Notes under the pieces: generated by a model
What the model was told of the DNA's origin: nothing
Database searches by the model: none
What the model saw: only the letters and a program-made list of their open reading frames with translations
Translations under genes and position numbers: made by a program
From: Deltaproteobacteria bacterium
GTDB taxonomy: Bacteria > Desulfobacterota > Desulfobaccia > Desulfobaccales > 0-14-0-80-60-11
Reading direction: 5' to 3'
NCBI GenBank assembly: GCA_016875015.1
Contig: VGSJ01000011.1
Location: 1 to 55,984, forward strand
DNA: 55,984 nt
Shown: positions 1 to 55,984 of the stretch, piece by piece
Layout of the letters: every line of letters begins with the position of its first letter
How positions within the stretch are numbered: the stretch's first letter is position 1

Positions 1-83
1 TCCCTCTCCCCCCGCTTCGGGGGGAGAGGGGTGGGGTGAGGGGGGCAGAACCACCGCATGCAATTTCCTAACCGGACACTGCT
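1..83 (+). repeat. GC-hairpin intergenic repeat, copy 1
   Basis: It opens with a perfect palindrome (CCCTCTCCCCCC, loop GCTT, then the complement) and runs into an AT-poor tail containing ACCGCATGCAATTTCC and CGGACACTGCT. The same two blocks recur in reverse orientation at 2836-2908, on the other side of the gat genes. No coding potential is seen. The left edge is cut by the window, so the full length is unknown. Confidence 0.7.
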
Positions 84-87
84 GCCC

Positions 88-159
88 TACCCCCCCTTCT
101 TTAAAGGGGGGTTTTAAAGTCCCCCTTTGGCAAAGGGGGATTTAGGGGGATTTGGATTT
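88..159 (-). repeat. Fragment of the 174-bp inverted-repeat element
   Basis: Two adjacent hairpins of the form CCCCCTTT...AAAGGGGG. Read on the minus strand, about 40 bases match the interior of the element at 22378-22551 (the AATCCCCCTAAATCCCCC block followed by the CCCTTTGCCAAAGGG hairpin and ACTTTAA). The element ends (TATAGCG...) are missing, so this is an internal fragment. The rest of the 1-427 stretch holds the repeats listed here and no gene. Confidence 0.6.
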
Positions 160-215
160 TCACGGTAAAGCCTGCGGCTACAAAAAATAGCCCTTTATGA
201 ACGCAACTCAAGATA

Positions 216-318
216 ATACCATGTTCGTTTTCACATGAAACAAACTCATTGGTGGGGCGGGCCTCCGTGCCCGCCAGCGTTCAGAGAGTTTGTTGCGACT
301 GAATTATGAACATGGTAT
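216..318 (+). repeat. Diverged relative of the 102-bp inverted-repeat element
   Basis: It is bounded by perfect 11-bp inverted repeats, ATACCATGTTC and GAACATGGTAT, and is 103 bp long. The three 102-bp copies elsewhere have ATACCGTGTTC ends; here G is changed to A at one end and the matching base at the other, so pairing is kept. The interior differs, carrying the 25-bp GGTGGGGCGGG...CCCGCC block (251-275) that also appears, reverse complemented, at 32079-32103 and 41641-41665. Confidence 0.65.
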
Positions 319-427
319 AAGACCTGCCGCTTGACCTCAGATGATATAAACCTCGTCTCGTTAATGCAAGCCCCCCGGGCCAAAGCTTGCGCCAAGCGAA
401 CGCGGTCCCGGCCGGCCGCCGATAATC

Positions 428-1888
428 CTAAAAGGGCGGCTTGCGCCGGTGAAAATCAGTAGCCTGCTCGAAGGCGTAAGCCGCTTGCAGCAAGTCGGCC
501 TCGCCAAACACGGGCCCCATGAGTTGCAGGCCGATGGGCAGCCCCCGGGAAGAAAAGCCGCAGGGCACCGAAATGCCGGGAATTCCACCCAGGTTGGCGG
601 AAATGGTGAAGATGTCCGACAGGTACATAGTCAGAGGGTCATCCACCTTTTCCCCCAGACGGAAGGCCGGGGTGGGAGCGACCGGGGTGGCGAGCACCCG
701 GCACTGCCGGAACGCGGCCTCGAAGTCCCGGCGGATCAAGGCGCGCACCTGGGAAGCTTTCTTATAATAGGCCTCATAATAGCCGGCGGATAAGGCATAC
801 GTTCCCAGCATGATGCGCCGCCGCACTTCGGCCCCGAATCCCTGGGCCCGGGTCTGGGCGTAAACTTCCAGCAAATTCTTGCCGTCGGCCCGTAAGCCGT
901 ACTTCACTCCGTCGTAACGGGCCAGGTTGGAGGAGGCCTCGGCCACCGCCAGGACGTAGTAGGTGGCCACCGCGTACTCCGTGTGGGGCAGGCTGACCTC
1001 GATGAGTTCGGCCCCCAGACCGGTCAGGGTTTGCAAGGCCTCCTTAACCGCGGCCGCCACCTCCGGGTCCAGCCCCGCCCCGAAAAATTCCCGGGGAACC
1101 CCGATTTTCATGCCCTTGATTTCCCGGCCCAGCCTCTCCTGGTAATCCGGCGCCGGGACCGGCGCCGAGGTGGAGTCCTTGGGGTCGTGCCCGGCAATGG
1201 CCTGGAGCAGGATGGCCGCATCCCGCACTTCTTTGGTGAGGGGGCCGATCTGGTCCAGGGAGGAGGCGTAGGCCACCAGCCCGTACCGGGAGACCCGGCC
1301 ATAGGTGGGTTTTAAGCCCACCACCCCGCACAGGGAGGCGGGCTGCCGGATAGAGCCGCCGGTGTCGGACCCGAGCGACGCGATGCACAGGTCCGCGGCC
1401 ACCGCCGCGGCCGACCCCCCGGAGGAACCGCCGGGAATATAATCCCGGTTCCAGGGATTGCGGGAGGGGCCGAAGGCCGAGTTTTCCGTGCTTGATCCCA
1501 TGGCGAACTCATCCATGTTGACCTTGCCGAGAAACACCGCCCCGGCCTGGCGCAGCCGGGCGCAGACGGCGGCGTCATAGGGGGGGATGAAGTTCGCCAG
1601 GATGCGGGAACCGCACGTGGTTCTCAAGCCCCGGGTGACCATGACGTCTTTGAGGGCCAGGGGGATTCCCGTCAGCGGCGTGGCCTCACCCCGGGCCAGC
1701 ATGGCCTCGGCCTCCTGGGCCATGGCCCGGGCCCCGGCTTCGTCCACAGTGATATAGGTGTTGAGCTCGCCGTCCCGTTCCTTGATGCGGGTGAGCATCG
1801 CCTCGGTCACCTCCACCGCCGACACCTCGCCCCGGGCCAAGCGCGCCGCCAACCGGCTGATGCTCAGACTGTGAAAACCTTCCCGCAT
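428..1888 (-). CDS. gatA: Aspartyl/glutamyl-tRNA(Asn/Gln) amidotransferase subunit A
   Basis: GatA is the amidase subunit of the GatCAB complex, which converts misacylated Glu-tRNA(Gln) or Asp-tRNA(Asn) to the amidated form in the cytoplasm. The 486-residue length is typical. The amidase-signature landmarks are visible: [11 protein letters not shown] with the catalytic Lys, the [11 protein letters not shown] loop and [12 protein letters not shown] with the serines of the Ser-cisSer-Lys triad, and [16 protein letters not shown]. The ATG at 1888 is chosen because AGAGGTCAGGGG precedes it and the family N-terminus (sequence around [12 protein letters not shown]) starts there; the open frame continues upstream only through repeat DNA. 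It follows gatC on the same strand across a 187-bp spacer filled with heptamer arrays. No gatB is in the window. Confidence 0.97.
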
Positions 1889-1907
1889 CCCCTGACCTCT
1901 TTTATAT

Positions 1908-2073
1908 CGTTTTTGGTTTTTAGTTTTTGGTTTTTGGTTAAGATATATCGAAAATTGCCATAATTTAGTTAGGCGGACAATGCCCGCCCTCCATATTGGC
2001 TGTATAAAGGTCGCGTCATTCAAAAAACCTTATATTTTTCACCAAAAACTAAAAACCAAAAACTAAAAACCGT
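1908..2073. repeat. Inverted pair of heptamer arrays (gatC-gatA spacer)
   Basis: The left arm (about 1909-1939) is a run of GTTTTTG/GTTTTTA heptamers. The right arm (about 2041-2072) is the same array in reverse complement (ACCAAAAACTAAAAACC). About 100 bases of ordinary AT-rich sequence lie between them, so the spacer can fold into a long stem. Similar pairs occur at 7934-8207 and 30535-30684. If translated, the array gives an [10 protein letters not shown]-like peptide, which explains the spurious N-terminal extension of gatA. Confidence 0.75.
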
Positions 2074-2075
2074 TT

Positions 2076-2360
2076 TTAAATGATCCGGGGCACCACAAAG
2101 GCGCCCTCTTCCCGGGCCGGGGCATTGCTGAGGGCGGCATCCCGGTCAAGCCCTTCTCTGACCGCATCCTCCCTAAAGACGTTGAAAACCGGGATCACGT
2201 GGGCCAGAGGTTCCACCCCGGCGGTGTCCAGTTCCTGCAACTTCGAAACATAGGCCAAAATGTCATTGAGTTGCCGGGTGAACAGTTCAATTTCTTCGGG
2301 CGCCAGAGATAACCGGGCCAGATTAGCCACGTGGAGCACTTCGTCTCGGGTCAAGGCCAT
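2076..2360 (-). CDS. gatC: Aspartyl/glutamyl-tRNA(Asn/Gln) amidotransferase subunit C
   Basis: GatC is the small subunit that wraps around and stabilises GatA in the GatCAB transamidosome. The 94-residue product has the family pattern: LTRDEVLHVANLARLSLAPEE at the N-terminus, a helical middle (LNDILAYVSKLQELDT), GVEPLAHV, and the C-terminal LSNAPAREEGAFVVPRII, close to the canonical NAP...G.F.VP.V. The ATG at 2360 has an AAGGAGAA ribosome binding site a few bases upstream; the longer open frame starts 13 codons earlier without support. It is the first gene of the gatC-gatA pair, separated from gatA by the heptamer repeat pair. Confidence 0.96.
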   Translation of the reverse strand: MALTRDEVLHVANLARLSLAPEEIELFTRQLNDILAYVSKLQELDTAGVEPLAHVIPVFNVFREDAVREGLDRDAALSNAPAREEGAFVVPRII

Positions 2361-2835
2361 GGACTTCTCCTTGCTGTCGCCGGGCCAGGGCGCCGCCAAG
2401 CCTCAGCGATTTTTTTTCAAGCCTTATTATATACCGCAAGGACGAGCTGAGAACCAAGAGAAATCCGCCTGCCGGGATAATCTCCCGTCAGGGAGAAACT
2501 GGGCGCCGGCACTTCTGGGGCGGGGTTGCCCGGTTTGCCCCTCTTGCCCGTAATCAATCTGGCCGGGACGGTCCGACGCCCCCCCCCGGAAAATGGAAAA
2601 TCCGGGCCTCCCTTACCGGATTTTCGGCTGAGCGCCCCCAAAACCATTCCTGACCTTAACAAAACTCCTCTCAAGGCAATTCTTATGGTAAATGAAATAG
2701 TTACTCGCGTAGGCCGGAAATTTTGGTATTATGGTGGAAAAACCATTGCCGAATAGATATAGTTAAGCATAATCTTAATATTTTGGGAGACCTATCCAGG
2801 GGGCCGCGGGCCGCTCTTTTAGAGATTTTAAGCAC

Positions 2836-2908
2836 TGTCCGATGAGGAAATGCATGCGGTTGTTCGGCCCCCAACCAACCCTCTCCCCCCGAAGCGGGGG
2901 GAGAGGGA
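2836..2908 (-). repeat. GC-hairpin intergenic repeat, inverse copy
   Basis: Read on the minus strand it matches positions 1-83: the CCCTCTCCCCCC hairpin followed by the ACCGCATGCATTTCC and CGGACAGTGCT blocks. The pair brackets the gatC-gatA region in opposite orientation. Confidence 0.6.
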
Positions 2909-3012
2909 GTAGAAAATGCCGCCGGGTTTAGTAACCATAAGGCGTTAAATCGGTTCCACTTTTTCCCCTCTCCCCCAATGGGGGTGTCAGGGTGAGGGGA
3001 AGTGATCTTCTC
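2875..3012 (+). repeat. Long direct repeat, copy 1 (before transketolase N-half)
   Basis: The order of parts is: hairpin CCCTCTCCCCCC-GAAG-complement, a variable middle with GCCGGGTTT, then TTTTCCCCTCTCCCCC.ATGGGGG, GTCAGGGTGAGGGG and AAGTGATCTTC. The same order recurs in the same orientation at 3959-4150, and the second half recurs at about 9850-9966. Confidence 0.65.
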
Positions 3013-3043
3013 GGGACAAAAAGTGCATTAGCGAATTTATGAA

Positions 3044-3898
3044 TTGTTGGACGACGAAAAAGCTGACAAGGAGATAACCGCCATCCCGGACCACCGCCTC
3101 TTGAAGGAGACTGCCCGCCAGGTTCGCCTTGACATCGTGGAAATGTTGTTCCGGGCCAGTTCCGGCCACCTGGGCGGCTCGCTGTCGGCCGCCGATATCC
3201 TGGTGGCGCTCTTTTTCGGCGAGATGCGCGCGCACGCCGGCGACCCCTGCTGGATCGACCGGGACCGGTTCATCCTGTCCAAGGGTCACGGGGCCCCGGC
3301 CTATTACGCCGTCCTGGTCCGTCTGGGCTATTTCCCCCGGGAAGAGCTTTTGACCCTGCGCCAGTTCGGCAGCATCCTTCAAGGTCATCCCGACTCCGGC
3401 TGCACCCCGGGAGTGGAGATCCCCACCGGTTCCTTGGGACAAGGCCTATCCATCGCCAACGGCCTGGCGTTGGCGGCCCGCCTGAACGGGCACGCCAGCC
3501 GGATCTACGCCCTGTTGGGCGACGGCGAAGTGCAGGAGGGCCAGATATGGGAAGCGGCCATGACTGCCGCCCACTACGGCCTGGACAACCTGGTGGGCAT
3601 CCTGGATAGGAACCGCTTGCAGATTGACGGCCACACCGCTGAGGTCATGAGCATCGAACCCCTCGCCGACAAGTGGAAGGCCTTCGGCTGGCACACCCTG
3701 GAGGTGGATGGCCACGACATCCCGCAGCTCCTGGCGGCCTTTACGGCCTGCAAGGAGGTCAAGGGGCGGCCCAGCATGATCATCGCCCATACCGTCAAAG
3801 GCAAGGGCGTGTCCATCTTCGAGGGCCAGAAGAAATATCACGGCACCGCCCCGAACCCGGAAGAATATCAGCAGGCCGTGAAGGAGTTGGGGGGATAA
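3044..3898 (+). CDS. Transketolase, N-terminal (TPP pyrophosphate-binding) subunit
   Basis: This is the N-terminal half of a split transketolase, which pairs with a separate C-terminal subunit to move two-carbon units between pentose-phosphate sugars. Visible landmarks are SSGHLGGSLSAADILV, FILSKGHGAPAYYAVL, GHPDSG, and the thiamine-diphosphate motif GDGEVQEGQIWEA followed by the metal-binding DRNRLQIDG. At 284 residues it is the normal length for the split form. The start is unsure: the first in-frame codon is TTG at 3044 with no good ribosome binding site, while AAGGAG at 3068-3073 precedes no standard start codon. The partner gene follows only after 310 bp of repeat DNA instead of the usual tight coupling. 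Confidence 0.94.
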   Translation: MLDDEKADKEITAIPDHRLLKETARQVRLDIVEMLFRASSGHLGGSLSAADILVALFFGEMRAHAGDPCWIDRDRFILSKGHGAPAYYAVLVRLGYFPREELLTLRQFGSILQGHPDSGCTPGVEIPTGSLGQGLSIANGLALAARLNGHASRIYALLGDGEVQEGQIWEAAMTAAHYGLDNLVGILDRNRLQIDGHTAEVMSIEPLADKWKAFGWHTLEVDGHDIPQLLAAFTACKEVKGRPSMIIAHTVKGKGVSIFEGQKKYHGTAPNPEEYQQAVKELGG

Positions 3899-3958
3899 TT
3901 ACTCGTCTTCGGTATAGGATTTCATAAATACGCTCACGTCATATATCGCCCCCCTCAC

Positions 3959-4150
3959 CCCAACCCTCTCCCCCCGAAGCGGGGGGAGAGGGGGTAGGTA
4001 AGGTCGCCGGGTTTTTTATGATGACAGAGCATCAAACCGGTCCCATCTTTTCCCCTCTCCCCCGATGGGGGAGAGGGTCAGGGTGAGGGGGAAGTGATCT
4101 TCACGGAGTTAAGAAATAGGTTATCGTATTTAGGAACCGCTGCACTAAGT
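3959..4150 (+). repeat. Long direct repeat, copy 2 (between transketolase halves)
   Basis: It matches 2875-3012 block for block and extends further through TCACGGAGTTAAGAAATA and a diverging tail ending near CTGCACTAAGTGC. The tail is shared with the third, partial copy at 9850-9968 (ACTGTGCTAAGCAC). It fills most of the 310-bp gap between the two transketolase subunit genes. Confidence 0.65.
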
Positions 4151-4220
4151 GCGTCGTTGCGTCTTTGCGTGAGATATTCCACCCGCCAAGACGCCAAAAT
4201 ATATTGAGTTGAGGCAAGAC

Positions 4221-5216
4221 TTGTCCGCCAAAGAGAGCACCCGAGTCGAATACGGCAAAACCCTGGCGCAGCTGGGGGCCGAAAACCCCCAGATCGTGGT
4301 GCTGGACGCGGACCTGTCCGGCTCCACCCAGACCCACCATTTCGCCAAGATTTTTAAAGACCGATTTTTTAACGTGGGCATCGCCGAGCAGGACCTGATG
4401 GGCACCGCCGCGGGCCTGGCCCTGGGGGGGAAAATTCCCTTTGCCAGCACCTTCGCCATGTTCGCCACCGGCCGCGCCTGGGAACAGATCCGCCAGACCA
4501 TTGCTTACGGCAACCTCAACGTCAAGATCGTCGCCTCCCACGGCGGGGTGACGGTGGGGGAAGACGGCGGCTCCCACCAGGCCGTGGAAGACCTGGCCCT
4601 GATGCGCATTTTGCCCAATATGGTGGTGCTGGCGCCGGCCGATGGCCCCGAAACCCGGGCCATGACCCGCTGGGCCGCGGCCTATCACGGCCCGGTTTAC
4701 ATGCGCACCGGGCGCCTGGCGGTGCCGGTGATTTACGGCAACGGCTATGTTTTTGAGTTGGGAAGGGGTTCCCTCTTGCGGGAGGGCGGCGACGTCACCC
4801 TGATGGGGATCGGGATCATGGTCCAGGCCTGTCTGGACGCCGCGGCCGGGCTGGCCCAAGAGGGCATTGAGGCCCGGGTCGCGAGCCTTGGCTGCCTCAA
4901 ACCCCTGGACTGGGAGCTGGTGGTGGATTCCGCCCAACGCACCGGGGCCGTGGTCACCGCCGAAGAGCACATGGTCACCGGCGGCCTGGGCAGCGCGGTG
5001 AGCGAAATCCTCGGCGAGCATTGCCCGACGCCCTTACAGCGCATCGGACTCCGGGACACGTTCGGCATGTCCGGGAAGCCCGAAGATCTCTTGAAACATT
5101 ACGGCCTGACCGCTGACGATATCAAGCAGGCGGCTTATACGGTCATGGCCCGGAAAGCCAGCCACCTGGCCTCGCCGGTCATGGATCGCCAAGCCCCCAG
5201 TCTGGCAGGGAGGTAA
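4221..5216 (+). CDS. Transketolase, C-terminal subunit
   Basis: This is the pyrimidine-binding and C-terminal half of the split transketolase. The visible signatures are DADLSGST near the N-terminus, FNVGIAEQDLMGTAAGLAL with the catalytic Glu that activates thiamine diphosphate, FATGRAWEQIRQ, and SHGGVTVGEDGGSHQ. The C-terminal domain ends with the expected LLKHYGLTADDI region. The TTG at 4221 is preferred because GAGG lies about six bases before it; a TTG at 4209 is possible and would add four residues. A GTG-started S41 gene follows 10 bp after the stop, so the two are probably co-transcribed. The function pairs with the gene at 3044-3898. Confidence 0.94.
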   Translation: MSAKESTRVEYGKTLAQLGAENPQIVVLDADLSGSTQTHHFAKIFKDRFFNVGIAEQDLMGTAAGLALGGKIPFASTFAMFATGRAWEQIRQTIAYGNLNVKIVASHGGVTVGEDGGSHQAVEDLALMRILPNMVVLAPADGPETRAMTRWAAAYHGPVYMRTGRLAVPVIYGNGYVFELGRGSLLREGGDVTLMGIGIMVQACLDAAAGLAQEGIEARVASLGCLKPLDWELVVDSAQRTGAVVTAEEHMVTGGLGSAVSEILGEHCPTPLQRIGLRDTFGMSGKPEDLLKHYGLTADDIKQAAYTVMARKASHLASPVMDRQAPSLAGR

Positions 5217-5226
5217 AGTTAGACCC

Positions 5227-6492
5227 GTGAATCGACCCAAAGTTTTGAGAACCCCAGGCCTCGGATGGTTCAGGTTATCCCGGCGAGCGGGATTGATCCT
5301 TGCGGCCCTGGGTCTGGCGGCGTATTTCCTGCTGCCGGCCTGGGCCGCCCCCCCCGCCTCCAACTACGACTCCCTGCGCCTTTACACCGAGGCCCTCTTC
5401 GAGGTCTCCCATAAATATGTCTGGCCCAAGGAGGAAGAGGACTTGATCTACGGCTCCCTCAGGGGGATGATGAACTCCCTGGACCCGGACTCCTCCTTTC
5501 TCACGGCCAAGGAATATCAGGACTATCTCCTCGGACCACCGCGCCCCTCGGCCGAAGCCGGAGTGGATTTGATCGTCAAAGACGGCCTCCTCACCGCAGC
5601 CAGCGTCATTGATGGCGGCGCCGCCGCCCGGGCCGGTCTGAAGCCCGGCGACCACATTATCAAGATTAACGGGCAGATGGTGCGCAACCTCACCACCCAG
5701 GAGGCCACCCGGCGCTCCCAGGGCGCCCCCAACACCGCCGTTAAGTTGCAGGTGATCCGTAACGGCGAGGTCAAACCCCTGGATCTGACCATCACCCTGG
5801 AACCCCTGGGGCTGAGCACCGTCACCACCGGGTACCTGGACAACGCCGTCGCTTATATCCGCATCCGTTATTTTAACAACGAAACTCCGGGGGAGTTGGA
5901 CTCGGCGTTGAACAATATCAAACAGCATAAACCGCCGGTCAAGGGCATTATCCTGGACCTGCGCAACAACGCCCGGGGCTCCATGGAGGAGGCGGTGCGC
6001 AGCGCCTCCCTGTTCCTGGGGAATCAGCAGATCTTGACCGCCAAAGGTCGTTCTACCAAAACCGAACAATCCTTCACGGGCAAAGACCGGGACCTGATTT
6101 TCAAAACGTTGCCCCCCATGGTGGTGCTGGTGGACCAGGGAACCGCCCGGGCGGCGGAGATCATAGCCGCAGCCCTCCGGGATCAGGGCCGCGCCACGTT
6201 GCTGGGTGTCAAAACCCTGGGCCTGTGCGGCCTCACGAAAGCGTTCCCCCTGGAGGATGGCTCCGCCCTCATGATGACCGTGGCCCAGTGTTATAGCCCC
6301 AAGGGAGATAAGATTCCGGGCAAGGGCCTGGAACCCGAGGTTCCGGGGCAAAAGCCCCAGGCCGGTACAGAGCCGGAGAAGGCGCCGGCCCAGGTGAAAT
6401 CCCCGGAGCAGGACCCCTGGGTGCAGCAGGCGAAGGACGTGTTGACCTCCGGCAAACCGAAGCCGGCGCCCCAAACCGGCCCGGCTTCTTAA
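5227..6492 (+). CDS. S41 family (CtpA-like) protein lacking catalytic residues
   Basis: It is a 421-residue exported protein with an N-terminal membrane or signal segment (about residues 21-42), a PDZ domain (about 110-190) and an S41 protease fold (about 200-360). Aligned with the next gene, the nucleophile motif GSASASEI reads GTARAAEI, so the catalytic Ser is Ala310. The general-base motif GVKSFGKG reads GVKTLGLC, so the Lys is Leu333. The fold landmarks (ILDLRNN, PLEDGSAL, GLEPEV) are intact and the frame is open, so it looks like a maintained pseudo-enzyme, not a decayed gene. It starts with GTG; GGGAGG lies upstream. A Pro/Lys-rich tail ends the protein. A regulatory or scaffolding role for the active paralogue is inference. 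Confidence 0.88.
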   Translation: MNRPKVLRTPGLGWFRLSRRAGLILAALGLAAYFLLPAWAAPPASNYDSLRLYTEALFEVSHKYVWPKEEEDLIYGSLRGMMNSLDPDSSFLTAKEYQDYLLGPPRPSAEAGVDLIVKDGLLTAASVIDGGAAARAGLKPGDHIIKINGQMVRNLTTQEATRRSQGAPNTAVKLQVIRNGEVKPLDLTITLEPLGLSTVTTGYLDNAVAYIRIRYFNNETPGELDSALNNIKQHKPPVKGIILDLRNNARGSMEEAVRSASLFLGNQQILTAKGRSTKTEQSFTGKDRDLIFKTLPPMVVLVDQGTARAAEIIAAALRDQGRATLLGVKTLGLCGLTKAFPLEDGSALMMTVAQCYSPKGDKIPGKGLEPEVPGQKPQAGTEPEKAPAQVKSPEQDPWVQQAKDVLTSGKPKPAPQTGPAS

Positions 6493-6578
6493 ACAATCCT
6501 ATCAAGCGGGCCGGCCGGCAACCGGGACGCCTGGTCCCCTGGCCGGGCCGGGCCCGCGCATCAAGGTGATAAAGGCAG

Positions 6579-7928
6579 ATGATGGCACGGAAATCGTGGC
6601 TTTGGGGTGGCGTGGCCCTGGTCTTGGGCCTGGCTCTCGGCTGGGGTCTCGCCGGACCCGTGGCGGTCTTTGGCCAAAACCCGGTTCTCCCGGGGGTTGC
6701 CAGGAGTCTGCAACCCTCGCTCTCCCCTTCTCCGGTCAGCGACGCCAAGCTGAAAGTGTTCGCCCAGGCTCTGGCCCTCATTGAGGAGCAGTATGCCGAG
6801 TCCAAAACTACCAAAGATCTGGTCTACGGCGCCATCCAGGGCACCTTGGGGACCCTGGATCCCCATTCAGCGTTCATGACCCCGGAAGAGTTCCGGGAAT
6901 TGCAGATCGAAACCAAGGGGCAGTTCAGCGGGATCGGCATCGAAATTGCCTTGAAGGACCGCGTCTTGACCGTGGTATCCCCCATAGAAGGCACCCCGGC
7001 CTATCAGGCCGGGATGAAGCCCGGCGACCAGATCCTCAAGATCAACGGCAACCCCACGAAAAACACCACCCTCATGGAAGCCGTGAAGATGATCCGGGGG
7101 CCCAAAGGCAGCAAGGTCACCATCACCATTAACCGGGAGGGCTTCCAACAGCCTAAAGATATCGTCATCACCCGGGAAATCATTCCCATCCGCAGCGTCA
7201 AAGCTCGCATCCTGGACGACGGCATCGGTTACGTCCGGGTCACCCATTTTCAGGATAAAACCGAAAACGATCTCCAGGGCTACCTCAAGAAGATGAAGCA
7301 GCGCCTGGTGCCCTTCAAGGGGTTGATCCTGGACCTGCGCAACGATCCCGGCGGGTTATTGGAGCAGGCGGTGCGGGTCTCCGACGAATTTTTGAAATCC
7401 GGCCTGATCGTTTACACCGAAGGCCGCAACCGCAACCAGAACATGCGGTTTTTCGCCCGGGCCGGCCAGGAAGACAAGGTAACCAACGTTCCCATGGTGG
7501 TCATCATCAATGAGGGCAGCGCCTCGGCCTCCGAGATTGTCGCCGGGGCCCTCAAAGACCAGAAGAGGGCTCTGATTGTGGGCGTCAAAAGCTTCGGCAA
7601 AGGCTCGGTCCAGACCATCATTCCCCTGGAGGACGGGTCGGCCCTGCGTCTGACCACCGCCCTGTACTTTACCCCCAGCGGCGTCACCATTAACGAAAAG
7701 GGTATCAACCCCGACGTGGTGGTGGCAGACAAGCCGCTCGCCGCCGATAAGTCGCTGCAGAAACTGCGGGACGAACTCCTCTCCCAACACATGCGGGGGG
7801 AGGGTCTGACCGATAAGCCCTGGAACCAGCCCATCACCCCGGAGGAACTGGATAAAGATCCTCAGTTAAAGAAAGCCGTCGAGTTGCTCCGCAATTGGCC
7901 CCCAAAAAATCTGGCCCAGCAGCCTTAG
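6579..7928 (+). CDS. Carboxyl-terminal processing protease, S41 family
   Basis: An exported serine protease of the CtpA/Prc type, 449 residues, expected in the periplasm. A signal or anchor segment covers residues about 7-32. The PDZ domain lies around 115-200 (GIGIEIALKDR, AYQAGMKPGDQILKING). The catalytic region has GSASASEI with Ser318 as nucleophile and GVKSFGKGSVQT with Lys341, followed by PLEDGSALRLTTALYFTPSG and INPDVVV, all typical. It lies 86 bp after its inactive paralogue in the same direction, probably in one transcript that begins with the transketolase genes. Two ATG codons are adjacent at 6579 and 6582; either may be used. Confidence 0.96.
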   Translation: MMARKSWLWGGVALVLGLALGWGLAGPVAVFGQNPVLPGVARSLQPSLSPSPVSDAKLKVFAQALALIEEQYAESKTTKDLVYGAIQGTLGTLDPHSAFMTPEEFRELQIETKGQFSGIGIEIALKDRVLTVVSPIEGTPAYQAGMKPGDQILKINGNPTKNTTLMEAVKMIRGPKGSKVTITINREGFQQPKDIVITREIIPIRSVKARILDDGIGYVRVTHFQDKTENDLQGYLKKMKQRLVPFKGLILDLRNDPGGLLEQAVRVSDEFLKSGLIVYTEGRNRNQNMRFFARAGQEDKVTNVPMVVIINEGSASASEIVAGALKDQKRALIVGVKSFGKGSVQTIIPLEDGSALRLTTALYFTPSGVTINEKGINPDVVVADKPLAADKSLQKLRDELLSQHMRGEGLTDKPWNQPITPEELDKDPQLKKAVELLRNWPPKNLAQQP

Positions 7929-7933
7929 AAGCC

Positions 7934-8207
7934 GTTTTTGGTTTTTTAGTTTTTAGTTTTTGGTTTTTGGTTAAAAATACACCTCCGACTTGGGTATGGC
8001 TGTTGAGATCTGTTTCTTTGGCTTTTTTTCGAAGGTTCTGATGATGCTGTTCTACATTTTATTTTAAACTTGTAGAATAGATCAGTCCTTTGACGTTGAA
8101 TGCAACTAGTTGATAACAACGTTAAACCCGTCAACCCTAAACAGCCTGTTTGCTCGGTGGAGTCCCTTGCTTTTCAACGAAAAACGAAAAACGAAAAACG
8201 AAAAACC
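7934..8207. repeat. Inverted pair of heptamer arrays upstream of der
   Basis: The left arm (7934-7972) consists of GTTTTTG/GTTTTTA heptamers. The right arm (8176-8207) consists of four ACGAAAA heptamers, the complement of a GTTTTTC variant. About 200 bases of AT-rich sequence separate the arms. The right arm ends four bases before the probable TTG start of der and occupies the place where a ribosome binding site should be. Confidence 0.75.
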
Positions 8208-8211
8208 ATCA

Positions 8212-9552
8212 TTGGTTCCGGTCGAGCAACCCCTGGTGGCCATCATCGGCCGGGCCAACGTGGGGAAGTCAACCCTCTTCAACCGCCTCACCCGCTCCTC
8301 CCAGGCCCTGGTGGCCAATATCCCCGGGGTCACCCGGGACCGTCATTACGCCAGCCTCACCTGGGATGACCGCGCCGTCTTGCTGGTAGATACCGGCGGT
8401 CTGGTGGGCGGCGAAGAAGATCTGTCCGGCATGGTGCGGCAACAGGCCGAAATCGCGGTGGATGAGGCCGACGCCGTCCTCCTGGTGGTGGACGGCCGCC
8501 AGGGCCCCCAGGCCGGCGACGCCGAGGTGGTGGACTACCTCCGGCGCACCGCCAAGCCCGTCCTCCTGGTGGTAAACAAGATCGACCACCCCGGACAGGA
8601 AGTCCATGTGCCGGAGTTCTACCGGTTCGGCCTGGCAAACCTCTACCCCGTATCGGCCACCCACGGCCTGGGCCTTTCGGGGTTGCTGGAAGCCCTGGGG
8701 CAGGTTCTGCCTTTGCCCCGGGAACTCCCCACCCCGGTCCCGGGGATCCGGGTGGCCATCATCGGCCGGCCCAACGTGGGGAAATCCTCCCTGATCAACC
8801 ATTTTCTGGGAGAAGAGCGCCTCCTGGTGAGCCCCCTTCCCGGCACCACCCGGGACGCCATTGACACGCCTTTTCGCTGGGAAGGAGTGGACTTCGTCCT
8901 GGTGGACACCGCGGGCCTGCGGCGCCCCAGCCACGTGGAACGCGGCCTGGAACGCCAGATGGTCCTCAAGACCATCAAGGCCCTGGCCCGGGCCGAAGTG
9001 GCGGTGCTCATGCTGGACGCGGCCGAAGGCCTCACCGGCCAGGACCTGCGCATTATCGGGCTCATTGAGGACCAGGGCAAGGGCTGCCTGGTGCTGGTGA
9101 ACAAGTGGGACCTGGTGCGTCATGACCCGAAGGAGGCCAAGACTCTCCTGGACAAGGCGACCTCGGGCCTGGAGTTCATGGCCTACGCCCCGGTGCTGCC
9201 CGTGTCGGTCGTCACCGGCTACAACCTGAGGCGGGTCTTTCCCCTGATTGCGGCGATGCACACCCAGAGCGGCGCCCGGGTGGGCACCGGCGAACTCAAC
9301 CGGCTCCTCAAGGCGATCACCGAACGGACGCCCCCGCCCCGCTACCGGGACCGCCCCGTCAAGTTCTTTTACCTCACCCAACCCGAGATTCACCCTCCCA
9401 CCTTCGTGGCCTTCGTCAACCAGCCCGATGGGGTCCCGGACCACTACCGCCGCTTTTTGGTAAAGCAGCTGCGGGAGAAGCTGGGTCTCTCTTACGCCCC
9501 GCTGCGCTTGATCCTTAAAAGCCGCCAGCGCCGGGAGCGCGGACCGAAATAA
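8212..9552 (+). CDS. der: Ribosome biogenesis GTPase Der (EngA)
   Basis: Der has two tandem GTPase domains and a C-terminal KH-like domain and acts in assembly of the 50S ribosomal subunit. In domain 1, GRANVGKST is the P-loop, DTGG is G3 and NKID is G4. In domain 2, GRPNVGKSS, DTAG and NKWD are seen. The KH-like end has PVKFFYLTQPEIHPPTFVAFVN and YAPLRLILKSR. The TTG at 8212 gives an N-terminus (MVPVEQPLVAIIG) matching the family; an upstream TTG at 8110 would translate through the heptamer repeat and is unlikely. No Shine-Dalgarno sequence is visible because the repeat lies directly upstream. Length is 446 residues, which is normal. Confidence 0.95.
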   Translation: MVPVEQPLVAIIGRANVGKSTLFNRLTRSSQALVANIPGVTRDRHYASLTWDDRAVLLVDTGGLVGGEEDLSGMVRQQAEIAVDEADAVLLVVDGRQGPQAGDAEVVDYLRRTAKPVLLVVNKIDHPGQEVHVPEFYRFGLANLYPVSATHGLGLSGLLEALGQVLPLPRELPTPVPGIRVAIIGRPNVGKSSLINHFLGEERLLVSPLPGTTRDAIDTPFRWEGVDFVLVDTAGLRRPSHVERGLERQMVLKTIKALARAEVAVLMLDAAEGLTGQDLRIIGLIEDQGKGCLVLVNKWDLVRHDPKEAKTLLDKATSGLEFMAYAPVLPVSVVTGYNLRRVFPLIAAMHTQSGARVGTGELNRLLKAITERTPPPRYRDRPVKFFYLTQPEIHPPTFVAFVNQPDGVPDHYRRFLVKQLREKLGLSYAPLRLILKSRQRRERGPK

Positions 9553-9965
9553 TCCCGGGTTGCCCTCAAAAAGCTCTTTTCCTAGTGGTTGATTGCATTA
9601 TACCGTGTTCGTTTTGTAGGGGCGGGTTTGAAACCAGCCCCTACGAGAGATATCAATAGGTTATCTGGATGGTTTGTTTCATTTCAAAGGGAACACGGTA
9701 TTAATCTAACGCATATTTAAAGATGGGGGGAAATTCCCCCCCTTTCTAAAGGGGGGTAGGAGGGATTAAATAAGCGCTTGATAATCCCCCTAAATCCAAT
9801 ACGGTTCACTTAAGGTTTGGCTATTTCGATGGGTTGCTGGGGCAAGGATGCCCCCCCTCACCCCAGCCCTCTCCCCCAATGGGGAAAGGGGTCAGGGTGA
9901 GGGGGAAGTGATCTTCACGGAGTTAAGAAATACGTTACCGTAGTTATGAACCACTGTGCTAAGCA
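9553..9965. other. Gene-free stretch downstream of der, made of repeats
   Basis: It contains the 102-bp element at 9600-9701, then a diverged CCCCCTTTCTAAAGGGGGG hairpin with AATCCCCCTAAATCC (about 9722-9803, related to the 174-bp element interior). From about 9850 to 9966 lies a partial third copy of the direct repeat seen at 2875-3012 and 3959-4150. The last bases of that repeat touch the stop codon of the next (minus-strand) gene. Confidence 0.6.
9600..9701 (+). repeat. 102-bp inverted-repeat element, copy 1
   Basis: Its ends are perfect 11-bp inverted repeats ATACCGTGTTC and GAACACGGTAT. Inside, a hairpin GTAGGGGCGGGTTT...CCCCTAC is followed by ATATCAATAGGTTATCTGG and TTTGTTTCATTTCAAAG. 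It encodes no protein. Nearly identical copies lie at 23781-23882 (same orientation) and 31493-31594 (reversed). This copy has one interior mismatch (AAACCAGCC for AAACCCGCC). Confidence 0.85.
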
Positions 9966-10274
9966 CTAGGGTGACTTGGGTTTCTGCTCAGGTTTGACCG
10001 GCTTTTGGGGTTCTGGACAGTCGATGGTGGCCTGGCACGTGGTCTGCCCCGGGGCCTGGATGGGGGGGCATTCGATCTTGACCTGGCATACTGCGGCGCC
10101 CGGGGTCGCCGGGCACAATTGCTGTCCCTGGACCGGTTTCGCTTCCGCTTTGCCTTTGACCTGGGGTTCGGTGGCGTGGCCCACGGTCACCATAGCCAGG
10201 AAAAGCGCCGCGGCGGCCACTCCCATAGAGGCTCCCAGCCAAGTAGTTACCCATTTCCGCATATTCTGCATCAT
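9966..10274 (-). CDS. Small exported Cys-repeat protein of unknown function
   Basis: About 102 residues from the ATG at 10274; the adjacent ATG at 10271 is equally good, with GAGAGGGAG just upstream. The N-terminus has a basic stretch (MMQNMRKW) and a hydrophobic segment ending GHATEP, typical of a signal peptide or membrane anchor. The mature part is rich in Lys, Pro and Gln and contains two related units, CQVKIECPP and CQATIDCPEP, plus an earlier CPATPG, giving five cysteines in all. No family is recognised. It lies directly downstream of another exported protein (10337-10957), with 62 bp between them, so the two may be co-transcribed. Cysteine pairing, metal binding or disulfide cross-linking in the envelope are all possible. 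Confidence 0.75.
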   Translation of the reverse strand: MMQNMRKWVTTWLGASMGVAAAALFLAMVTVGHATEPQVKGKAEAKPVQGQQLCPATPGAAVCQVKIECPPIQAPGQTTCQATIDCPEPQKPVKPEQKPKSP

Positions 10275-10336
10275 TTTTCTCCCTCTCGGGGCTTCTGGCG
10301 ACGCGCCCCGATCATGCGCGGCATCCGCAAACATTC

Positions 10337-10957
10337 CTAAGGCTGGACCAACTGGAAATTGCTGAAGGCCACGGCATTACTCCCTTCCGGTCCCGAAGCT
10401 ACCTTAAACCCGATGAGGGCGCCACCCTGGGGCGGCTGGCCGGATAAGCTGATGACTTCCTTGCCGTTAATCAAAACTGTGGCTTTATTGGCTTTGGTCA
10501 CCACCTTGACCTGGTTCTCCACGCCCTCGCCTTTCTTGATGGCGTCGGACTCGCGCCAGGCCACGGGCAACAGGTAACGACCGGCTATATAACGTTGGAC
10601 CGCAAACCAGCCATCGGAGTTAATCAAGACGGCATAATATTCGTTGTAGTCTTTGGCCCAAAAGACCAGGCCGCTGCCCCAGGTGGGGGCCGGAGCCTTG
10701 ACAAAGGTCATGGCGAAACTGCCCTCCGCGTCGTTGGGAAAAACGTTGCCCTGATTCAGGACGGTCTGGGAGGTGTTCACCTCGGGAGTGATGAGGAGCT
10801 TCCCGGCCTTGGCGTCCATGATGGGTCCGGGAGCGCCCCAGGAGGGATCCAGGGAGGTAAATTTGTCCTCAAAAAGCACCTTGCCGGCCAGACTGGCGGT
10901 CACCGCCAGCACTAGCACCGCCATAGCCATCATCAGAGCTGCCACTTTCGACTTCAT
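10337..10957 (-). CDS. Exported LamG/DUF1080-like beta-sandwich protein
   Basis: A 206-residue protein with a clear signal peptide (MKSKVAALMMAMAVLVLAVTA, then SLAG). The mature sequence begins VLFEDKFTSLDPSWG and continues with GSGLVFWAKDYNEYYAVLIN, GWFAVQRY and VLINGKEVISL, and ends VAFSNFQLVQP. This pattern fits the concanavalin-like fold of LamG or DUF1080 (3-keto-disaccharide hydrolase-like) domains, which often bind carbohydrates. No catalytic residues can be assigned, so function is open. The ATG at 10957 has AAGGAGA eight to nine bases upstream, which decides the start. A perfect TTGACA lies on the minus strand at 11028-11023, but the matching -10 is weak. Confidence 0.85.
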   Translation of the reverse strand: MKSKVAALMMAMAVLVLAVTASLAGKVLFEDKFTSLDPSWGAPGPIMDAKAGKLLITPEVNTSQTVLNQGNVFPNDAEGSFAMTFVKAPAPTWGSGLVFWAKDYNEYYAVLINSDGWFAVQRYIAGRYLLPVAWRESDAIKKGEGVENQVKVVTKANKATVLINGKEVISLSGQPPQGGALIGFKVASGPEGSNAVAFSNFQLVQP

Positions 10958-11153
10958 AACGAGAGTCTCCTTTGGGAAGAACATGGTTTCTTATTGGTTA
11001 AAGGTAAGGAGATGCGAGGGCTTGTCAACCGAGGGGAGACGCGGGATCAACCGCATAATTGACTGAATGAGACTATGAGCAAAAACCCAAACCCTTTCCC
11101 GGATTGGCAGGGGATCACGGAGTTGATTTCAGGAAGGCAAAGCCGGGGACCGC

Positions 11154-11402
11154 TTATTTTACCACCCGCAACGCCGGTCGGCTGCCCGGGGTAAGTTCCT
11201 GGCTGTTCATCTTGCCTTGTTTCAAGGCATTTTTGACTCGGACGCCGTTAATTAAAAAGTAGGCAATCACCGCCCGCTCCCAGGCGGGGCCGGGTTCAAA
11301 CTTCTCCATGCGCGTTTTGAAATGATGCAGCAGGGCAGTGAGGTCGGTTTCTTCGTAAGCCAGTACCCGGTCGGCAATATGTTCAATGGTTTCCGCGATC
11401 AT
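11154..11402 (-). CDS. Small protein of unknown function
   Basis: An 82-residue cytosolic-looking protein, mostly helical by eye (MIAETIEHIADRV, LTALLHHFKTRMEKF, WERAVIAYFLINGVRVKNAL). No cysteines, membrane segments or known motif are seen. The ATG at 11402 is preceded by AAGGGAA at a workable distance; the upstream in-frame extension crosses AT-rich leader sequence and is rejected. It sits 96 bp downstream of the creatininase-family gene on the same strand, so co-expression is possible but not shown. Confidence 0.7.
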   Translation of the reverse strand: MIAETIEHIADRVLAYEETDLTALLHHFKTRMEKFEPGPAWERAVIAYFLINGVRVKNALKQGKMNSQELTPGSRPALRVVK

Positions 11403-11498
11403 TAAAGATATTCCCTTTGTTTTCCGATTATATACTGTTTTTGTCCTTATGTCTGCTTGTATCTTTGTATATCGCCAAAATAAAGTCAAGGAAAAAAC

Positions 11499-12233
11499 CT
11501 AACAGCCCCCAAATTCTTCTAACTTGCTGATAATCATCGATAAACTGTCTGCCTCGGCGGTGAGGATCGCCTCTCCCTGGGCCGCGGTGGCCGGGGCCGG
11601 GTTGCCCCACACCCCCCCGGGCCAGTAGCGCCTTTTATCCCGGACCAGCACGTATTTGGGAAACCGGGGCCATTCCTCCGGGGCGGCGCCCCGGACCAGG
11701 TCCGGGTAGGCCGCCATCATGATGGCCGTCTCCACCTCCCCGGCATGGGAGTCACCCCGGGTCTGGACCAGATCCGGTTGGTCGCCCAAAACCTCCCGGA
11801 GCACCTCCAGCAGGTTGACCACCGCGATCCTGGCCTCGGGCAGCTCCGCCAGCAGTAGTTCGCCGGCCTCGACGATGGCGCTGATGTGGGTGCCGCCGGC
11901 GTGGCCGCTGACGAACACCAGGTTGTGCCAGCCCTGGCGGCAAAATTCCCGGCCCACCGAAAGGAGCATGGCTCGGAAGGCGTCCCCGGAGATGCTCACC
12001 GTGCCCGGGTGCTCCCGGGTGGAGCGGCACATGCCGTAAAACAGGGGCGGCGCCACCACCACGGGGCGGAGCTTGGCCACCCGCCGGGCCACCTCCAGGG
12101 CGTGAAAGGTGTCCGTGCCCAGGGGCAGATGCGGCCCGTGCTCCTCCAGCGACCCCAGGGGCAGGATCACCGTCTGGGTCTGCTGCCGCAGGGCCTCGAG
12201 ACCCGGCATGGTCAAGTCTTCCCATAGAGCCAT
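11499..12233 (-). CDS. Creatininase-family metal-dependent hydrolase
   Basis: Creatininase-family enzymes are metal-dependent amidohydrolases acting on small cyclic or linear amides; the family also includes MftE of mycofactocin maturation. Here the metal-site motif EEHGPHLPLGTD lies at residues 30-41 of 244, followed by GTVSISGDAF, a SGHAGGTH segment (the family usually has NGHGGN) and GDSHAGEVETAIM with the conserved HAGE. The ATG at 12233 is supported by GAAGGAGAG upstream. No mycofactocin genes are nearby and the substrate cannot be deduced. It is divergent from the nuo operon, with about 300 bp between the start codons. The altered GHAGG segment could change metal or substrate contacts. 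Confidence 0.9.
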   Translation of the reverse strand: MALWEDLTMPGLEALRQQTQTVILPLGSLEEHGPHLPLGTDTFHALEVARRVAKLRPVVVAPPLFYGMCRSTREHPGTVSISGDAFRAMLLSVGREFCRQGWHNLVFVSGHAGGTHISAIVEAGELLLAELPEARIAVVNLLEVLREVLGDQPDLVQTRGDSHAGEVETAIMMAAYPDLVRGAAPEEWPRFPKYVLVRDKRRYWPGGVWGNPAPATAAQGEAILTAEADSLSMIISKLEEFGGC

Positions 12234-12467
12234 AAGCAGGCGCTCTCCTTCCCGGAGATAACCAAACGCATCATCCCCGGAATTCTCGGGTCCGACCCGT
12301 TCCTCGCCGCGCCGGTTATTCGATGCTAACATGTTCTGGGCCGAAACGGCTGCTAAAATCGGGACAAGTTTCGAATTTTCTCAATTGCTTAAATGGGCCA
12401 ACCTCTCGTTCCGAATCCATTTTTACGGCGCCGCCAAAAAAACTTTTCCCCTCACGGGAAAAACCCC

Positions 12468-12497
12468 TTGACTATGTTTTCCGGCATGGGGTATAAA
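12468..12497 (+). promoter_or_regulatory. Sigma-70-type promoter of the nuo operon
   Basis: TTGACT at 12468-12473 and TATAAA at 12492-12497 are separated by 18 bases. Transcription would begin near 12504, about 30 bases before the nuoA start, with the AAGGAG ribosome binding site in between. It is the best match in the divergent region and sits at the right distance. Confidence 0.7.
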
Positions 12498-12534
12498 AGG
12501 CGAGGTTGTACCAAAAAGCACAAGGAGTCGGGCG

Positions 12535-12927
12535 TTGGAAATTCCTCAGGCCTTGAGCGATTTCTGGTTTGTCCTCGTCTTCCTGGTGGCGGCGGGTCTG
12601 TTCGCCACGGGTCCCCTGATCATTGCCAAGCTGATTGCCCCGCGGAGCTTCGGCGCCGCCCGGAGCGCCACTTACGAATGCGGCATGCCCACCATCGGCA
12701 GCGCCTGGATTCAGGTGTCAGTGATCTACTATCTCTTTGCCTTGTTGTTCCTGGCCTTCGACGTGGATGTGCTCTTTCTCCTCCCGGTGCTGTTGGCCTA
12801 TAACAAAGGCTATGTCTGGCGGGACTTCATCGAAATAACCATCTTCATCGGCATTCTGTCCCTGGTAATCGTTTATGCCTGGCGCAGAGGAGTGTTCAGT
12901 TGGAAACGAAAACCGGCGAACCCCTAA
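12535..12927 (+). CDS. nuoA: NADH-quinone oxidoreductase subunit A
   Basis: NuoA is a three-helix membrane subunit of complex I near the quinone site. The 130-residue sequence has the first helix ([17 protein letters not shown]), the conserved loop [16 protein letters not shown] (the ECG cysteine loop) and the Asp/Glu-bearing second helix [16 protein letters not shown]. The start is TTG, chosen because AAGGAG lies seven bases upstream. It opens the nuoABCDHIJKLMN operon and overlaps nuoB by 28 bp. Confidence 0.96.
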
Positions 12928-13394
12928 TCCATCTGGGTGTCCTGGAAGAGGCCCTCAACCTGGCCCGGGCCAATTCCCTGTGGCCCCTGACCTTCGGCCT
13001 GGCCTGCTGCGCCATTGAAATGATGGCCGCGGGCGCCTCCCGGTTCGATCTGGACCGCTTCGGGGCCGGGGTCTTCCGCCCCTCCCCCCGGCAGTGCGAC
13101 CTGATGATCGTGGCCGGCACCATCTCCGTAAAAATGGCCCCCGCGGTGGTCCGGCTCTATGAGCAGATGCCCGCCCCCAAGTGGGTCATGGCTATGGGTA
13201 ACTGCGCCATTTCCGGCGGCCCCTTTTATTACCCCACCCAGTACGCCATCGTACCCGGCGCCGACCTCATCATCCCCGTGGACGTCTATGTTCCCGGTTG
13301 CCCGCCCCGGCCGGAGACTTTAATCGAAGGCATCCTCCTGCTGGAAGAGAAAATCACCAAACGGGGCCGTCTCAGGAAGTTCAGAGATGCTTAA
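12900..13394 (+). CDS. nuoB: NADH-quinone oxidoreductase subunit B
   Basis: NuoB carries the N2 iron-sulfur cluster that passes electrons to quinone. The four ligands are visible: the tandem Cys36-Cys37 in [11 protein letters not shown], Cys102 in MGNCAISGG and Cys134 in VPGCPPRPE. At 164 residues it is of normal length. The TTG start at 12900 lies inside the end of nuoA with AGAGGAG just upstream, implying translational coupling. It overlaps nuoC by 8 bp. Confidence 0.97.
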
Positions 13395-13833
13395 GGATAA
13401 TCTGACCACAGCGCTGGCCCCCTTGAACCTCGAAAAGGTGGCCGAGGGCGACTACGCCAAGACCGGATACCACCTGGAGGTGGCAGCCCAACCGGCGCAG
13501 ATGCCGGACGTGGCCCAGACCATGCTGGCCGCCGGCTGTTTCCTGGAATCCTTCACCGCGGTGGACCTGAGGGAGACTTTCGACCTGGTGTATCACTTCG
13601 CCAGTTTCGACGAACTGTGCCGCACTGCGGTGCACGTGCCCCTCGGCAAGAAGAAGGGCATGCCCACCATCTCCCACATTTATCCGGGGGCTGACTGGTA
13701 TGAACGGGAGGTCTTTGACCTGTTCGGCATCCATTTCTTCAATCACCCCGATCTGAAGCGGCTCTTGCTGCCGGAAGATGCCGATTTCCATCCCTTACTG
13801 AAAGATTTCGGAGCGTCCCAGGGCAATGATTGA
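13387..13833 (+). CDS. nuoC: NADH-quinone oxidoreductase subunit C
   Basis: A hydrophilic 30-kDa-type subunit of the connecting arm. The 148-residue protein has the family signature region: [49 protein letters not shown]. It is a separate protein, not fused to NuoD as in E. coli. It overlaps both neighbours by 8 bp, in the tight style of this operon. Confidence 0.96.
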
Positions 13834-14941
13834 GCTATTAGGAATCGAAGAAAAGACCTATACCCTGAACCTGGGTCCGCAACATCCCAGCACCCACGGG
13901 GTCCTGCGGGTGATCTTGGAGATGGACGGGGAGTTCATCATCAAGGCGGAGCCGGTCATCGGGTACGGCCACCGGGGCCACGAGCACATGGCGGAGAATC
14001 GCAACTATATGCAATTCCTGCCGAACCTGGGCCGGCTGGATTACCTGCACGCCCTGGCCTACAACCAGTGCTACTGCATGGCGGTGGAGAAGCTCCTGGA
14101 TATCACCGTGCCGGAGCGGGCCGAGTTCATCCGGGTGATGACCAGCGAACTCAACCGCATCACCTCCCACCTGCTGTGGTTCGGCGCCTACCTCATGGAC
14201 CTGGGGGCCTTCACCCCCTTCCTCTACTGCTTCGACGACCGGGAACATGTTCTGGACCTCCTGGACCGGATCACCGGGTCCCGCCTGACCTATTGCTACT
14301 ACCGGTTCGGCGGCGTGCCCACCGATATCGACGACGACTTCCTCGCCGGATGCCGGGCCTTCGTCAGCCGGCTGCGGAGCCGCTGGAACGACTACCACAA
14401 CCTGGTGACCAAGAACGTCATCTTCATCCACCGGACCAGGGACGTGGGCATCATCACCCGGGACCAGTGCGTCAAGTACGGGATCACCGGCCCCAACCTC
14501 AGGGGCAGCGGCATCCCCTACGATATCCGCAAAAGCGAACCCTATTCCGCGTATCCCTGGTTTGATTTTGAGATCCCCGTGGGGACCAAGGGCGACATCT
14601 ACGACCGCTACGTGGTGCGGCTGGCGGAGATGGAGCAGAGCCTGCGCATCATCGAGCAGGCCTGCAACAAGATCCCCGACGGCCCCATCATGGCGGAAAA
14701 GGTGCCCAAACGCATCAAGCCGCCCGAGGGCGAGGTCTACCAGGCCGTGGAAACCGCCCGGGGTTCATTTGGCATGTACATCGTCAGTCAGGGAGACGTG
14801 AAACCCTACCGGATCAAACTCCGGACCCCGTCTTTTGCCAATATGAGCTTCTTCCCGGAAATGGCCGTGGACACCCTGGTGGCCGACCTGGTGGCCAACC
14901 TGGGCTCCATTGACGTGGTCATCCCGGAAATTGACCGCTAA
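13826..14941 (+). CDS. nuoD: NADH-quinone oxidoreductase subunit D
   Basis: NuoD is the 49-kDa-type subunit that forms the quinone-binding cavity with NuoB and is related to the large subunit of [NiFe] hydrogenases. The markers are LNLGPQHPSTHGVLRV at the N-terminus, IGYGHRGHEHMAENRNY, and GSGIPYDIRKSEPYSAY. The protein ends VDVVIPEIDR, with no hydrogenase-type CxxC at the C-terminus, so it is a complex I subunit and not a hydrogenase. It is 371 residues, slightly short as is usual for the non-fused form. Confidence 0.96.
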   Translation: MIELLGIEEKTYTLNLGPQHPSTHGVLRVILEMDGEFIIKAEPVIGYGHRGHEHMAENRNYMQFLPNLGRLDYLHALAYNQCYCMAVEKLLDITVPERAEFIRVMTSELNRITSHLLWFGAYLMDLGAFTPFLYCFDDREHVLDLLDRITGSRLTYCYYRFGGVPTDIDDDFLAGCRAFVSRLRSRWNDYHNLVTKNVIFIHRTRDVGIITRDQCVKYGITGPNLRGSGIPYDIRKSEPYSAYPWFDFEIPVGTKGDIYDRYVVRLAEMEQSLRIIEQACNKIPDGPIMAEKVPKRIKPPEGEVYQAVETARGSFGMYIVSQGDVKPYRIKLRTPSFANMSFFPEMAVDTLVADLVANLGSIDVVIPEIDR

Positions 14942-14962
14942 GTACTTCTACGAGCGCAAACT

Positions 14963-15937
14963 ATGGAACTTGTGGCGCAATTCTTGGGTAGTGCGGGGGC
15001 CCGGATGGTCGTGGGCCTGATCGGGGTCATCGCCCTGGTCTCGGTGAACGCCTTGTTTCTCATCTGGATGGAGCGGAAAGTGGCGGCCCACATGCAGCTC
15101 CGCCCCGGTCCCATGGAAGTGGGCCCGCACGGCGCCATCCAGACCGTGGCCGATGCTATTAAGCTCATGGGCAAAGAGCTCATCACCCCGGAAAAAGTGG
15201 ATAAGCCGGTCTTCTGGCTGGCCCCCATCGTCATCTTCCTCCCGGTGCTGCTCTCCTTCCTGGTCATCCCCTTTTCCCAAACCATGATTATCCAGGACAT
15301 GAACGTCGGCATCGTTCTGATCCTGGCCTTCGCCACCCTGTCGGTGCTGGCCATCCTCATGGCCGGCTGGGCCTCCAACAACAAGTACGCCGTCTTTGGC
15401 GCCATCCGGTCCGTGGCCCAGAACGTGGCTTACGAAATCCCCCTGCTGGTCACGGTCATGAGCATCATCATCATGGTAGGGTCGTTTAAGCTCTCTGACA
15501 TCGTGGCGGCCCAGGACCGCTACTGGTTCGTGCTGGTGCAGCCGGTGGCGTTCATTCTCTATCTTATCTGCGCCACCGCGGAAACCAACCGGGCGCCCTT
15601 TGACCTCCCGGAAGCGGAATCGGAACTGGTGGCCGGGTTCCACACGGAATATACCGGGATGCGGTTCGCCCTCTTCTTCCTGGCGGAATACACCAACATG
15701 TTCATCGCCGCGGCGGTGGCCACGGTGCTCTTCCTGGGCGGCTGGCACGGGCCTTTTTTCCCCGGGGTCATCTGGTTCCTCCTCAAGGTCTATGCCGTGA
15801 TCTTCCTGCTCATGTGGTTCCGCTGGACCTTCCCCCGGGTGCGATTCGACCAGTTAATCACCTTCGCCTGGAAGATTTTGATTCCCCTGGCCTTTGTCAA
15901 TCTGCTCATAACTGCCTTTGTGCTTAAACTTAGATGA
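14963..15937 (+). CDS. nuoH: NADH-quinone oxidoreductase subunit H
   Basis: NuoH is the heel subunit of the membrane arm, linking the quinone cavity to the proton-pumping modules. The 324-residue sequence is mostly transmembrane. Conserved loops include [20 protein letters not shown], the [21 protein letters not shown] quinone-site loop and [15 protein letters not shown] near the end. It follows nuoD by 21 bp; nuoEFG, which would often precede it, are absent. Confidence 0.97.
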
Positions 15938-15976
15938 GGTGGGCCGGTTAGCTGCCGGAATAAAGGTTGAGTAGCG

Positions 15977-16585
15977 ATGATGAGTTATTTTAAAGAAATT
16001 GCGGTGGGTTTTTGGAGTCTGTTGGCGGGCATGGCGGTTACCATCCGCTATTTTGTCAAACCCATCGTCACCGTCCAGTACCCCCGGGAAAAGATCCAGA
16101 TGTCCCCGAGGTATCGCGGGTATCCCCAGTTTATCATCGATCCCGAAACCCAGACGCACAAGTGCATCGCCTGCGACATGTGCGCCCGTATCTGCCCGTC
16201 CCAACTGATCACCGTGGAGGGGACGAAGTTCCCCGGGGAAAAACAGAAGAGAGCCACCCAATATCTCCATGAGCATCAGTATTGCAGTCTTTGCGGTCTG
16301 TGCGTCGAGGTCTGCCCCACCACGGCCCTGGATTTTTCCAAGGTGTACACCCTGGCCGGTTTTCGCCGGGAAGACTTCGTTATCGACCACCTGATCTTGC
16401 TGCAAGCGCGGCAGAAGACGGCCGGCTTGCCCATAACAAAGATTCCGACGGCGGAGGAAGTCGCTGCGGCGATTGCGGCTGAGGCTGCGGCGAAAGAGGC
16501 CAAAGAAAAAGCAGCCAAAGCGCAAGCGGAGGCGAAAAAGGCAGCCGAGGCTAACGCGGCGCCCGCCAAAGAGGACAAAGAATGA
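15977..16585 (+). CDS. nuoI: NADH-quinone oxidoreductase subunit I with Ala/Lys-rich tail
   Basis: NuoI carries the two [4Fe-4S] clusters (N6a, N6b) of the connecting arm. Both motifs are intact: Cys63-66-69-73 (CIACDMCARICP) and Cys103-106-109-113 (CSLCGLCVEVCP). The normal fold ends near residue 150. Beyond it, residues about 155-202 form an Ala/Lys/Glu-rich tail that should be helical or a coiled coil and is not part of the usual subunit. The stop overlaps the nuoJ start by 4 bp. What the tail does is unknown; it may dock the electron-input partner that replaces NuoEFG (inference). Confidence 0.95.
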   Translation: MMSYFKEIAVGFWSLLAGMAVTIRYFVKPIVTVQYPREKIQMSPRYRGYPQFIIDPETQTHKCIACDMCARICPSQLITVEGTKFPGEKQKRATQYLHEHQYCSLCGLCVEVCPTTALDFSKVYTLAGFRREDFVIDHLILLQARQKTAGLPITKIPTAEEVAAAIAAEAAAKEAKEKAAKAQAEAKKAAEANAAPAKEDKE

Positions 16586-17115
16586 ACGCTGTCAGCGCCT
16601 GGTTGACTCCCCAGACTGCGGCCACCGCGGCCTTTGTGATGGTGATCGGACTCACCATCCTGGGCGCCCTCATCGCGGTGGGAGCCAGGAACATTTTCCA
16701 CAATGTCCTGGGGCTGTGTGTGTCACTGTTCGGTGTGTCCGGTATTTTTCTCTTTCTCAACAGCCCCTTCGTCGCCCTGATGGAGATTCTCATCTATGTC
16801 GGGGCCATCTGCATCGCCATCTGCTTTGCCATCATGCTGTCCGAGCCCCTGTATCTGCCCCCGCCGCCCCGCAACAAGGCCAAGGTCCTGGGAGCCGCCA
16901 TCGGGTCGGCCGGCATCTTCGTCTTCCTGGGACTGTTGTTGAAGAAAACCCAGTGGACCGCGGCCCCGGAACGGAGCACCGACTGGTCCGTCACCACCAT
17001 AGGCCATTACCTCCTCACCGATTACGCGTTGATCTTTGAACTAGTTTCGCTGCTGCTGCTGGTGGCCATGATAGGCGCCATCGTCATCGCCCGGGGCGGC
17101 CGCGGCAATCCTTAA
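16582..17115 (+). CDS. nuoJ: NADH-quinone oxidoreductase subunit J
   Basis: A membrane-arm subunit of complex I. The 177-residue protein has about five hydrophobic helices. The third, FVALMEILIYVGAICIAICFAIML, carries the conserved Glu/Tyr-Gly pi-bulge region typical of NuoJ. It begins with ATG overlapping nuoI in an ATGA junction and is followed by nuoK after 14 bp. Confidence 0.94.
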   Translation: MNAVSAWLTPQTAATAAFVMVIGLTILGALIAVGARNIFHNVLGLCVSLFGVSGIFLFLNSPFVALMEILIYVGAICIAICFAIMLSEPLYLPPPPRNKAKVLGAAIGSAGIFVFLGLLLKKTQWTAAPERSTDWSVTTIGHYLLTDYALIFELVSLLLLVAMIGAIVIARGGRGNP

Positions 17116-17129
17116 CTCGAGGGTTTGAG

Positions 17130-17447
17130 ATGCTGCTGTTCAACCAATTGCAGACTTACCTCTACCTGGCCCTGGTGCTCTTTGCCATCGGCCTCTACGG
17201 GGTCCTGGCCCGGCGCTCCCTGATCGCCATCCTTATTTCCGTGGAGCTGATCCTGAACGCCGCCAGCATCAATTTCATGGCCTTCAACCGCTTCCTGGCG
17301 CCTCACCCGGCCGTCGGGCAGGTCATCACCCTGTTCATTATGGCCGTAGCCGCGGCGGAAGCCGCCATCGCCTTGAGCATTATCGTGGCCGTGTATCGGA
17401 AAATGAAATCCATCAACGTCGAACACGCCACCGAGCTTAGGGGTTGA
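17130..17447 (+). CDS. nuoK: NADH-quinone oxidoreductase subunit K
   Basis: A small membrane subunit related to MrpC of antiporters. The 105 residues form three helices with the conserved Glu residues in VELILNAASINFMAF and AVAAAEAAIALSIIV, both of which belong to the proton-channel chain. GAGGGTTTGAGATG at its start gives a weak ribosome binding site. It ends against nuoL. Confidence 0.95.
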   Translation: MLLFNQLQTYLYLALVLFAIGLYGVLARRSLIAILISVELILNAASINFMAFNRFLAPHPAVGQVITLFIMAVAAAEAAIALSIIVAVYRKMKSINVEHATELRG

Positions 17448-17449
17448 TC

Positions 17450-19408
17450 ATGGTCTTTTCTGATCCGATTCTCTTAGGTTGTCTGCTGACGGTCTTTTTG
17501 CCGTTGTCGGCCTTCGCGCTGATTATGATTTTCACCAGGGATAATCCTAAGCTGTCTCTGGCCATCTCTTTGGTGGCCGCCACCATCCCCCTGATTATTG
17601 CCTGGACCTTTTTCTTCAAGCTGGGCGGCCGCGCCCCCATCATCTACAACTTCGACTGGATGGTCTCCGACCTCGTCAAAGTGCCGTTCGGCTTCCTGCT
17701 GGACCCCACCAGCCTGGTGATGTTCGTGATCGTAGCCACCATCAGCTGGCTGGTCCAGGTCTACTCCATCGGGTACATGGCGGGCGATCCGGGGTTCGGC
17801 CGGTATTACGCCGATCTGTCGCTGTTCGCCCTGGCCATGCTCACCCTGGTGATCAGCAGCGGCCTCCTGCAACTGTACATCGCCTGGGAGCTGGTGGGCC
17901 TGGCCTCTTATCTCCTCATCGGCTTCTGGTACGAGAAATTCTCCGCCTCGGAAGCCGGCAAAAAGGCCTTTGTGGTCACCCGCTTCGGGGATATCGGCTT
18001 CTTCATGGGCCTGGTCTTTCTGGTAATATTCTACGGCAGCCTGGACATCGCCACGGTGAATTCCGCGGCGGTGGCCAACTCCATGCCCCCCTGGCTCATT
18101 ACCACCTCGGGCCTGCTGATCTTCTGCGGCGTCATGGGTAAGAGCGCCCAGTTCCCGCTGCACGTGTGGCTCCCCGACGCCATGGAAGGTCCCACGCCGG
18201 TCTCGGCCTTGCTCCATTCCGCCACCATGGTGGCCGCCGGCGTCTTTCTCATGACCCGAATCTTCCCCTTCTTTGCGGCTTCGGCCACCACGATGACCGT
18301 GATCCTGGCCATCTCCACCCTGACCTTGATTCTGTCTTCCACCATTGCCTTGGCGGCCACGGACATCAAGCAGGTCTGGGCCTATTCCACCGTCAGCCAG
18401 CTGGGCTTCATGGCCATGGGGCTGGCCGCGGCGGCCCTGGCCTCCGGCACCCTGTTCGCCGGCTACTACCACTTGACCACCCATGCGGCCTTCAAGGCCC
18501 TTTTGTTCCTGTGCTCCGGGGTCTTCATCCACCATTTCGGCACCAACGACTTCTTTACCATGGCTACCCAGGGAGGGCGCAAGCTGGTCATTCCCATGGC
18601 CTGCATCACCATTGCCGCTCTGGCCCTGGCCGGGATCTTCCCCTTCGCCGGCTTCTTCAGCAAGGAGCTGATTTTGACGGCCCTGGCCCATCTGGACAAC
18701 AAGCTCTGGCTGGTCCTGGGCCTCTTCGGGGCCTTCCTGACGGCGTATTACTCCTTCCGGGTGATTTTTGTCATGCTCTTCCCCAAGTCACCCGAGGCCT
18801 ACAGTAAGGTCCCCGGCCATATCGCCCATGTCGAGGACGAGGCACACGGGCATGGCGCCCACGGGCATGCTGATGACGCCCACGGCCACGGCCACGACGA
18901 GCACCACGGCGTGCCCTGGGTCATGATCTTTCCCCTGCTCGTGCTGGCGAGCTTCACCCTGATCCTCGGTTTCTGCCAGGACTATCTGGAAAAATTGCTG
19001 TTGGGTGCATCCCATCCCCATGCGATGAACTATTTCCTCCTGGTGGCCGCCGTGGGGTGCGCCCTGAGCGGTATCGCCCTGGCCTGGCTCGATTGGGGAC
19101 GCAAGGACGCCAAATGCGTCGGCTTCATCAGCAGGTTTCCGGCCCTGCAAACTTTTTTCATCCAGAAATGGTACATGGACCACTTCTGGCGCTGGTTCCT
19201 GAATCGCTTCATCTATGGCATCTTTTCCAAGTGGTTCACGTACAACGACCGGCGGGTGGTGGATGGCGGCGTCGACGCGGTGGCCTTCTCCACCGTCGGC
19301 AGCGGCCGGCTCCTGTCCTTTATTCAAACCGCGTTCTTACAATACAACCTGCTGTTTATGGTAGTGGTCCTGGCTGGCGTCGGGATCTATCTCATGATGG
19401 GTCGCTGA
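17450..19408 (+). CDS. nuoL: NADH-quinone oxidoreductase subunit L with His-rich loop
   Basis: NuoL is the distal antiporter-like proton-pumping subunit, with the long lateral helix at its C-terminus. Conserved features are the WELVGLASYLLIGFWY helix with the key Glu, KSAQFPLHVWLPDAMEGPTPVSALLHSATMV, and IKQVWAYSTVSQLGFM. About residues 456-487 (18817-18910) form a loop with many His, Asp and Glu residues in HGH/HDEHH patterns, not part of the core fold. The ATG at 17450 is used; a TTG at 17444 overlapping nuoK by 4 bp is an alternative. About 652 residues, normal for the family. Confidence 0.96.
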   Translation: MVFSDPILLGCLLTVFLPLSAFALIMIFTRDNPKLSLAISLVAATIPLIIAWTFFFKLGGRAPIIYNFDWMVSDLVKVPFGFLLDPTSLVMFVIVATISWLVQVYSIGYMAGDPGFGRYYADLSLFALAMLTLVISSGLLQLYIAWELVGLASYLLIGFWYEKFSASEAGKKAFVVTRFGDIGFFMGLVFLVIFYGSLDIATVNSAAVANSMPPWLITTSGLLIFCGVMGKSAQFPLHVWLPDAMEGPTPVSALLHSATMVAAGVFLMTRIFPFFAASATTMTVILAISTLTLILSSTIALAATDIKQVWAYSTVSQLGFMAMGLAAAALASGTLFAGYYHLTTHAAFKALLFLCSGVFIHHFGTNDFFTMATQGGRKLVIPMACITIAALALAGIFPFAGFFSKELILTALAHLDNKLWLVLGLFGAFLTAYYSFRVIFVMLFPKSPEAYSKVPGHIAHVEDEAHGHGAHGHADDAHGHGHDEHHGVPWVMIFPLLVLASFTLILGFCQDYLEKLLLGASHPHAMNYFLLVAAVGCALSGIALAWLDWGRKDAKCVGFISRFPALQTFFIQKWYMDHFWRWFLNRFIYGIFSKWFTYNDRRVVDGGVDAVAFSTVGSGRLLSFIQTAFLQYNLLFMVVVLAGVGIYLMMGR

Positions 19409-19409
19409 T

Positions 19410-20882
19410 ATGACCGAACATGCTGCTTCTTTTCCGTATCTGAGCTGTATGCTCCTGTCCCCGTTCGTGGGTCTGCTCGTCCTCCTGTGCCTGAAGAATG
19501 AGCAGAAGTTCCTCATCCGGGCGGTGTCCGTGGTGGCGTCTGGCATCTCCCTGGCCTTGTCCATCTTCACCTTTGTGGCCTATGACAAGGGCCTGGGAGG
19601 CCTGCAGTTCGTGGAGAAGTACGAGTGGGTGCAGACCTTCGGCATCACCTACTTTGTGGGCGTCGAAGGCCTGAACGCCCCCATGCTGCTTCTCACCGGC
19701 ATCGTCATCTTCACCGGCTGTCTCACCATGTGGGAGTTGGAAGACCGCACCAAGGAATACTTTATCTGGATGATGGCTCTGGTGACCGGGGTCTTCGGCG
19801 TGTTCATGTCCTACGACATGTTCTTCTTCTTCCTGTTTTATGAGATCGCCGTGGTGCCCATGTACATCCTCATCCTGGTCTGGGGCTCCACCCGCAAAGA
19901 ATACGCCGCCATGAAGCTCACCTTGTACCTCATGGCCGGCAGCGGTCTCATCATCCCCGGCATCCTGCTCCTCTATGCCAGCTCCGGGCTCAACACCTTC
20001 AACATGCTCCTGCTCCACGGGGCCAACTTCAGCCCCTGGGTTCAGAAGGTCGCCTTCATCCTCCTGTTCTTCGGGTTCGGGGTGCTGGCCGCGGTCTGGC
20101 CGCTCCACACTTGGTCGCCCGTCGGCCACGTGGCGGCGCCTACCGCGGTATCCATGCTCCACGCCGGCGTGTTGATGAAGCTGGGTTCCTTCGCCATCCT
20201 CCGGGTGGGCATGTATCTGCTCCCTGAGGGCTTCCAATACTGGGCCAACCTCATGATGATCCTGGCCACCGCCGGCATCGTCTACGGGGTGTTCGTCGGC
20301 CTGGCCCAGACCGACTTGAAGTACGTCATCGGGTATTCATCGGTCTCCCACATGGGCATCGTCTGCCTGGGGCTGGCCACCGGCACCATAGACGGCCTCA
20401 ACGGCGCGGTGTTCCAGATGTTCGCCCACGGCATTATGACCGCCCTCTTCTTCTCCTCGGTGGGCTACATTTATGACCGCACCCACACCCGGGATATTCA
20501 TGAGCTCGGGGGCTTCTCCAAGATCATGCCCGTGGCCTCGGCCTTCTTCATCACCGCGGCCCTGTGCGGCGCCGGAGTTCCGGGGATGGCCAGCTTCTGG
20601 GCCGAACTGCTGGTCTTTGTCGCCGCCGTCCAGGTCTTTCCCGTCGCCGGCCTGCTGGCCATCGCCGCCCTGGTGTTGGGCGCCCTGTTCGCCTTGCGGG
20701 TGGTCCAGAGTACCTTCTTTAACGAACCCAACCCGAAGTTCGTGCACTTTGAGGACGTCAGCCCCTTCCTGGGGATACCCCGGATGATCCTCATCGGCAC
20801 GCTGCTCTTTTTCGGGTTCTTCCCGCAAATCATGGTCAGCATGATTAAATCTTCCGTTGTACCGTTTCTCCAGGGAATGTAA
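19410..20882 (+). CDS. nuoM: NADH-quinone oxidoreductase subunit M
   Basis: NuoM is the second antiporter-like proton pump of the membrane arm. Its 490 residues include FFLFYEIAVVPMYILI (with the conserved Glu), WPLHTWSPVGHVAAPTAVSMLHAGVLMKLGSF and LKYVIGYSSVSHMGIV, all typical. It begins one base after the nuoL stop, so translation is surely coupled. The codon usage matches its neighbours. Confidence 0.97.
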   Translation: MTEHAASFPYLSCMLLSPFVGLLVLLCLKNEQKFLIRAVSVVASGISLALSIFTFVAYDKGLGGLQFVEKYEWVQTFGITYFVGVEGLNAPMLLLTGIVIFTGCLTMWELEDRTKEYFIWMMALVTGVFGVFMSYDMFFFFLFYEIAVVPMYILILVWGSTRKEYAAMKLTLYLMAGSGLIIPGILLLYASSGLNTFNMLLLHGANFSPWVQKVAFILLFFGFGVLAAVWPLHTWSPVGHVAAPTAVSMLHAGVLMKLGSFAILRVGMYLLPEGFQYWANLMMILATAGIVYGVFVGLAQTDLKYVIGYSSVSHMGIVCLGLATGTIDGLNGAVFQMFAHGIMTALFFSSVGYIYDRTHTRDIHELGGFSKIMPVASAFFITAALCGAGVPGMASFWAELLVFVAAVQVFPVAGLLAIAALVLGALFALRVVQSTFFNEPNPKFVHFEDVSPFLGIPRMILIGTLLFFGFFPQIMVSMIKSSVVPFLQGM

Positions 20883-20884
20883 CC

Positions 20885-22300
20885 ATGGACATAATGCTCT
20901 TCGGACCGGAACTCTTTTATCTGGGCATGGCCCTGGTGTTCTTCTGCCTTACCTTAAGGCGTCAGGTGCAGGTGCGGCTGGACTACCAAATTGCCCTGGC
21001 CTTGTCGGCCGTCGGCGTCCTGGTTACCGGCTTATGCCTGTTCCAGCAGGGGGATTTGTTTTTCAAGGCCTACCGGGTGGACCTGTTCAGCCAGATCTTC
21101 AAGTTCGCCCTGGCGCTGGGACTCTTCCTGGTCTTGACCATCTCCCACAACCTGGCCGCCATCGAGGAACGCTACCAGGCGGAATTCTATTTCTTCCTCA
21201 CCACCACCACCATCGGCATGATGATGCTGGTGAGCTCGGTTGAGCTCCTCACCATTTACGTGGCCCTGGAGCTGTCGTCCTACTCCCTGTATATCCTGGT
21301 GCCCCTTAGGCGGGGTGACGGCATCGACGTGGAAGCGGGCATCAAGTACCTGTTTATCGGCGCGGTGTCCTCGGGCTTCATGCTCTTCGGCCTGAGCTAC
21401 ATCTTCGGCGCCACGGGCTCCACCTACCTGGTGGACATTCTCCCCAAGATGAATCAGCTGGTCAACAGCCCCATCGGCATCATCGGGCTGCTCCTGGCCT
21501 TGGCGGGCTTTTTCTTCAAGCTCTCCGTGTTTCCCTTCCACTTCTGGGCCCCGGACGTCTACCAGGGAGGCGCCAATCAAGTCGTCACCTTCATCGCCAC
21601 CGCCTCCAAGGCCGCGGCGGTGGCCCTGCTGCTCCGTCTGGCGGTTCTGGGCCACGCCTCCGGCTATAACTTCACCATCGCCCTGGTCATCCTTTCCGTG
21701 GTCTCCATGACCCTCGGCAACCTGGTGGCCATCGTCCAGAAAGACTTCAAGCGCATGCTGGCCTACTCCTCCATCGCCCATGCCGGGGTATTCCTCATGG
21801 GCGTCCTTACCATAACCGAGGCGGGCTACATCGGCGTCATTTATTATGCCCTGGCCTACCTGGTGATGAACTTCACCGTGTTCATGGTGCTCTCGGAAGT
21901 GGCCGCCGACGGCCGGGACCTCCAGATCTCTGAGTTGGCCGGGCTCTACCGCCGCAGCCCCTTGCTGAGCATGAGCCTGATCCTGGGGATCTTCGCCCTG
22001 GCGGGCGTGCCGCCGTCCATCGGTTTCACCGGCAAGCTGCTCATTTTCACTTCCGCCATGAACGCCGGCTACTTCTGGCTGGTCGTCATCGGCGCGGTAA
22101 ACGGCACCATCTGCCTCTATTACTATCTGAAAGTGCTCTATGCCGCCTACTTCATCGATGACCCGGGGCTGCCGGTCATCACGCTCAGCCTCCCCATGCG
22201 GCTGCTGAATTATGCCCTGGCGGCCATTATCATCGGCTTCGGCTTCTGCCCGGACCGCATCGTCGAACTGGCCAAAGCCGCAGCCAAAGCCGTGCTCTGA
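20885..22300 (+). CDS. nuoN: NADH-quinone oxidoreductase subunit N
   Basis: NuoN is the third antiporter-like subunit and closes the operon. In its 471 residues the markers are LLTIYVALELSSYSLYIL, FKLSVFPFHFWAPDVYQGG and FKRMLAYSSIAHAGVFL. It starts 2 bp after nuoM and is followed within 22 bases by a strong terminator, so the operon ends here. With nuoEFG missing, electrons must enter from a partner other than the standard NADH-dehydrogenase module (inference; ferredoxin or another donor). Confidence 0.97.
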   Translation: MDIMLFGPELFYLGMALVFFCLTLRRQVQVRLDYQIALALSAVGVLVTGLCLFQQGDLFFKAYRVDLFSQIFKFALALGLFLVLTISHNLAAIEERYQAEFYFFLTTTTIGMMMLVSSVELLTIYVALELSSYSLYILVPLRRGDGIDVEAGIKYLFIGAVSSGFMLFGLSYIFGATGSTYLVDILPKMNQLVNSPIGIIGLLLALAGFFFKLSVFPFHFWAPDVYQGGANQVVTFIATASKAAAVALLLRLAVLGHASGYNFTIALVILSVVSMTLGNLVAIVQKDFKRMLAYSSIAHAGVFLMGVLTITEAGYIGVIYYALAYLVMNFTVFMVLSEVAADGRDLQISELAGLYRRSPLLSMSLILGIFALAGVPPSIGFTGKLLIFTSAMNAGYFWLVVIGAVNGTICLYYYLKVLYAAYFIDDPGLPVITLSLPMRLLNYALAAIIIGFGFCPDRIVELAKAAAKAVL

Positions 22301-22321
22301 TCCGCACCCCATCAACCACCG

Positions 22322-22353
22322 CCGCCTTCCCGCCAAGGAGGGCGGTTTTTTTT
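22322..22353 (+). terminator. Rho-independent terminator of the nuo operon
   Basis: A nine-pair stem CCGCCTTCC/GGAGGGCGG (one G-U pair) with a CGCCAA loop is followed by eight T residues. It lies 21 bases after the nuoN stop codon. Confidence 0.9.
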
Positions 22354-22377
22354 GTCAAGGGACAAGGCTTTTGGGGT

Positions 22378-22551
22378 TATAGCGTTTGCCATAAATTCCT
22401 TCCAGTTGGCGGTTCTTAAATCCCCCTAAATCCCCCTTTGCCAAAGGGGGACTTTAATAGTTATTCCTTATAGTTCCCCCCTTTTCTAAAGGGGGGTTAG
22501 GGGGGATTAGAATGATTCCGCTATCGGAAAATACTTTTGGCATTCGCTATA
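22378..22551 (+). repeat. 174-bp inverted-repeat element, copy A
   Basis: Its ends are imperfect inverted repeats beginning TATAGCGTTTGCCA and ending TTTTGGCATTCGCTATA. Inside are two CCCCC(T)n...(A)nGGGGG hairpins and GATTCCGCTATCGGAAAA. A second copy of exactly the same length lies in reverse orientation at 50412-50585. A further left end (TATAGCGTTTGCCAAAAG) starts at 22548, overlapping the right end, as if two elements were abutted. It encodes no protein. Most of the nuoN-to-22690 gap is this element plus a degenerate CCCCTCTCCCC hairpin. Confidence 0.8.
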
Positions 22552-22633
22552 GCGTTTGCCAAAAGTTCTTTCCTATTATCCCCTCTCCCCCCAACGGGGG
22601 GGGGGTGATTGTTTCCTCCTGACAGGCTGGCGC

Positions 22634-22665
22634 AAAAAAAAGCGGGAGAGGTTAATCTCCCGCTT
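22634..22665 (-). terminator. Rho-independent terminator (minus strand)
   Basis: Read on the minus strand: AAGCGGGAGA, loop TTAACC, TCTCCCGCTT, then a run of T residues. The ten-pair stem is perfect. It lies 27 bases beyond the stop of the small ORF at 22692-22799 and ends the TauE transcript. Confidence 0.9.
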
Positions 22666-22691
22666 CGGGATAGGAAACTGCGGTCAAGGGC

Positions 22692-22799
22692 TTAGCGGGC
22701 CGTGGCCTTGGCCAGCTTTTCCCGATGGGACAGGCAATTGCGGCAGAGAGGCGTCTCCTGAATGATCTCCAGCCGGCGCGCTGCCGCACATCGAGCCAA
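22692..22799 (-). CDS. Possible 35-residue CxxC protein
   Basis: A small open frame starting at TTG (22799) with AGGAGG about ten bases upstream. It encodes MARCAAARRLEIIQ followed by ETPLCRNCLSHREKLAKATAR, a short basic helix, a CxxC pair with a nearby Cys and His, and a basic tail. It begins 18 bases after the stop of the TauE-like gene and ends 27 bases before a strong terminator, so it is certainly transcribed if that gene is. The pattern resembles a single zinc knuckle. Too short to assign a family; it could be chance. Confidence 0.5.
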   Translation of the reverse strand: MARCAAARRLEIIQETPLCRNCLSHREKLAKATAR

Positions 22800-22817
22800 A
22801 GTGAGCCTCCCTCCTGC

Positions 22818-23615
22818 TTAAAACAGACCGATGAGCATTTTTGTCCCCATAACGAAGAGCAGGAGTGCGAAGACCCGCTTGAGCCTGGCGACGGGCAGGC
22901 TGTGGGCCAGACGGACGCCCAGGGGCGCGGTGAAGACGCTGGCCGCGACGATGCCAGCCAGAGCCGGCAGATACACGTACCCCAGGCAGTAGGCCGGCAA
23001 ATCTGAAACGTTCAGCCCGTTGACGATGTAGCCCACCGTCCCGGCGATGGCAATGGGGAAGCCAATCGCCGCCGAGGTCCCGATGGCGTCGTGGACCGTT
23101 ACATTACACCACGCCATGAAGGGCACCGACAGCGACCCGCCGCCGATCCCCACCAGGCTGGACACCGCCCCGATGCCGTTGCCCACGGCGAACATGCCCA
23201 GCGGCCCGGGCAGACCCCGGGTCGGCTTGGGTTTCGTGTTGGTCAACATCTGAAAGGCCATGTAATAGAGGAAGACCACAAAAACGCCTTCCAGCAGGTT
23301 GGTGGACAGCCGCGCCGCCAGGCACGAACCGAGAAAGGTCCCCGTTAGGATACCCAGAACGATCCGGCGCACTACCAGCCCGCGCACCGCCCCCCGTTTG
23401 TGGTGGGCCCAAAAACTCGATATCGAGGTGAAGATGATGCTGGCCAGGGAAGTGCCCAGGGCCAGGTGCATCAGGTATTGGCTCGGCGCCCCCTGCCAGG
23501 TCAGGGTGAAAACCACCATGGGCACAATGACCAACCCCCCGCCCACCCCGAGTAAACCGGCCAGGATCCCGACCACGGCCCCCAGCCCCAAATAAATCAG
23601 CATTATGGTCAACAT
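22818..23615 (-). CDS. TauE/SafE-family sulfite/sulfonate transporter
   Basis: A 265-residue inner-membrane protein with about eight hydrophobic helices in two related halves. Each half has the family Gly-rich motif: GILAGLLGVGGGLVIVPMV near the N-terminus and SSLVGIGGGSLSVPFMAW in the middle. Members export or import sulfite, sulfonates or related organic anions; the substrate here is not evident. The first ATG (23615) or the one at residue 5 (23603) may be used, both with weak ribosome binding sites. It is transcribed away from the glycosyltransferase cluster and followed by the possible CxxC ORF and a terminator. Confidence 0.93.
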   Translation of the reverse strand: MLTIMLIYLGLGAVVGILAGLLGVGGGLVIVPMVVFTLTWQGAPSQYLMHLALGTSLASIIFTSISSFWAHHKRGAVRGLVVRRIVLGILTGTFLGSCLAARLSTNLLEGVFVVFLYYMAFQMLTNTKPKPTRGLPGPLGMFAVGNGIGAVSSLVGIGGGSLSVPFMAWCNVTVHDAIGTSAAIGFPIAIAGTVGYIVNGLNVSDLPAYCLGYVYLPALAGIVAASVFTAPLGVRLAHSLPVARLKRVFALLLFVMGTKMLIGLF

Positions 23616-23780
23616 AGTTGATTGCTGGCGCCCTTTAGCCAGGGCCTCAAGGTCGATCGGTTCTCAAGGAGAGCGATAATCCCGGCGACTCACGTCCACG
23701 CCCTGGCAGCAAAGCTGCTGACGATATTTTGGGCTACGGGCGCGCCATGGTCAAGCAGATAGTATCCGGCGCGCCCTCTG

Positions 23781-23882
23781 ATACCGTGTTCGTTTTGTAG
23801 GGGCGGGTTTGAAACCCGCCCCTACGAGAGATATCAATAGGTTATCTGGATGGTTTGTTTCATTTCAAAGGGAACACGGTAT
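23781..23882 (+). repeat. 102-bp inverted-repeat element, copy 2
   Basis: Perfect 11-bp inverted ends (ATACCGTGTTC/GAACACGGTAT) and a perfect interior hairpin GTAGGGGCGGGTTT-G-AAACCCGCCCCTAC. It is the least degraded copy. The rest of the 23616-23975 gap holds only GC-rich sequence with another GGGCGGAC...GTCCGCCCC hairpin near 23955-23980; no gene is seen there. Confidence 0.85.
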
Positions 23883-23975
23883 GATACCAAGTTGCAATCA
23901 AACGGGTACTTTTTGGCATTGTCGGGGCTGATCTAGGTGGCGGCCCTCTGGTCGGGCGGACACGCGGGTCCGCCC

Positions 23976-25370
23976 CTACGGGGTTGGGGGGGATTCTGGC
24001 GTTGGAAATAACTCCTTTAGCCCTAGGCCCAGGAGCAGGGCGGCCACGGGGGTGAGGTGCAGGAGCAGGCGGTCCAGGGTGGCCCGGACATAGGCGGGGA
24101 ACTCCGCGGCGCTGGTGGGCGCTACGGCGTAGGCCAGGATGATGGCCACGAGGTTCCCTCCCACAAAGAGGGCCAGGAAGAGCATGGGGGAGCGCCACAG
24201 GCGCGTGCCGGCCAAGATGAGAGCCAGGACCAGGGCCGGCCAGAGGAACCCGAAGTAATAGGGATCCAAAAGCCCGGCGAGCAGGTAGGATACGGCCTTG
24301 ACCATCTGGTGGGGATACAAGCCCTGGATGTGGTCGGCCCCGATTTCCATTTTTTGCTGCACGATGAAGAGCCGCCAGGGGAGGTAACCCACGATGAGCC
24401 CGGCCAGGGGGACGGACAACTGTCCCAGACGGCGGACCCAGTGCGCCGGGCGCAGCCAGGCCAGGGTCAACGCCGCGGCAAGGAGCAGGGTGGCGGCCAG
24501 AGGCGGGCCTTCGTACTTGCACCAGGCCATGCCCGAAAGAAAGCAGGCCGCCAGGGTCAGGCTGCCCCGGGGGGCGGTATCGGCCAGCCAGAGGTAGAGA
24601 AGGCCCGCGCCTGACAGGGCGAAGAAGGCCAGGGGCAGGTCGGCGTAGGCGATGTACAGGTGCACGATGAAGACGGTGCCGTTTAAGGCCAGAAACGCCG
24701 CGAGGCCCAGGGCCGAAGACCGGCTCAGGCCCAACCGGGCCGCCAGGGAGTATAGCAGACCCAAGAGCAGCGCCCCCCAGAGGGGGAAAATGACCTTGGC
24801 CAGGGAATCGTTCACCTGGCCGAGGGCGAAGTAAAGGTAGCTCAGGAGGAGGGGGGTGAGGTTGGGGTAATAGTTGTGGGCCTCAATGCAGGTCAGATCC
24901 AGACCCCGGCTGGCATAAAAGATCTTGGCCTTGCAGCCCCAGGTGGCTACGGCATCCCAGGCCCACATGGGGTAGAGCGCGGCCCGGGGCAGGGCATAGA
25001 GAAACACCATCACCACCAGCCCCAGGAAGAGCCAGTCCCAGCCGTTAAGGGCAATCCGGGGGCGAACCTGGAACGCTTGGAGCTCCTCCCGGACGGCCCG
25101 GCGGCCCCGGGGGGCCAGGAGCAGGGCCGCGGCCAGGGCCAGGGGCGGGCCTAAAATCCGTCCCAGGCTGAAGGGCGTCCCCCACCAGGTCAGGGCCAGC
25201 ATCCAAAAGGTGAGGGCCAGGGCGCCGACCCCGAAGCTGAAGGCGGCGCGCTCCCAAAGAGTGAAATCCCGGGGCCGGGGGACCAGGAGGGTGAGCAGCG
25301 CATAACCCAGGAAGAAGAGAGCTCCCAGCCCCAGCAGCAGACGCAGCAACGTGATTCCCGCCTCAATCAT
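23976..25370 (-). CDS. Polytopic membrane glycosyltransferase (GT39/PMT-like)
   Basis: A 464-residue protein with about ten or more hydrophobic helices and the arrangement of GT-C glycosyltransferases. The segment YPMWAWDAVATWGCKAKIFY after the second hydrophobic block fits the first periplasmic loop with its acidic catalytic residue, and HNYYPNLTPLLLSYLYFA follows. Such enzymes take sugars from polyprenyl-phosphate carriers and add them to lipids or proteins on the outer face of the membrane. The ATG at 25370 overlaps the end of the preceding gene by 8 bp. A polyprenyl-phosphate sugar synthase-like gene (25962-26651) lies two genes upstream, which would supply the donor. Acceptor unknown. 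Confidence 0.85.
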   Translation of the reverse strand: MIEAGITLLRLLLGLGALFFLGYALLTLLVPRPRDFTLWERAAFSFGVGALALTFWMLALTWWGTPFSLGRILGPPLALAAALLLAPRGRRAVREELQAFQVRPRIALNGWDWLFLGLVVMVFLYALPRAALYPMWAWDAVATWGCKAKIFYASRGLDLTCIEAHNYYPNLTPLLLSYLYFALGQVNDSLAKVIFPLWGALLLGLLYSLAARLGLSRSSALGLAAFLALNGTVFIVHLYIAYADLPLAFFALSGAGLLYLWLADTAPRGSLTLAACFLSGMAWCKYEGPPLAATLLLAAALTLAWLRPAHWVRRLGQLSVPLAGLIVGYLPWRLFIVQQKMEIGADHIQGLYPHQMVKAVSYLLAGLLDPYYFGFLWPALVLALILAGTRLWRSPMLFLALFVGGNLVAIILAYAVAPTSAAEFPAYVRATLDRLLLHLTPVAALLLGLGLKELFPTPESPPTP

Positions 25371-25866
25371 AAAAACCCCACCGCAAGAGGTTGGCATCCA
25401 CCCGGAAGGCCAGTCCCGGCCCCGGAAGATTTACCGGGTGGAAGGCGGGGGAGTGGAGGGCGGCTTGGACCCCATGCCCCAGAGGCTTTTGGGACTCCCT
25501 GATGAGGAGAAAGGCCGCGTGTTCCTGGTGCAGGGTATAAAAGAGGAAGCTGGCGGAAATATCCGGGGACAGGAGGATATGCCGACGGGGAGCCAGGTAG
25601 TAGCGGACCTCGATTTCTTTGCCGGCGGCGTAATCATCCAGGAAGACGTAGGTGGCGGACTCGGGGATGATGGCCTGCAAGGCGGCGGCCCAGCGGTACA
25701 GCGGTTCTTCCTGCCGGATGGCGGCGCCCAAACTCCCGCTGGCGGCGCGATGGGCCAGGTCCCTGGCCTCCGGCCCGAAGTGCCAGATCAACCACAAGAC
25801 CTGGATCCCCCAGAGACCGAGGATCAGCCTCACCAACCAGAGTCGCCACGTTTTAGCCGGAGTCAT
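25363..25866 (-). CDS. Membrane-anchored protein of the glycosyltransferase cluster
   Basis: About 167 residues from the ATG at 25866, with one N-terminal hydrophobic segment (LWLVRLILGLWGIQVLWLIW) and a soluble domain containing LQAIIPESATYVFLDDY, KEIEVRYYLAPRRHILLSPD and a C-terminal VDANLLRWGFYD. A longer form from TTG at 25926 has no better support. No family is recognised; position and the overlap with the GT39-like gene suggest it works with it. It resembles the small conserved proteins often found with GT-C enzymes, but this is inference. Confidence 0.72.
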   Translation of the reverse strand: MTPAKTWRLWLVRLILGLWGIQVLWLIWHFGPEARDLAHRAASGSLGAAIRQEEPLYRWAAALQAIIPESATYVFLDDYAAGKEIEVRYYLAPRRHILLSPDISASFLFYTLHQEHAAFLLIRESQKPLGHGVQAALHSPAFHPVNLPGPGLAFRVDANLLRWGFYD

Positions 25867-25961
25867 ATCCTTAAAGCAAGCCGGGCGCAAGCGGGGACAC
25901 GACCGAAACCGGGCCTGAAGTTTCAACCTGGTCTCGGGTTGCCCCGGGCGCCCCCTTAAGT

Positions 25962-26651
25962 TTAATCCGCGAATTTAAAGCGGATGATGTGATAGATGGC
26001 GGCGATGCCGTCCCGCCAGGTGATCTTTTTCCCCGCGGCGTAGTCCCGGCCATGGTATTGGATGGGCACCTCGTAGATGCGCCAACCCTTTTTGGCGATC
26101 TTGGCGGTGAGCTCGGGCTCCACCCCGAAACGGTCGCTCTTGATCAGGACCCCCTTAAGCACTTCGGCCCTGAATACCTTGTATCCCACCTCCATGTCGG
26201 ACAGATTCAGGTTGGTGAACACGTTGGACAGCGTGGTCACCGCCCGGTTGCCCATGTAGTGCCAGAAGAACAGGACCCGGTGGGGCCGGCCGCCCACCAT
26301 CCGGCTGCCGTACACCACGTCGGCCACGTCCTGTTCGATGGGTTCCAGCAGAGAGGGGTAATCGGCGGGGCGGTACTCCAGGTCGGCGTCCTGGATGATG
26401 ACCACGTCCCCGGTCACCTGGGCGAAACCGGTGCGCAAGGCCGCGCCTTTTCCCTGGTTGCGCTGGTGGTAAAAGGCCTTGACGTTTTCATATTGCTGGG
26501 CCAGCCGGGCCAGGATTTCCCGGGAGCCATCCGTGGAGGCGTCATCCACGGCGATGATCTCTTTGTCGTAAGGCGTCGCCTGCACCAGACGAAAGATCTC
26601 CTCCAGGGTGGCTCTCTCGTTGTAAATCGGAATGACGATACTCAGCTTCAT
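25962..26651 (-). CDS. Glycosyltransferase family 2, dolichyl-phosphate mannose synthase type
   Basis: A 229-residue GT-A fold enzyme: MKLSIVIPIYNERATLEEI at the start, the nucleotide-binding DDASTDGSREIL, GKGAALRTGF, and the metal-binding DADLEY (DXD-like) motif. The end, LTAKIAKKGWRIYEVPIQYHGRDYAAGKKITWRDG, is highly typical of DPM1-like enzymes. It lacks the C-terminal membrane helices of the longer relatives. It would load a sugar on a polyprenyl phosphate for the GT39-like enzyme downstream. The ATG at 26651 has GGGAG at the right distance; five extra codons upstream are possible. Confidence 0.93.
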   Translation of the reverse strand: MKLSIVIPIYNERATLEEIFRLVQATPYDKEIIAVDDASTDGSREILARLAQQYENVKAFYHQRNQGKGAALRTGFAQVTGDVVIIQDADLEYRPADYPSLLEPIEQDVADVVYGSRMVGGRPHRVLFFWHYMGNRAVTTLSNVFTNLNLSDMEVGYKVFRAEVLKGVLIKSDRFGVEPELTAKIAKKGWRIYEVPIQYHGRDYAAGKKITWRDGIAAIYHIIRFKFAD

Positions 26652-26785
26652 GCGGGCTGCTCCCAAGTATTTATGATTTCATTCTATATTCTTATACCAG
26701 TATACCAGGGAAAACGTTAATCTTGCAATTTTGTAATTTTGTAAGGGGTCTTGAACAGAGGAAAAAGTGTAATGGTCGGCGGGGG

Positions 26786-27763
26786 TCAGCCGCCGATGCT
26801 GACCATGGACCGGGGTAGCCAGGGAGAGGCCAGAGTGGGGGCGGGGGCAACGCAGCCTTTCAAGCGGATGGCTTCCTGGAAGAGCCGGGCCAGGGCCGCG
26901 TCGGAGGCGCCCTGGCGCAGCGGCCCCTTGATATCCAGCTCCGGCGCGGCAAATAGACACGGCCGCAGCCAACCGGCCGCGGTGAGGCGCAGGCGGTTGC
27001 AGGTAGGGCAGTGATGGTCGCTGACGGAGCTGATGAAGCCCAACTCTCCCCGGAACCCCGGCAGCCTGAAAGTCCGGGCGGGGCCGGCGGTGGCCGGGGA
27101 GGTGACGGCTTCCAGGGGGCCCAGCTCCGCCAGCCGCCGGCGGATCTCGGTCATGGGCAGGAAGTGGCGGCGCCAGCGCGCCTCAGCCACCGTGGGCATG
27201 AATTCGATGAAGCGCACCTGGAAGGGGTGGTCCCGGGTCAGGCGGGCGAAATCCAGGAGTTCGTCGTCGTTTAAGTCTCTTAAGACCACGCAGTTGATCT
27301 TGACGGGGTTGAAACCCAGGGCCGCGGCCCGCTCCAGGCCGGCCATGACGTCGCCAAAGTGGTCGAAGCCGGTGAGTTCCCGGTAACGGTCCGGCCGCAG
27401 GGTGTCCAGGCTGAGGTTGAGGTGGCGCAAGCCGGTGGCCAGGAGGTCCGGGGCCAGTTCCGCCAGGCGCACGCCGTTGGTGGTGAGGCAGACCTCCTCG
27501 ATCCCGGGGACCTGGTGCAGGTGGCGGATGAACGAAAGGACGCCCCGGCGCACCAGGGGCTCGCCGCCGGTGACCCGGAGCTTCTTGATGCCCACGCCCG
27601 CGGCCACCCCGGCCAGGCGCAGCATCTCTTCGTAGCGCAGGATTTCCGGGGCCGGCAGCTTTTGCCAGTCCCCCCAGGAGGTGCAGTAGAAGCAGCGGAG
27701 ATTGCAGCGGTCGGTGATGGAGACCCGCAGGTAATTGATCCGGCCCGGCAAAATATTATCCAC
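26786..27763 (-). CDS. moaA: GTP 3',8-cyclase (molybdenum cofactor biosynthesis)
   Basis: MoaA is a radical SAM enzyme that rearranges GTP to 3',8-cyclo-7,8-dihydro-GTP, the first step of molybdopterin synthesis. The N-terminal [4Fe-4S] ligands are Cys20, Cys24 and Cys27 (CNLRCFYC), with GGEPLVR for SAM binding. The C-terminal cluster motif CPTCNRLRLTAAGWLRPC is present, and the protein ends in the required Gly-Gly tail. It starts with GTG at 27763. On the minus strand TATAAT at 27788-27783 could be its -10, but the -35 is poor. No other moa genes are nearby, so it is a lone pathway gene here. Confidence 0.96.
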   Translation of the reverse strand: MDNILPGRINYLRVSITDRCNLRCFYCTSWGDWQKLPAPEILRYEEMLRLAGVAAGVGIKKLRVTGGEPLVRRGVLSFIRHLHQVPGIEEVCLTTNGVRLAELAPDLLATGLRHLNLSLDTLRPDRYRELTGFDHFGDVMAGLERAAALGFNPVKINCVVLRDLNDDELLDFARLTRDHPFQVRFIEFMPTVAEARWRRHFLPMTEIRRRLAELGPLEAVTSPATAGPARTFRLPGFRGELGFISSVSDHHCPTCNRLRLTAAGWLRPCLFAAPELDIKGPLRQGASDAALARLFQEAIRLKGCVAPAPTLASPWLPRSMVSIGG

Positions 27764-27839
27764 CTGATTGCCTCTACCCTAAATTATAGCGCTTAATTGT
27801 CCGGGGGGCAGGATTTTTTTGCCCGTGACCGGAGGAAGG

Positions 27840-28361
27840 CTAATCCACCTGAAAATCGGTGCGGTCCTGGGCCGTGCCGTAACCCGTACTGATTTTGGTG
27901 ATCAACTGGTAGATGCCGGGCGCGGCGCCGGCCGGCAAGGTGAAATCGATTTCCTGGGTCCTGGTGCCGTTGTACACGCGGCTCTCGATGCTTTTGGTCC
28001 GGCCCAGGGATTTCTCCTGGTAAAAAATCTCCCGGGTGATAGCCACCGGGAGGGCCACGTGCTCCGGGGTAAGAATGGTGTAGGTGGTGGACAGCAGCAG
28101 GGTGGCGCCTCTCCGGGCCCGGTTGGGCTTGACCTCAACCTTGTCCAGGCGGAGGACGCAGCCGCCGGTGGGGCAGTACCCTTCCCGGGCGATGATATCC
28201 TCCCGGCCCATCCGGCTCTCTTCCCGGCTGGCTCCCCAGAAGCCGAAGGTGTAATCGTCCAGGACCCCGGATTGACCCTGAGGCGCCGAGATCGCGAGAA
28301 ATAACCCCAACCACAAGAGCAAGCTTAGCCATACCTGGTAACGATACCGGTTTTGCGTCAT
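27840..28361 (-). CDS. Exported protein of unknown function
   Basis: A 173-residue protein with a signal peptide or anchor (VWLSLLLWLGLFLAISAP). The mature part has a CPTGGC motif, then a beta-rich domain: VLRLDKVEVKPNRARRGATLLLSTTYTIL, VAITREIFYQEKSLG and QEIDFTLPAGAAPGIYQLITKIS. That second part looks like an immunoglobulin-like fold used in many periplasmic proteins. No family is recognised. It follows the NlpC/P60 gene by 31 bp on the same strand, so both are probably transcribed together. Confidence 0.8.
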   Translation of the reverse strand: MTQNRYRYQVWLSLLLWLGLFLAISAPQGQSGVLDDYTFGFWGASREESRMGREDIIAREGYCPTGGCVLRLDKVEVKPNRARRGATLLLSTTYTILTPEHVALPVAITREIFYQEKSLGRTKSIESRVYNGTRTQEIDFTLPAGAAPGIYQLITKISTGYGTAQDRTDFQVD

Positions 28362-28392
28362 AAGAGGCCTCCAGAGCCAAGGTATTACAGGG

Positions 28393-28929
28393 TTAATTGC
28401 CGCCGGGGAGATAGCGCCGGGCCCCGCGGTAGGAGACCCGCCAGACCTCGGCGTCCAGGCGGCTGATGAATACGCCCCGGGGGGAAGCGTGCATGAACCG
28501 GCCCCCGCCCAGGTAAATGCCGTTGTGGCACACCTCGTCTTCGAACCCCGGGGAGAGGATGCCGGCCAAATACGGACCCCGGCCCCTGGTCTGGCAGTAG
28601 CGGTTAAAAAAGACCACGTCGCCGAAGCGCAAGTCGTTGACCCCCACCGGGGCGCCGGCCTGGTACTGGTCGGCCACGGTGCGGGGCAGATGCACCCCCG
28701 TCCGCTGGTAGAGCGCCTGGATGAGACCGGAGCAGTCCACTCCCGCCGGGGTGGTCCCCCCGGAGAGGTAGGGGACGCCGGAGAACTCGCCCACGGCCCG
28801 CTCCAGGGCCACCTCCCGGGGACTCCGGGTCACCGGGGGCAGCGGGGCCACGGTCGAAGGCGGCGGGGCCCCGGCACAGCCCGCCAGCAACAGGGCGGCC
28901 CCGAAAAGGCGGCGATACTTGGCGGCCAT
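28393..28929 (-). CDS. NlpC/P60-family lipoprotein (peptidoglycan endopeptidase)
   Basis: A 178-residue lipoprotein: the lipobox LLLAGC places the modified Cys at residue 18. The NlpC/P60 domain (about 44-170) has the catalytic Cys66 in GVDCSGLIQALYQ, a helix LPRTVADQYQAG, the turn LRFGDVVFFN, and the general-base His in CHNGIYLGGGRFMHASP (His135, third-residue His147). The enzymes cut D-Glu-diaminopimelate bonds in cell-wall stem peptides. An extra CQTRG insertion lies between the turn and the His strand. It lies between metG and an exported protein on the same strand. Confidence 0.93.
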   Translation of the reverse strand: MAAKYRRLFGAALLLAGCAGAPPPSTVAPLPPVTRSPREVALERAVGEFSGVPYLSGGTTPAGVDCSGLIQALYQRTGVHLPRTVADQYQAGAPVGVNDLRFGDVVFFNRYCQTRGRGPYLAGILSPGFEDEVCHNGIYLGGGRFMHASPRGVFISRLDAEVWRVSYRGARRYLPGGN

Positions 28930-28989
28930 AGCACCTCCAGCGCGGATGGGGCGGCGGGGTCAGGGACCGATGGTCCCTGACCGTGACTC

Positions 28990-30534
28990 TTACGGCGCTG
29001 CCTTGGCTTCGGCTTCTATCCGGGGAAACAGGGCCGGGCCTTTGGCCAGCTGGCTGCCGGGGACCAGGAGACCCCACTGCAGCACCCGGTCAAAGGGTTG
29101 ATCCCACAGGGCCGTCCCCAGGCCCAGTTGCTCGCACATCTTCACGGCGCTCCGGGGCATGACCGGCCGGAGCAGCATAGCGATCCAGCGCAGTCCTTCC
29201 AGCAGGTGATACAGGACGGTATCCAGCCGGCCGGCAGCCTCCGGTTGCTTGGCCAGTTCCCAGGGAGCCGTGACCACGATGTAGCGGTTGAGAGTCCCGA
29301 TTACTTCCCAAAGATGCCCCAGGGCCCGGCCAAACTCCATGGCCGGAAACAGGCGGAGGAAGTCCGCGGCCATGGCCTGAACCGAGGTGACGACTTCCCG
29401 ATCCGGGGTGGCGGCCTCCCCCGGGGGGGGCGCCACGCCTTGCCGGTATTTGAACGCCATCCCCAGGCTGCGGGCGAAGAGATTGCCGAGATCATTGGCC
29501 AGGTCGGAATTGATCCGGGTGGTCAGGGCGGCTTCGCTGAAATGGGCGTCCAGCCCGAAGACCATCTCCCGGAGGAAGAAGTAGCGGACCTGGTCGATGC
29601 CGAAGCGGGCGGCTAAAACCTGGGGCTCCACCACGTTTCCCAGGCTCTTGGACATCTTGCCCGCCGCCATCTGCCAATAGCCGTGGACATTGAGGTTCGT
29701 AAAAGGCGCCACCCCCATGGCCCTCAGCATGGTGGGCCAGTAGATGGCATGGGGTTTGAGAATATCCTTGGCGATGAGGTGCTGGGCCGGCCAGAACTTT
29801 TCGTAAGTTTTACCTCCGGGGTAGCCCAAGCCTGAGAGGTAGTTGATGAGGGCGTCGAACCAGACGTAGGTGACATAGCGGTCGTCGAAGGGCAGGGTGA
29901 TGCCCCAATCCATGCGGCTCTTGGGCCGGGAGATACACAGGTCCTCCAGGGGCTCCTTGAGAAAAGCCAGCATCTCGTTCTTGTAGCGCTCCGGCCGGAT
30001 CCAGTCAGGGTGGGTCTGGATGTAGTCGACGAGCCAGTCCTGGTATTTGCTCATGCGGAAGAAGTAGTTTTCTTCCTTGAGATAGGTGGGGGCCGTTTTG
30101 TGGTCCGGGCAGCGGCCGTCCACCAGGTCCCGCTCCAGGTAAAAGCACTCGCAGCCGAAGCAATAGAGCCCGCCGTACTCCCCGAAGTAAATGTCCCCGG
30201 ACTCGTGCACCCGCCGCAAGACCTCCTGCACCACGTGCACGTGGGCCGGGTCGGTGGTGCGGATGTAATTATCGTAGCTGATATCCAGGTCGTCCCAGGA
30301 TTGCCGGAACCGGCCGCTGATTTGATCCACAAACTCTTTGACCGGGAGATTGGCGGCCGCGGCGGCTTCCAGCACCTTGTCGCCGTGCTCGTCGGTGCCG
30401 GTCTGGAAGCGCACCTCCTCCCCCAGGAGGCGGTGGCAGCGGGCCAGGGCATCGGCCACCACCGTGGTATAGGCGTGGCCGATGTGGGGCTCGGCGTTGA
30501 CGTAATAGATGGGCGTGGTGAGGTAGAAAGACAT
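28990..30534 (-). CDS. metG: Methionyl-tRNA synthetase
   Basis: A class I synthetase charging tRNA(Met). HIGH is seen as PHIGHAYT (residues 16-23) and KMSKS as GKMSKSLGN. A single zinc knuckle is formed by CFGCECF...GRCPDH, as in the shorter Thermus-type enzymes. At 514 residues it lacks the C-terminal EMAP-like tRNA-binding domain, which is common. The ATG at 30534 is directly preceded on the minus strand by a GAAAACC heptamer array, with no Shine-Dalgarno sequence. The coding sequence itself is intact. Confidence 0.97.
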   Translation of the reverse strand: MSFYLTTPIYYVNAEPHIGHAYTTVVADALARCHRLLGEEVRFQTGTDEHGDKVLEAAAAANLPVKEFVDQISGRFRQSWDDLDISYDNYIRTTDPAHVHVVQEVLRRVHESGDIYFGEYGGLYCFGCECFYLERDLVDGRCPDHKTAPTYLKEENYFFRMSKYQDWLVDYIQTHPDWIRPERYKNEMLAFLKEPLEDLCISRPKSRMDWGITLPFDDRYVTYVWFDALINYLSGLGYPGGKTYEKFWPAQHLIAKDILKPHAIYWPTMLRAMGVAPFTNLNVHGYWQMAAGKMSKSLGNVVEPQVLAARFGIDQVRYFFLREMVFGLDAHFSEAALTTRINSDLANDLGNLFARSLGMAFKYRQGVAPPPGEAATPDREVVTSVQAMAADFLRLFPAMEFGRALGHLWEVIGTLNRYIVVTAPWELAKQPEAAGRLDTVLYHLLEGLRWIAMLLRPVMPRSAVKMCEQLGLGTALWDQPFDRVLQWGLLVPGSQLAKGPALFPRIEAEAKAAP

Positions 30535-30684
30535 GTTTTCGGTTTTCGGTCAAGAGTTTCGGTTTTGCTTTTTCTCTTCGCTTTTTACAGTCCGACTATT
30601 GTTATCGGGTGACTGCCAGGCTGGCTGAGATTCGATTCAACCACACACAAAAAACTCTGATGCTTTACAGAAAACGGAAAACCC
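30535..30684. repeat. Inverted pair of heptamer arrays upstream of metG
   Basis: The left arm (30535-30550) is GTTTTCGGTTTTCGGT and touches the metG start codon. The right arm (about 30667-30684) is the complement, ACAGAAAACGGAAAACCC, and touches the stop codon of the TPR gene. The spacer is AT-rich. A further isolated unit, CAGAAAACGGAAAACTG, lies at about 32301-32317. Confidence 0.65.
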
Positions 30685-31443
30685 TCATTTCCCCTCCAGG
30701 GCCTTAATCCGATCCAAAGTCTTCTGGAGCAGATGCGCGTCCGCGTCGGGGTTGGCGGTTTTCAGAAAGTGCCGGTACGCGGCCAGGGCCTCGTACTTGT
30801 TGCCCAGTTTTTCCAGGGCCTGCGCCTTGCTATAGTAGGCCCGGGCATAGTTGGGATTGAGCTCGAGCACCTCAAGGGCGTCGGCCAGGGCCGGCTGCGG
30901 TTTTTCCACGGCCAGATAGGCCAGGCTGCGGTTGTGCAGGATTTCCGGCGCCCGGGGTTGCAGTTTCAGGGCCCGGTTATAATCTTTGAGGGCCTCCGGG
31001 GCCTTTTTCATATCCAGGTAGGTGTTGCCCCGGTTGTAGTAGATCTGCCAGTCCTTGGGGGCGAATTTGGCGGCCTGGGTGTAGTCCGCCAGGGCCTTGT
31101 CGAACACCTCCTGGCGGCTGTAGGCCAGTCCCCGGTTATAGAGGGCCTCGGGGGAGTTCGGGCTCAGCTCCAGGGCCTGGTCGAAATCGCCCACCGCGTC
31201 GGCCCACAAAGACAGGTTCATTTCGGCAATGCCCCGGTTGATGTAAGCCTCCAGCAGCTTCGGGTTATTCTTCAGGGCCGCGGTGAATTTCTCCACGGCC
31301 AGGGTGGGATTGCCCTCAGTCAGGGCGGCCACGCCTTGCTCAAAGGGCTCTTTGGCGTCTGGCTCCGGCGTGGCGCTGGCGATTCCCAGCAACAGGCCCA
31401 GCGCGGCCAGGGTTAGAATAATTCCGGAAAACACTTTTCTCAT
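30685..31443 (-). CDS. Exported tetratricopeptide-repeat protein
   Basis: A 252-residue protein with a signal peptide (MRKVFSGIILTLAALGLLLGIASA) and about six TPR units covering the rest, such as NPKLLEAYINRGIAEMNLSL, SPEALYNRGLAYSRQEVFDK and APEILHNRSLAYLAVEKPQ. TPR arrays bind peptides or partner proteins, here in the periplasm. The longer open frame extends 41 codons upstream, but those codons are the 102-bp repeat element read through, so the ATG at 31443 is chosen. The partner is unknown. Confidence 0.9.
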   Translation of the reverse strand: MRKVFSGIILTLAALGLLLGIASATPEPDAKEPFEQGVAALTEGNPTLAVEKFTAALKNNPKLLEAYINRGIAEMNLSLWADAVGDFDQALELSPNSPEALYNRGLAYSRQEVFDKALADYTQAAKFAPKDWQIYYNRGNTYLDMKKAPEALKDYNRALKLQPRAPEILHNRSLAYLAVEKPQPALADALEVLELNPNYARAYYSKAQALEKLGNKYEALAAYRHFLKTANPDADAHLLQKTLDRIKALEGK

Positions 31444-31492
31444 CGGCTCTGATTGCTCCATTTTTCTGTAGGGTGGGCACGGCCCACCATTA

Positions 31493-31594
31493 ATACCGTG
31501 TTCCCTTTGAAATGAAACAAACCATCCAGATAACCTATTGATATCTCTCGTAGGGGCGGGTTTCAAACCCGCCCCTACAAAACGAACGCGGTAT
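31493..31594 (-). repeat. 102-bp inverted-repeat element, copy 3 (reversed)
   Basis: Same length and sequence as the copies at 9600 and 23781 but in reverse orientation. One end reads GAACGCGGTAT instead of GAACACGGTAT, a single mismatch in the inverted repeat. It lies 50 bp upstream of the TPR gene. Short hairpins of the type GGTGGGCA.TGCCCACC lie on either side (31471-31489 and about 31619-31638). Confidence 0.85.
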
Positions 31595-31644
31595 AAGGTA
31601 TCTTGAGGTTCAAAAAAAGGTGGGCAATGCCCACCCTACATGAA

Positions 31645-32058
31645 TCAAACGATGTTTTTGTCCCTGGCATGATGCAGCGCCGCTTCCACAAAGTCACCAT
31701 GGGTGCAGGCCGGGTTGAGGCCCGGGCAGGCGCCTTTGGCGTGCTCCAGTTCGTCCGCATCCACCAGGAGGGCCGGGAGAAAAGGCCACTGGCGGCAGAT
31801 GAACGGCTTCACCGGGTGCACCCGGCAGAGGTTGCCCTCCATCAGGAAGACGCAGAAGCCATTGGCGGCCACCGCGAGTCGGGGACCCAGGGCCGAGGCC
31901 TCCATAAAGCGGCGGCTGAACTCCGCCACGGGGAGCGCCAGCAGCGCGGCCATGGCCTCCACCTCATCGGGCCTGGCGAAGATGCCCCCGCGGCCGGCGC
32001 AGCAGTCGCCGCACTGCCGGCATTGGAACACGGATGACTTGTTGGGGTTTGCAACCAT
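31645..32058 (-). CDS. YkgJ-family cysteine-cluster protein
   Basis: A 137-residue cytosolic protein with the Fe/Zn-binding cluster of the YkgJ/UPF0153 family: CRQCGDCC at residues 13-20, then GFCVFLMEGNLCRVHPVKPFICRQWPF in the middle. The family signature of CxxCxxCC followed by C...C.VH..KP..CR.WP is complete. Its members bind metal ions but their role is largely unsettled; some act as oxidoreductases or maturation factors. It starts with ATG at 32058. No clear operon partner. Confidence 0.92.
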   Translation of the reverse strand: MVANPNKSSVFQCRQCGDCCAGRGGIFARPDEVEAMAALLALPVAEFSRRFMEASALGPRLAVAANGFCVFLMEGNLCRVHPVKPFICRQWPFLPALLVDADELEHAKGACPGLNPACTHGDFVEAALHHARDKNIV

Positions 32059-32324
32059 GGTTGAATAGGTTTAAGCTTGGCGGGCACGGAGGCCCGCCCC
32101 ACCCTCAAGAGATTTTATTTTGGCAGGGCGGCCGTCCTCGGCCGCCGCCAAGTTCCGCCAAGATGATGTGTAGGGCCGCGCCCACCTCTAGCCGCCGACG
32201 TTAATCCCGGACCTGGCTGACGGCTGACAGCTCATAGCATTTTATCTTTCAAATGTAACAAACGCCAATCATAACCTGATGATATATAGCAGCTTTTTAG
32301 CAGAAAACGGAAAACTGTATCATT
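32059..32324. other. Intergenic stretch between pfkA and the YkgJ-family gene
   Basis: No gene is seen. It contains the 25-bp GGCGGGCACGG...CCCCACC block (32079-32103) shared with 251-275 and 41641-41665, a GCGGCCGTCCTCGGCCGC hairpin, and an isolated GAAAACGG heptamer unit near 32301-32317. Confidence 0.5.
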
Positions 32325-32399
32325 TCATAAGTTCTTCAAAGGCGGCTGGCCGGTGGATTCAATGACGCTGCGCCACAGGGGCGAGTCCAGTTCCTCCTA
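32325..32399 (-). other. In-frame continuation of pfkA beyond an amber codon
   Basis: After the pfkA TAG (32399-32397) the same frame stays open for 23 codons: EELDSPLWRSVIESTGQPPLKNL, shown here split as EELDSPLWRSV and IESTGQPPLKNL, and then ends in TGA at 32327-32325. The LWRSVIESTGQP stretch resembles the C-terminal tail normally found in long bacterial and plant-type phosphofructokinases. A single CAG-to-TAG or AAG-to-TAG change would explain it. Confidence 0.6.
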
Positions 32400-33695
32400 T
32401 TTGCGTTTGCCCACCGCGGCCTGGATGGGAATGTGCACGTAGTGGCTGTGCCAGCGGCTCACCAGCATGGCGGTCTTGCCGGCCATACCGGCGTGGACCG
32501 CGTTCTGCCCCAGAAAGCCGCAGTAGATGCGGTCATTATAGTTGGCCGGCCGGCTGCGGATCAGGTAGCTGGGGTCGATATACTTCAGATTGATCTCCAT
32601 CTGCCGGCCCTTGAAGTACTCCTTGATCTCATCCTGGAGAAAGTGTCCGATATTCCCGGGCTTGAGATTACCCGAGGGGTCCCGCTCCCGGTTTTTCTCG
32701 GTGAAATACCGTTCCCCGGCGCCCTCGGCCACCACGATGAGGGCGTGGCGCCGCCGCTTCAGACGCTCTTCCAGGTTGGCGAACAGACCGCACTGGCCGT
32801 CCAGATCGAAATCGGATTCGGGGATCAAGACATAGTTGACCTCCCGCAGGGCCAGGGTGGCGGTGGCGGCGATGAACCCGGAGAAGCGGCCCATGAGCTT
32901 CACCAAGCCGATGCCGTTGGGGGAGCCGATGGCCTCGGTGTGGGCCGCATGGATGGCTTCGGTGGCCACTTCCACCGCGGTGTCGAACCCGAAGGAGCGG
33001 CTCACCAGGGGGATGTCATTGTCGATGGTCTTGGGGATGACGATGACGCCGATGCGCAACTCCCGGCGGGCGATTTCCTGGCAGATTTCCGTGGCCGCCC
33101 TAAGCGTCCCGTCGCCGCCGATGAGGAACAGGATGCGGATGTTGATGCGGTCCAGGGCGTCCACGATCTCGCCCACGTCTTGGGGACCCCGGGAGGTGGA
33201 CAGGATCGTGCCCCCGAAACTATGGATATTGGCCACCATCTCGGGGGTGAGGTCCACCAAATCGTAGCCGTACTTGGGGATGAACCCTTGAAAGCCGTAG
33301 CGCACCCCGTAGATATGCCGCACCCCGTAAATGTGGTAGAGTTCCAGGACGATGGCCCGGATGACATCGTTGGTTCCGGGGCACAGGCCGCCGCAGGTGA
33401 CGATGGCGCAATGCACCTTGGAGGGGTCGAAGTAGATCTGGGCCCGGGGGCCGGCCATTTCCAGGGCGAGGGGCGGTTCTCCCGGGGCCAGGCCTTCCAG
33501 GTATTCCGGGGAATCATAGACCAAGACCCGGTTCATGTCCGAGACAAAGCTCTTTTCCAGGACCCGGCTCTCCCGGTCCACCATGGAATACTTCGGGATC
33601 GGGCTTTGCACTTTGGGCTCGCCCAAAGCGGGAATCCCGGTTGGAAAATGTTCAAATTTCATCGTGGCGGTCTTGTTGGTGTGCTTTTTCGTCAT
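32397..33695 (-). CDS. pfkA: ATP-dependent 6-phosphofructokinase, C-terminus cut by amber codon
   Basis: The committed glycolytic kinase, of the long group III type (432 residues as read). Markers are CGGLCPGTND (residues 101-110), GGDGTLRAATE (193 onward) and PKTIDNDIPL (221 onward). Gly in GGDGT favours ATP over pyrophosphate as donor, while the Lys of PKTIDND is usual in this subgroup and in pyrophosphate enzymes. Further conserved parts are LVKLMGRFSGFIA and IPESDFDLDG. The frame stops at TAG after AAVGKRK, but a family-like tail continues in frame to 32325. All catalytic motifs precede the stop, so activity could be kept. It starts with ATG at 33695 after GGGGGAGC. Confidence 0.93.
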   Translation of the reverse strand: MTKKHTNKTATMKFEHFPTGIPALGEPKVQSPIPKYSMVDRESRVLEKSFVSDMNRVLVYDSPEYLEGLAPGEPPLALEMAGPRAQIYFDPSKVHCAIVTCGGLCPGTNDVIRAIVLELYHIYGVRHIYGVRYGFQGFIPKYGYDLVDLTPEMVANIHSFGGTILSTSRGPQDVGEIVDALDRINIRILFLIGGDGTLRAATEICQEIARRELRIGVIVIPKTIDNDIPLVSRSFGFDTAVEVATEAIHAAHTEAIGSPNGIGLVKLMGRFSGFIAATATLALREVNYVLIPESDFDLDGQCGLFANLEERLKRRRHALIVVAEGAGERYFTEKNRERDPSGNLKPGNIGHFLQDEIKEYFKGRQMEINLKYIDPSYLIRSRPANYNDRIYCGFLGQNAVHAGMAGKTAMLVSRWHSHYVHIPIQAAVGKRK

Positions 33696-33850
33696 CGCGG
33701 CGCTCCCCCTGCCTGCTCATCGCCCAAGGTCTGCCCCCCGATACCCGTCATTGCGGCCCCGGCTCCCTAAACTTCAGGGGCGGGCAGGATCCTGAAGGTT
33801 TATCTTAAACCGTTCCCTTCAGTGAACTCAAGAGGCAAATCTTACCAGGT

Positions 33851-34903
33851 TTAGGTCATGGCCTCCATCTCATCTTTCAGCTCCCGGGCCATCAACTTTT
33901 TGATGGCCTCCTTGGGGGCGAGATTTTCATAGAGAATCTTGTAAGTGGCCGTCACCAGCGGCATCTCCACTCCCAGGCGCGCCGCCAGGAGGTGGACGGC
34001 CCGGGAAGTTTTCACCCCTTCCGCCACCATGGCCATGCCGGCCAGTATCTGGTCCAGGGGAATGCCCTGGCCCAATTTCACCCCCACCTGGAAATTGCGG
34101 CTCTGGCTGCCGGTGCAGGTAAGGATCAGGTCGCCCAGGCCCGCCAGGCCGGTGAGGGTCATGGGGTTGGCGCCCAGCCGCGCCCCCAGCCGGACCATTT
34201 CGGCCAGGCCCCGGGTGATAAGCGCCGCCCGGGGATTGTCTCCCAGGCCCATGCCGGAAAGTATCCCGGTGCCGATGGCAAAGATGTTCTTCAGGGCCCC
34301 CCCCAACTCCGCACCGGTGATATCGTGGGAAGTGTACACCCGGAAGTGGGGGGCGGAAAAGAGTCGCTGGATGAAGTGCGCGATCTCCCGCTGCCGGGAG
34401 GCGACGGTCACCGCGGTGGGCTGCTTCTGGGCCACTTCCCGGGCGAAGCTGGGGCCGGCCAGCACCGCATAAGGAATTACGGCCCCCATTTCCTCCCGGG
34501 CCACTCCCTCCATGGTGAGGAGCGAGTCGATCTCCATGCCCTTGGTGGCGCTGAGCAGCACGGCTCCCGGGGGGCAATGCGGTTTCAGGTCGCGTAAGGT
34601 CTGGCGGAACCCGTGGGAGGGAACCACCATCAGGATCAGCCCGGCGCCGTCCAGGGCCTCCGGGAATTCCAGGGTGAAGGTGATCCGGGAAGAGAGCCGG
34701 ATCCCCGGGAGAAAGGTGTGGTTGATCCGGTCCCGGCGCAGGCCCTCGCAGACGTCCGGTTCCCTGACCCAGACGCGGACCTCCTTGCCTTTTTCGGCCA
34801 GGAGCTGCGCCAGGGTGGTGCCCCAGCTGCCGGCGCCGATCACCGCGATGGACTTGGCCTCAGGAGATTCCAAGGTCGGTCTCGGGCTCGGGTTCGCCGT
34901 CAT
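33851..34903 (-). CDS. gpsA: Glycerol-3-phosphate dehydrogenase [NAD(P)+]
   Basis: GpsA reduces dihydroxyacetone phosphate to sn-glycerol 3-phosphate for phospholipid synthesis. In about 350 residues the Rossmann motif [18 protein letters not shown], the SATKGME segment, [11 protein letters not shown], the catalytic Lys in [13 protein letters not shown], and [19 protein letters not shown] are all present. The ATG at 34903 lies within the 3' end of gyrA, overlapping it by 44 bp; a GTG directly upstream (34906) could also serve. The extended N-terminus (residues about 1-17) is not part of the fold. Confidence 0.96.
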
Positions 34904-37373
34904 CACTTTTTTCCGCCACCTTGGCCAGGCTTACTACCCGTTCTTCCGCCTCCAGGTCCATGAGCTTGACCCCCTGGGTGACCCGGCCGATCAAAGAGAC
35001 CCCTTTGGCGATCATGCGCAAGATCTTGCCGCCGTCGGTGACCAGCATGATTTCATCGTCGTCGTTCACCTGGAGGATGGCCATGATGGGGCCGTTGCGC
35101 TTGGTGATCTCGAGTCCCTTGACCCCCTGGCCCTTCCGGTGATGTTCGGGGTATTTCTTCGGGTCGGTGCGCTTGCCGAAGCCCCGCTCCGTCACCGTGA
35201 GGATGGTGCCGCCGGGACGCAGCACTTCCATGCCCACCACCCGGTCCTCCTGGGCCACTTCCATGCCCTTGACGCCCCGGGCGGCCCGGCCCATGTCCCG
35301 CACCTCCGCCGAGGGGAAGCGGATGATCTTGCCATACCGGGTGCCGATGACAATGCTCTGGTCCGGCTCGCTCAGGGCCGCACTCACCAGCTCGTCCTCA
35401 GCGTCCAGGCTCAGGGCGATGATGCCGCCGCTCCGGGGCCGCTGGAAGTTCATCAGGTCGGTTTTCTTGACGACGCCCCGCTGGGTGGCCATGACCAGAG
35501 AGGGGCCCGGGGTGAATTCCCGCACCGGCAGGATGGTGGCCAACTTTTCACCCTCGCCAAACGGCAGCAGGTTGACGATGGCCTTGCCCTGGGCCGTTGG
35601 CGACCCGATAGGAATCTCGTGGACCTTGAGCCAGAACACCCGGCCCTTGTTGGTGAACACCAGAAAACAGCTGTGGGTGGAGGCGATATAGAGCTGGGAG
35701 ACGAAGTCGTTTTCCCGGGTGATCATGCCCATGCGGCCCTTGCCGCCCCGGCGCTGGCTGCGGTAGATGGTCAGGGGGGTGCGCTTGATGTAACTCCGGT
35801 GGCTGATGGTCACCACCATTTCCTCATCGGCAATGAGGTCTTCGGCGGTGAACTCCTGGGCCTGGGGCACGATTTCGGTGCGCCGGCCGTCGCCGTAGCG
35901 CTCCTTGAGCTCCGTCAACTCCTGGCCGATGAGGGCCTTGACCTGGGCCTCTTCCGCCAGGATCAGGCGCAGGCGCTGGATGGCGGCCCTGATCTCGGCG
36001 GCCTCGTTAATGATCTTCTGGCGCTCCAGGCCGGTGAGGCGCTGCAGCCGCATTTCCAGGATGGCCTGAGCCTGGATCTCGGAAAGCGCGTACCGGCTCC
36101 GGGTCTCCTCCAGAGTGACCCCCGGCTGGGCGCCCAGAATGAACAGCCCGGCCATCAACTGCTGTTTGGCCTCCGGGGGGGTGGCCGCGGCCCGGATCAT
36201 GGCGATGACCGCATCCAGGAAGTCCAGGGCGATGAGGAAGCCCCCCAGGATGTGGGCCCGGGCCTCCGCCTGTTTCAACTCATAGCGGGTGCGCCGGAGA
36301 ATCACCTCCCGGCGGTGCTCCAGAAAATGGTGCAGCAGGTCTTTGAGACTGAGGATCTCCGGCCGGTTGTGGACGATGGCCACCAGGTTGATGCCGAAGG
36401 TGACCTGCATGTTGGTGTGGATATACAACTGGTTCAGGATGGGTTGGGGCAGCTCATCCTTCTTGAGCATGATCGCCACCCGGAGGCCTTCCCGGTCCGA
36501 CTCGTCCCGGAGGTCGGAGATGCCTTCTATCTTTTTGTCCTTTACCAGTTCGGCGATGCGCTCGATGAGGCGGGCCTTGTTCACCTGGTAGGGCAGCTCC
36601 CGGATGATCAGGCTATCCCGGCCGCCCTTGTGCTCGACGCTCACCTTGGCCCGGAGGCGGATGAGCCCCCGGCCGGTGCGGTAGGCCTCACTGATGCCCT
36701 CGGCGCCGTAAATAAAGCCGCCGGTGGGAAAATCCGGCCCCGGGATCAAGGTCATCAGCTCTTCCAGGGAGATGTCCGGGTTGTTTAGAGTGGCCAGGAG
36801 GGCGTCGCAAACTTCGTCCAGGCTGTGGGGCGGGATGTTGGTGGCCATGCCCACCGCGATGCCCGAGGAGCCGTTGATCAGGAGGTTGGGCAGCCGGGTG
36901 GGCATCACCAGGGGCTCTTTCAGGGAGCCGTCGTAGTTGCCCACGAAGTCCACCGTGTCTTTTTCCAGGTCCTGGAGGAGTTCGTGCGCCAGCCGGGTGA
37001 GACGCACCTCGGTGTAACGCATGGCCGCGGGGGAGTCGCCGTCGATGGAGCCGAAGTTGCCCTGGCCGTCCACCAGGGGATAGCGCAGGGAAAAGTCCTG
37101 GGCCATGCGCACCATGGCGTCATAGACCGCGGTGTCGCCGTGGGGATGGTATTTACCGATGACATCCCCGACGATGCGGGCGCTCTTGCGGTAGGGCCGG
37201 TTCCAGTCGTTGCCGCCTTCGCTCATGGCGAAGAGTATCCGGCGGTGCACGGGTTTGAGCCCGTCCCGCACGTCCGGCAAGGCCCGGCCGATAATGACGC
37301 TCAGGGCGTATTCCAGGTAGGATTTGCGGATTTCATCTTCGATGTTGATAGGTACGGCGCGGGTTTCCGTCAT
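34860..37373 (-). CDS. gyrA: DNA gyrase subunit A
   Basis: GyrA cuts and rejoins DNA in the type II topoisomerase that introduces negative supercoils. The 837-residue protein has the 5Y-CAP domain with Tyr120 in AAMRYTE as the attacking residue and the quinolone-resistance region [14 protein letters not shown]; Thr81 stands where E. coli has Ser83 and Asp85 where it has Asp87. The C-terminal pinwheel carries the GyrA box [10 protein letters not shown] (Q-R-R-G-G-K-G), which identifies it as gyrase and not topoisomerase IV. Its end overlaps gpsA. No gyrB is in the window. Confidence 0.98.
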
Positions 37374-37445
37374 AGTGAATAGGCTCGGCTGTTTGTTTGT
37401 AGGGTCCAGGGCTTATCACCCTCTCATAAATTTTAAAGAGACCGA

Positions 37446-38894
37446 TTAAATATCTAACTTACGGTTTTCTCTGGATACAGGTTTCGCTTCCTTATAGGGT
37501 GAAATGGTGGTCGGAACATTTGGCTTGACTCCAGCAAAAAGTTCTTCAATGGTGACTATCTGGATTTTAGGATAATCTCTCTTAGAAATTGGTGAGTTAT
37601 AAAAACCTTTTATTACGGCTTCAGATTTCATTTGTTTAGTAGGAGACTCCAAGGTAATCAATAATCCCAAATCAGCTTCTTCTCTATCCATAACATGGCC
37701 TAACTCCCTTATGTCTTTAACAGATACATTGCCTCTCTTGACTTGTACTATGGCTGGCCTGACAATATCTTTCTCGTGAGTAAAGTAAATATATCCATCT
37801 ATTCCTGTATCAGCGCCTCTTTTCTTGTCTTTATACGGTCTGGCATTAATTAAAGAGAGAGCCCACCATTGAAACTGATAACGATTGTGCGAAGATAGTT
37901 CTCTGGCCCCTTCCAAATCATCAGGTTCTCCAATGACTTTAAAATCAATCTTGGGTACTATCCCAAACATTTTATTTAATCGTAGTTTTATTGCATTTAT
38001 CGCCAGGTGGGTTATATCAATGCCGATCCAATTTCTCTTGAGCTTATGTGCCACGGCTACTGTGGTGCCGCAACCGCAGAAAGGATCAAGAACAACCTCA
38101 CCCTCATTGGAGGAAGCCTTGACAATTCGTTCCAACAATGCTTCAGGTTTCTGCGTCGGGTAACTTAGTCTTTCTTTAGCTGACGGAGCTATCGGCTGAA
38201 TTTGCCACCAATCATCCGGTTGCTTACCTAAAGGATGCAGTTGCTGTATTCCAAAATCTTTACCTCCCCTGATATTCCCTATATAATGTTTAAATCTTTC
38301 CTTGGTTGCTTCGGCATATTCCTCTCTAACCTCATCTAAATTAAAGATATAATTTGATGTTTTTGAATATCTTAAAATTATATCGTGTCTTCTGCCAAAA
38401 TCATGTTTCGGATAACCGGCGCCCCTGTAACACCAAACTATTTCATTTCTAAAGTTATTTTTACCAAAAATAACATCCATGAGTAATTTAATATAATGGC
38501 TCGCTGTTGGATCACAATGCAAATAAATTGTTCCGGTATCTTTCAGCACCCTTTTCAATTCTAATAATCTAACACACATCATAGTTATATAGGCAATCAC
38601 ATCATTTTTTTGACCTACGAATTTTCTCAGACTCCTCATCATCTCCACTACATCTGCGGGAGCTTCGTCAACTATGTTTTTGAAGGTTTTTTCAGTTTCG
38701 TCAGTCCAGTGCCAGGTATCCTCAAAGGCGGTTATCTGAGCTTTTGAAAGTGCTCCGGTAGGTTCCTTAAAAAGAACATTATAGTCGGCCTTGGAATTAA
38801 AAGGAGGGTCAAGATAAATTAAGTCTATTGAATTAGTGAGAATATATTCTTTTAAAATTTTTAGATTATCCCCGTAAAAAAGTGTGTTCTGCAT
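37446..38894 (-). CDS. DNA methyltransferase fused to an Mrr-like nuclease domain
   Basis: A 482-residue protein with two parts. Residues 1-310 form an amino-methyltransferase of the beta arrangement: motif IV DPPF at 29-32 comes first, then TQKPEALLERIV and the SAM-binding DPFCGCGTTVAVA at 270-282. These enzymes methylate adenine N6 or cytosine N4. Residues about 335-460 look like a PD-(D/E)xK nuclease of the Mrr type: GADTGIDGYIYF (Asp362/Asp366) and AIVQVKRGNV (Gln384-x-Lys386), then a helix and LLITLESPTKQMKSEA. The gene is strikingly AT-rich against its neighbours, a sign of recent transfer. No separate restriction gene is present, so it may be a single-protein modification/restriction enzyme; that is inference. 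Confidence 0.9.
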   Translation of the reverse strand: MQNTLFYGDNLKILKEYILTNSIDLIYLDPPFNSKADYNVLFKEPTGALSKAQITAFEDTWHWTDETEKTFKNIVDEAPADVVEMMRSLRKFVGQKNDVIAYITMMCVRLLELKRVLKDTGTIYLHCDPTASHYIKLLMDVIFGKNNFRNEIVWCYRGAGYPKHDFGRRHDIILRYSKTSNYIFNLDEVREEYAEATKERFKHYIGNIRGGKDFGIQQLHPLGKQPDDWWQIQPIAPSAKERLSYPTQKPEALLERIVKASSNEGEVVLDPFCGCGTTVAVAHKLKRNWIGIDITHLAINAIKLRLNKMFGIVPKIDFKVIGEPDDLEGARELSSHNRYQFQWWALSLINARPYKDKKRGADTGIDGYIYFTHEKDIVRPAIVQVKRGNVSVKDIRELGHVMDREEADLGLLITLESPTKQMKSEAVIKGFYNSPISKRDYPKIQIVTIEELFAGVKPNVPTTISPYKEAKPVSRENRKLDI

Positions 38895-38970
38895 TTGATC
38901 GCCTTTTTATCATTAAATGATCTTTTGGAATGCAGGCAGCATGTCAAAAAGATTTGCTGGGTCCCGCCGG

Positions 38971-39276
38971 CTAAGCGGCATAAACGACCTCTTTGGTCGT
39001 TAGGATTTCATGGCGGCGAAACAGGTTGCGGATTGCATCCTTCTCCACCAGATCGACCTGCCGCCCGAAAATTTCGGCAAGCTCATCCAGCATCTCCACG
39101 CGATTATCGAAGGTGATGCCACCATCTGGTTCGAAGGTCACCAGCGCGTCTATATCGCTGTCTGGGCGGAAGTCCTCCCGCAACACCGACCCGAACAGGG
39201 CAAATTCTTTAATCTTCCACCGGCGGCAAAAGTCCTCAATCTGCTTCAATGGAATATTAATCTTGGGTTGAGCCAT
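38971..39276 (-). CDS. MNT-type minimal nucleotidyltransferase
   Basis: A 101-residue protein with the minimal nucleotidyltransferase signature: LFGSVLREDFRPDSDIDALVTF (GS-x-xR...SDID, shown here as in the protein around residues 28-48) and a second acidic position in RQVDLVEKDA. Proteins of this size usually act as the antitoxin half of HEPN/MNT pairs by adding AMP to the HEPN RNase. No HEPN gene is adjacent: a methyltransferase lies downstream and a GxxExxY gene upstream. It is therefore an orphan here, in the AT-rich islet. Confidence 0.9.
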   Translation of the reverse strand: MAQPKINIPLKQIEDFCRRWKIKEFALFGSVLREDFRPDSDIDALVTFEPDGGITFDNRVEMLDELAEIFGRQVDLVEKDAIRNLFRRHEILTTKEVVYAA

Positions 39277-39298
39277 AAGTGTTGCTCAAGGTTCCCAC

Positions 39299-39719
39299 CG
39301 CCGATTAACGCGGATGGACGCAGATTAGAAATTATTCACAATGCGCCTGATTTCCGCCTTAGGCTTGCCAAAATTAATCAGCAAACATACTGAAAGATCA
39401 GTGGCTTTAAGATAATTCAGACATTGGGCCATATGGATATCATCCAGGGCTTTGGTCGTCTTTAGCTCTATAATAACCTTATCCTCAACTAATAGATCTG
39501 CGGCAAACTCGCCAACGACCACACCATCGTATCTGACCTGGATGCCATGTTGCTGTTTGACCTTCAATCCATTTTTTCGTAGTTCAAGAGCTAATGCGTT
39601 CTCATAGACTTTTTCCAGAAAACCGCTTCCCAGCGTATTGCTCACTTTATAAACGCAGCCGATGATCCTTTCTGTAATTCTATCCAGTTTTAATCTGTGT
39701 TCATCTCCGTTCATCGGCG
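39299..39719. mobile_element. Putative small cassette: GxxExxY gene between inverted repeats
   Basis: Two 28-bp ends, 39299-39326 and 39692-39719, are inverted repeats with 23 of 28 positions matching (core CGCCGAT.AACG and CAGATT). The enclosed 129-residue gene takes its start codon from one end and its stop codon from the other. No transposase is encoded, so movement would need help from elsewhere. The elements' boundaries and any target duplication are not resolved by eye. Confidence 0.5.
39325..39714 (-). CDS. GxxExxY protein (PD-(D/E)xK-like)
   Basis: A 129-residue protein of the GxxExxY family. The name-giving motif is seen as GSGFLEKVYENALALEL (residues about 29-45). The nuclease-like core has GEFAADLLVEDKVIIELKT with the Asp and Glu-x-Lys of a PD-(D/E)xK fold, followed by AQCLNYLKAT and LLINFGKPKAEIRRIVNNF. 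The biological role of the family is not established. Both start and stop codons lie inside the flanking inverted repeats, so the gene and its ends form one unit. Confidence 0.92.
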   Translation of the reverse strand: MNGDEHRLKLDRITERIIGCVYKVSNTLGSGFLEKVYENALALELRKNGLKVKQQHGIQVRYDGVVVGEFAADLLVEDKVIIELKTTKALDDIHMAQCLNYLKATDLSVCLLINFGKPKAEIRRIVNNF

Positions 39720-39722
39720 GTT

Positions 39723-39905
39723 CTATGGATTAATCGTCGTCTGATACACAAACTGGCCCTGGTCCACCTTGATGACCGTCACCCCTTTGATGGGGTTGTG
39801 GTTCGGGCCCATGGTGATGACCCCGGTGACCCCGGCAAAGTCTTTGGTCGCGAAAAAAGGAAAGGCCATGATTTTATCTTCGCCTTTTTTCCTTTTCCCC
39901 CCCAA
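39723..39905 (-). pseudogene. Remnant of a LivK-type amino-acid binding protein
   Basis: Only the extreme C-terminus survives: DFAGVTGVITMGPNHNPIKG and VTVIKVDQGQFVYQTTINP match the end of periplasmic substrate-binding proteins of branched-chain amino-acid ABC transporters (the usual F.GVTG.I.F...GDP.K...V.KV..GKFV pattern). The preceding codons (from about 39870 to 39905) are unrelated and Lys-rich. The rest of the gene, about 330 codons, and the transporter genes are absent. Its abrupt edge lies next to the GxxExxY cassette, suggesting that the islet replaced the gene. Confidence 0.7.
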
Positions 39906-39919
39906 AGTTTTTCCAAGGC

Positions 39920-39948
39920 TTGTTCCCCATCCATAACATAATTATAAT
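39920..39948 (+). promoter_or_regulatory. Sigma-70-type promoter of the adenosine-kinase-like gene
   Basis: TTGTTC at 39920-39925 and a perfect TATAAT at 39943-39948 are 17 bases apart. Transcription would start near 39955, giving a leader of about 50 bases that contains the CCGGAA...TTCCGG hairpin and GAGG before the ATG. Confidence 0.7.
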
Positions 39949-40003
39949 AGCAGAAAAAACGTGCGCCGGAAAGGAATTCCGGCCCAGATGACGAGGTGCG
40001 CCC

Positions 40004-40486
40004 ATGGAATTGCAACTGGCAAAACTCACCATCCCCGAAGGGGCCAATCTGATTTTGGGCCAGAGCCATTTTATCAAGACCGTGGAAGACCTGTATGAAA
40101 TCCTGGTGGGCGCCGCCCCCGGCATCAAGTTCGGCCTGGCGTTCTCCGAGGCCTCCGGGGACTGCCTCATCCGGGTGGAAGGCAATGATGCCGGCCTCAC
40201 GGCCGCGGCTACGGAGAACGCGCGCCTGATTGCGGCGGGCCACACCTTCAACATCCTCATGAAAGGCGCCTTCCCCATCAACGTGCTCAATGCCATCAAG
40301 CTCTGCCCCGAGGTCTGCCGGATCTTCTGCGCCACCGCCAACCCCGTGGAAGTCGTCCTGGCCCAGACCGAACAGGGGCGGGGCATCCTGGGGGTGGTGG
40401 ACGGCGTCTCCCCCAAAGGCGTGGAAGACGACGCCGGCCGCGCCTGGCGCCACGAAATCTTGAGGCAGTTCGGCTATAAAAAATAA
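40004..40486 (+). CDS. Adenosine-specific kinase family protein (PF04008)
   Basis: A 160-residue protein matching the small adenosine-specific kinase family, which is found mostly in archaea and thermophilic or anaerobic bacteria. Landmarks: NLILGQSHFIKTVEDLYEIL near the start, GIKFGLAFSEASGDCLIRVEG, FNILMKGAFPINVLNAIK, IFCATANPVEVVLAQTEQGRG and the closing GVVDGVSPKGVE. The biochemical role rests on limited family data; binding of adenosine or AMP is the accepted reading. GAGG seven bases before the ATG and a good promoter upstream support the start. It stands alone, followed by a large GC palindrome. Confidence 0.93.
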   Translation: MELQLAKLTIPEGANLILGQSHFIKTVEDLYEILVGAAPGIKFGLAFSEASGDCLIRVEGNDAGLTAAATENARLIAAGHTFNILMKGAFPINVLNAIKLCPEVCRIFCATANPVEVVLAQTEQGRGILGVVDGVSPKGVEDDAGRAWRHEILRQFGYKK

Positions 40487-40496
40487 ACTTTGGCGG

Positions 40497-40600
40497 GAGG
40501 GCCAGGAACTTTTTCGCAAGTTGCCCCGCCCTCCCCCCAAACCACCTCCCAACCCTGTAAGGGATTGGGGGTGGGGGCTTGGGGGAGTTTTTCGCAAGTA
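40497..40600. repeat. Large imperfect GC palindrome
   Basis: The core is an imperfect stem of about 27 bases per arm (around 40529-40589): CCCTCCCCCCAAACC...CCCAACCC, loop GTAA, then GGGATTGGGGGTGGGG...TTGGGGGAG. It is flanked by two copies of AGTTTTTCGCAAGT-like sequence (about 40508-40523 and 40587-40600) in different hairpins. It separates the kinase-like gene from the MurU-like gene. Confidence 0.5.
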
Positions 40601-40653
40601 AAAGGGCTTTTGCCCTTTGCCCCCTCCCCCGAACAACTGCACGGAGACCAGCA

Positions 40654-41613
40654 ATGAAAGCGGCCGTGTTGGCGGCGGGGTTGGGGACGCGGTTGAAGCC
40701 GCTCACGGATATATGTCCCAAGCCGTTGTTGCCGGTATTGAACCGGCCCCTGTTGGGGGTGGTGCTGGCACAGTTGGAGGCGGCGGGGTGTTTCCAGGTG
40801 GCGGTAAACACCCATCATCTGGCGGACCGGGTGCACGATTTCCTGCGGGGCGAGCCCTGGAGTTTCCGGCTCAGTGTGAGCCACGAGCCGGAGATCCTGG
40901 GAACGGGCGGGGGCTTGCGGCAGTTAGGGGAAGTCCTGCGGGAGGGGCCGTTTCTGGCCATCAACGCCGATATCTTGACTGATCTTGACCTGGCCCAGGT
41001 TTACCGCGGCCACCGAACCGGGGCCGTGAGCACCCTGGTGCTCCATGACTGCCCGGCGTATAATAACGTCTGGGTGGCGGGCGGCAGGGTGGTGAGTATC
41101 GGCGCCCCTTATGAAAATTATGAAAATTATGAAAATTATGGAAAACCCCTGGCCTACACCGGCGTCCAGGTGGTGGATCAGAAGATGCTCGCGTATATCC
41201 CGCCAGAGGGTTCCTCTAACTTGGTTCAGGCCTGGCGGGAGGCGATGGCCGCGGGGGAGCGGCTGGCATACCTCACGGTGTCGGGCCATTTCTGGCAGGA
41301 CCTGGGCACGCCGGAGAGTTATTTAGCGGCTCACCGGCGGCTCCTCGCCGGCGCCTCCCCAAGGTTGGCGGGATATTTTCCAGGTCTAACCGACCCCCTG
41401 ATCGGCCCCGGGGCCAGGATCGGGGCCGGGGCGCAATTTGGCGGCGGAGTCTGTCTGGGGTCAAACGTGGTAGTAGGGGAGAGGGCCGCTTTGAAAAATA
41501 CGGTGATGTGGGACCGGGCCGCCATCAGCCCCGGGGTGGAGTTGGAAGATTGCATCGTGGCCTCAGGCGTCCAGGTAAAAGATTCCGCCCGGGGCCTGGT
41601 TCTGGTACCGTAA
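40654..41613 (+). CDS. Sugar-1-phosphate nucleotidyltransferase (MurU-like)
   Basis: A 319-residue enzyme of the NTP-transferase type: VLAAGLGTRLKPLTDICPKP with the phosphate-binding loop and catalytic Lys, LAINADILTD as the metal site, and a short left-handed beta-helix at the C-terminus (about 245-319, DPLIGPGARIGAGAQF). The neighbouring AmgK-like kinase implies the MurU reaction, UTP plus MurNAc-1-phosphate, in recycling of cell-wall sugars; a mannose- or glucose-1-phosphate substrate is the alternative. Residues 153-162 are Y-E-N repeats encoded by a TATGAAAAT array, not part of the fold. The ATG at 40654 follows GGAGA; the upstream extension is repeat DNA. Confidence 0.87.
   Translation: MKAAVLAAGLGTRLKPLTDICPKPLLPVLNRPLLGVVLAQLEAAGCFQVAVNTHHLADRVHDFLRGEPWSFRLSVSHEPEILGTGGGLRQLGEVLREGPFLAINADILTDLDLAQVYRGHRTGAVSTLVLHDCPAYNNVWVAGGRVVSIGAPYENYENYENYGKPLAYTGVQVVDQKMLAYIPPEGSSNLVQAWREAMAAGERLAYLTVSGHFWQDLGTPESYLAAHRRLLAGASPRLAGYFPGLTDPLIGPGARIGAGAQFGGGVCLGSNVVVGERAALKNTVMWDRAAISPGVELEDCIVASGVQVKDSARGLVLVP
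41110..41136 (+). repeat. In-frame TATGAAAAT nonamer array
   Basis: Three perfect copies of TATGAAAAT inside the nucleotidyltransferase gene, encoding Tyr-Glu-Asn three times. The period is a multiple of three, so the frame is kept. A close variant lies in tamB at 46140-46175. Confidence 0.8.
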
Positions 41614-41640
41614 CCACGATATGGCAAGCGCCAGGATGGC

Positions 41641-41746
41641 GGCGGGCACGGAGGCCCGCCCCACCAAATAATGTGGTGGCACAGGCTTTCCAGCCTGTGC
41701 CAAGGAAACAGGTTAGTCGTGCACAGCCTGGAAAGGCTGTGCCACC
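41641..41746. repeat. Nested palindromes between the MurU- and AmgK-like genes
   Basis: The 25-bp GGCGGGCACGG...CCCCACC block (41641-41665) is followed by a 72-bp inverted repeat (41675-41746). Its arms GGTGGCACAGGCTTTCCAG and CTGGAAAGGCTGTGCCACC pair with each other, and each arm also folds on itself (ACAGGCTTTCCAGCCTGT). A single related arm is seen near 52790-52820. Confidence 0.6.
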
Positions 41747-41865
41747 AGCCAATACCAGCTTTCCATGCTTTACAGGTGAGCCAACGCCCCAGGCGCGACT
41801 GCTTAGAGTAATAGGGTAAAGATCGCCCTTAAATAAAAGGCCCCGGGAGGGCCTGAAAGGTAGTT

Positions 41866-42884
41866 ATGCCGGATTATCTCTGGACCGCACGCCTGGAGGC
41901 CGCCGCCAAAGCCCGGAACGTCAGCCTCGCCTCCCCCCAAACCCTGGCCGGCGACGGCTCCGACCGCCGCTACTACCGCCTGTTGGGCTCCCCCACCGTG
42001 GTGCTGCTTTTTCATCCTTTTCCCCCGGGCGGGGACGTGAATGAAAACGACTCCTACTACCTGGTGGGCCGCCACCTCCGGGCGCAAGGAGCGCCGGCGC
42101 CGGAGATCTACACCTATGCCGGGAGGAGTTTTGGATGCTGGTGGAAGACCTGGGGGACATCAGCCTGGAGTCCGTCATCAAGCGGCAGCCCCAGGAGAGC
42201 CAGATCCGCCACTGGTACCGCCAGGCCCTGCAACTCCTGGCGGACATGCAGATCAAGGGGAGGCAGGGGTTCGACTCCTCCTGGTGCTTCGACACCCCGG
42301 TGTTGCACCGGCCCTTTTTGTGGGAGCGGGAGTGCGGTTATTTCGTCAAGGCCTTTCTGAACAACTATCTCCGCTTGCCGGTCAGCCTGGAAGACCTGGC
42401 GCCGGATTTCGAACGCCTCCTCACCGGGGCCCTGCCCCCCGGCCCCAACTACTTCCTCCATCGGGACTTCCAGTCCCGGAATCTGTTCATCACGAACGGG
42501 CGCTTGCGGGTCATCGACTTTCAAGGGGGGAGATTGGGGCCATTGGGCTACGATGTGGCCTCTCTGCTCATCGACCCGTATGTCAATCTGAGTCCCGCCT
42601 GGCAGGCCGAACTCCTGGATTATTACCTAAACCTCCTCACGTCCCGTCTGGAAGTGGACCCCGCGGCCTTCCGGGAGCAGTATGACCATTTGGCGCTGTG
42701 CCGCAACCTGCAGATCCTGGGGGCTTACGGCTACCTGGCCGAGGTGAAGGGCAAGGATCAGTTCGCCCGCTACATCCCCACCGCGGTTGCGGCCCTGCAC
42801 CGGCGGCTGCTGGCGCGCCCGGGAGCCTTCCCGCGGCTTGAACATCTGGCGGAAAGCCTGGCAGTCAGGGTCAAGAAAAGTTAA
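41866..42884 (+). pseudogene. AmgK-like sugar kinase, frameshifted
   Basis: The reading frame begins at ATG 41866 (MPDYLWTARLEAA), shows the ATP-site region LAGDGSDRRYYRL and continues to PEIYTY near 42117. There the frame must move by -1: the family sequence continues as CREEFWMLVEDLGDISLE in another frame and runs to 42884. The downstream part has the kinase core HRDFQSRNLFI (catalytic loop) and VIDFQGGRLGPLGYDVASLL (metal site), a pattern typical of AmgK, the anomeric N-acetylmuramate/N-acetylglucosamine kinase. Together the halves make one full-length protein of about 339 residues with one base missing. It pairs with the MurU-like gene. No slippery heptamer is seen, so a sequencing error or a real mutation is more likely than programmed frameshifting. 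Confidence 0.85.
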
Positions 42885-43109
42885 GGCGGAAAAATGAGGT
42901 GCGCCCCTGAAGGTAAATTGTCTGAATGGAATTTAATCTGACCACCGGGATGCATTTATGATCTGGACAATATGTCTGCTGATAGCAAGCTTGGGAAAGA
43001 AGATCGTCTATTCAAGTCTTGACCATTACAGGTAAATATTCCCAAAATAATCGCAACCCGGGTCGCCTAAGAGCCCGCCGATAAACAAACCCTGTCCCCT
43101 GCCCGCCGA

Positions 43110-46100
43110 TCAAAAATCATAGTTGAAGAACACGTCGGCGCCGGAGTTCCTGGGGCCTAGCTGAGATTCAACGCTCAGGTGCTTGTTGACCTTATACTGG
43201 ATCCCCACCTGCTGTTCATACACCCCGCGGGTCTCGTTGAGATTCCGCCCCACAAACACACTGACATTTTTGACGACTTCCTTGCCGAGGCCCACCGTGG
43301 GACGGCCGCCTAACATGCCGCTTTTTACCTTGATCCCGCCTAAAAACGGGATGGTTGACCCCAAAATTTCGCTTAATTTGTTGGCGCTGACGCCTCCCAA
43401 AACCCCCAATTGTTGCGCCCCCAGGGCCATGTATTGTGCTTTGGTCAGGGTGGCGGACGGCGCGCCGAACACCAGGTGAGACAGGACGTCGGCCGGCGGC
43501 AGCGGCGGCAGGCTCTCCAGACGGATCTGGGGGTTGGACATGGTGCCGTTCACGTTGAGCACCAGGGTGATGTCATCCATTTCGTGAACCGCGTTGCCGT
43601 CTATGGTCATGGGCTTGCCGGCCACGCCGGGCATCAGGAGGACGGCCCGTTTCACGGTGAAGGTGCGTTCCTCGATGTCCAGGGTGCCTTGGAGGGCGCG
43701 CACCTCCCCGCCCATAGTCAGTTTCTGCCCCGGGTCTTTCCTGATCTTGAGGCGGGCAATCATTTCCACTTTGCCCACGGGGTCGACGAGCCAGGCATGG
43801 CCCGAATTTTCCAGGGTGACGTCGACGCGCAGGTTCCGGTAGATGGCCGGGGCCGCAGTCGCCTCGGCCTGGGTCTTGGGTTTAACGGGCACCAGGATGA
43901 CATCCGGGTCCATTCCGGAGCGGAAAAAGGTGGGGCGAAACCGGGCCTTGGGCACCACCAGTTGGCCGGTGGCCACCAGGGCGGAAAATGGACCCTTGAG
44001 GTCGATGAAGCCATTGGTCCACACTTCGTTGCCCCCCCGATCGATGAGCAGAAAATTATCCGCCTGGAGCCGGGCTTGGGTCTGGGGGGCGCCCGCCAGG
44101 ACGATTTCACCGGACAGCCGGATAGTGCCGTTGCTTTGGATAATCAGACCCGGAATCACGATCTTGTCTCCCTGGAGGCGAATCTCCCCGGGGGCCAGGA
44201 CGTAAGGCGTCCCCGCCTGGCGCAGTTTCAGGGAGCCGGCGCGCCACCGCACATACCCCGAAACCCGGGGTTGATGCGGATTGCCCAGGGCTTCCGCCAC
44301 CAGGTCCAGCGGCCCCTCCGCGGTTTGTACCTCTTTGCTGAGGGAGGTTAACAGGGAAAGGTTGACCCGCTCGCTCTGGAGTCGGAGGTCCAGGCCATCT
44401 TTGGCCAGGGCAAAGGCAAAGGGGAGCAGGGAGATCTTGACCGGGACCGACCCTTTCCAGGTCAGCCGGGAGTTAAGGGGACCGATTTCCAGGTAGCCGG
44501 CCACCTGCGCCTGTTCAGCCTGGTAATTGAGGGTGGTGGTCAGAGTCTGGATGGGAATATTGTTGATCTTCCCGGCGCTCAGGGCGAGTTGGCCGTCGAT
44601 GGTCGGGGTCCGGGGGGCGCCGGCCAGAGTCAGTCGGCCGTTGAGCTTCCCCGAGGCGGGCAGACCCAGGAGCGCGAAGAGGCCGGCGTTCAGGTCCCGA
44701 ATTTCCAAGTGGCCGGACAGTTCCTGGTCCCGGGCCAGGCCGGCGACGGTCACGGCGCCGCCGTCCACCTGAAAAGTAGCCGGAGAGATTTCCCAGCCGG
44801 GGAGGAGGCGAACCTGAAAGGGGGTCTTATTCTTGACCGTCAGGGTCTGGCTGTGCCAGGAGAGCCGGGCGACGTTCAGGACCAGGGGTTTTTGTAAGCC
44901 CGCCAGGTCTGCGGTCCCCGCCGCCTCGAACTTGAGATCCTGGGGAGAAGTGGCGGCTACCTGGAACTGCCACCGGCCACCGGCGCCGCCGGCATTGAAG
45001 TTAAGGCGGGTAAAAGCGCCCCCGGGGGTGCGCAGCCCTGATCCCTGCAACTGCAGGCTCCCTTCCAAGGCGGGCCAACCGGCCAGGGCGCCGTTTAAGT
45101 TCGCTGATTCCAGGGTGATGCCCTGGAAGGAGGCTTTGCGGACCTGCGCGGCCAGGGTCACCTGGGGGGACTTCCAGGGCCCCCGGACGGCGCCTTGGGC
45201 CGAAAGGGAGGCAAAGGCCGCCCCCGGAGGCAGGGGCAGGGTGCGGGAGTCGGATGCCGACGCCTTAAAAGCGACATCCAGGCCGGACTCAGTGAGAGTC
45301 CCCCGCCCGGAGGCCGTAAGGCCCGCCAACTGCACGTCGCCCTGGGAAACGGTCAGTTTTTTCCCTTCCAGGACAAAGCTGGCGGCCAGATTCTGCAAGG
45401 GTTCATGGTTCAGCCGGCCGTTGGCCTTAAGGTCGCCCGCCAGGAAGAGTTGGGCCAGGGAAAAGCCGGGAGGCAGGCGGAACTTTCCCGTAAAAGAGGT
45501 GGCTAAACTGCTGCCGGCGAGCCTGGTCACCCCTACCATGGCGGGCTGCAAGTCTCCCGTCTTAACCGTCAGATTGCCGGACAGCCCTTGGCCGGTTTCT
45601 CCCACCGGCAGGAGATGGCCGCTGGCGCCCAGGTCCACGCTCCCGAAATTCCCCGCCACGGAGGCCTGCAGTTCCTGGCTCCGGGCATTGCCGGAGAGTT
45701 CAAGCCGCACCTTATCCACTCTGAGGTCTCGATACCGGAAGGGCTCCACGTCCAGGCGGGTTTCCAGGGATGCGGGGTTCCAGGGCAGGCCTGTGCCCTT
45801 AAGATGCAGGCGGGCGTTGACCGGGCTCAGACCCTGGAGCGGCTGCCCCTTGAGGTCCTGAATTTCCTTGAGTTGGGCCGTGGTCAGGCCCTTGAGGTCC
45901 AGGTCCAGTTCAAAGACGGCTGGCTTGACCCTGGCGTTGAAATCTCCCTTGAGGTCGCAGGTGGCCTCGCCGATCTTGCCGCTTACCTGGATTTTCCCCC
46001 CTTGGAGCGTGCCGCTGAGGCTGAACGTGCCGGACAGGTCCCAGGCAGACGGCCAGCGGGGCCATAAGGCGTGGATCTGGTCCCCTTTGATCAGGCCTAG

Positions 46101-46922
46101 GTTGCCGGTCAAGGCGCAAGCGAACTCAGCTTTTTCGCCTTTTTCATATTTTTCATATTTTTCATTTTTTTCATAAGGGGGCCGGCAGACTTCTCCCTTG
46201 AAGGAGGCCACGGTTTGACCGGCCAGCTTCAGGTTCAGGAAGCCGATCTGGGCTACACCCGCGCTATAGGTCAGCCTGGTTGAAAGGCTCACCCGGCCCT
46301 GGGGGGCGGTGATCCCCAGGTTGGCGATGTTGACCTCAGCTTTTTGCTGCGGTTGCCCCAAGTTGAGCAGGGTAAGGCTGGATTTGAGGTCCAGGTCGGT
46401 GTAGTGACTGGTGTGGCCGTCTTCGGTAATAAACAGCTCGCCCCGGTGCACCGCCAGGTTGGAGAGATCTATGCCGCGAAATAAATATCTGCTGATTTTT
46501 CCCACCAGACCCTGGGATTCAGCGGGTTCGGCGGGCTTTTCCGCCTTGAGGAGGTGGCCGACATTCCACTGACCGGATTTATCCCGGTCCAGGTAAACCC
46601 GGGGATTTTCCAGGGTCAGGGCCCCCAGGTCCAGGCGGAAGTTAGGGATGGACGCCAGGGAGAGGCGCGCCTCAAGGCGATCTATGCTGAGAACGACCTT
46701 GCCGTCCGGATCGGTAATCGTCAGGCCCTGATAAACCACTCCGGATAAGGGATTGCCCGAGATTTCCCGGGCCGTGACTTTCCCGTTTACTTTAGCCTGG
46801 ACCAGGGAGAGGAGGAATGAGCCGCCCCAATTGGTGATATCCGGGAGGATGGCGCCGGTGGCGGTTCCCACCGGGATCAGGCAGAGCACCAGAGAAAACA
46901 GGATAACCTTTATATGGCCCAT
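43110..46922 (-). CDS. tamB: Translocation and assembly module protein TamB
   Basis: A very long (1270-residue) inner-membrane-anchored protein that spans the periplasm. The N-terminus (VILFSLVLCLIPVGTATG) is the anchor. The bulk consists of repeating beta-rich units, such as LDVEPFRYRDLRVDKVRLEL, VNARLHLKGTGLPWNPASL and TLDIEERTFTVKRAVLLMPG. The C-terminal DUF490 domain ends with the beta-signal-like KVNKHLSVESQLG...DVFFNYDF. Such proteins form a groove for lipids and help insert outer-membrane proteins. AAGGAGG before the ATG at 46922 sets the start (a GTG at 46925 is possible). It directly follows the Omp85 gene. Residues about 249-261 contain Y-E-K repeats from a nonamer array. Confidence 0.95.
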   Translation of the reverse strand: MGHIKVILFSLVLCLIPVGTATGAILPDITNWGGSFLLSLVQAKVNGKVTAREISGNPLSGVVYQGLTITDPDGKVVLSIDRLEARLSLASIPNFRLDLGALTLENPRVYLDRDKSGQWNVGHLLKAEKPAEPAESQGLVGKISRYLFRGIDLSNLAVHRGELFITEDGHTSHYTDLDLKSSLTLLNLGQPQQKAEVNIANLGITAPQGRVSLSTRLTYSAGVAQIGFLNLKLAGQTVASFKGEVCRPPYEKNEKYEKYEKGEKAEFACALTGNLGLIKGDQIHALWPRWPSAWDLSGTFSLSGTLQGGKIQVSGKIGEATCDLKGDFNARVKPAVFELDLDLKGLTTAQLKEIQDLKGQPLQGLSPVNARLHLKGTGLPWNPASLETRLDVEPFRYRDLRVDKVRLELSGNARSQELQASVAGNFGSVDLGASGHLLPVGETGQGLSGNLTVKTGDLQPAMVGVTRLAGSSLATSFTGKFRLPPGFSLAQLFLAGDLKANGRLNHEPLQNLAASFVLEGKKLTVSQGDVQLAGLTASGRGTLTESGLDVAFKASASDSRTLPLPPGAAFASLSAQGAVRGPWKSPQVTLAAQVRKASFQGITLESANLNGALAGWPALEGSLQLQGSGLRTPGGAFTRLNFNAGGAGGRWQFQVAATSPQDLKFEAAGTADLAGLQKPLVLNVARLSWHSQTLTVKNKTPFQVRLLPGWEISPATFQVDGGAVTVAGLARDQELSGHLEIRDLNAGLFALLGLPASGKLNGRLTLAGAPRTPTIDGQLALSAGKINNIPIQTLTTTLNYQAEQAQVAGYLEIGPLNSRLTWKGSVPVKISLLPFAFALAKDGLDLRLQSERVNLSLLTSLSKEVQTAEGPLDLVAEALGNPHQPRVSGYVRWRAGSLKLRQAGTPYVLAPGEIRLQGDKIVIPGLIIQSNGTIRLSGEIVLAGAPQTQARLQADNFLLIDRGGNEVWTNGFIDLKGPFSALVATGQLVVPKARFRPTFFRSGMDPDVILVPVKPKTQAEATAAPAIYRNLRVDVTLENSGHAWLVDPVGKVEMIARLKIRKDPGQKLTMGGEVRALQGTLDIEERTFTVKRAVLLMPGVAGKPMTIDGNAVHEMDDITLVLNVNGTMSNPQIRLESLPPLPPADVLSHLVFGAPSATLTKAQYMALGAQQLGVLGGVSANKLSEILGSTIPFLGGIKVKSGMLGGRPTVGLGKEVVKNVSVFVGRNLNETRGVYEQQVGIQYKVNKHLSVESQLGPRNSGADVFFNYDF
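46140..46175 (-). repeat. In-frame TATGAAAAA nonamer array
   Basis: On the minus strand about four copies of TATGAAAAA or close variants lie inside tamB, encoding Tyr-Glu-Lys-rich residues (EKNEKYEKYEKGEK). The frame is kept. The unit differs by one base from the array in the nucleotidyltransferase gene. Confidence 0.75.
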
Positions 46923-46937
46923 CACGCCTCCTTCCCC

Positions 46938-48857
46938 CTAAAAGCCGTAGCCCACGGTGAAGTGGATCTGGTAGGGGCTGTCCTGCCGGTAATTGATGCG
47001 GTTGGTGGGGAACGCAATATCCACGCCGATGGCCCCGATGGGGGAGAGATAGCGCAGCCCGACCCCCGGTGAATATTTTAACTGCCCCAGGTCGAGGTTG
47101 TGAATCCGGGAAAAGACATTGCCGGCATCCAGGAAGATCACCCCGCCGATTTTTTCGTAAATGGGGAGGGGGAAGCGCCCTTCGAGGCTGAATTCCAGGA
47201 CCGTTTCGCCGCCGACGGGGTTGCCGCTCAGGTTGCGGGGGCCCAGGTAGTCCAGCTTATAGCCCCGGACGCTGTTGGCCCCGCCGCTGAAAAAGAGCCG
47301 GGATATGGGAATCTGGGTGGTGGACTGGATGGGTTGGATGAGGCCGAACCTGACGCGTCCGGCGGCCACGAATCTGGAGTCACCGATGGCGTGGTAGCGC
47401 CGCCAGTCCACCACCGACTGGACGAACTGGAGTCCGGAGCCCAGGAAGGTGGGGGCGAACTCGTTAGACAGGTTCATGATCCCGCCCCGGCGGGGCTGGA
47501 TGTGGCTGTCCGTGGTGTTCTGGCGCAGGCCCAGGATGGCAAAGGAAGCCCGGTACATTTTCTCCGGTTGGGTCCCCTGGAGGCGGATCAGGGTTTCCAC
47601 CGGGAGGTTGAAGGGACGGGCAAATTCCAGGCCATGACCGAAGTAGACCCGCAGGTCCCAGGGAATGTCCCGTTCCAGGCGGGACTGGGTGAACAAGGCC
47701 CGGTCGTTGAAGCCCGGCAGGTCCCGGCGCCGGGCGCCGCTCTGTTGGACAAAGTCAAAGGAGGTGCCGAACACCGCCGGATTGGAAAATGATTCCGAGA
47801 ACAGGTAGCCCAGGGAGGAATATCGGGCATCCAGGTCCAGGAGCCGGCCGCCGCCCCACAGGTTCCGGTACCGCAGCCCCAGCCGGGCCCGGACCTTCTC
47901 TTCATCCCCATACCCCAACCCCGCCTTCAAAGACCGTTTCTTCTTCTCTACCAGTTCAACGACAATGGGAATGGTGGGTTCCTGCGGGGGAACCTGCTCC
48001 GGCGTCAGGACCACACTCCTGAAGAGATCGGTGGCGTAGAGTTTCCTCTGGGTGTCGAAGAGCTGCTCCTGGTTGAATAGTTGGCCGGTCTTGAAGGTGA
48101 GCTTCGAAAGGACGGCGGCCTCGGGAGTCTCCAGTTTCTCCGCGTCTTTGAGCCTCACCTTGCCGAAATAGCACACGGGGCCGGGATTGACGCTGAGGAG
48201 AATCTTGGCGGTATTGGTCTCTTCGTTCAGGTAAACCCGCCCCTTCACTTCGACCCGGGGATAGCCGTGGTTGGGCAGGTAGTTGAGGTAGAGATTTTTG
48301 AGAGCGTCGTAAGGCTTTTCGGCGAAACGGTCCCCGGGGTTGAGGGGCCATTTCCGCCTCAGTTCCGCAAGGTCCAAGGGCCCGGCGACCTCTACGTCCA
48401 GGTCGGTGACCTTGACCCAGGGGCCTTCGTCAATCTTCAGGGTGACGTCCACCACCCTTCCCGGGCCATAGTTGATTTCGGATTTGATCTCCGTGTGGTA
48501 AAAACCCTGGCGGCGGTAAAAATTCTTCAGGCGTTCCACGTCGTATTCCAGGTCCTGGAGCCGGAATGGGGGCGGCGTGCCCCAGGGCGGCCAGAAGGAC
48601 GGCAGCTTTATGGATAATTGCTTTTTGATATCCTTGACGGTCTCCGTTTTGGCCCCGACGATGCGGAAAGCTTGGAGCGTGAAATCTGGATGGCCGGCGG
48701 CGGGGGTGGGGACGGAGGCGGCCGGCGGTTCTTCAGGTGGCGGCAGGGCCGCCGCGGTCGAGGCGGCCTCGGCCCCCAGACCCCGGGAAACCCCCACCAG
48801 GGTCAGCAACAGGATAAGGGGCACGAGCCAGCTTTGCCAAAACCCGGAAACCCGCAT
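46938..48857 (-). CDS. Omp85-family outer-membrane protein (BamA/TamA type)
   Basis: A 639-residue outer-membrane protein. A signal peptide (SWLVPLILLLTLVGVSRG) is followed by POTRA-like domains (about residues 65-330: VERLKNFYRRQGFYHTEIKS, LKNLYLNYLPNHGYPRVEVKG, FDTQRKLYATDLFRSVVL) and a 16-strand-type barrel with the conserved NSVRGYKLDYLGP loop and a C-terminal FTVGYGF ending in Phe. Three POTRA domains and the partner tamB just downstream (15 bp) point to a TamA-like role rather than BamA. The ATG at 48857 begins the signal peptide; AAGGAG lies about 13 bases upstream, rather far. The longer open frame overlaps the EndoQ gene and is rejected. Confidence 0.94.
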   Translation of the reverse strand: MRVSGFWQSWLVPLILLLTLVGVSRGLGAEAASTAAALPPPEEPPAASVPTPAAGHPDFTLQAFRIVGAKTETVKDIKKQLSIKLPSFWPPWGTPPPFRLQDLEYDVERLKNFYRRQGFYHTEIKSEINYGPGRVVDVTLKIDEGPWVKVTDLDVEVAGPLDLAELRRKWPLNPGDRFAEKPYDALKNLYLNYLPNHGYPRVEVKGRVYLNEETNTAKILLSVNPGPVCYFGKVRLKDAEKLETPEAAVLSKLTFKTGQLFNQEQLFDTQRKLYATDLFRSVVLTPEQVPPQEPTIPIVVELVEKKKRSLKAGLGYGDEEKVRARLGLRYRNLWGGGRLLDLDARYSSLGYLFSESFSNPAVFGTSFDFVQQSGARRRDLPGFNDRALFTQSRLERDIPWDLRVYFGHGLEFARPFNLPVETLIRLQGTQPEKMYRASFAILGLRQNTTDSHIQPRRGGIMNLSNEFAPTFLGSGLQFVQSVVDWRRYHAIGDSRFVAAGRVRFGLIQPIQSTTQIPISRLFFSGGANSVRGYKLDYLGPRNLSGNPVGGETVLEFSLEGRFPLPIYEKIGGVIFLDAGNVFSRIHNLDLGQLKYSPGVGLRYLSPIGAIGVDIAFPTNRINYRQDSPYQIHFTVGYGF

Positions 48858-48912
48858 CCGCTTCTCAGGCGCTCCTTTACCGTGAAAGACGAAGTCACTC
48901 AAGTGAACTGTA

Positions 48913-50187
48913 TTACCCCTGGCCCGGCAATTTGCGGCGCTCGGCCGGGGTGAAGAGGCGAATCTCCCCATAAGCGCCGTCGTAGCCCCCATTGATGTGC
49001 ACCTCTCCCCGGCGCATCCGGTCAATGCCGTGGGCCAGGAGGATGCCCCCCTCCCGGGCCAGGGCGGGAAGGGGCACGCGGCGCAGGATCTCCAGTTCCG
49101 GCCCCAGCTTGGCCAGGAGCCGGAAATAGGCCAGGCGCACCTTTTTGCTGGCCGCGTTGACCCCCAGGACTTCGGCCAGGATTCCCGGCAGGCTGATCAA
49201 GGACTCGAACGGGCTGCCCCCAGCCGGGCGAGCCCCGTTCCGGCGGTCGGCCAGGTCCTGGACGCGATGCATCACCCCCAGGGTCAGAGGCTTGCCGCAG
49301 AGGGGGCAGAGACCGCCCAGGCGCTCGGCCTCATCCGGCTCCAGCCTGAGGCTGCAATGCCGGTGGCCGTCCAGGTGGTACTTGCCTTCCTGGGGAAAAA
49401 ATTCGAGGGTGCCCCCAAAACCCTCCCGGGTGCGCAAGGCCCGGGCCAGTTCGGGATATGCGGGGGCAACGTGAAAGATATTGGCCTCCCGGCCCAGCTT
49501 CTGGGGGGAGTGGGCGTCGGAATTGGACACCAGGGTGAAGCGGTCCAGCCCGGAGACCCGCCAGTTCATGGCGGGATCGGAGGACAACCCGGTCTCCACC
49601 GCATGGATGTGGGCGGTGCTGGCCTCGAAGCACTCCTCCAGGGAGTCGAAGCCGCTCTTGCGGCCCAAAACGGAAAACCAGGGAGTCCAGATGTGGGCCG
49701 GAATCACCAGGGACTGGGGATCGATCTCCATGACCAGGTCCAGGACGAACCGGGCGTCCAGACCCAGGATGGGGCGGCCGTCGGAAGCCACGTTGCCCAG
49801 GCGGCCCAGGCGCCGGGAGAGTTCCTGCGCCGCCGCCAGATCCGGGAGCACCAGGAGCAGGTGGACTTTGCGCACCTTGCCGGCCTTCTTATAAATGGTG
49901 CTCACTTCGCCGGTGATCACGAATTTGACCGGCGCCGCCGCCTCCCAGCCAGGCCCCTCGAGGTTCAGCGGGAGAGCCAGGCCAGGTTTGAGGGCGTACA
50001 CGCCCGCCGCCGCCGGTTCGAGCTTGGCGGCGATCTCCGCCAACCACCGGGGGTGGGTGCAGTCGCCGGTGCCCACCACGCCCACCCCCTTGTAGCGGCC
50101 CCAGAGATCCAGGTGCTCCAGGTCGGCGTCCCGGGCGGTGGCGATGGAGAAGCGGGAATGGATATGCAGGTCGGCGATGACTTCCAT
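48913..50187 (-). CDS. EndoQ-family PHP-domain endonuclease
   Basis: A 424-residue homologue of endonuclease Q, a DNA-repair enzyme that cuts 5' of deaminated bases and is known best from Thermococcales and some Bacillus. The PHP metal site is seen as ADLHIHSRFS (Asp6, His8, His10) and VVGTGDCTHP. Other landmarks are TGEVSTIYKKAGKVRKVHLL, IPAHIWTPWFSVLG, ETGLSSDPAMNWRVSGLD, SNSDAHSPQKLGREAN and EGKYHLDGHRHCSL. A zinc-binding CSL...CPLCGKPLTLGVMHRVQDLA and the closing GGYDGAYGEI complete the family pattern. It starts with ATG at 50187. It sits 55 bp upstream of the Omp85 gene on the same strand, an unexpected pairing. Confidence 0.92.
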   Translation of the reverse strand: MEVIADLHIHSRFSIATARDADLEHLDLWGRYKGVGVVGTGDCTHPRWLAEIAAKLEPAAAGVYALKPGLALPLNLEGPGWEAAAPVKFVITGEVSTIYKKAGKVRKVHLLLVLPDLAAAQELSRRLGRLGNVASDGRPILGLDARFVLDLVMEIDPQSLVIPAHIWTPWFSVLGRKSGFDSLEECFEASTAHIHAVETGLSSDPAMNWRVSGLDRFTLVSNSDAHSPQKLGREANIFHVAPAYPELARALRTREGFGGTLEFFPQEGKYHLDGHRHCSLRLEPDEAERLGGLCPLCGKPLTLGVMHRVQDLADRRNGARPAGGSPFESLISLPGILAEVLGVNAASKKVRLAYFRLLAKLGPELEILRRVPLPALAREGGILLAHGIDRMRRGEVHINGGYDGAYGEIRLFTPAERRKLPGQG

Positions 50188-50258
50188 TTGAGCTTAGAAT
50201 TTATCACAAAACCGGGGGATGCGCTAACCTCAGGTTTCATTTCTTTTAAACCTATAGA

Positions 50259-50370
50259 TGATGGATTCGTAAAAAGTCAGAAAAGGCTCTATTTATGGAA
50301 TTCGCTTTCAATAAAATCAATGAGTTACAACCCGGTTTTTTGAAAATTCTTACTTTTTACGGAACCATCA
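50259..50370 (+). repeat. 112-bp inverted-repeat element
   Basis: The ends TGATGGATTCGTAAAAAGT and ACTTTTTACGGAACCATCA are inverted repeats matching at 17 of 19 positions. The interior is AT-rich and carries no credible gene. It lies 42 bases before the 174-bp element, so the 50188-50838 gap is largely repeat DNA. Only one copy is in the window. Confidence 0.6.
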
Positions 50371-50411
50371 TAGATAACCATACGGGGAGAATCGTTACCC
50401 GCGCCCATACA

Positions 50412-50585
50412 TATAGCGATTGCCAAAAGTTTTTTCCGATAGCGGAATCATTCAAATCCCCCCTAACCCCACTTTAGAAAAGGGGGGAACTACAGAGAAT
50501 TGCTGGGAAAGTCCCCCTTTGAAAAAGGGGGATTTAGGGGGATTTGAGAACCTCCAAGGGGAAGGAATTTATGGCAAACGCTATA
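50412..50585 (-). repeat. 174-bp inverted-repeat element, copy B (reversed)
   Basis: Reverse-complemented it matches 22378-22551 end to end with the same length: TATAGCGTTTGCCA, TTCCTTCC, AATCCCCCTAAATCCCCC, the two G/C hairpins, GATTCCGCTATCGGAAAA and TTTTGGCAATCGCTATA. Differences are scattered substitutions. The rest of the gap to 50838 shows no gene. Confidence 0.8.
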
Positions 50586-50838
50586 TATGTCCGGCTCGGT
50601 TCCTCTGCGTGCCGGTGGTCAAGCGGAAGGGGGCGCGGGGAGTAACCGGCTGATTATACAGGAAAGGACGACCTTGAGATGGCCGCGTAAGTAAACGGCT
50701 GGTTCTCATTGAGATAATTTAGGCTCCGGCAGGGGGGAGTCAGCATCATTTTGAGAATAAGTTCAACAAATCGGACCGCAGGAGTTGGCTTGAAAGGCAA
50801 ATGGGGCAGGGAAAGTAAGGGGAAAATTTCACCAGACT

Positions 50839-50872
50839 GAAAATAACCCAGCCCCTCCATAAGAGGGGCTGG
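50839..50872 (-). terminator. Rho-independent terminator of the zinc-ribbon gene
   Basis: On the minus strand CCAGCCCCTC, loop TTATG, GAGGGGCTGG, then GTTATTTTC. The ten-pair stem is perfect, the T-run imperfect. It lies 25 bases after the stop codon of the gene at 50898-51098. Confidence 0.8.
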
Positions 50873-50897
50873 TCGCGTTGGCCCTTGACACCCAGAC

Positions 50898-51098
50898 TTA
50901 CAGTGAAGCTTTGGTTTTGATGTCGGCCGCAGCCCAGATCTGAGGCGTAACTTCCTCAAAATAGGGCTGGAAGACATCCTCGTCCAGCCGCAGCATCAAG
51001 CCGCCGCATTGGGTGCAGAGGGCGGTGTGATCATCCAGACCGGCTACCCGTTGATCCCTGCCGGTACAGTCGACACATTGATATTCATAAATCGGCAT
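50898..51098 (-). CDS. FmdB-type zinc-ribbon protein
   Basis: A 66-residue protein beginning MPIYEYQCVDC, the hallmark of FmdB-like zinc-ribbon proteins, with the second pair in CTQCGGLMLRL. The four cysteines form one zinc-binding ribbon; the C-terminal half (DEDVFQPYFEEVTPQIWAAA) is acidic and specific to this protein. The family function is uncertain, with regulatory roles proposed. The ATG at 51098 has GGGGGAG upstream. A terminator follows, so it is a single-gene transcript. It is divergent from pyk. Confidence 0.88.
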   Translation of the reverse strand: MPIYEYQCVDCTGRDQRVAGLDDHTALCTQCGGLMLRLDEDVFQPYFEEVTPQIWAAADIKTKASL

Positions 51099-51346
51099 AA
51101 TCAATCTCCCCCTTGCCGTTATATAATGCAACAACTATGCCTAACAATCGGATGCTAACATCTTAATGGTTAATAGGTTAATATCATATAATAATTTGTC
51201 AATACTCCCCCAACCGGTTATTTTTGAGTTATAATTTCCCTGCAATTCTGTAAGAAAGATATGTGGTATTTTTCCCATAGTGTATGGAATTTCTTCCCAC
51301 CTAATATTTACGCACGTTTCTCAAGGAACGAGGAGGTAACCCGACA

Positions 51347-52771
51347 GTGTTGCGTGACCAGCGACGGACCAAGATCGTCTGCACCCTGGGCCCGGCCAGT
51401 GACGGCGACATCCTGCCCCGGCTCCTGGAAGCCGGCATGAATGTGGCCCGGCTCAATTTTTCCCACGGCACCCAAGAGCAGCACGGCGCCCGGATCAAGC
51501 GCCTCCGGGAGTTGGCCGGGGCTCTCGGGCTGCCGTTGGCCATTCTCCAGGATCTGGCCGGCCCCAAGGTCCGTATCGGGGACGTGACCGGCGGCGAAGT
51601 CACGCTGCGGGAAGGCGAGGCGTTTGGTCTCAGCGCCGTCCCCCTGAAGGAAGGCCAGGCCGGGGTTCTCGTGGATATCCCTCAAGTTTTCACCGAGACT
51701 CCCCCGGGGGCGTCCATCCTGCTGGCCGATGGCAACATTGAACTCCGGGTGGAAACCAGGACCGATACGGCCCTCGAATGCCGGGTGGTGGTGGGCGGGG
51801 TATTACGCTCCCACGTGGGGATAAATTTCCCCATGCACTCACTAAAGGTGCCGGCCTTCACCGAAAAAGACCGGGAAGACCTGCGCTTCGGAATCGCCCA
51901 GGGGGTGGACTTCATCGCCCTGTCCGCCGTGCGCTCCCGCCAGGATATCCTGGAGGTCAAAGAGTTCATGCGCCACCTGGGGGCGGACATCCCCGTCATC
52001 GCCAAAATTGAAAAGCACGAAGCCCTGAGCCGGCTCGAGGAAATCCTGGACGAGGCCGACGGCCTCATGGTGGCCCGGGGGGACCTGGGGGTGGATATTC
52101 CCCTGGAGCAGGTCCCGATGGTCCAGAAGCGGATCATCGCCGCGGCCAACCGGGTGGGCAAGCCGGTCATCACCGCCACCCAGATGCTGCTGTCCATGGT
52201 GACCCACTCCCGCCCCAGCCGGGCGGAGGCCACCGACGTGGCCAACGCCATCCTGGATGGCACCGATGCGGTCATGCTGAGCGAAGAGACGGCCGCGGGA
52301 CAATTTCCGGTGGAGGCGGTAAAGTTTTTGGACCGGGTGAGCCGGGTTACCGAGGCGGATTTTCCTCACGCCGCCTGGCTCCGGGGCCGGGCCCCCTCGG
52401 GACGCCAGGAGATCACCGCGGCTGTCAGCTATTCGGCCTGCGAGATGGCCCAGTATCTGGAGGCCACGGCCATTCTCACCAACACCGAATATGGAGGCAC
52501 CGCCCGCCTCATCAGCCGGTTTCGGCCTCGCACCCCCATCGTGGGGGTGACGTCCCGGGAGGATACCTGGCGCCGGCTGAGCCTTTCCTGGGGGGTTTTC
52601 CCCCTGCTGATCCCACCGATCAAGGACACGGACGAGATGCTCCGGGTGGTGGAGGCCGAGGCCTTCAAGTCCGGGATGCTGAACCACGGCGACCGGGTCA
52701 TCATCACCACCGGCACCCCCATCGGCACCCGGGGCAGCACCAACCTGATCAAGGCGGACGTCATCTCGTAA
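51347..52771 (+). CDS. pyk: Pyruvate kinase
   Basis: It makes pyruvate and ATP from phosphoenolpyruvate, the last glycolytic step. In 474 residues: RRTKIVCTLGPAS at the start, MNVARLNFSHG, DLAGPKVRIG, the B-domain, and the catalytic signature IPVIAKIEKHEAL with the key Lys, then DGLMVARGDLGVDIPLEQVP and TATQMLLSM. The C-terminal allosteric domain is complete. It starts with GTG at 51347, nine bases after AGGAGGT. A possible promoter is TTGTCA (51196-51201) and TATTTT (51219-51224), 17 bases apart. With pfkA and gpsA it is one of three central-carbon genes in the window. Confidence 0.97.
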   Translation: MLRDQRRTKIVCTLGPASDGDILPRLLEAGMNVARLNFSHGTQEQHGARIKRLRELAGALGLPLAILQDLAGPKVRIGDVTGGEVTLREGEAFGLSAVPLKEGQAGVLVDIPQVFTETPPGASILLADGNIELRVETRTDTALECRVVVGGVLRSHVGINFPMHSLKVPAFTEKDREDLRFGIAQGVDFIALSAVRSRQDILEVKEFMRHLGADIPVIAKIEKHEALSRLEEILDEADGLMVARGDLGVDIPLEQVPMVQKRIIAAANRVGKPVITATQMLLSMVTHSRPSRAEATDVANAILDGTDAVMLSEETAAGQFPVEAVKFLDRVSRVTEADFPHAAWLRGRAPSGRQEITAAVSYSACEMAQYLEATAILTNTEYGGTARLISRFRPRTPIVGVTSREDTWRRLSLSWGVFPLLIPPIKDTDEMLRVVEAEAFKSGMLNHGDRVIITTGTPIGTRGSTNLIKADVIS

Positions 52772-52931
52772 AGGGCCCGCCGACCCGTGCGGACGCACCG
52801 GCTGGAAGCCTGTGCCACCATGCCGTCTCTTGACCCGGATAATTTTGCTCCTTATAGTAAGAATTAAGCATATCGACCTTCCCTAACCTTGTTTTTTCGC
52901 CGATTTCCGCGGCCTTTGCGTGGAGGACATC

Positions 52932-54677
52932 ATGGCTGAACCCTTGGGATATTTCACGTTTGTGCTCCATTCCCATCTCCCTTACGTCATCGGCCACGGG
53001 CGCTGGCCCCACGGTATGGACTGGCTCAACGAGGCCGCGGCCGAATCATACATCCCCCTGCTGACGGCCTTCAACCGCCTGGGCGCGAGAGGTCGCGGCT
53101 CCGGGGTTACCCTGGGGATCACCCCCATCCTGGCGGAAATGCTGGCCGCCAAAGTCTTTCGCCAGGAGTTCAAGGACTACCTGGACCAAAAGATCCAGGC
53201 AGCCAAAGATGACCTGGCCACCTTCAAGAAGCTGGGGGATGACCATTTCGCTTCGGTGGCCCGGATGTGGGCCACCCGCTACGGGGAAGTGAAGCGGGCT
53301 TTCAGCGAGGATTTTGGCGAGGATCTGATCGGGGCCTTCAGGCGGTTGATGGACGCCGGCGTCCTGGAAATCATCACCTCCGCTGCCACCCACGGGTATC
53401 TGCCCCTGTTGGGCCGGGACACCGCGGTCCAGGCCCAGGTGAAGCAGGGGGTGGCCACGTACCGCCGCCATTTCGGCCGGGACCCTAAGGGGTTCTGGCT
53501 CCCGGAATGCGCCTACCGGCCCCGCTATCCATGGTCCCCGCCCCTGAAGGATTGGGCCGGGAAACCGGTGCTGCGCAAAGGGGTGGAAGAGTTTCTGTCG
53601 GAGAACGGCCTTAAGTATTTCTTTATCGACTCCCACCTCCTGAAGGGGGGAAAAGCCATCGGGGTCTATAAAGATCGGTTCGATGCCCTGGAGCGCCTGT
53701 GGGAGCGTTTTGCCGCCCAGTACCAGGAGCGGCCGGAGGAGGAGGATAAAACCCCTTACCAGGCTTACCTGGTGAGTTCGGCCCCGGATACCAAGCGCCC
53801 GGTGGCCGCCTTCACCCGGGACCCCAAGACCGGCCTCCAGGTGTGGAGCGGAGAGTGGGGGTATCCCGGGGATGGCAACTATTTGGATTTCCACAAGAAG
53901 CGCTTCCCCGGCGGCCTGCGCTACTGGCAGGTGACCAGCTCCCAGGCCGATCTGGCCGACAAGCAACCCTACCATCCCGAGGCGGTGGCGGCCCGGATCA
54001 ATGACCAGGCGGACCATTTTGTCTCCCTGGTGACGGGAATCCTCACGGAGTTCAAAGCCACGGAGGGCCGGCCCGGCATGATCGTGGCGCCCTACGATAC
54101 CGAACTCATCGGCCACTGGTGGTTCGAAGGGCCCGAATGGCTCTACCAGGTACTGAAACGGTTCCAGGACCACACCCAGGTGAGCCTGAGCCCGGGGGGC
54201 GAAATCCTGGAGGCCAGCGCCCCCCGGTCGGTTATTTCCCTGCCGGAGGGTTCCTGGGGGGAAGGGGGCTATCACTGGATCTGGCTCAATGAGATGAATG
54301 ACTGGACCTGGCGCCACGTCTATGCCGCGGAGGAGGCCATGGAGGAGATGGCCCGGCTCTGGGCCGACGACCCGGACCCCCGTTTACAAGACCTCTTAAA
54401 GCAGTGCGGCCGCTCCCTGTTCCTGCTGGAGTCCTCGGACTGGCAGTTTTTGATCAGCACCTTCAGCGCCCGGGATTACGCCGAACTCCGGTTGACTACG
54501 CACAATGACGATTTTCGCCGCCTGGCGGCCATGACCCGGCGCTACGCCGAGGCGCGCCAGCTGCCCTCGGAAGACTGGAATTTCCTGCACCTGTGCCGGG
54601 AGCGGGATGACGCCTTCCCGGATATCGACCCCCGGTGGTGGGCCAAGGTCCAGTATCCGCCGGTTGAGGTCGAGTGA
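52932..54677 (+). CDS. GH57-family glycoside hydrolase, glucan branching type
   Basis: A 581-residue cytosolic enzyme of family GH57 resembling 1,4-alpha-glucan branching enzymes. The five-motif pattern is visible: FVLHSHLPYVIGHGRWPHG at the start, a second His-rich region SAATHGYLPLL, GFWLPECAYRPRY with the nucleophile Glu near residue 191, and APYDTELIGHWWFEGP with the general-acid Asp near residue 388. The C-terminal helical domain has WHLP-like DWNFLHLCRERDDAFPDID. It would branch or remodel storage glucan. The ATG at 52932 follows GGAGG; a GTG at 52920 is an alternative. The neighbours, pyk and lpxC, do not form an obvious pathway with it. Confidence 0.93.
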   Translation: MAEPLGYFTFVLHSHLPYVIGHGRWPHGMDWLNEAAAESYIPLLTAFNRLGARGRGSGVTLGITPILAEMLAAKVFRQEFKDYLDQKIQAAKDDLATFKKLGDDHFASVARMWATRYGEVKRAFSEDFGEDLIGAFRRLMDAGVLEIITSAATHGYLPLLGRDTAVQAQVKQGVATYRRHFGRDPKGFWLPECAYRPRYPWSPPLKDWAGKPVLRKGVEEFLSENGLKYFFIDSHLLKGGKAIGVYKDRFDALERLWERFAAQYQERPEEEDKTPYQAYLVSSAPDTKRPVAAFTRDPKTGLQVWSGEWGYPGDGNYLDFHKKRFPGGLRYWQVTSSQADLADKQPYHPEAVAARINDQADHFVSLVTGILTEFKATEGRPGMIVAPYDTELIGHWWFEGPEWLYQVLKRFQDHTQVSLSPGGEILEASAPRSVISLPEGSWGEGGYHWIWLNEMNDWTWRHVYAAEEAMEEMARLWADDPDPRLQDLLKQCGRSLFLLESSDWQFLISTFSARDYAELRLTTHNDDFRRLAAMTRRYAEARQLPSEDWNFLHLCRERDDAFPDIDPRWWAKVQYPPVEVE

Positions 54678-54689
54678 CCCTGCGGCAAC

Positions 54690-54770
54690 TGTGGGGCTTT
54701 TGCCACAATCGCCGAAAAGTTGTGGTTTTTTTACCACACCCGGGGCCGGGCCGGAAATCCGGCCTGGCCC
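54690..54770 (+). promoter_or_regulatory. Three hairpins in the GH57-lpxC spacer
   Basis: Two matching 18-base hairpins, TGTGGGGCTTTTGCCACA (54690-54707) and TGTGGTTTTTTTACCACA (54721-54738), are followed by a 12-pair stem GGGCCGGGCCGG, loop AAAT (54743-54770, one G-U pair). None has a clean T-run after it. They may end the GH57 transcript or act in the lpxC leader; the sequence alone does not decide. Confidence 0.45.
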
Positions 54771-54886
54771 ACTATTGCTAAAAGATCAACTATCCCTGCC
54801 AGTTATCCTCTTAAGTTCGAACGGCGTCCAACCGAAATATCCTGGTACAGACCTTGCACCCTGTCCTGACGAAGGGGAGAATTAGT

Positions 54887-55801
54887 ATGTGGCAACAGAC
54901 TCTGGCGCAGCCGTTGACTTTTTCCGGCATCGGCCTTCACTCGGGCCGGCCGGTTACAGTCACGATCTATCCGGCTGCCGCCAACCACGGCTTGCGGTTC
55001 GTGCGGGCGGACCTGCCAGACCGGCCGGAAATCCTGGCCCATTACAGCAAAGTGGTGGACACCCTCCGGGCCACCACGCTGGGGGAGGGGATGGCTACAC
55101 TCTCTACGGTGGAGCACCTGCTGGCCGCCCTGCGGGGCGCCGGGGTGGACAACGCCCGCATCGCGGTGGAGGGGCCGGAAGTGCCCATCATGGATGGGAG
55201 CGCCGGCCCCTTTGCTGCGCTTTTGGCCGAAACCGGGTTCAAGACGCTGCCCTGGCTCCGGGCCTACCTCCGGGTGCACCGCCCGGTGGAACTGCGGGAA
55301 GGGGACCAGTGGATGCGGGTTGTCCCCGGCGAGCCCCGGATCACCTACACCATCGATTTCAGCCACCCGCTGATTAGGCGGCAGCGTTTCACCGTGCCCC
55401 TGGCCTCCGAGGCCTTTGCCCGGGAGATCGCTTCGGCCCGCACCTTCGGCTTCTTGAAGGAAGTGCAGTATCTCCAGACCCACGGCCTGGCCCTGGGGGG
55501 CTCCCTCGACAATGCCGTGGTCTTGGATGATGCCGGGGTCCTGAACCCCGGGGGGTTCCGCTTCCCGGATGAGTGCGTGCGCCACAAGATTTTGGACGCG
55601 ATGGGGGATCTGGCGCTCTTGGGCCTGCACCTGTACGGCCGCCTGGAAGTGAGCCGGGGCAGCCACGAATTCCATCTCCGTTTTTTGCAGCACCTGATGG
55701 ACCAGCAGGCCTCCTGGCGCGTCTGGTTGCCGTCGCCCCGCACCCGGGAGACACAACCTTCCTGGTTTCAACCCACCCGGTGGGAGGGGGCGCCCGCTTA
55801 A
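54887..55801 (+). CDS. lpxC: UDP-3-O-acyl-N-acetylglucosamine deacetylase
   Basis: LpxC removes the N-acetyl group in the committed step of lipid A synthesis, using a zinc ion. In 304 residues: TFSGIGLHSGRPVTVTI at the start, STVEHLLAALRG with the first zinc His, DNARIAVEGPEVPIMDGSAGPF, and the HKILDAMGDLALLG helix with His and Asp ligands, then the closing His in SRGSHEFHLRFLQHL. The sequence ARTFGFLKEVQYL matches the acyl-chain passage. The ATG at 54887 has AAGGGGAG eight bases upstream. It ends in a terminator. Confidence 0.97.
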   Translation: MWQQTLAQPLTFSGIGLHSGRPVTVTIYPAAANHGLRFVRADLPDRPEILAHYSKVVDTLRATTLGEGMATLSTVEHLLAALRGAGVDNARIAVEGPEVPIMDGSAGPFAALLAETGFKTLPWLRAYLRVHRPVELREGDQWMRVVPGEPRITYTIDFSHPLIRRQRFTVPLASEAFAREIASARTFGFLKEVQYLQTHGLALGGSLDNAVVLDDAGVLNPGGFRFPDECVRHKILDAMGDLALLGLHLYGRLEVSRGSHEFHLRFLQHLMDQQASWRVWLPSPRTRETQPSWFQPTRWEGAPA

Positions 55802-55829
55802 GAGTTTTGACGTGTGGTTATGGGGGGGA

Positions 55830-55857
55830 GGGCAGGCCATGGGGCCTGCCCTTTTTT
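55830..55857 (+). terminator. Rho-independent terminator of lpxC
   Basis: A nine-pair perfect stem GGGCAGGCC/GGCCTGCCC with an ATGG loop is followed by six T residues. The next base is the first base of the group II intron. Confidence 0.92.
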
Positions 55858-55984
55858 GTGTGCCGGGCATGCACAGCAGCTTGGAGGTGAAAGTCCTCTA
55901 CCCAACCTGATGGAGGTGAAGGGTTAGCGAAGCGCAAGGGCGTCATCGTGAGGTGGGGTCTGAAGGAAGCGCGGAGCAAAGCCA
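55858..55984 (+). mobile_element. 5' end of a class C group II intron (cut by window)
   Basis: It begins with GTGTGCCGGGCATG, matching the group II 5' consensus GUGYG. Further domain I landmarks follow in order: GGTGAAAGTCC, GGGTTAGCGAAGCGCAAGGG, CGTGAGGTGGGG and TCTGAAGGAAGCG...GCAAA. These closely resemble the start of known IIC introns such as that of Oceanobacillus. Insertion immediately after a terminator hairpin and its T-run is the hallmark of class C introns. Only 127 bases are in the window; the reverse transcriptase gene and the 3' end would lie beyond. Confidence 0.88.

Follow-up and report, generated by a model that had tools for sequence, protein, structure and literature searches.

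We found a new family of miniature mobile elements (MITEs) of composite build, with a REP hairpin inside the MITE, in a draft deltaproteobacterial genome. The window, meaning the whole stretch of DNA that was analysed, comprises 55,984 nucleotides of contig 11 (VGSJ01000011.1) of a 3.1-Mb draft (GCA_016875015.1, 148 contigs) from an uncultured relative of sulfate reducers in the order of Desulfobacca. Three near-identical elements in the window are very probably copies of a recently active MITE family, 100 bp long, gene-less and nonautonomous, which has TACC tips, targets TNA and would be moved by a transposase acting in trans.

Three copies in the window

The initial annotation had described three near-identical copies of a 102-bp element with 11-bp inverted ends. 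Reading of the window sequence confirmed all three copies at their places as well as their near-identity, but not their dimensions: the element proper is 100 bp long with 10-bp inverted ends (TACCGTGTTC...GAACACGGTA), and the outermost A/T of the longer call is part of a duplicated 3-bp target. Each copy contains the inner hairpin GTAGGGGCGGGTTTGAAACCCGCCCCTAC, and no gene was found within the element in the three window copies or in the genome copies read.

Copy 1 (9601–9700, forward strand) has perfect 10-bp terminal inverted repeats (TIRs), lies between two TTA target duplications (9598–9600 on the left, 9701–9703 on the right) and carries its GTAG-tagged REP hairpin, with one mismatch, at 9616–9644 on the forward strand. 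Copy 2 (23782–23881, forward strand) is identical to the genome consensus, with the TGA duplication at 23779–23781 and 23882–23884 and the hairpin at 23797–23825 on the forward strand. Its right-hand TGA is immediately followed by the end of a sister element, TACCAAGTTGCAATCAAA (23885–23902, forward strand), next to which the copy had inserted. Copy 3 (31494–31593, reverse strand), whose ends differ by one mismatch (GAACGCGGTA), is flanked by TAA at 31491–31493 and 31594–31596 and has its hairpin at 31550–31578 on the reverse strand. A 29-base left-end consensus matched the window three times, at exactly the known copies, compared with no match in 100 shuffles; the pattern of three matches is not due to chance.

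Copy number, target duplication and empty sites

The genome-wide search proposed in the initial annotation revealed a much larger family. A DNA search of the genome returned at least 40 full-length copies at 98–100% identity, and a pattern search found 36 copies with both 9-bp ends exact. We read 45 copies with distinct flanks, so that the family has at least 45 members. Among these 45, 21 match the consensus at every base, 16 depart from it at one base and four at two, and the copies carry the 10-bp TIR. A matching TNA was found on both sides of 46 of the 53 copies examined, a set that includes copies from relatives; the matched targets were TTA (24), TAA (18), TGA (3) and TCA (1). The low divergence, high copy number and fresh target duplications together indicate recent spread.

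We searched 9.7 kb around copies 2 and 3 in the three other species of the genus. The copy 3 flanks are contiguous in two of them (G001 contig 237 and G003 contig 158), with a three-base overlap: once joined, they align over 600 bp without a break at 87–88% identity and contain a single TAA. This is the clean empty site that the initial annotation had proposed to look for. The copy 2 flanks fall on different contigs in the sister-species comparison. A second kind of empty site came from within the genome itself. Several of the copies read (L009, L013, L015, L033) interrupt a hairpin repeat, GGTGCGTCTTACGCACC, at its TTA, the target being GGTGCGTC-TTA-CGCACC, and an unbroken copy of this repeat is present in contig 41. 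Both kinds of empty site settle that the element is mobile. Although several copies share this one hairpin repeat, a preference for palindromic targets was not significant overall (p = 0.12). Long mechanical open reading frames cover four of the 45 empty sites, and the pieces read mostly resemble spurious frames.

The element is thus short, lacks a transposase gene, has TIRs, duplicates its target and occurs in many copies with empty sites, as MITEs do. The proposal that it behaves like a miniature mobile element held up on the TNA duplications, the empty copy 3 sites in two species, the copy number and the near-identity; its copies are neither limited to the three in the window nor fixed in all relatives.

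Sister elements and relatives

The core of the element was found in public records of uncultured Syntrophobacterales and Deltaproteobacteria drafts (DeMMO3_32, DeMMO6_13, CG07_land_8_20_14_0_80_60_11 and a DeepCast bin). The one identical copy outside the family, in a public draft of another family (G027), suggested transfer between families, a candidate that we rejected. The copy lies on a 3.4-kb contig (contig 359, VGSX01000359.1; loci L141 and L230) that matches contig C20 at 100% identity over 2252 bp, and it is therefore most likely a mis-binned contig.

Searching the family and phylum with the left end uncovered further elements that share both the left arm (TACC..GTTC.CTTT.AAATG.AACAAA...TATTGATAT) and the TNA duplication. 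In place of the REP, the right arm of many of these sisters consists of CCGAAAA repeats closing in ACGGTA. At loci L202, L239, L212 and L205, the CCGAAAA heptamer arms form a minisatellite inside a MITE. The genome under study also has a REP-less sister of the same left arm, with A-rich repeats (L287). Remoter sister families keep the TACC tip and TNA target but have ends TACCAAGTTGC..TCAAA and other GTAG hairpins, such as GTAGGGGCGGTTCGTGAACCGCCCCTAC at L231. One diverged sister MITE lies in the window itself (217–317, forward strand): it is 101 bp long, with ends TACCATGTTC, a TAA target duplication and a mid-element hairpin, GTGGGGCGGGCCTCCGTGCCCGCC. A search for elements bounded by TACCAAGTT-like ends and identical TNA triplets recovered 43 distinct ones, which form 11 clusters; each of 20 scrambled-end controls recovered 0 or 1.

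Since the REP-less sisters have the same left arm and a CCGAAAA right arm, the REP-bearing arm appears to have joined an older MITE family. The simplest history would be an old MITE superfamily in which one lineage acquired the REP-bearing arm, presumably once and before the spread, and then multiplied. At the level of mechanism, the TACC-tipped ends would be recognised by a transposase acting in trans and integration would occur at TNA with duplication of 3 bp; one arm of the older MITE would have gained a GTAG-type REP hairpin, and the composite would then have spread through this genome in recent times, reaching at least 45 copies, mostly intergenic.

The inner hairpin and a RAYT-like gene

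A GTAG tag and a palindrome define one of two REP super-families (PMC3733652). The hairpin GTAGGGGCGGGTTTGAAACCCGCCCCTAC has both, and judged by its sequence it is a GTAG-tagged REP, distinct from the MITE proper. This description fits only the inner 29 bp: REPs are units of 20–40 bp that are not known to duplicate their target, whereas the 100-bp unit moves whole and duplicates TNA.

The presence of a REP raises the alternative of a mobile hairpin, carried as a REP or REPIN by a RAYT (an HUH tyrosine transposase), with the arms as passengers. The genome offers some grounds for it. The identical 29 bp occur in frame, as VGAGLKPAPT, in a 184-aa RAYT-like open reading frame on contig 15, which matches Pfam Y1_Tnp and scores 72 bits against the REP-associated tyrosine transposase model, under the cut-off of 80; seven Y1 transposase matches were found in the genome. 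Armless hairpins are frequent in relatives, at 97–100% identity over about 29 bp. The hairpin is also better kept than the rest of the element, with 3% versus 12% mismatches in G001 and 2% versus 16% in G003, where the copies are not independent and test values are indicative only. Against this, what moves is the complete 100-bp element: it duplicates 3 bp of its target and is cleanly absent from the empty sites, whereas HUH transposition is not known to produce target duplications. Sister elements are also mobile without the REP. The empty sites, where arms and hairpin are missing together, already largely refute movement of the hairpin by a RAYT, which we consider very unlikely, and we retain the interpretation as a MITE that carries a REP. 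In the RAYT-like gene, the in-frame REP (L290, 1447–1475) follows directly after the HIHG motif. Among the plasmids and phages searched, only the hairpin was matched, in a Gloeothece plasmid.

A broader reading, which we offer tentatively and rate below even odds, is that the TACC-tipped, TNA-targeting MITE superfamily of this order repeatedly takes up REPs and other repeats as swappable interiors. This would constitute a second, RAYT-independent route for REPs, with the REP kept intact by a RAYT, gene conversion or selection as the rest of the element decays. Both the order of events and any recurrence of REP uptake are inferred.

Search for the mobilising transposase

Elements with inverted ends and a 3-bp target duplication are expected to be moved by a DDE-type transposase, which here would act in trans or have since been lost. 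The mobilising insertion sequence (IS) would bear ends TACCNNGTTC.../TACCAAGTTGC... and duplicate TNA. The IS1031 group of the IS5 family likewise makes a 3-bp TNA duplication. Its known ends begin with GAG or GGG, whereas the ends here start with TACC, and no tested PF01609 locus has these ends. The transposase with matching ends that the initial annotation anticipated was sought by end motif, PF01609 and PF13359, and none was found in this draft, which at 148 contigs is broken at repeats, so that an IS present in many copies could have escaped notice. Each of the genome's 95 exact 10-bp ends lies in a 100-bp copy, a damaged copy or an IS-invaded copy, or is a chance occurrence. PF01609 gave eight matches, and the loci tested lacked such ends within about 1.5 kb; PF13359 gave no match in 22 genomes of the family.

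This genome encodes IS1634-family transposases (L104), and an abundant IS of this type adjoins some copies. The 100-bp element could then be a shortened form of that IS, since the same 16 bp, TACCGTGTTCCCTTTG, adjoin it in contigs C10 and C15. In most other genomic copies of the IS, however, the match ends before those 16 bp, and the IS lies inserted within MITE copies, flanked by a target duplication of its own, TTTGA. This derivation has next to no probability in our estimate, and the IS was likewise rejected as a mobilising partner, being a nested insertion whose other copies lack the MITE end. An end in contig C82, also considered as a partner, proved to belong to a different IS, at the start of that contig, nested in a MITE in the same manner. 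A 1.5-kb loose-ended candidate in the Desulfobacca genome was dismissed as chance because it covers part of a gene that we take, from its sequence, to encode carbon monoxide dehydrogenase. Nesting of these two kinds of IS in MITE copies was seen at L078, L079, L088 and L086, the IS1634-like one having about 20 ends at contig ends.

RNA structure and reading frames

The initial annotation also raised the possibility of a structured element. Either a structured RNA or a regulatory element in the DNA, held at its positions by selection, would account for the strong hairpin into which the whole element folds (−41 and −49 kcal/mol on the two strands). The inverted ends suffice to explain this fold, however, and the positions vary between sister species. 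In the most diverged relatives (G009), stem pairs are lost with no compensatory change, and no Rfam covariance model matched the window at the gathering threshold. Selection at fixed positions is extremely improbable, and given the uncompensated breaks and the lack of an Rfam match, an RNA role for the 100-bp element is unlikely.

The element had further been suggested to extend reading frames when it lands near genes. One frame through it is open, so mechanically called frames can enter it, and the TTG-initiated frame of the TPR gene does enter copy 3. We saw no sign that such an extension is used, since the ATG start of the 252-aa TPR protein (31443) lies 51 bp outside copy 3 and relatives keep the flanks without the element.

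Comparison with known systems

Bacterial MITEs such as Chunjie of Geobacter uraniireducens (178–235 bp, 38 fuller and 57 partial copies; review PMC10969869) are likewise short, gene-less and mostly intergenic, with inverted ends, direct target repeats, tens of copies and recent activity. As far as the review's description goes, the element here differs from Chunjie in being shorter and having a REP hairpin. BrickBuilt of Porphyromonas gingivalis, a minisatellite in a MITE (PMC4596501), resembles the sisters here in that repeats lie inside a MITE, as the CCGAAAA arms do, but it has IS5-type ends (GAGAC...), irregular target duplications and an interior 23-bp tandem repeat that is not a REP.

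A REP within a longer palindrome has a partial precedent in cyanobacteria: in Anabaena variabilis, GTAG-15 REP dimers lie in long palindromes (PMC3733652), so that there too a GTAG-tagged REP sits regularly inside a longer inverted-repeat element. That palindrome is a different one from another phylum, its REP is a dimer, and it was not seen without the REP, whereas REP-less sisters exist here. Our analysis adds these REP-less sisters, the empty sites and a range of sister families whose interiors differ. With REPs, REPINs and RAYTs (PMC2817692, PMC3116915, PMC8266576) the element shares the GTAG-tagged 29-bp hairpin, whose sequence recurs within this genome's RAYT-like gene; movement of a whole 100-bp unit with target duplication is not known for REPs.

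The family offers a clear-cut and recent example of a REP, a repeat usually assumed to rely on its own RAYT, that has multiplied to tens of copies within another type of transposon. Were this to hold generally, genomic REP counts would partly mirror MITE rather than RAYT activity; given the empty sites and REP-less sisters, comparison alone can test it. In other respects the family is one further set of MITEs, useful for annotation in that VGAGLKPAPT in predicted proteins marks a translated repeat.

Two other features of the window were observed in passing. A further interspersed repeat, CCCCCCTTTT...GGGGGGATTA..., occupies positions 22490–22602 and is matched many times in two of the sister genomes. 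At 37446–39714, an adenine-specific DNA methyltransferase-like gene is clustered with an MntA-like antitoxin, just under the cut-off, and a GxxExxY protein.
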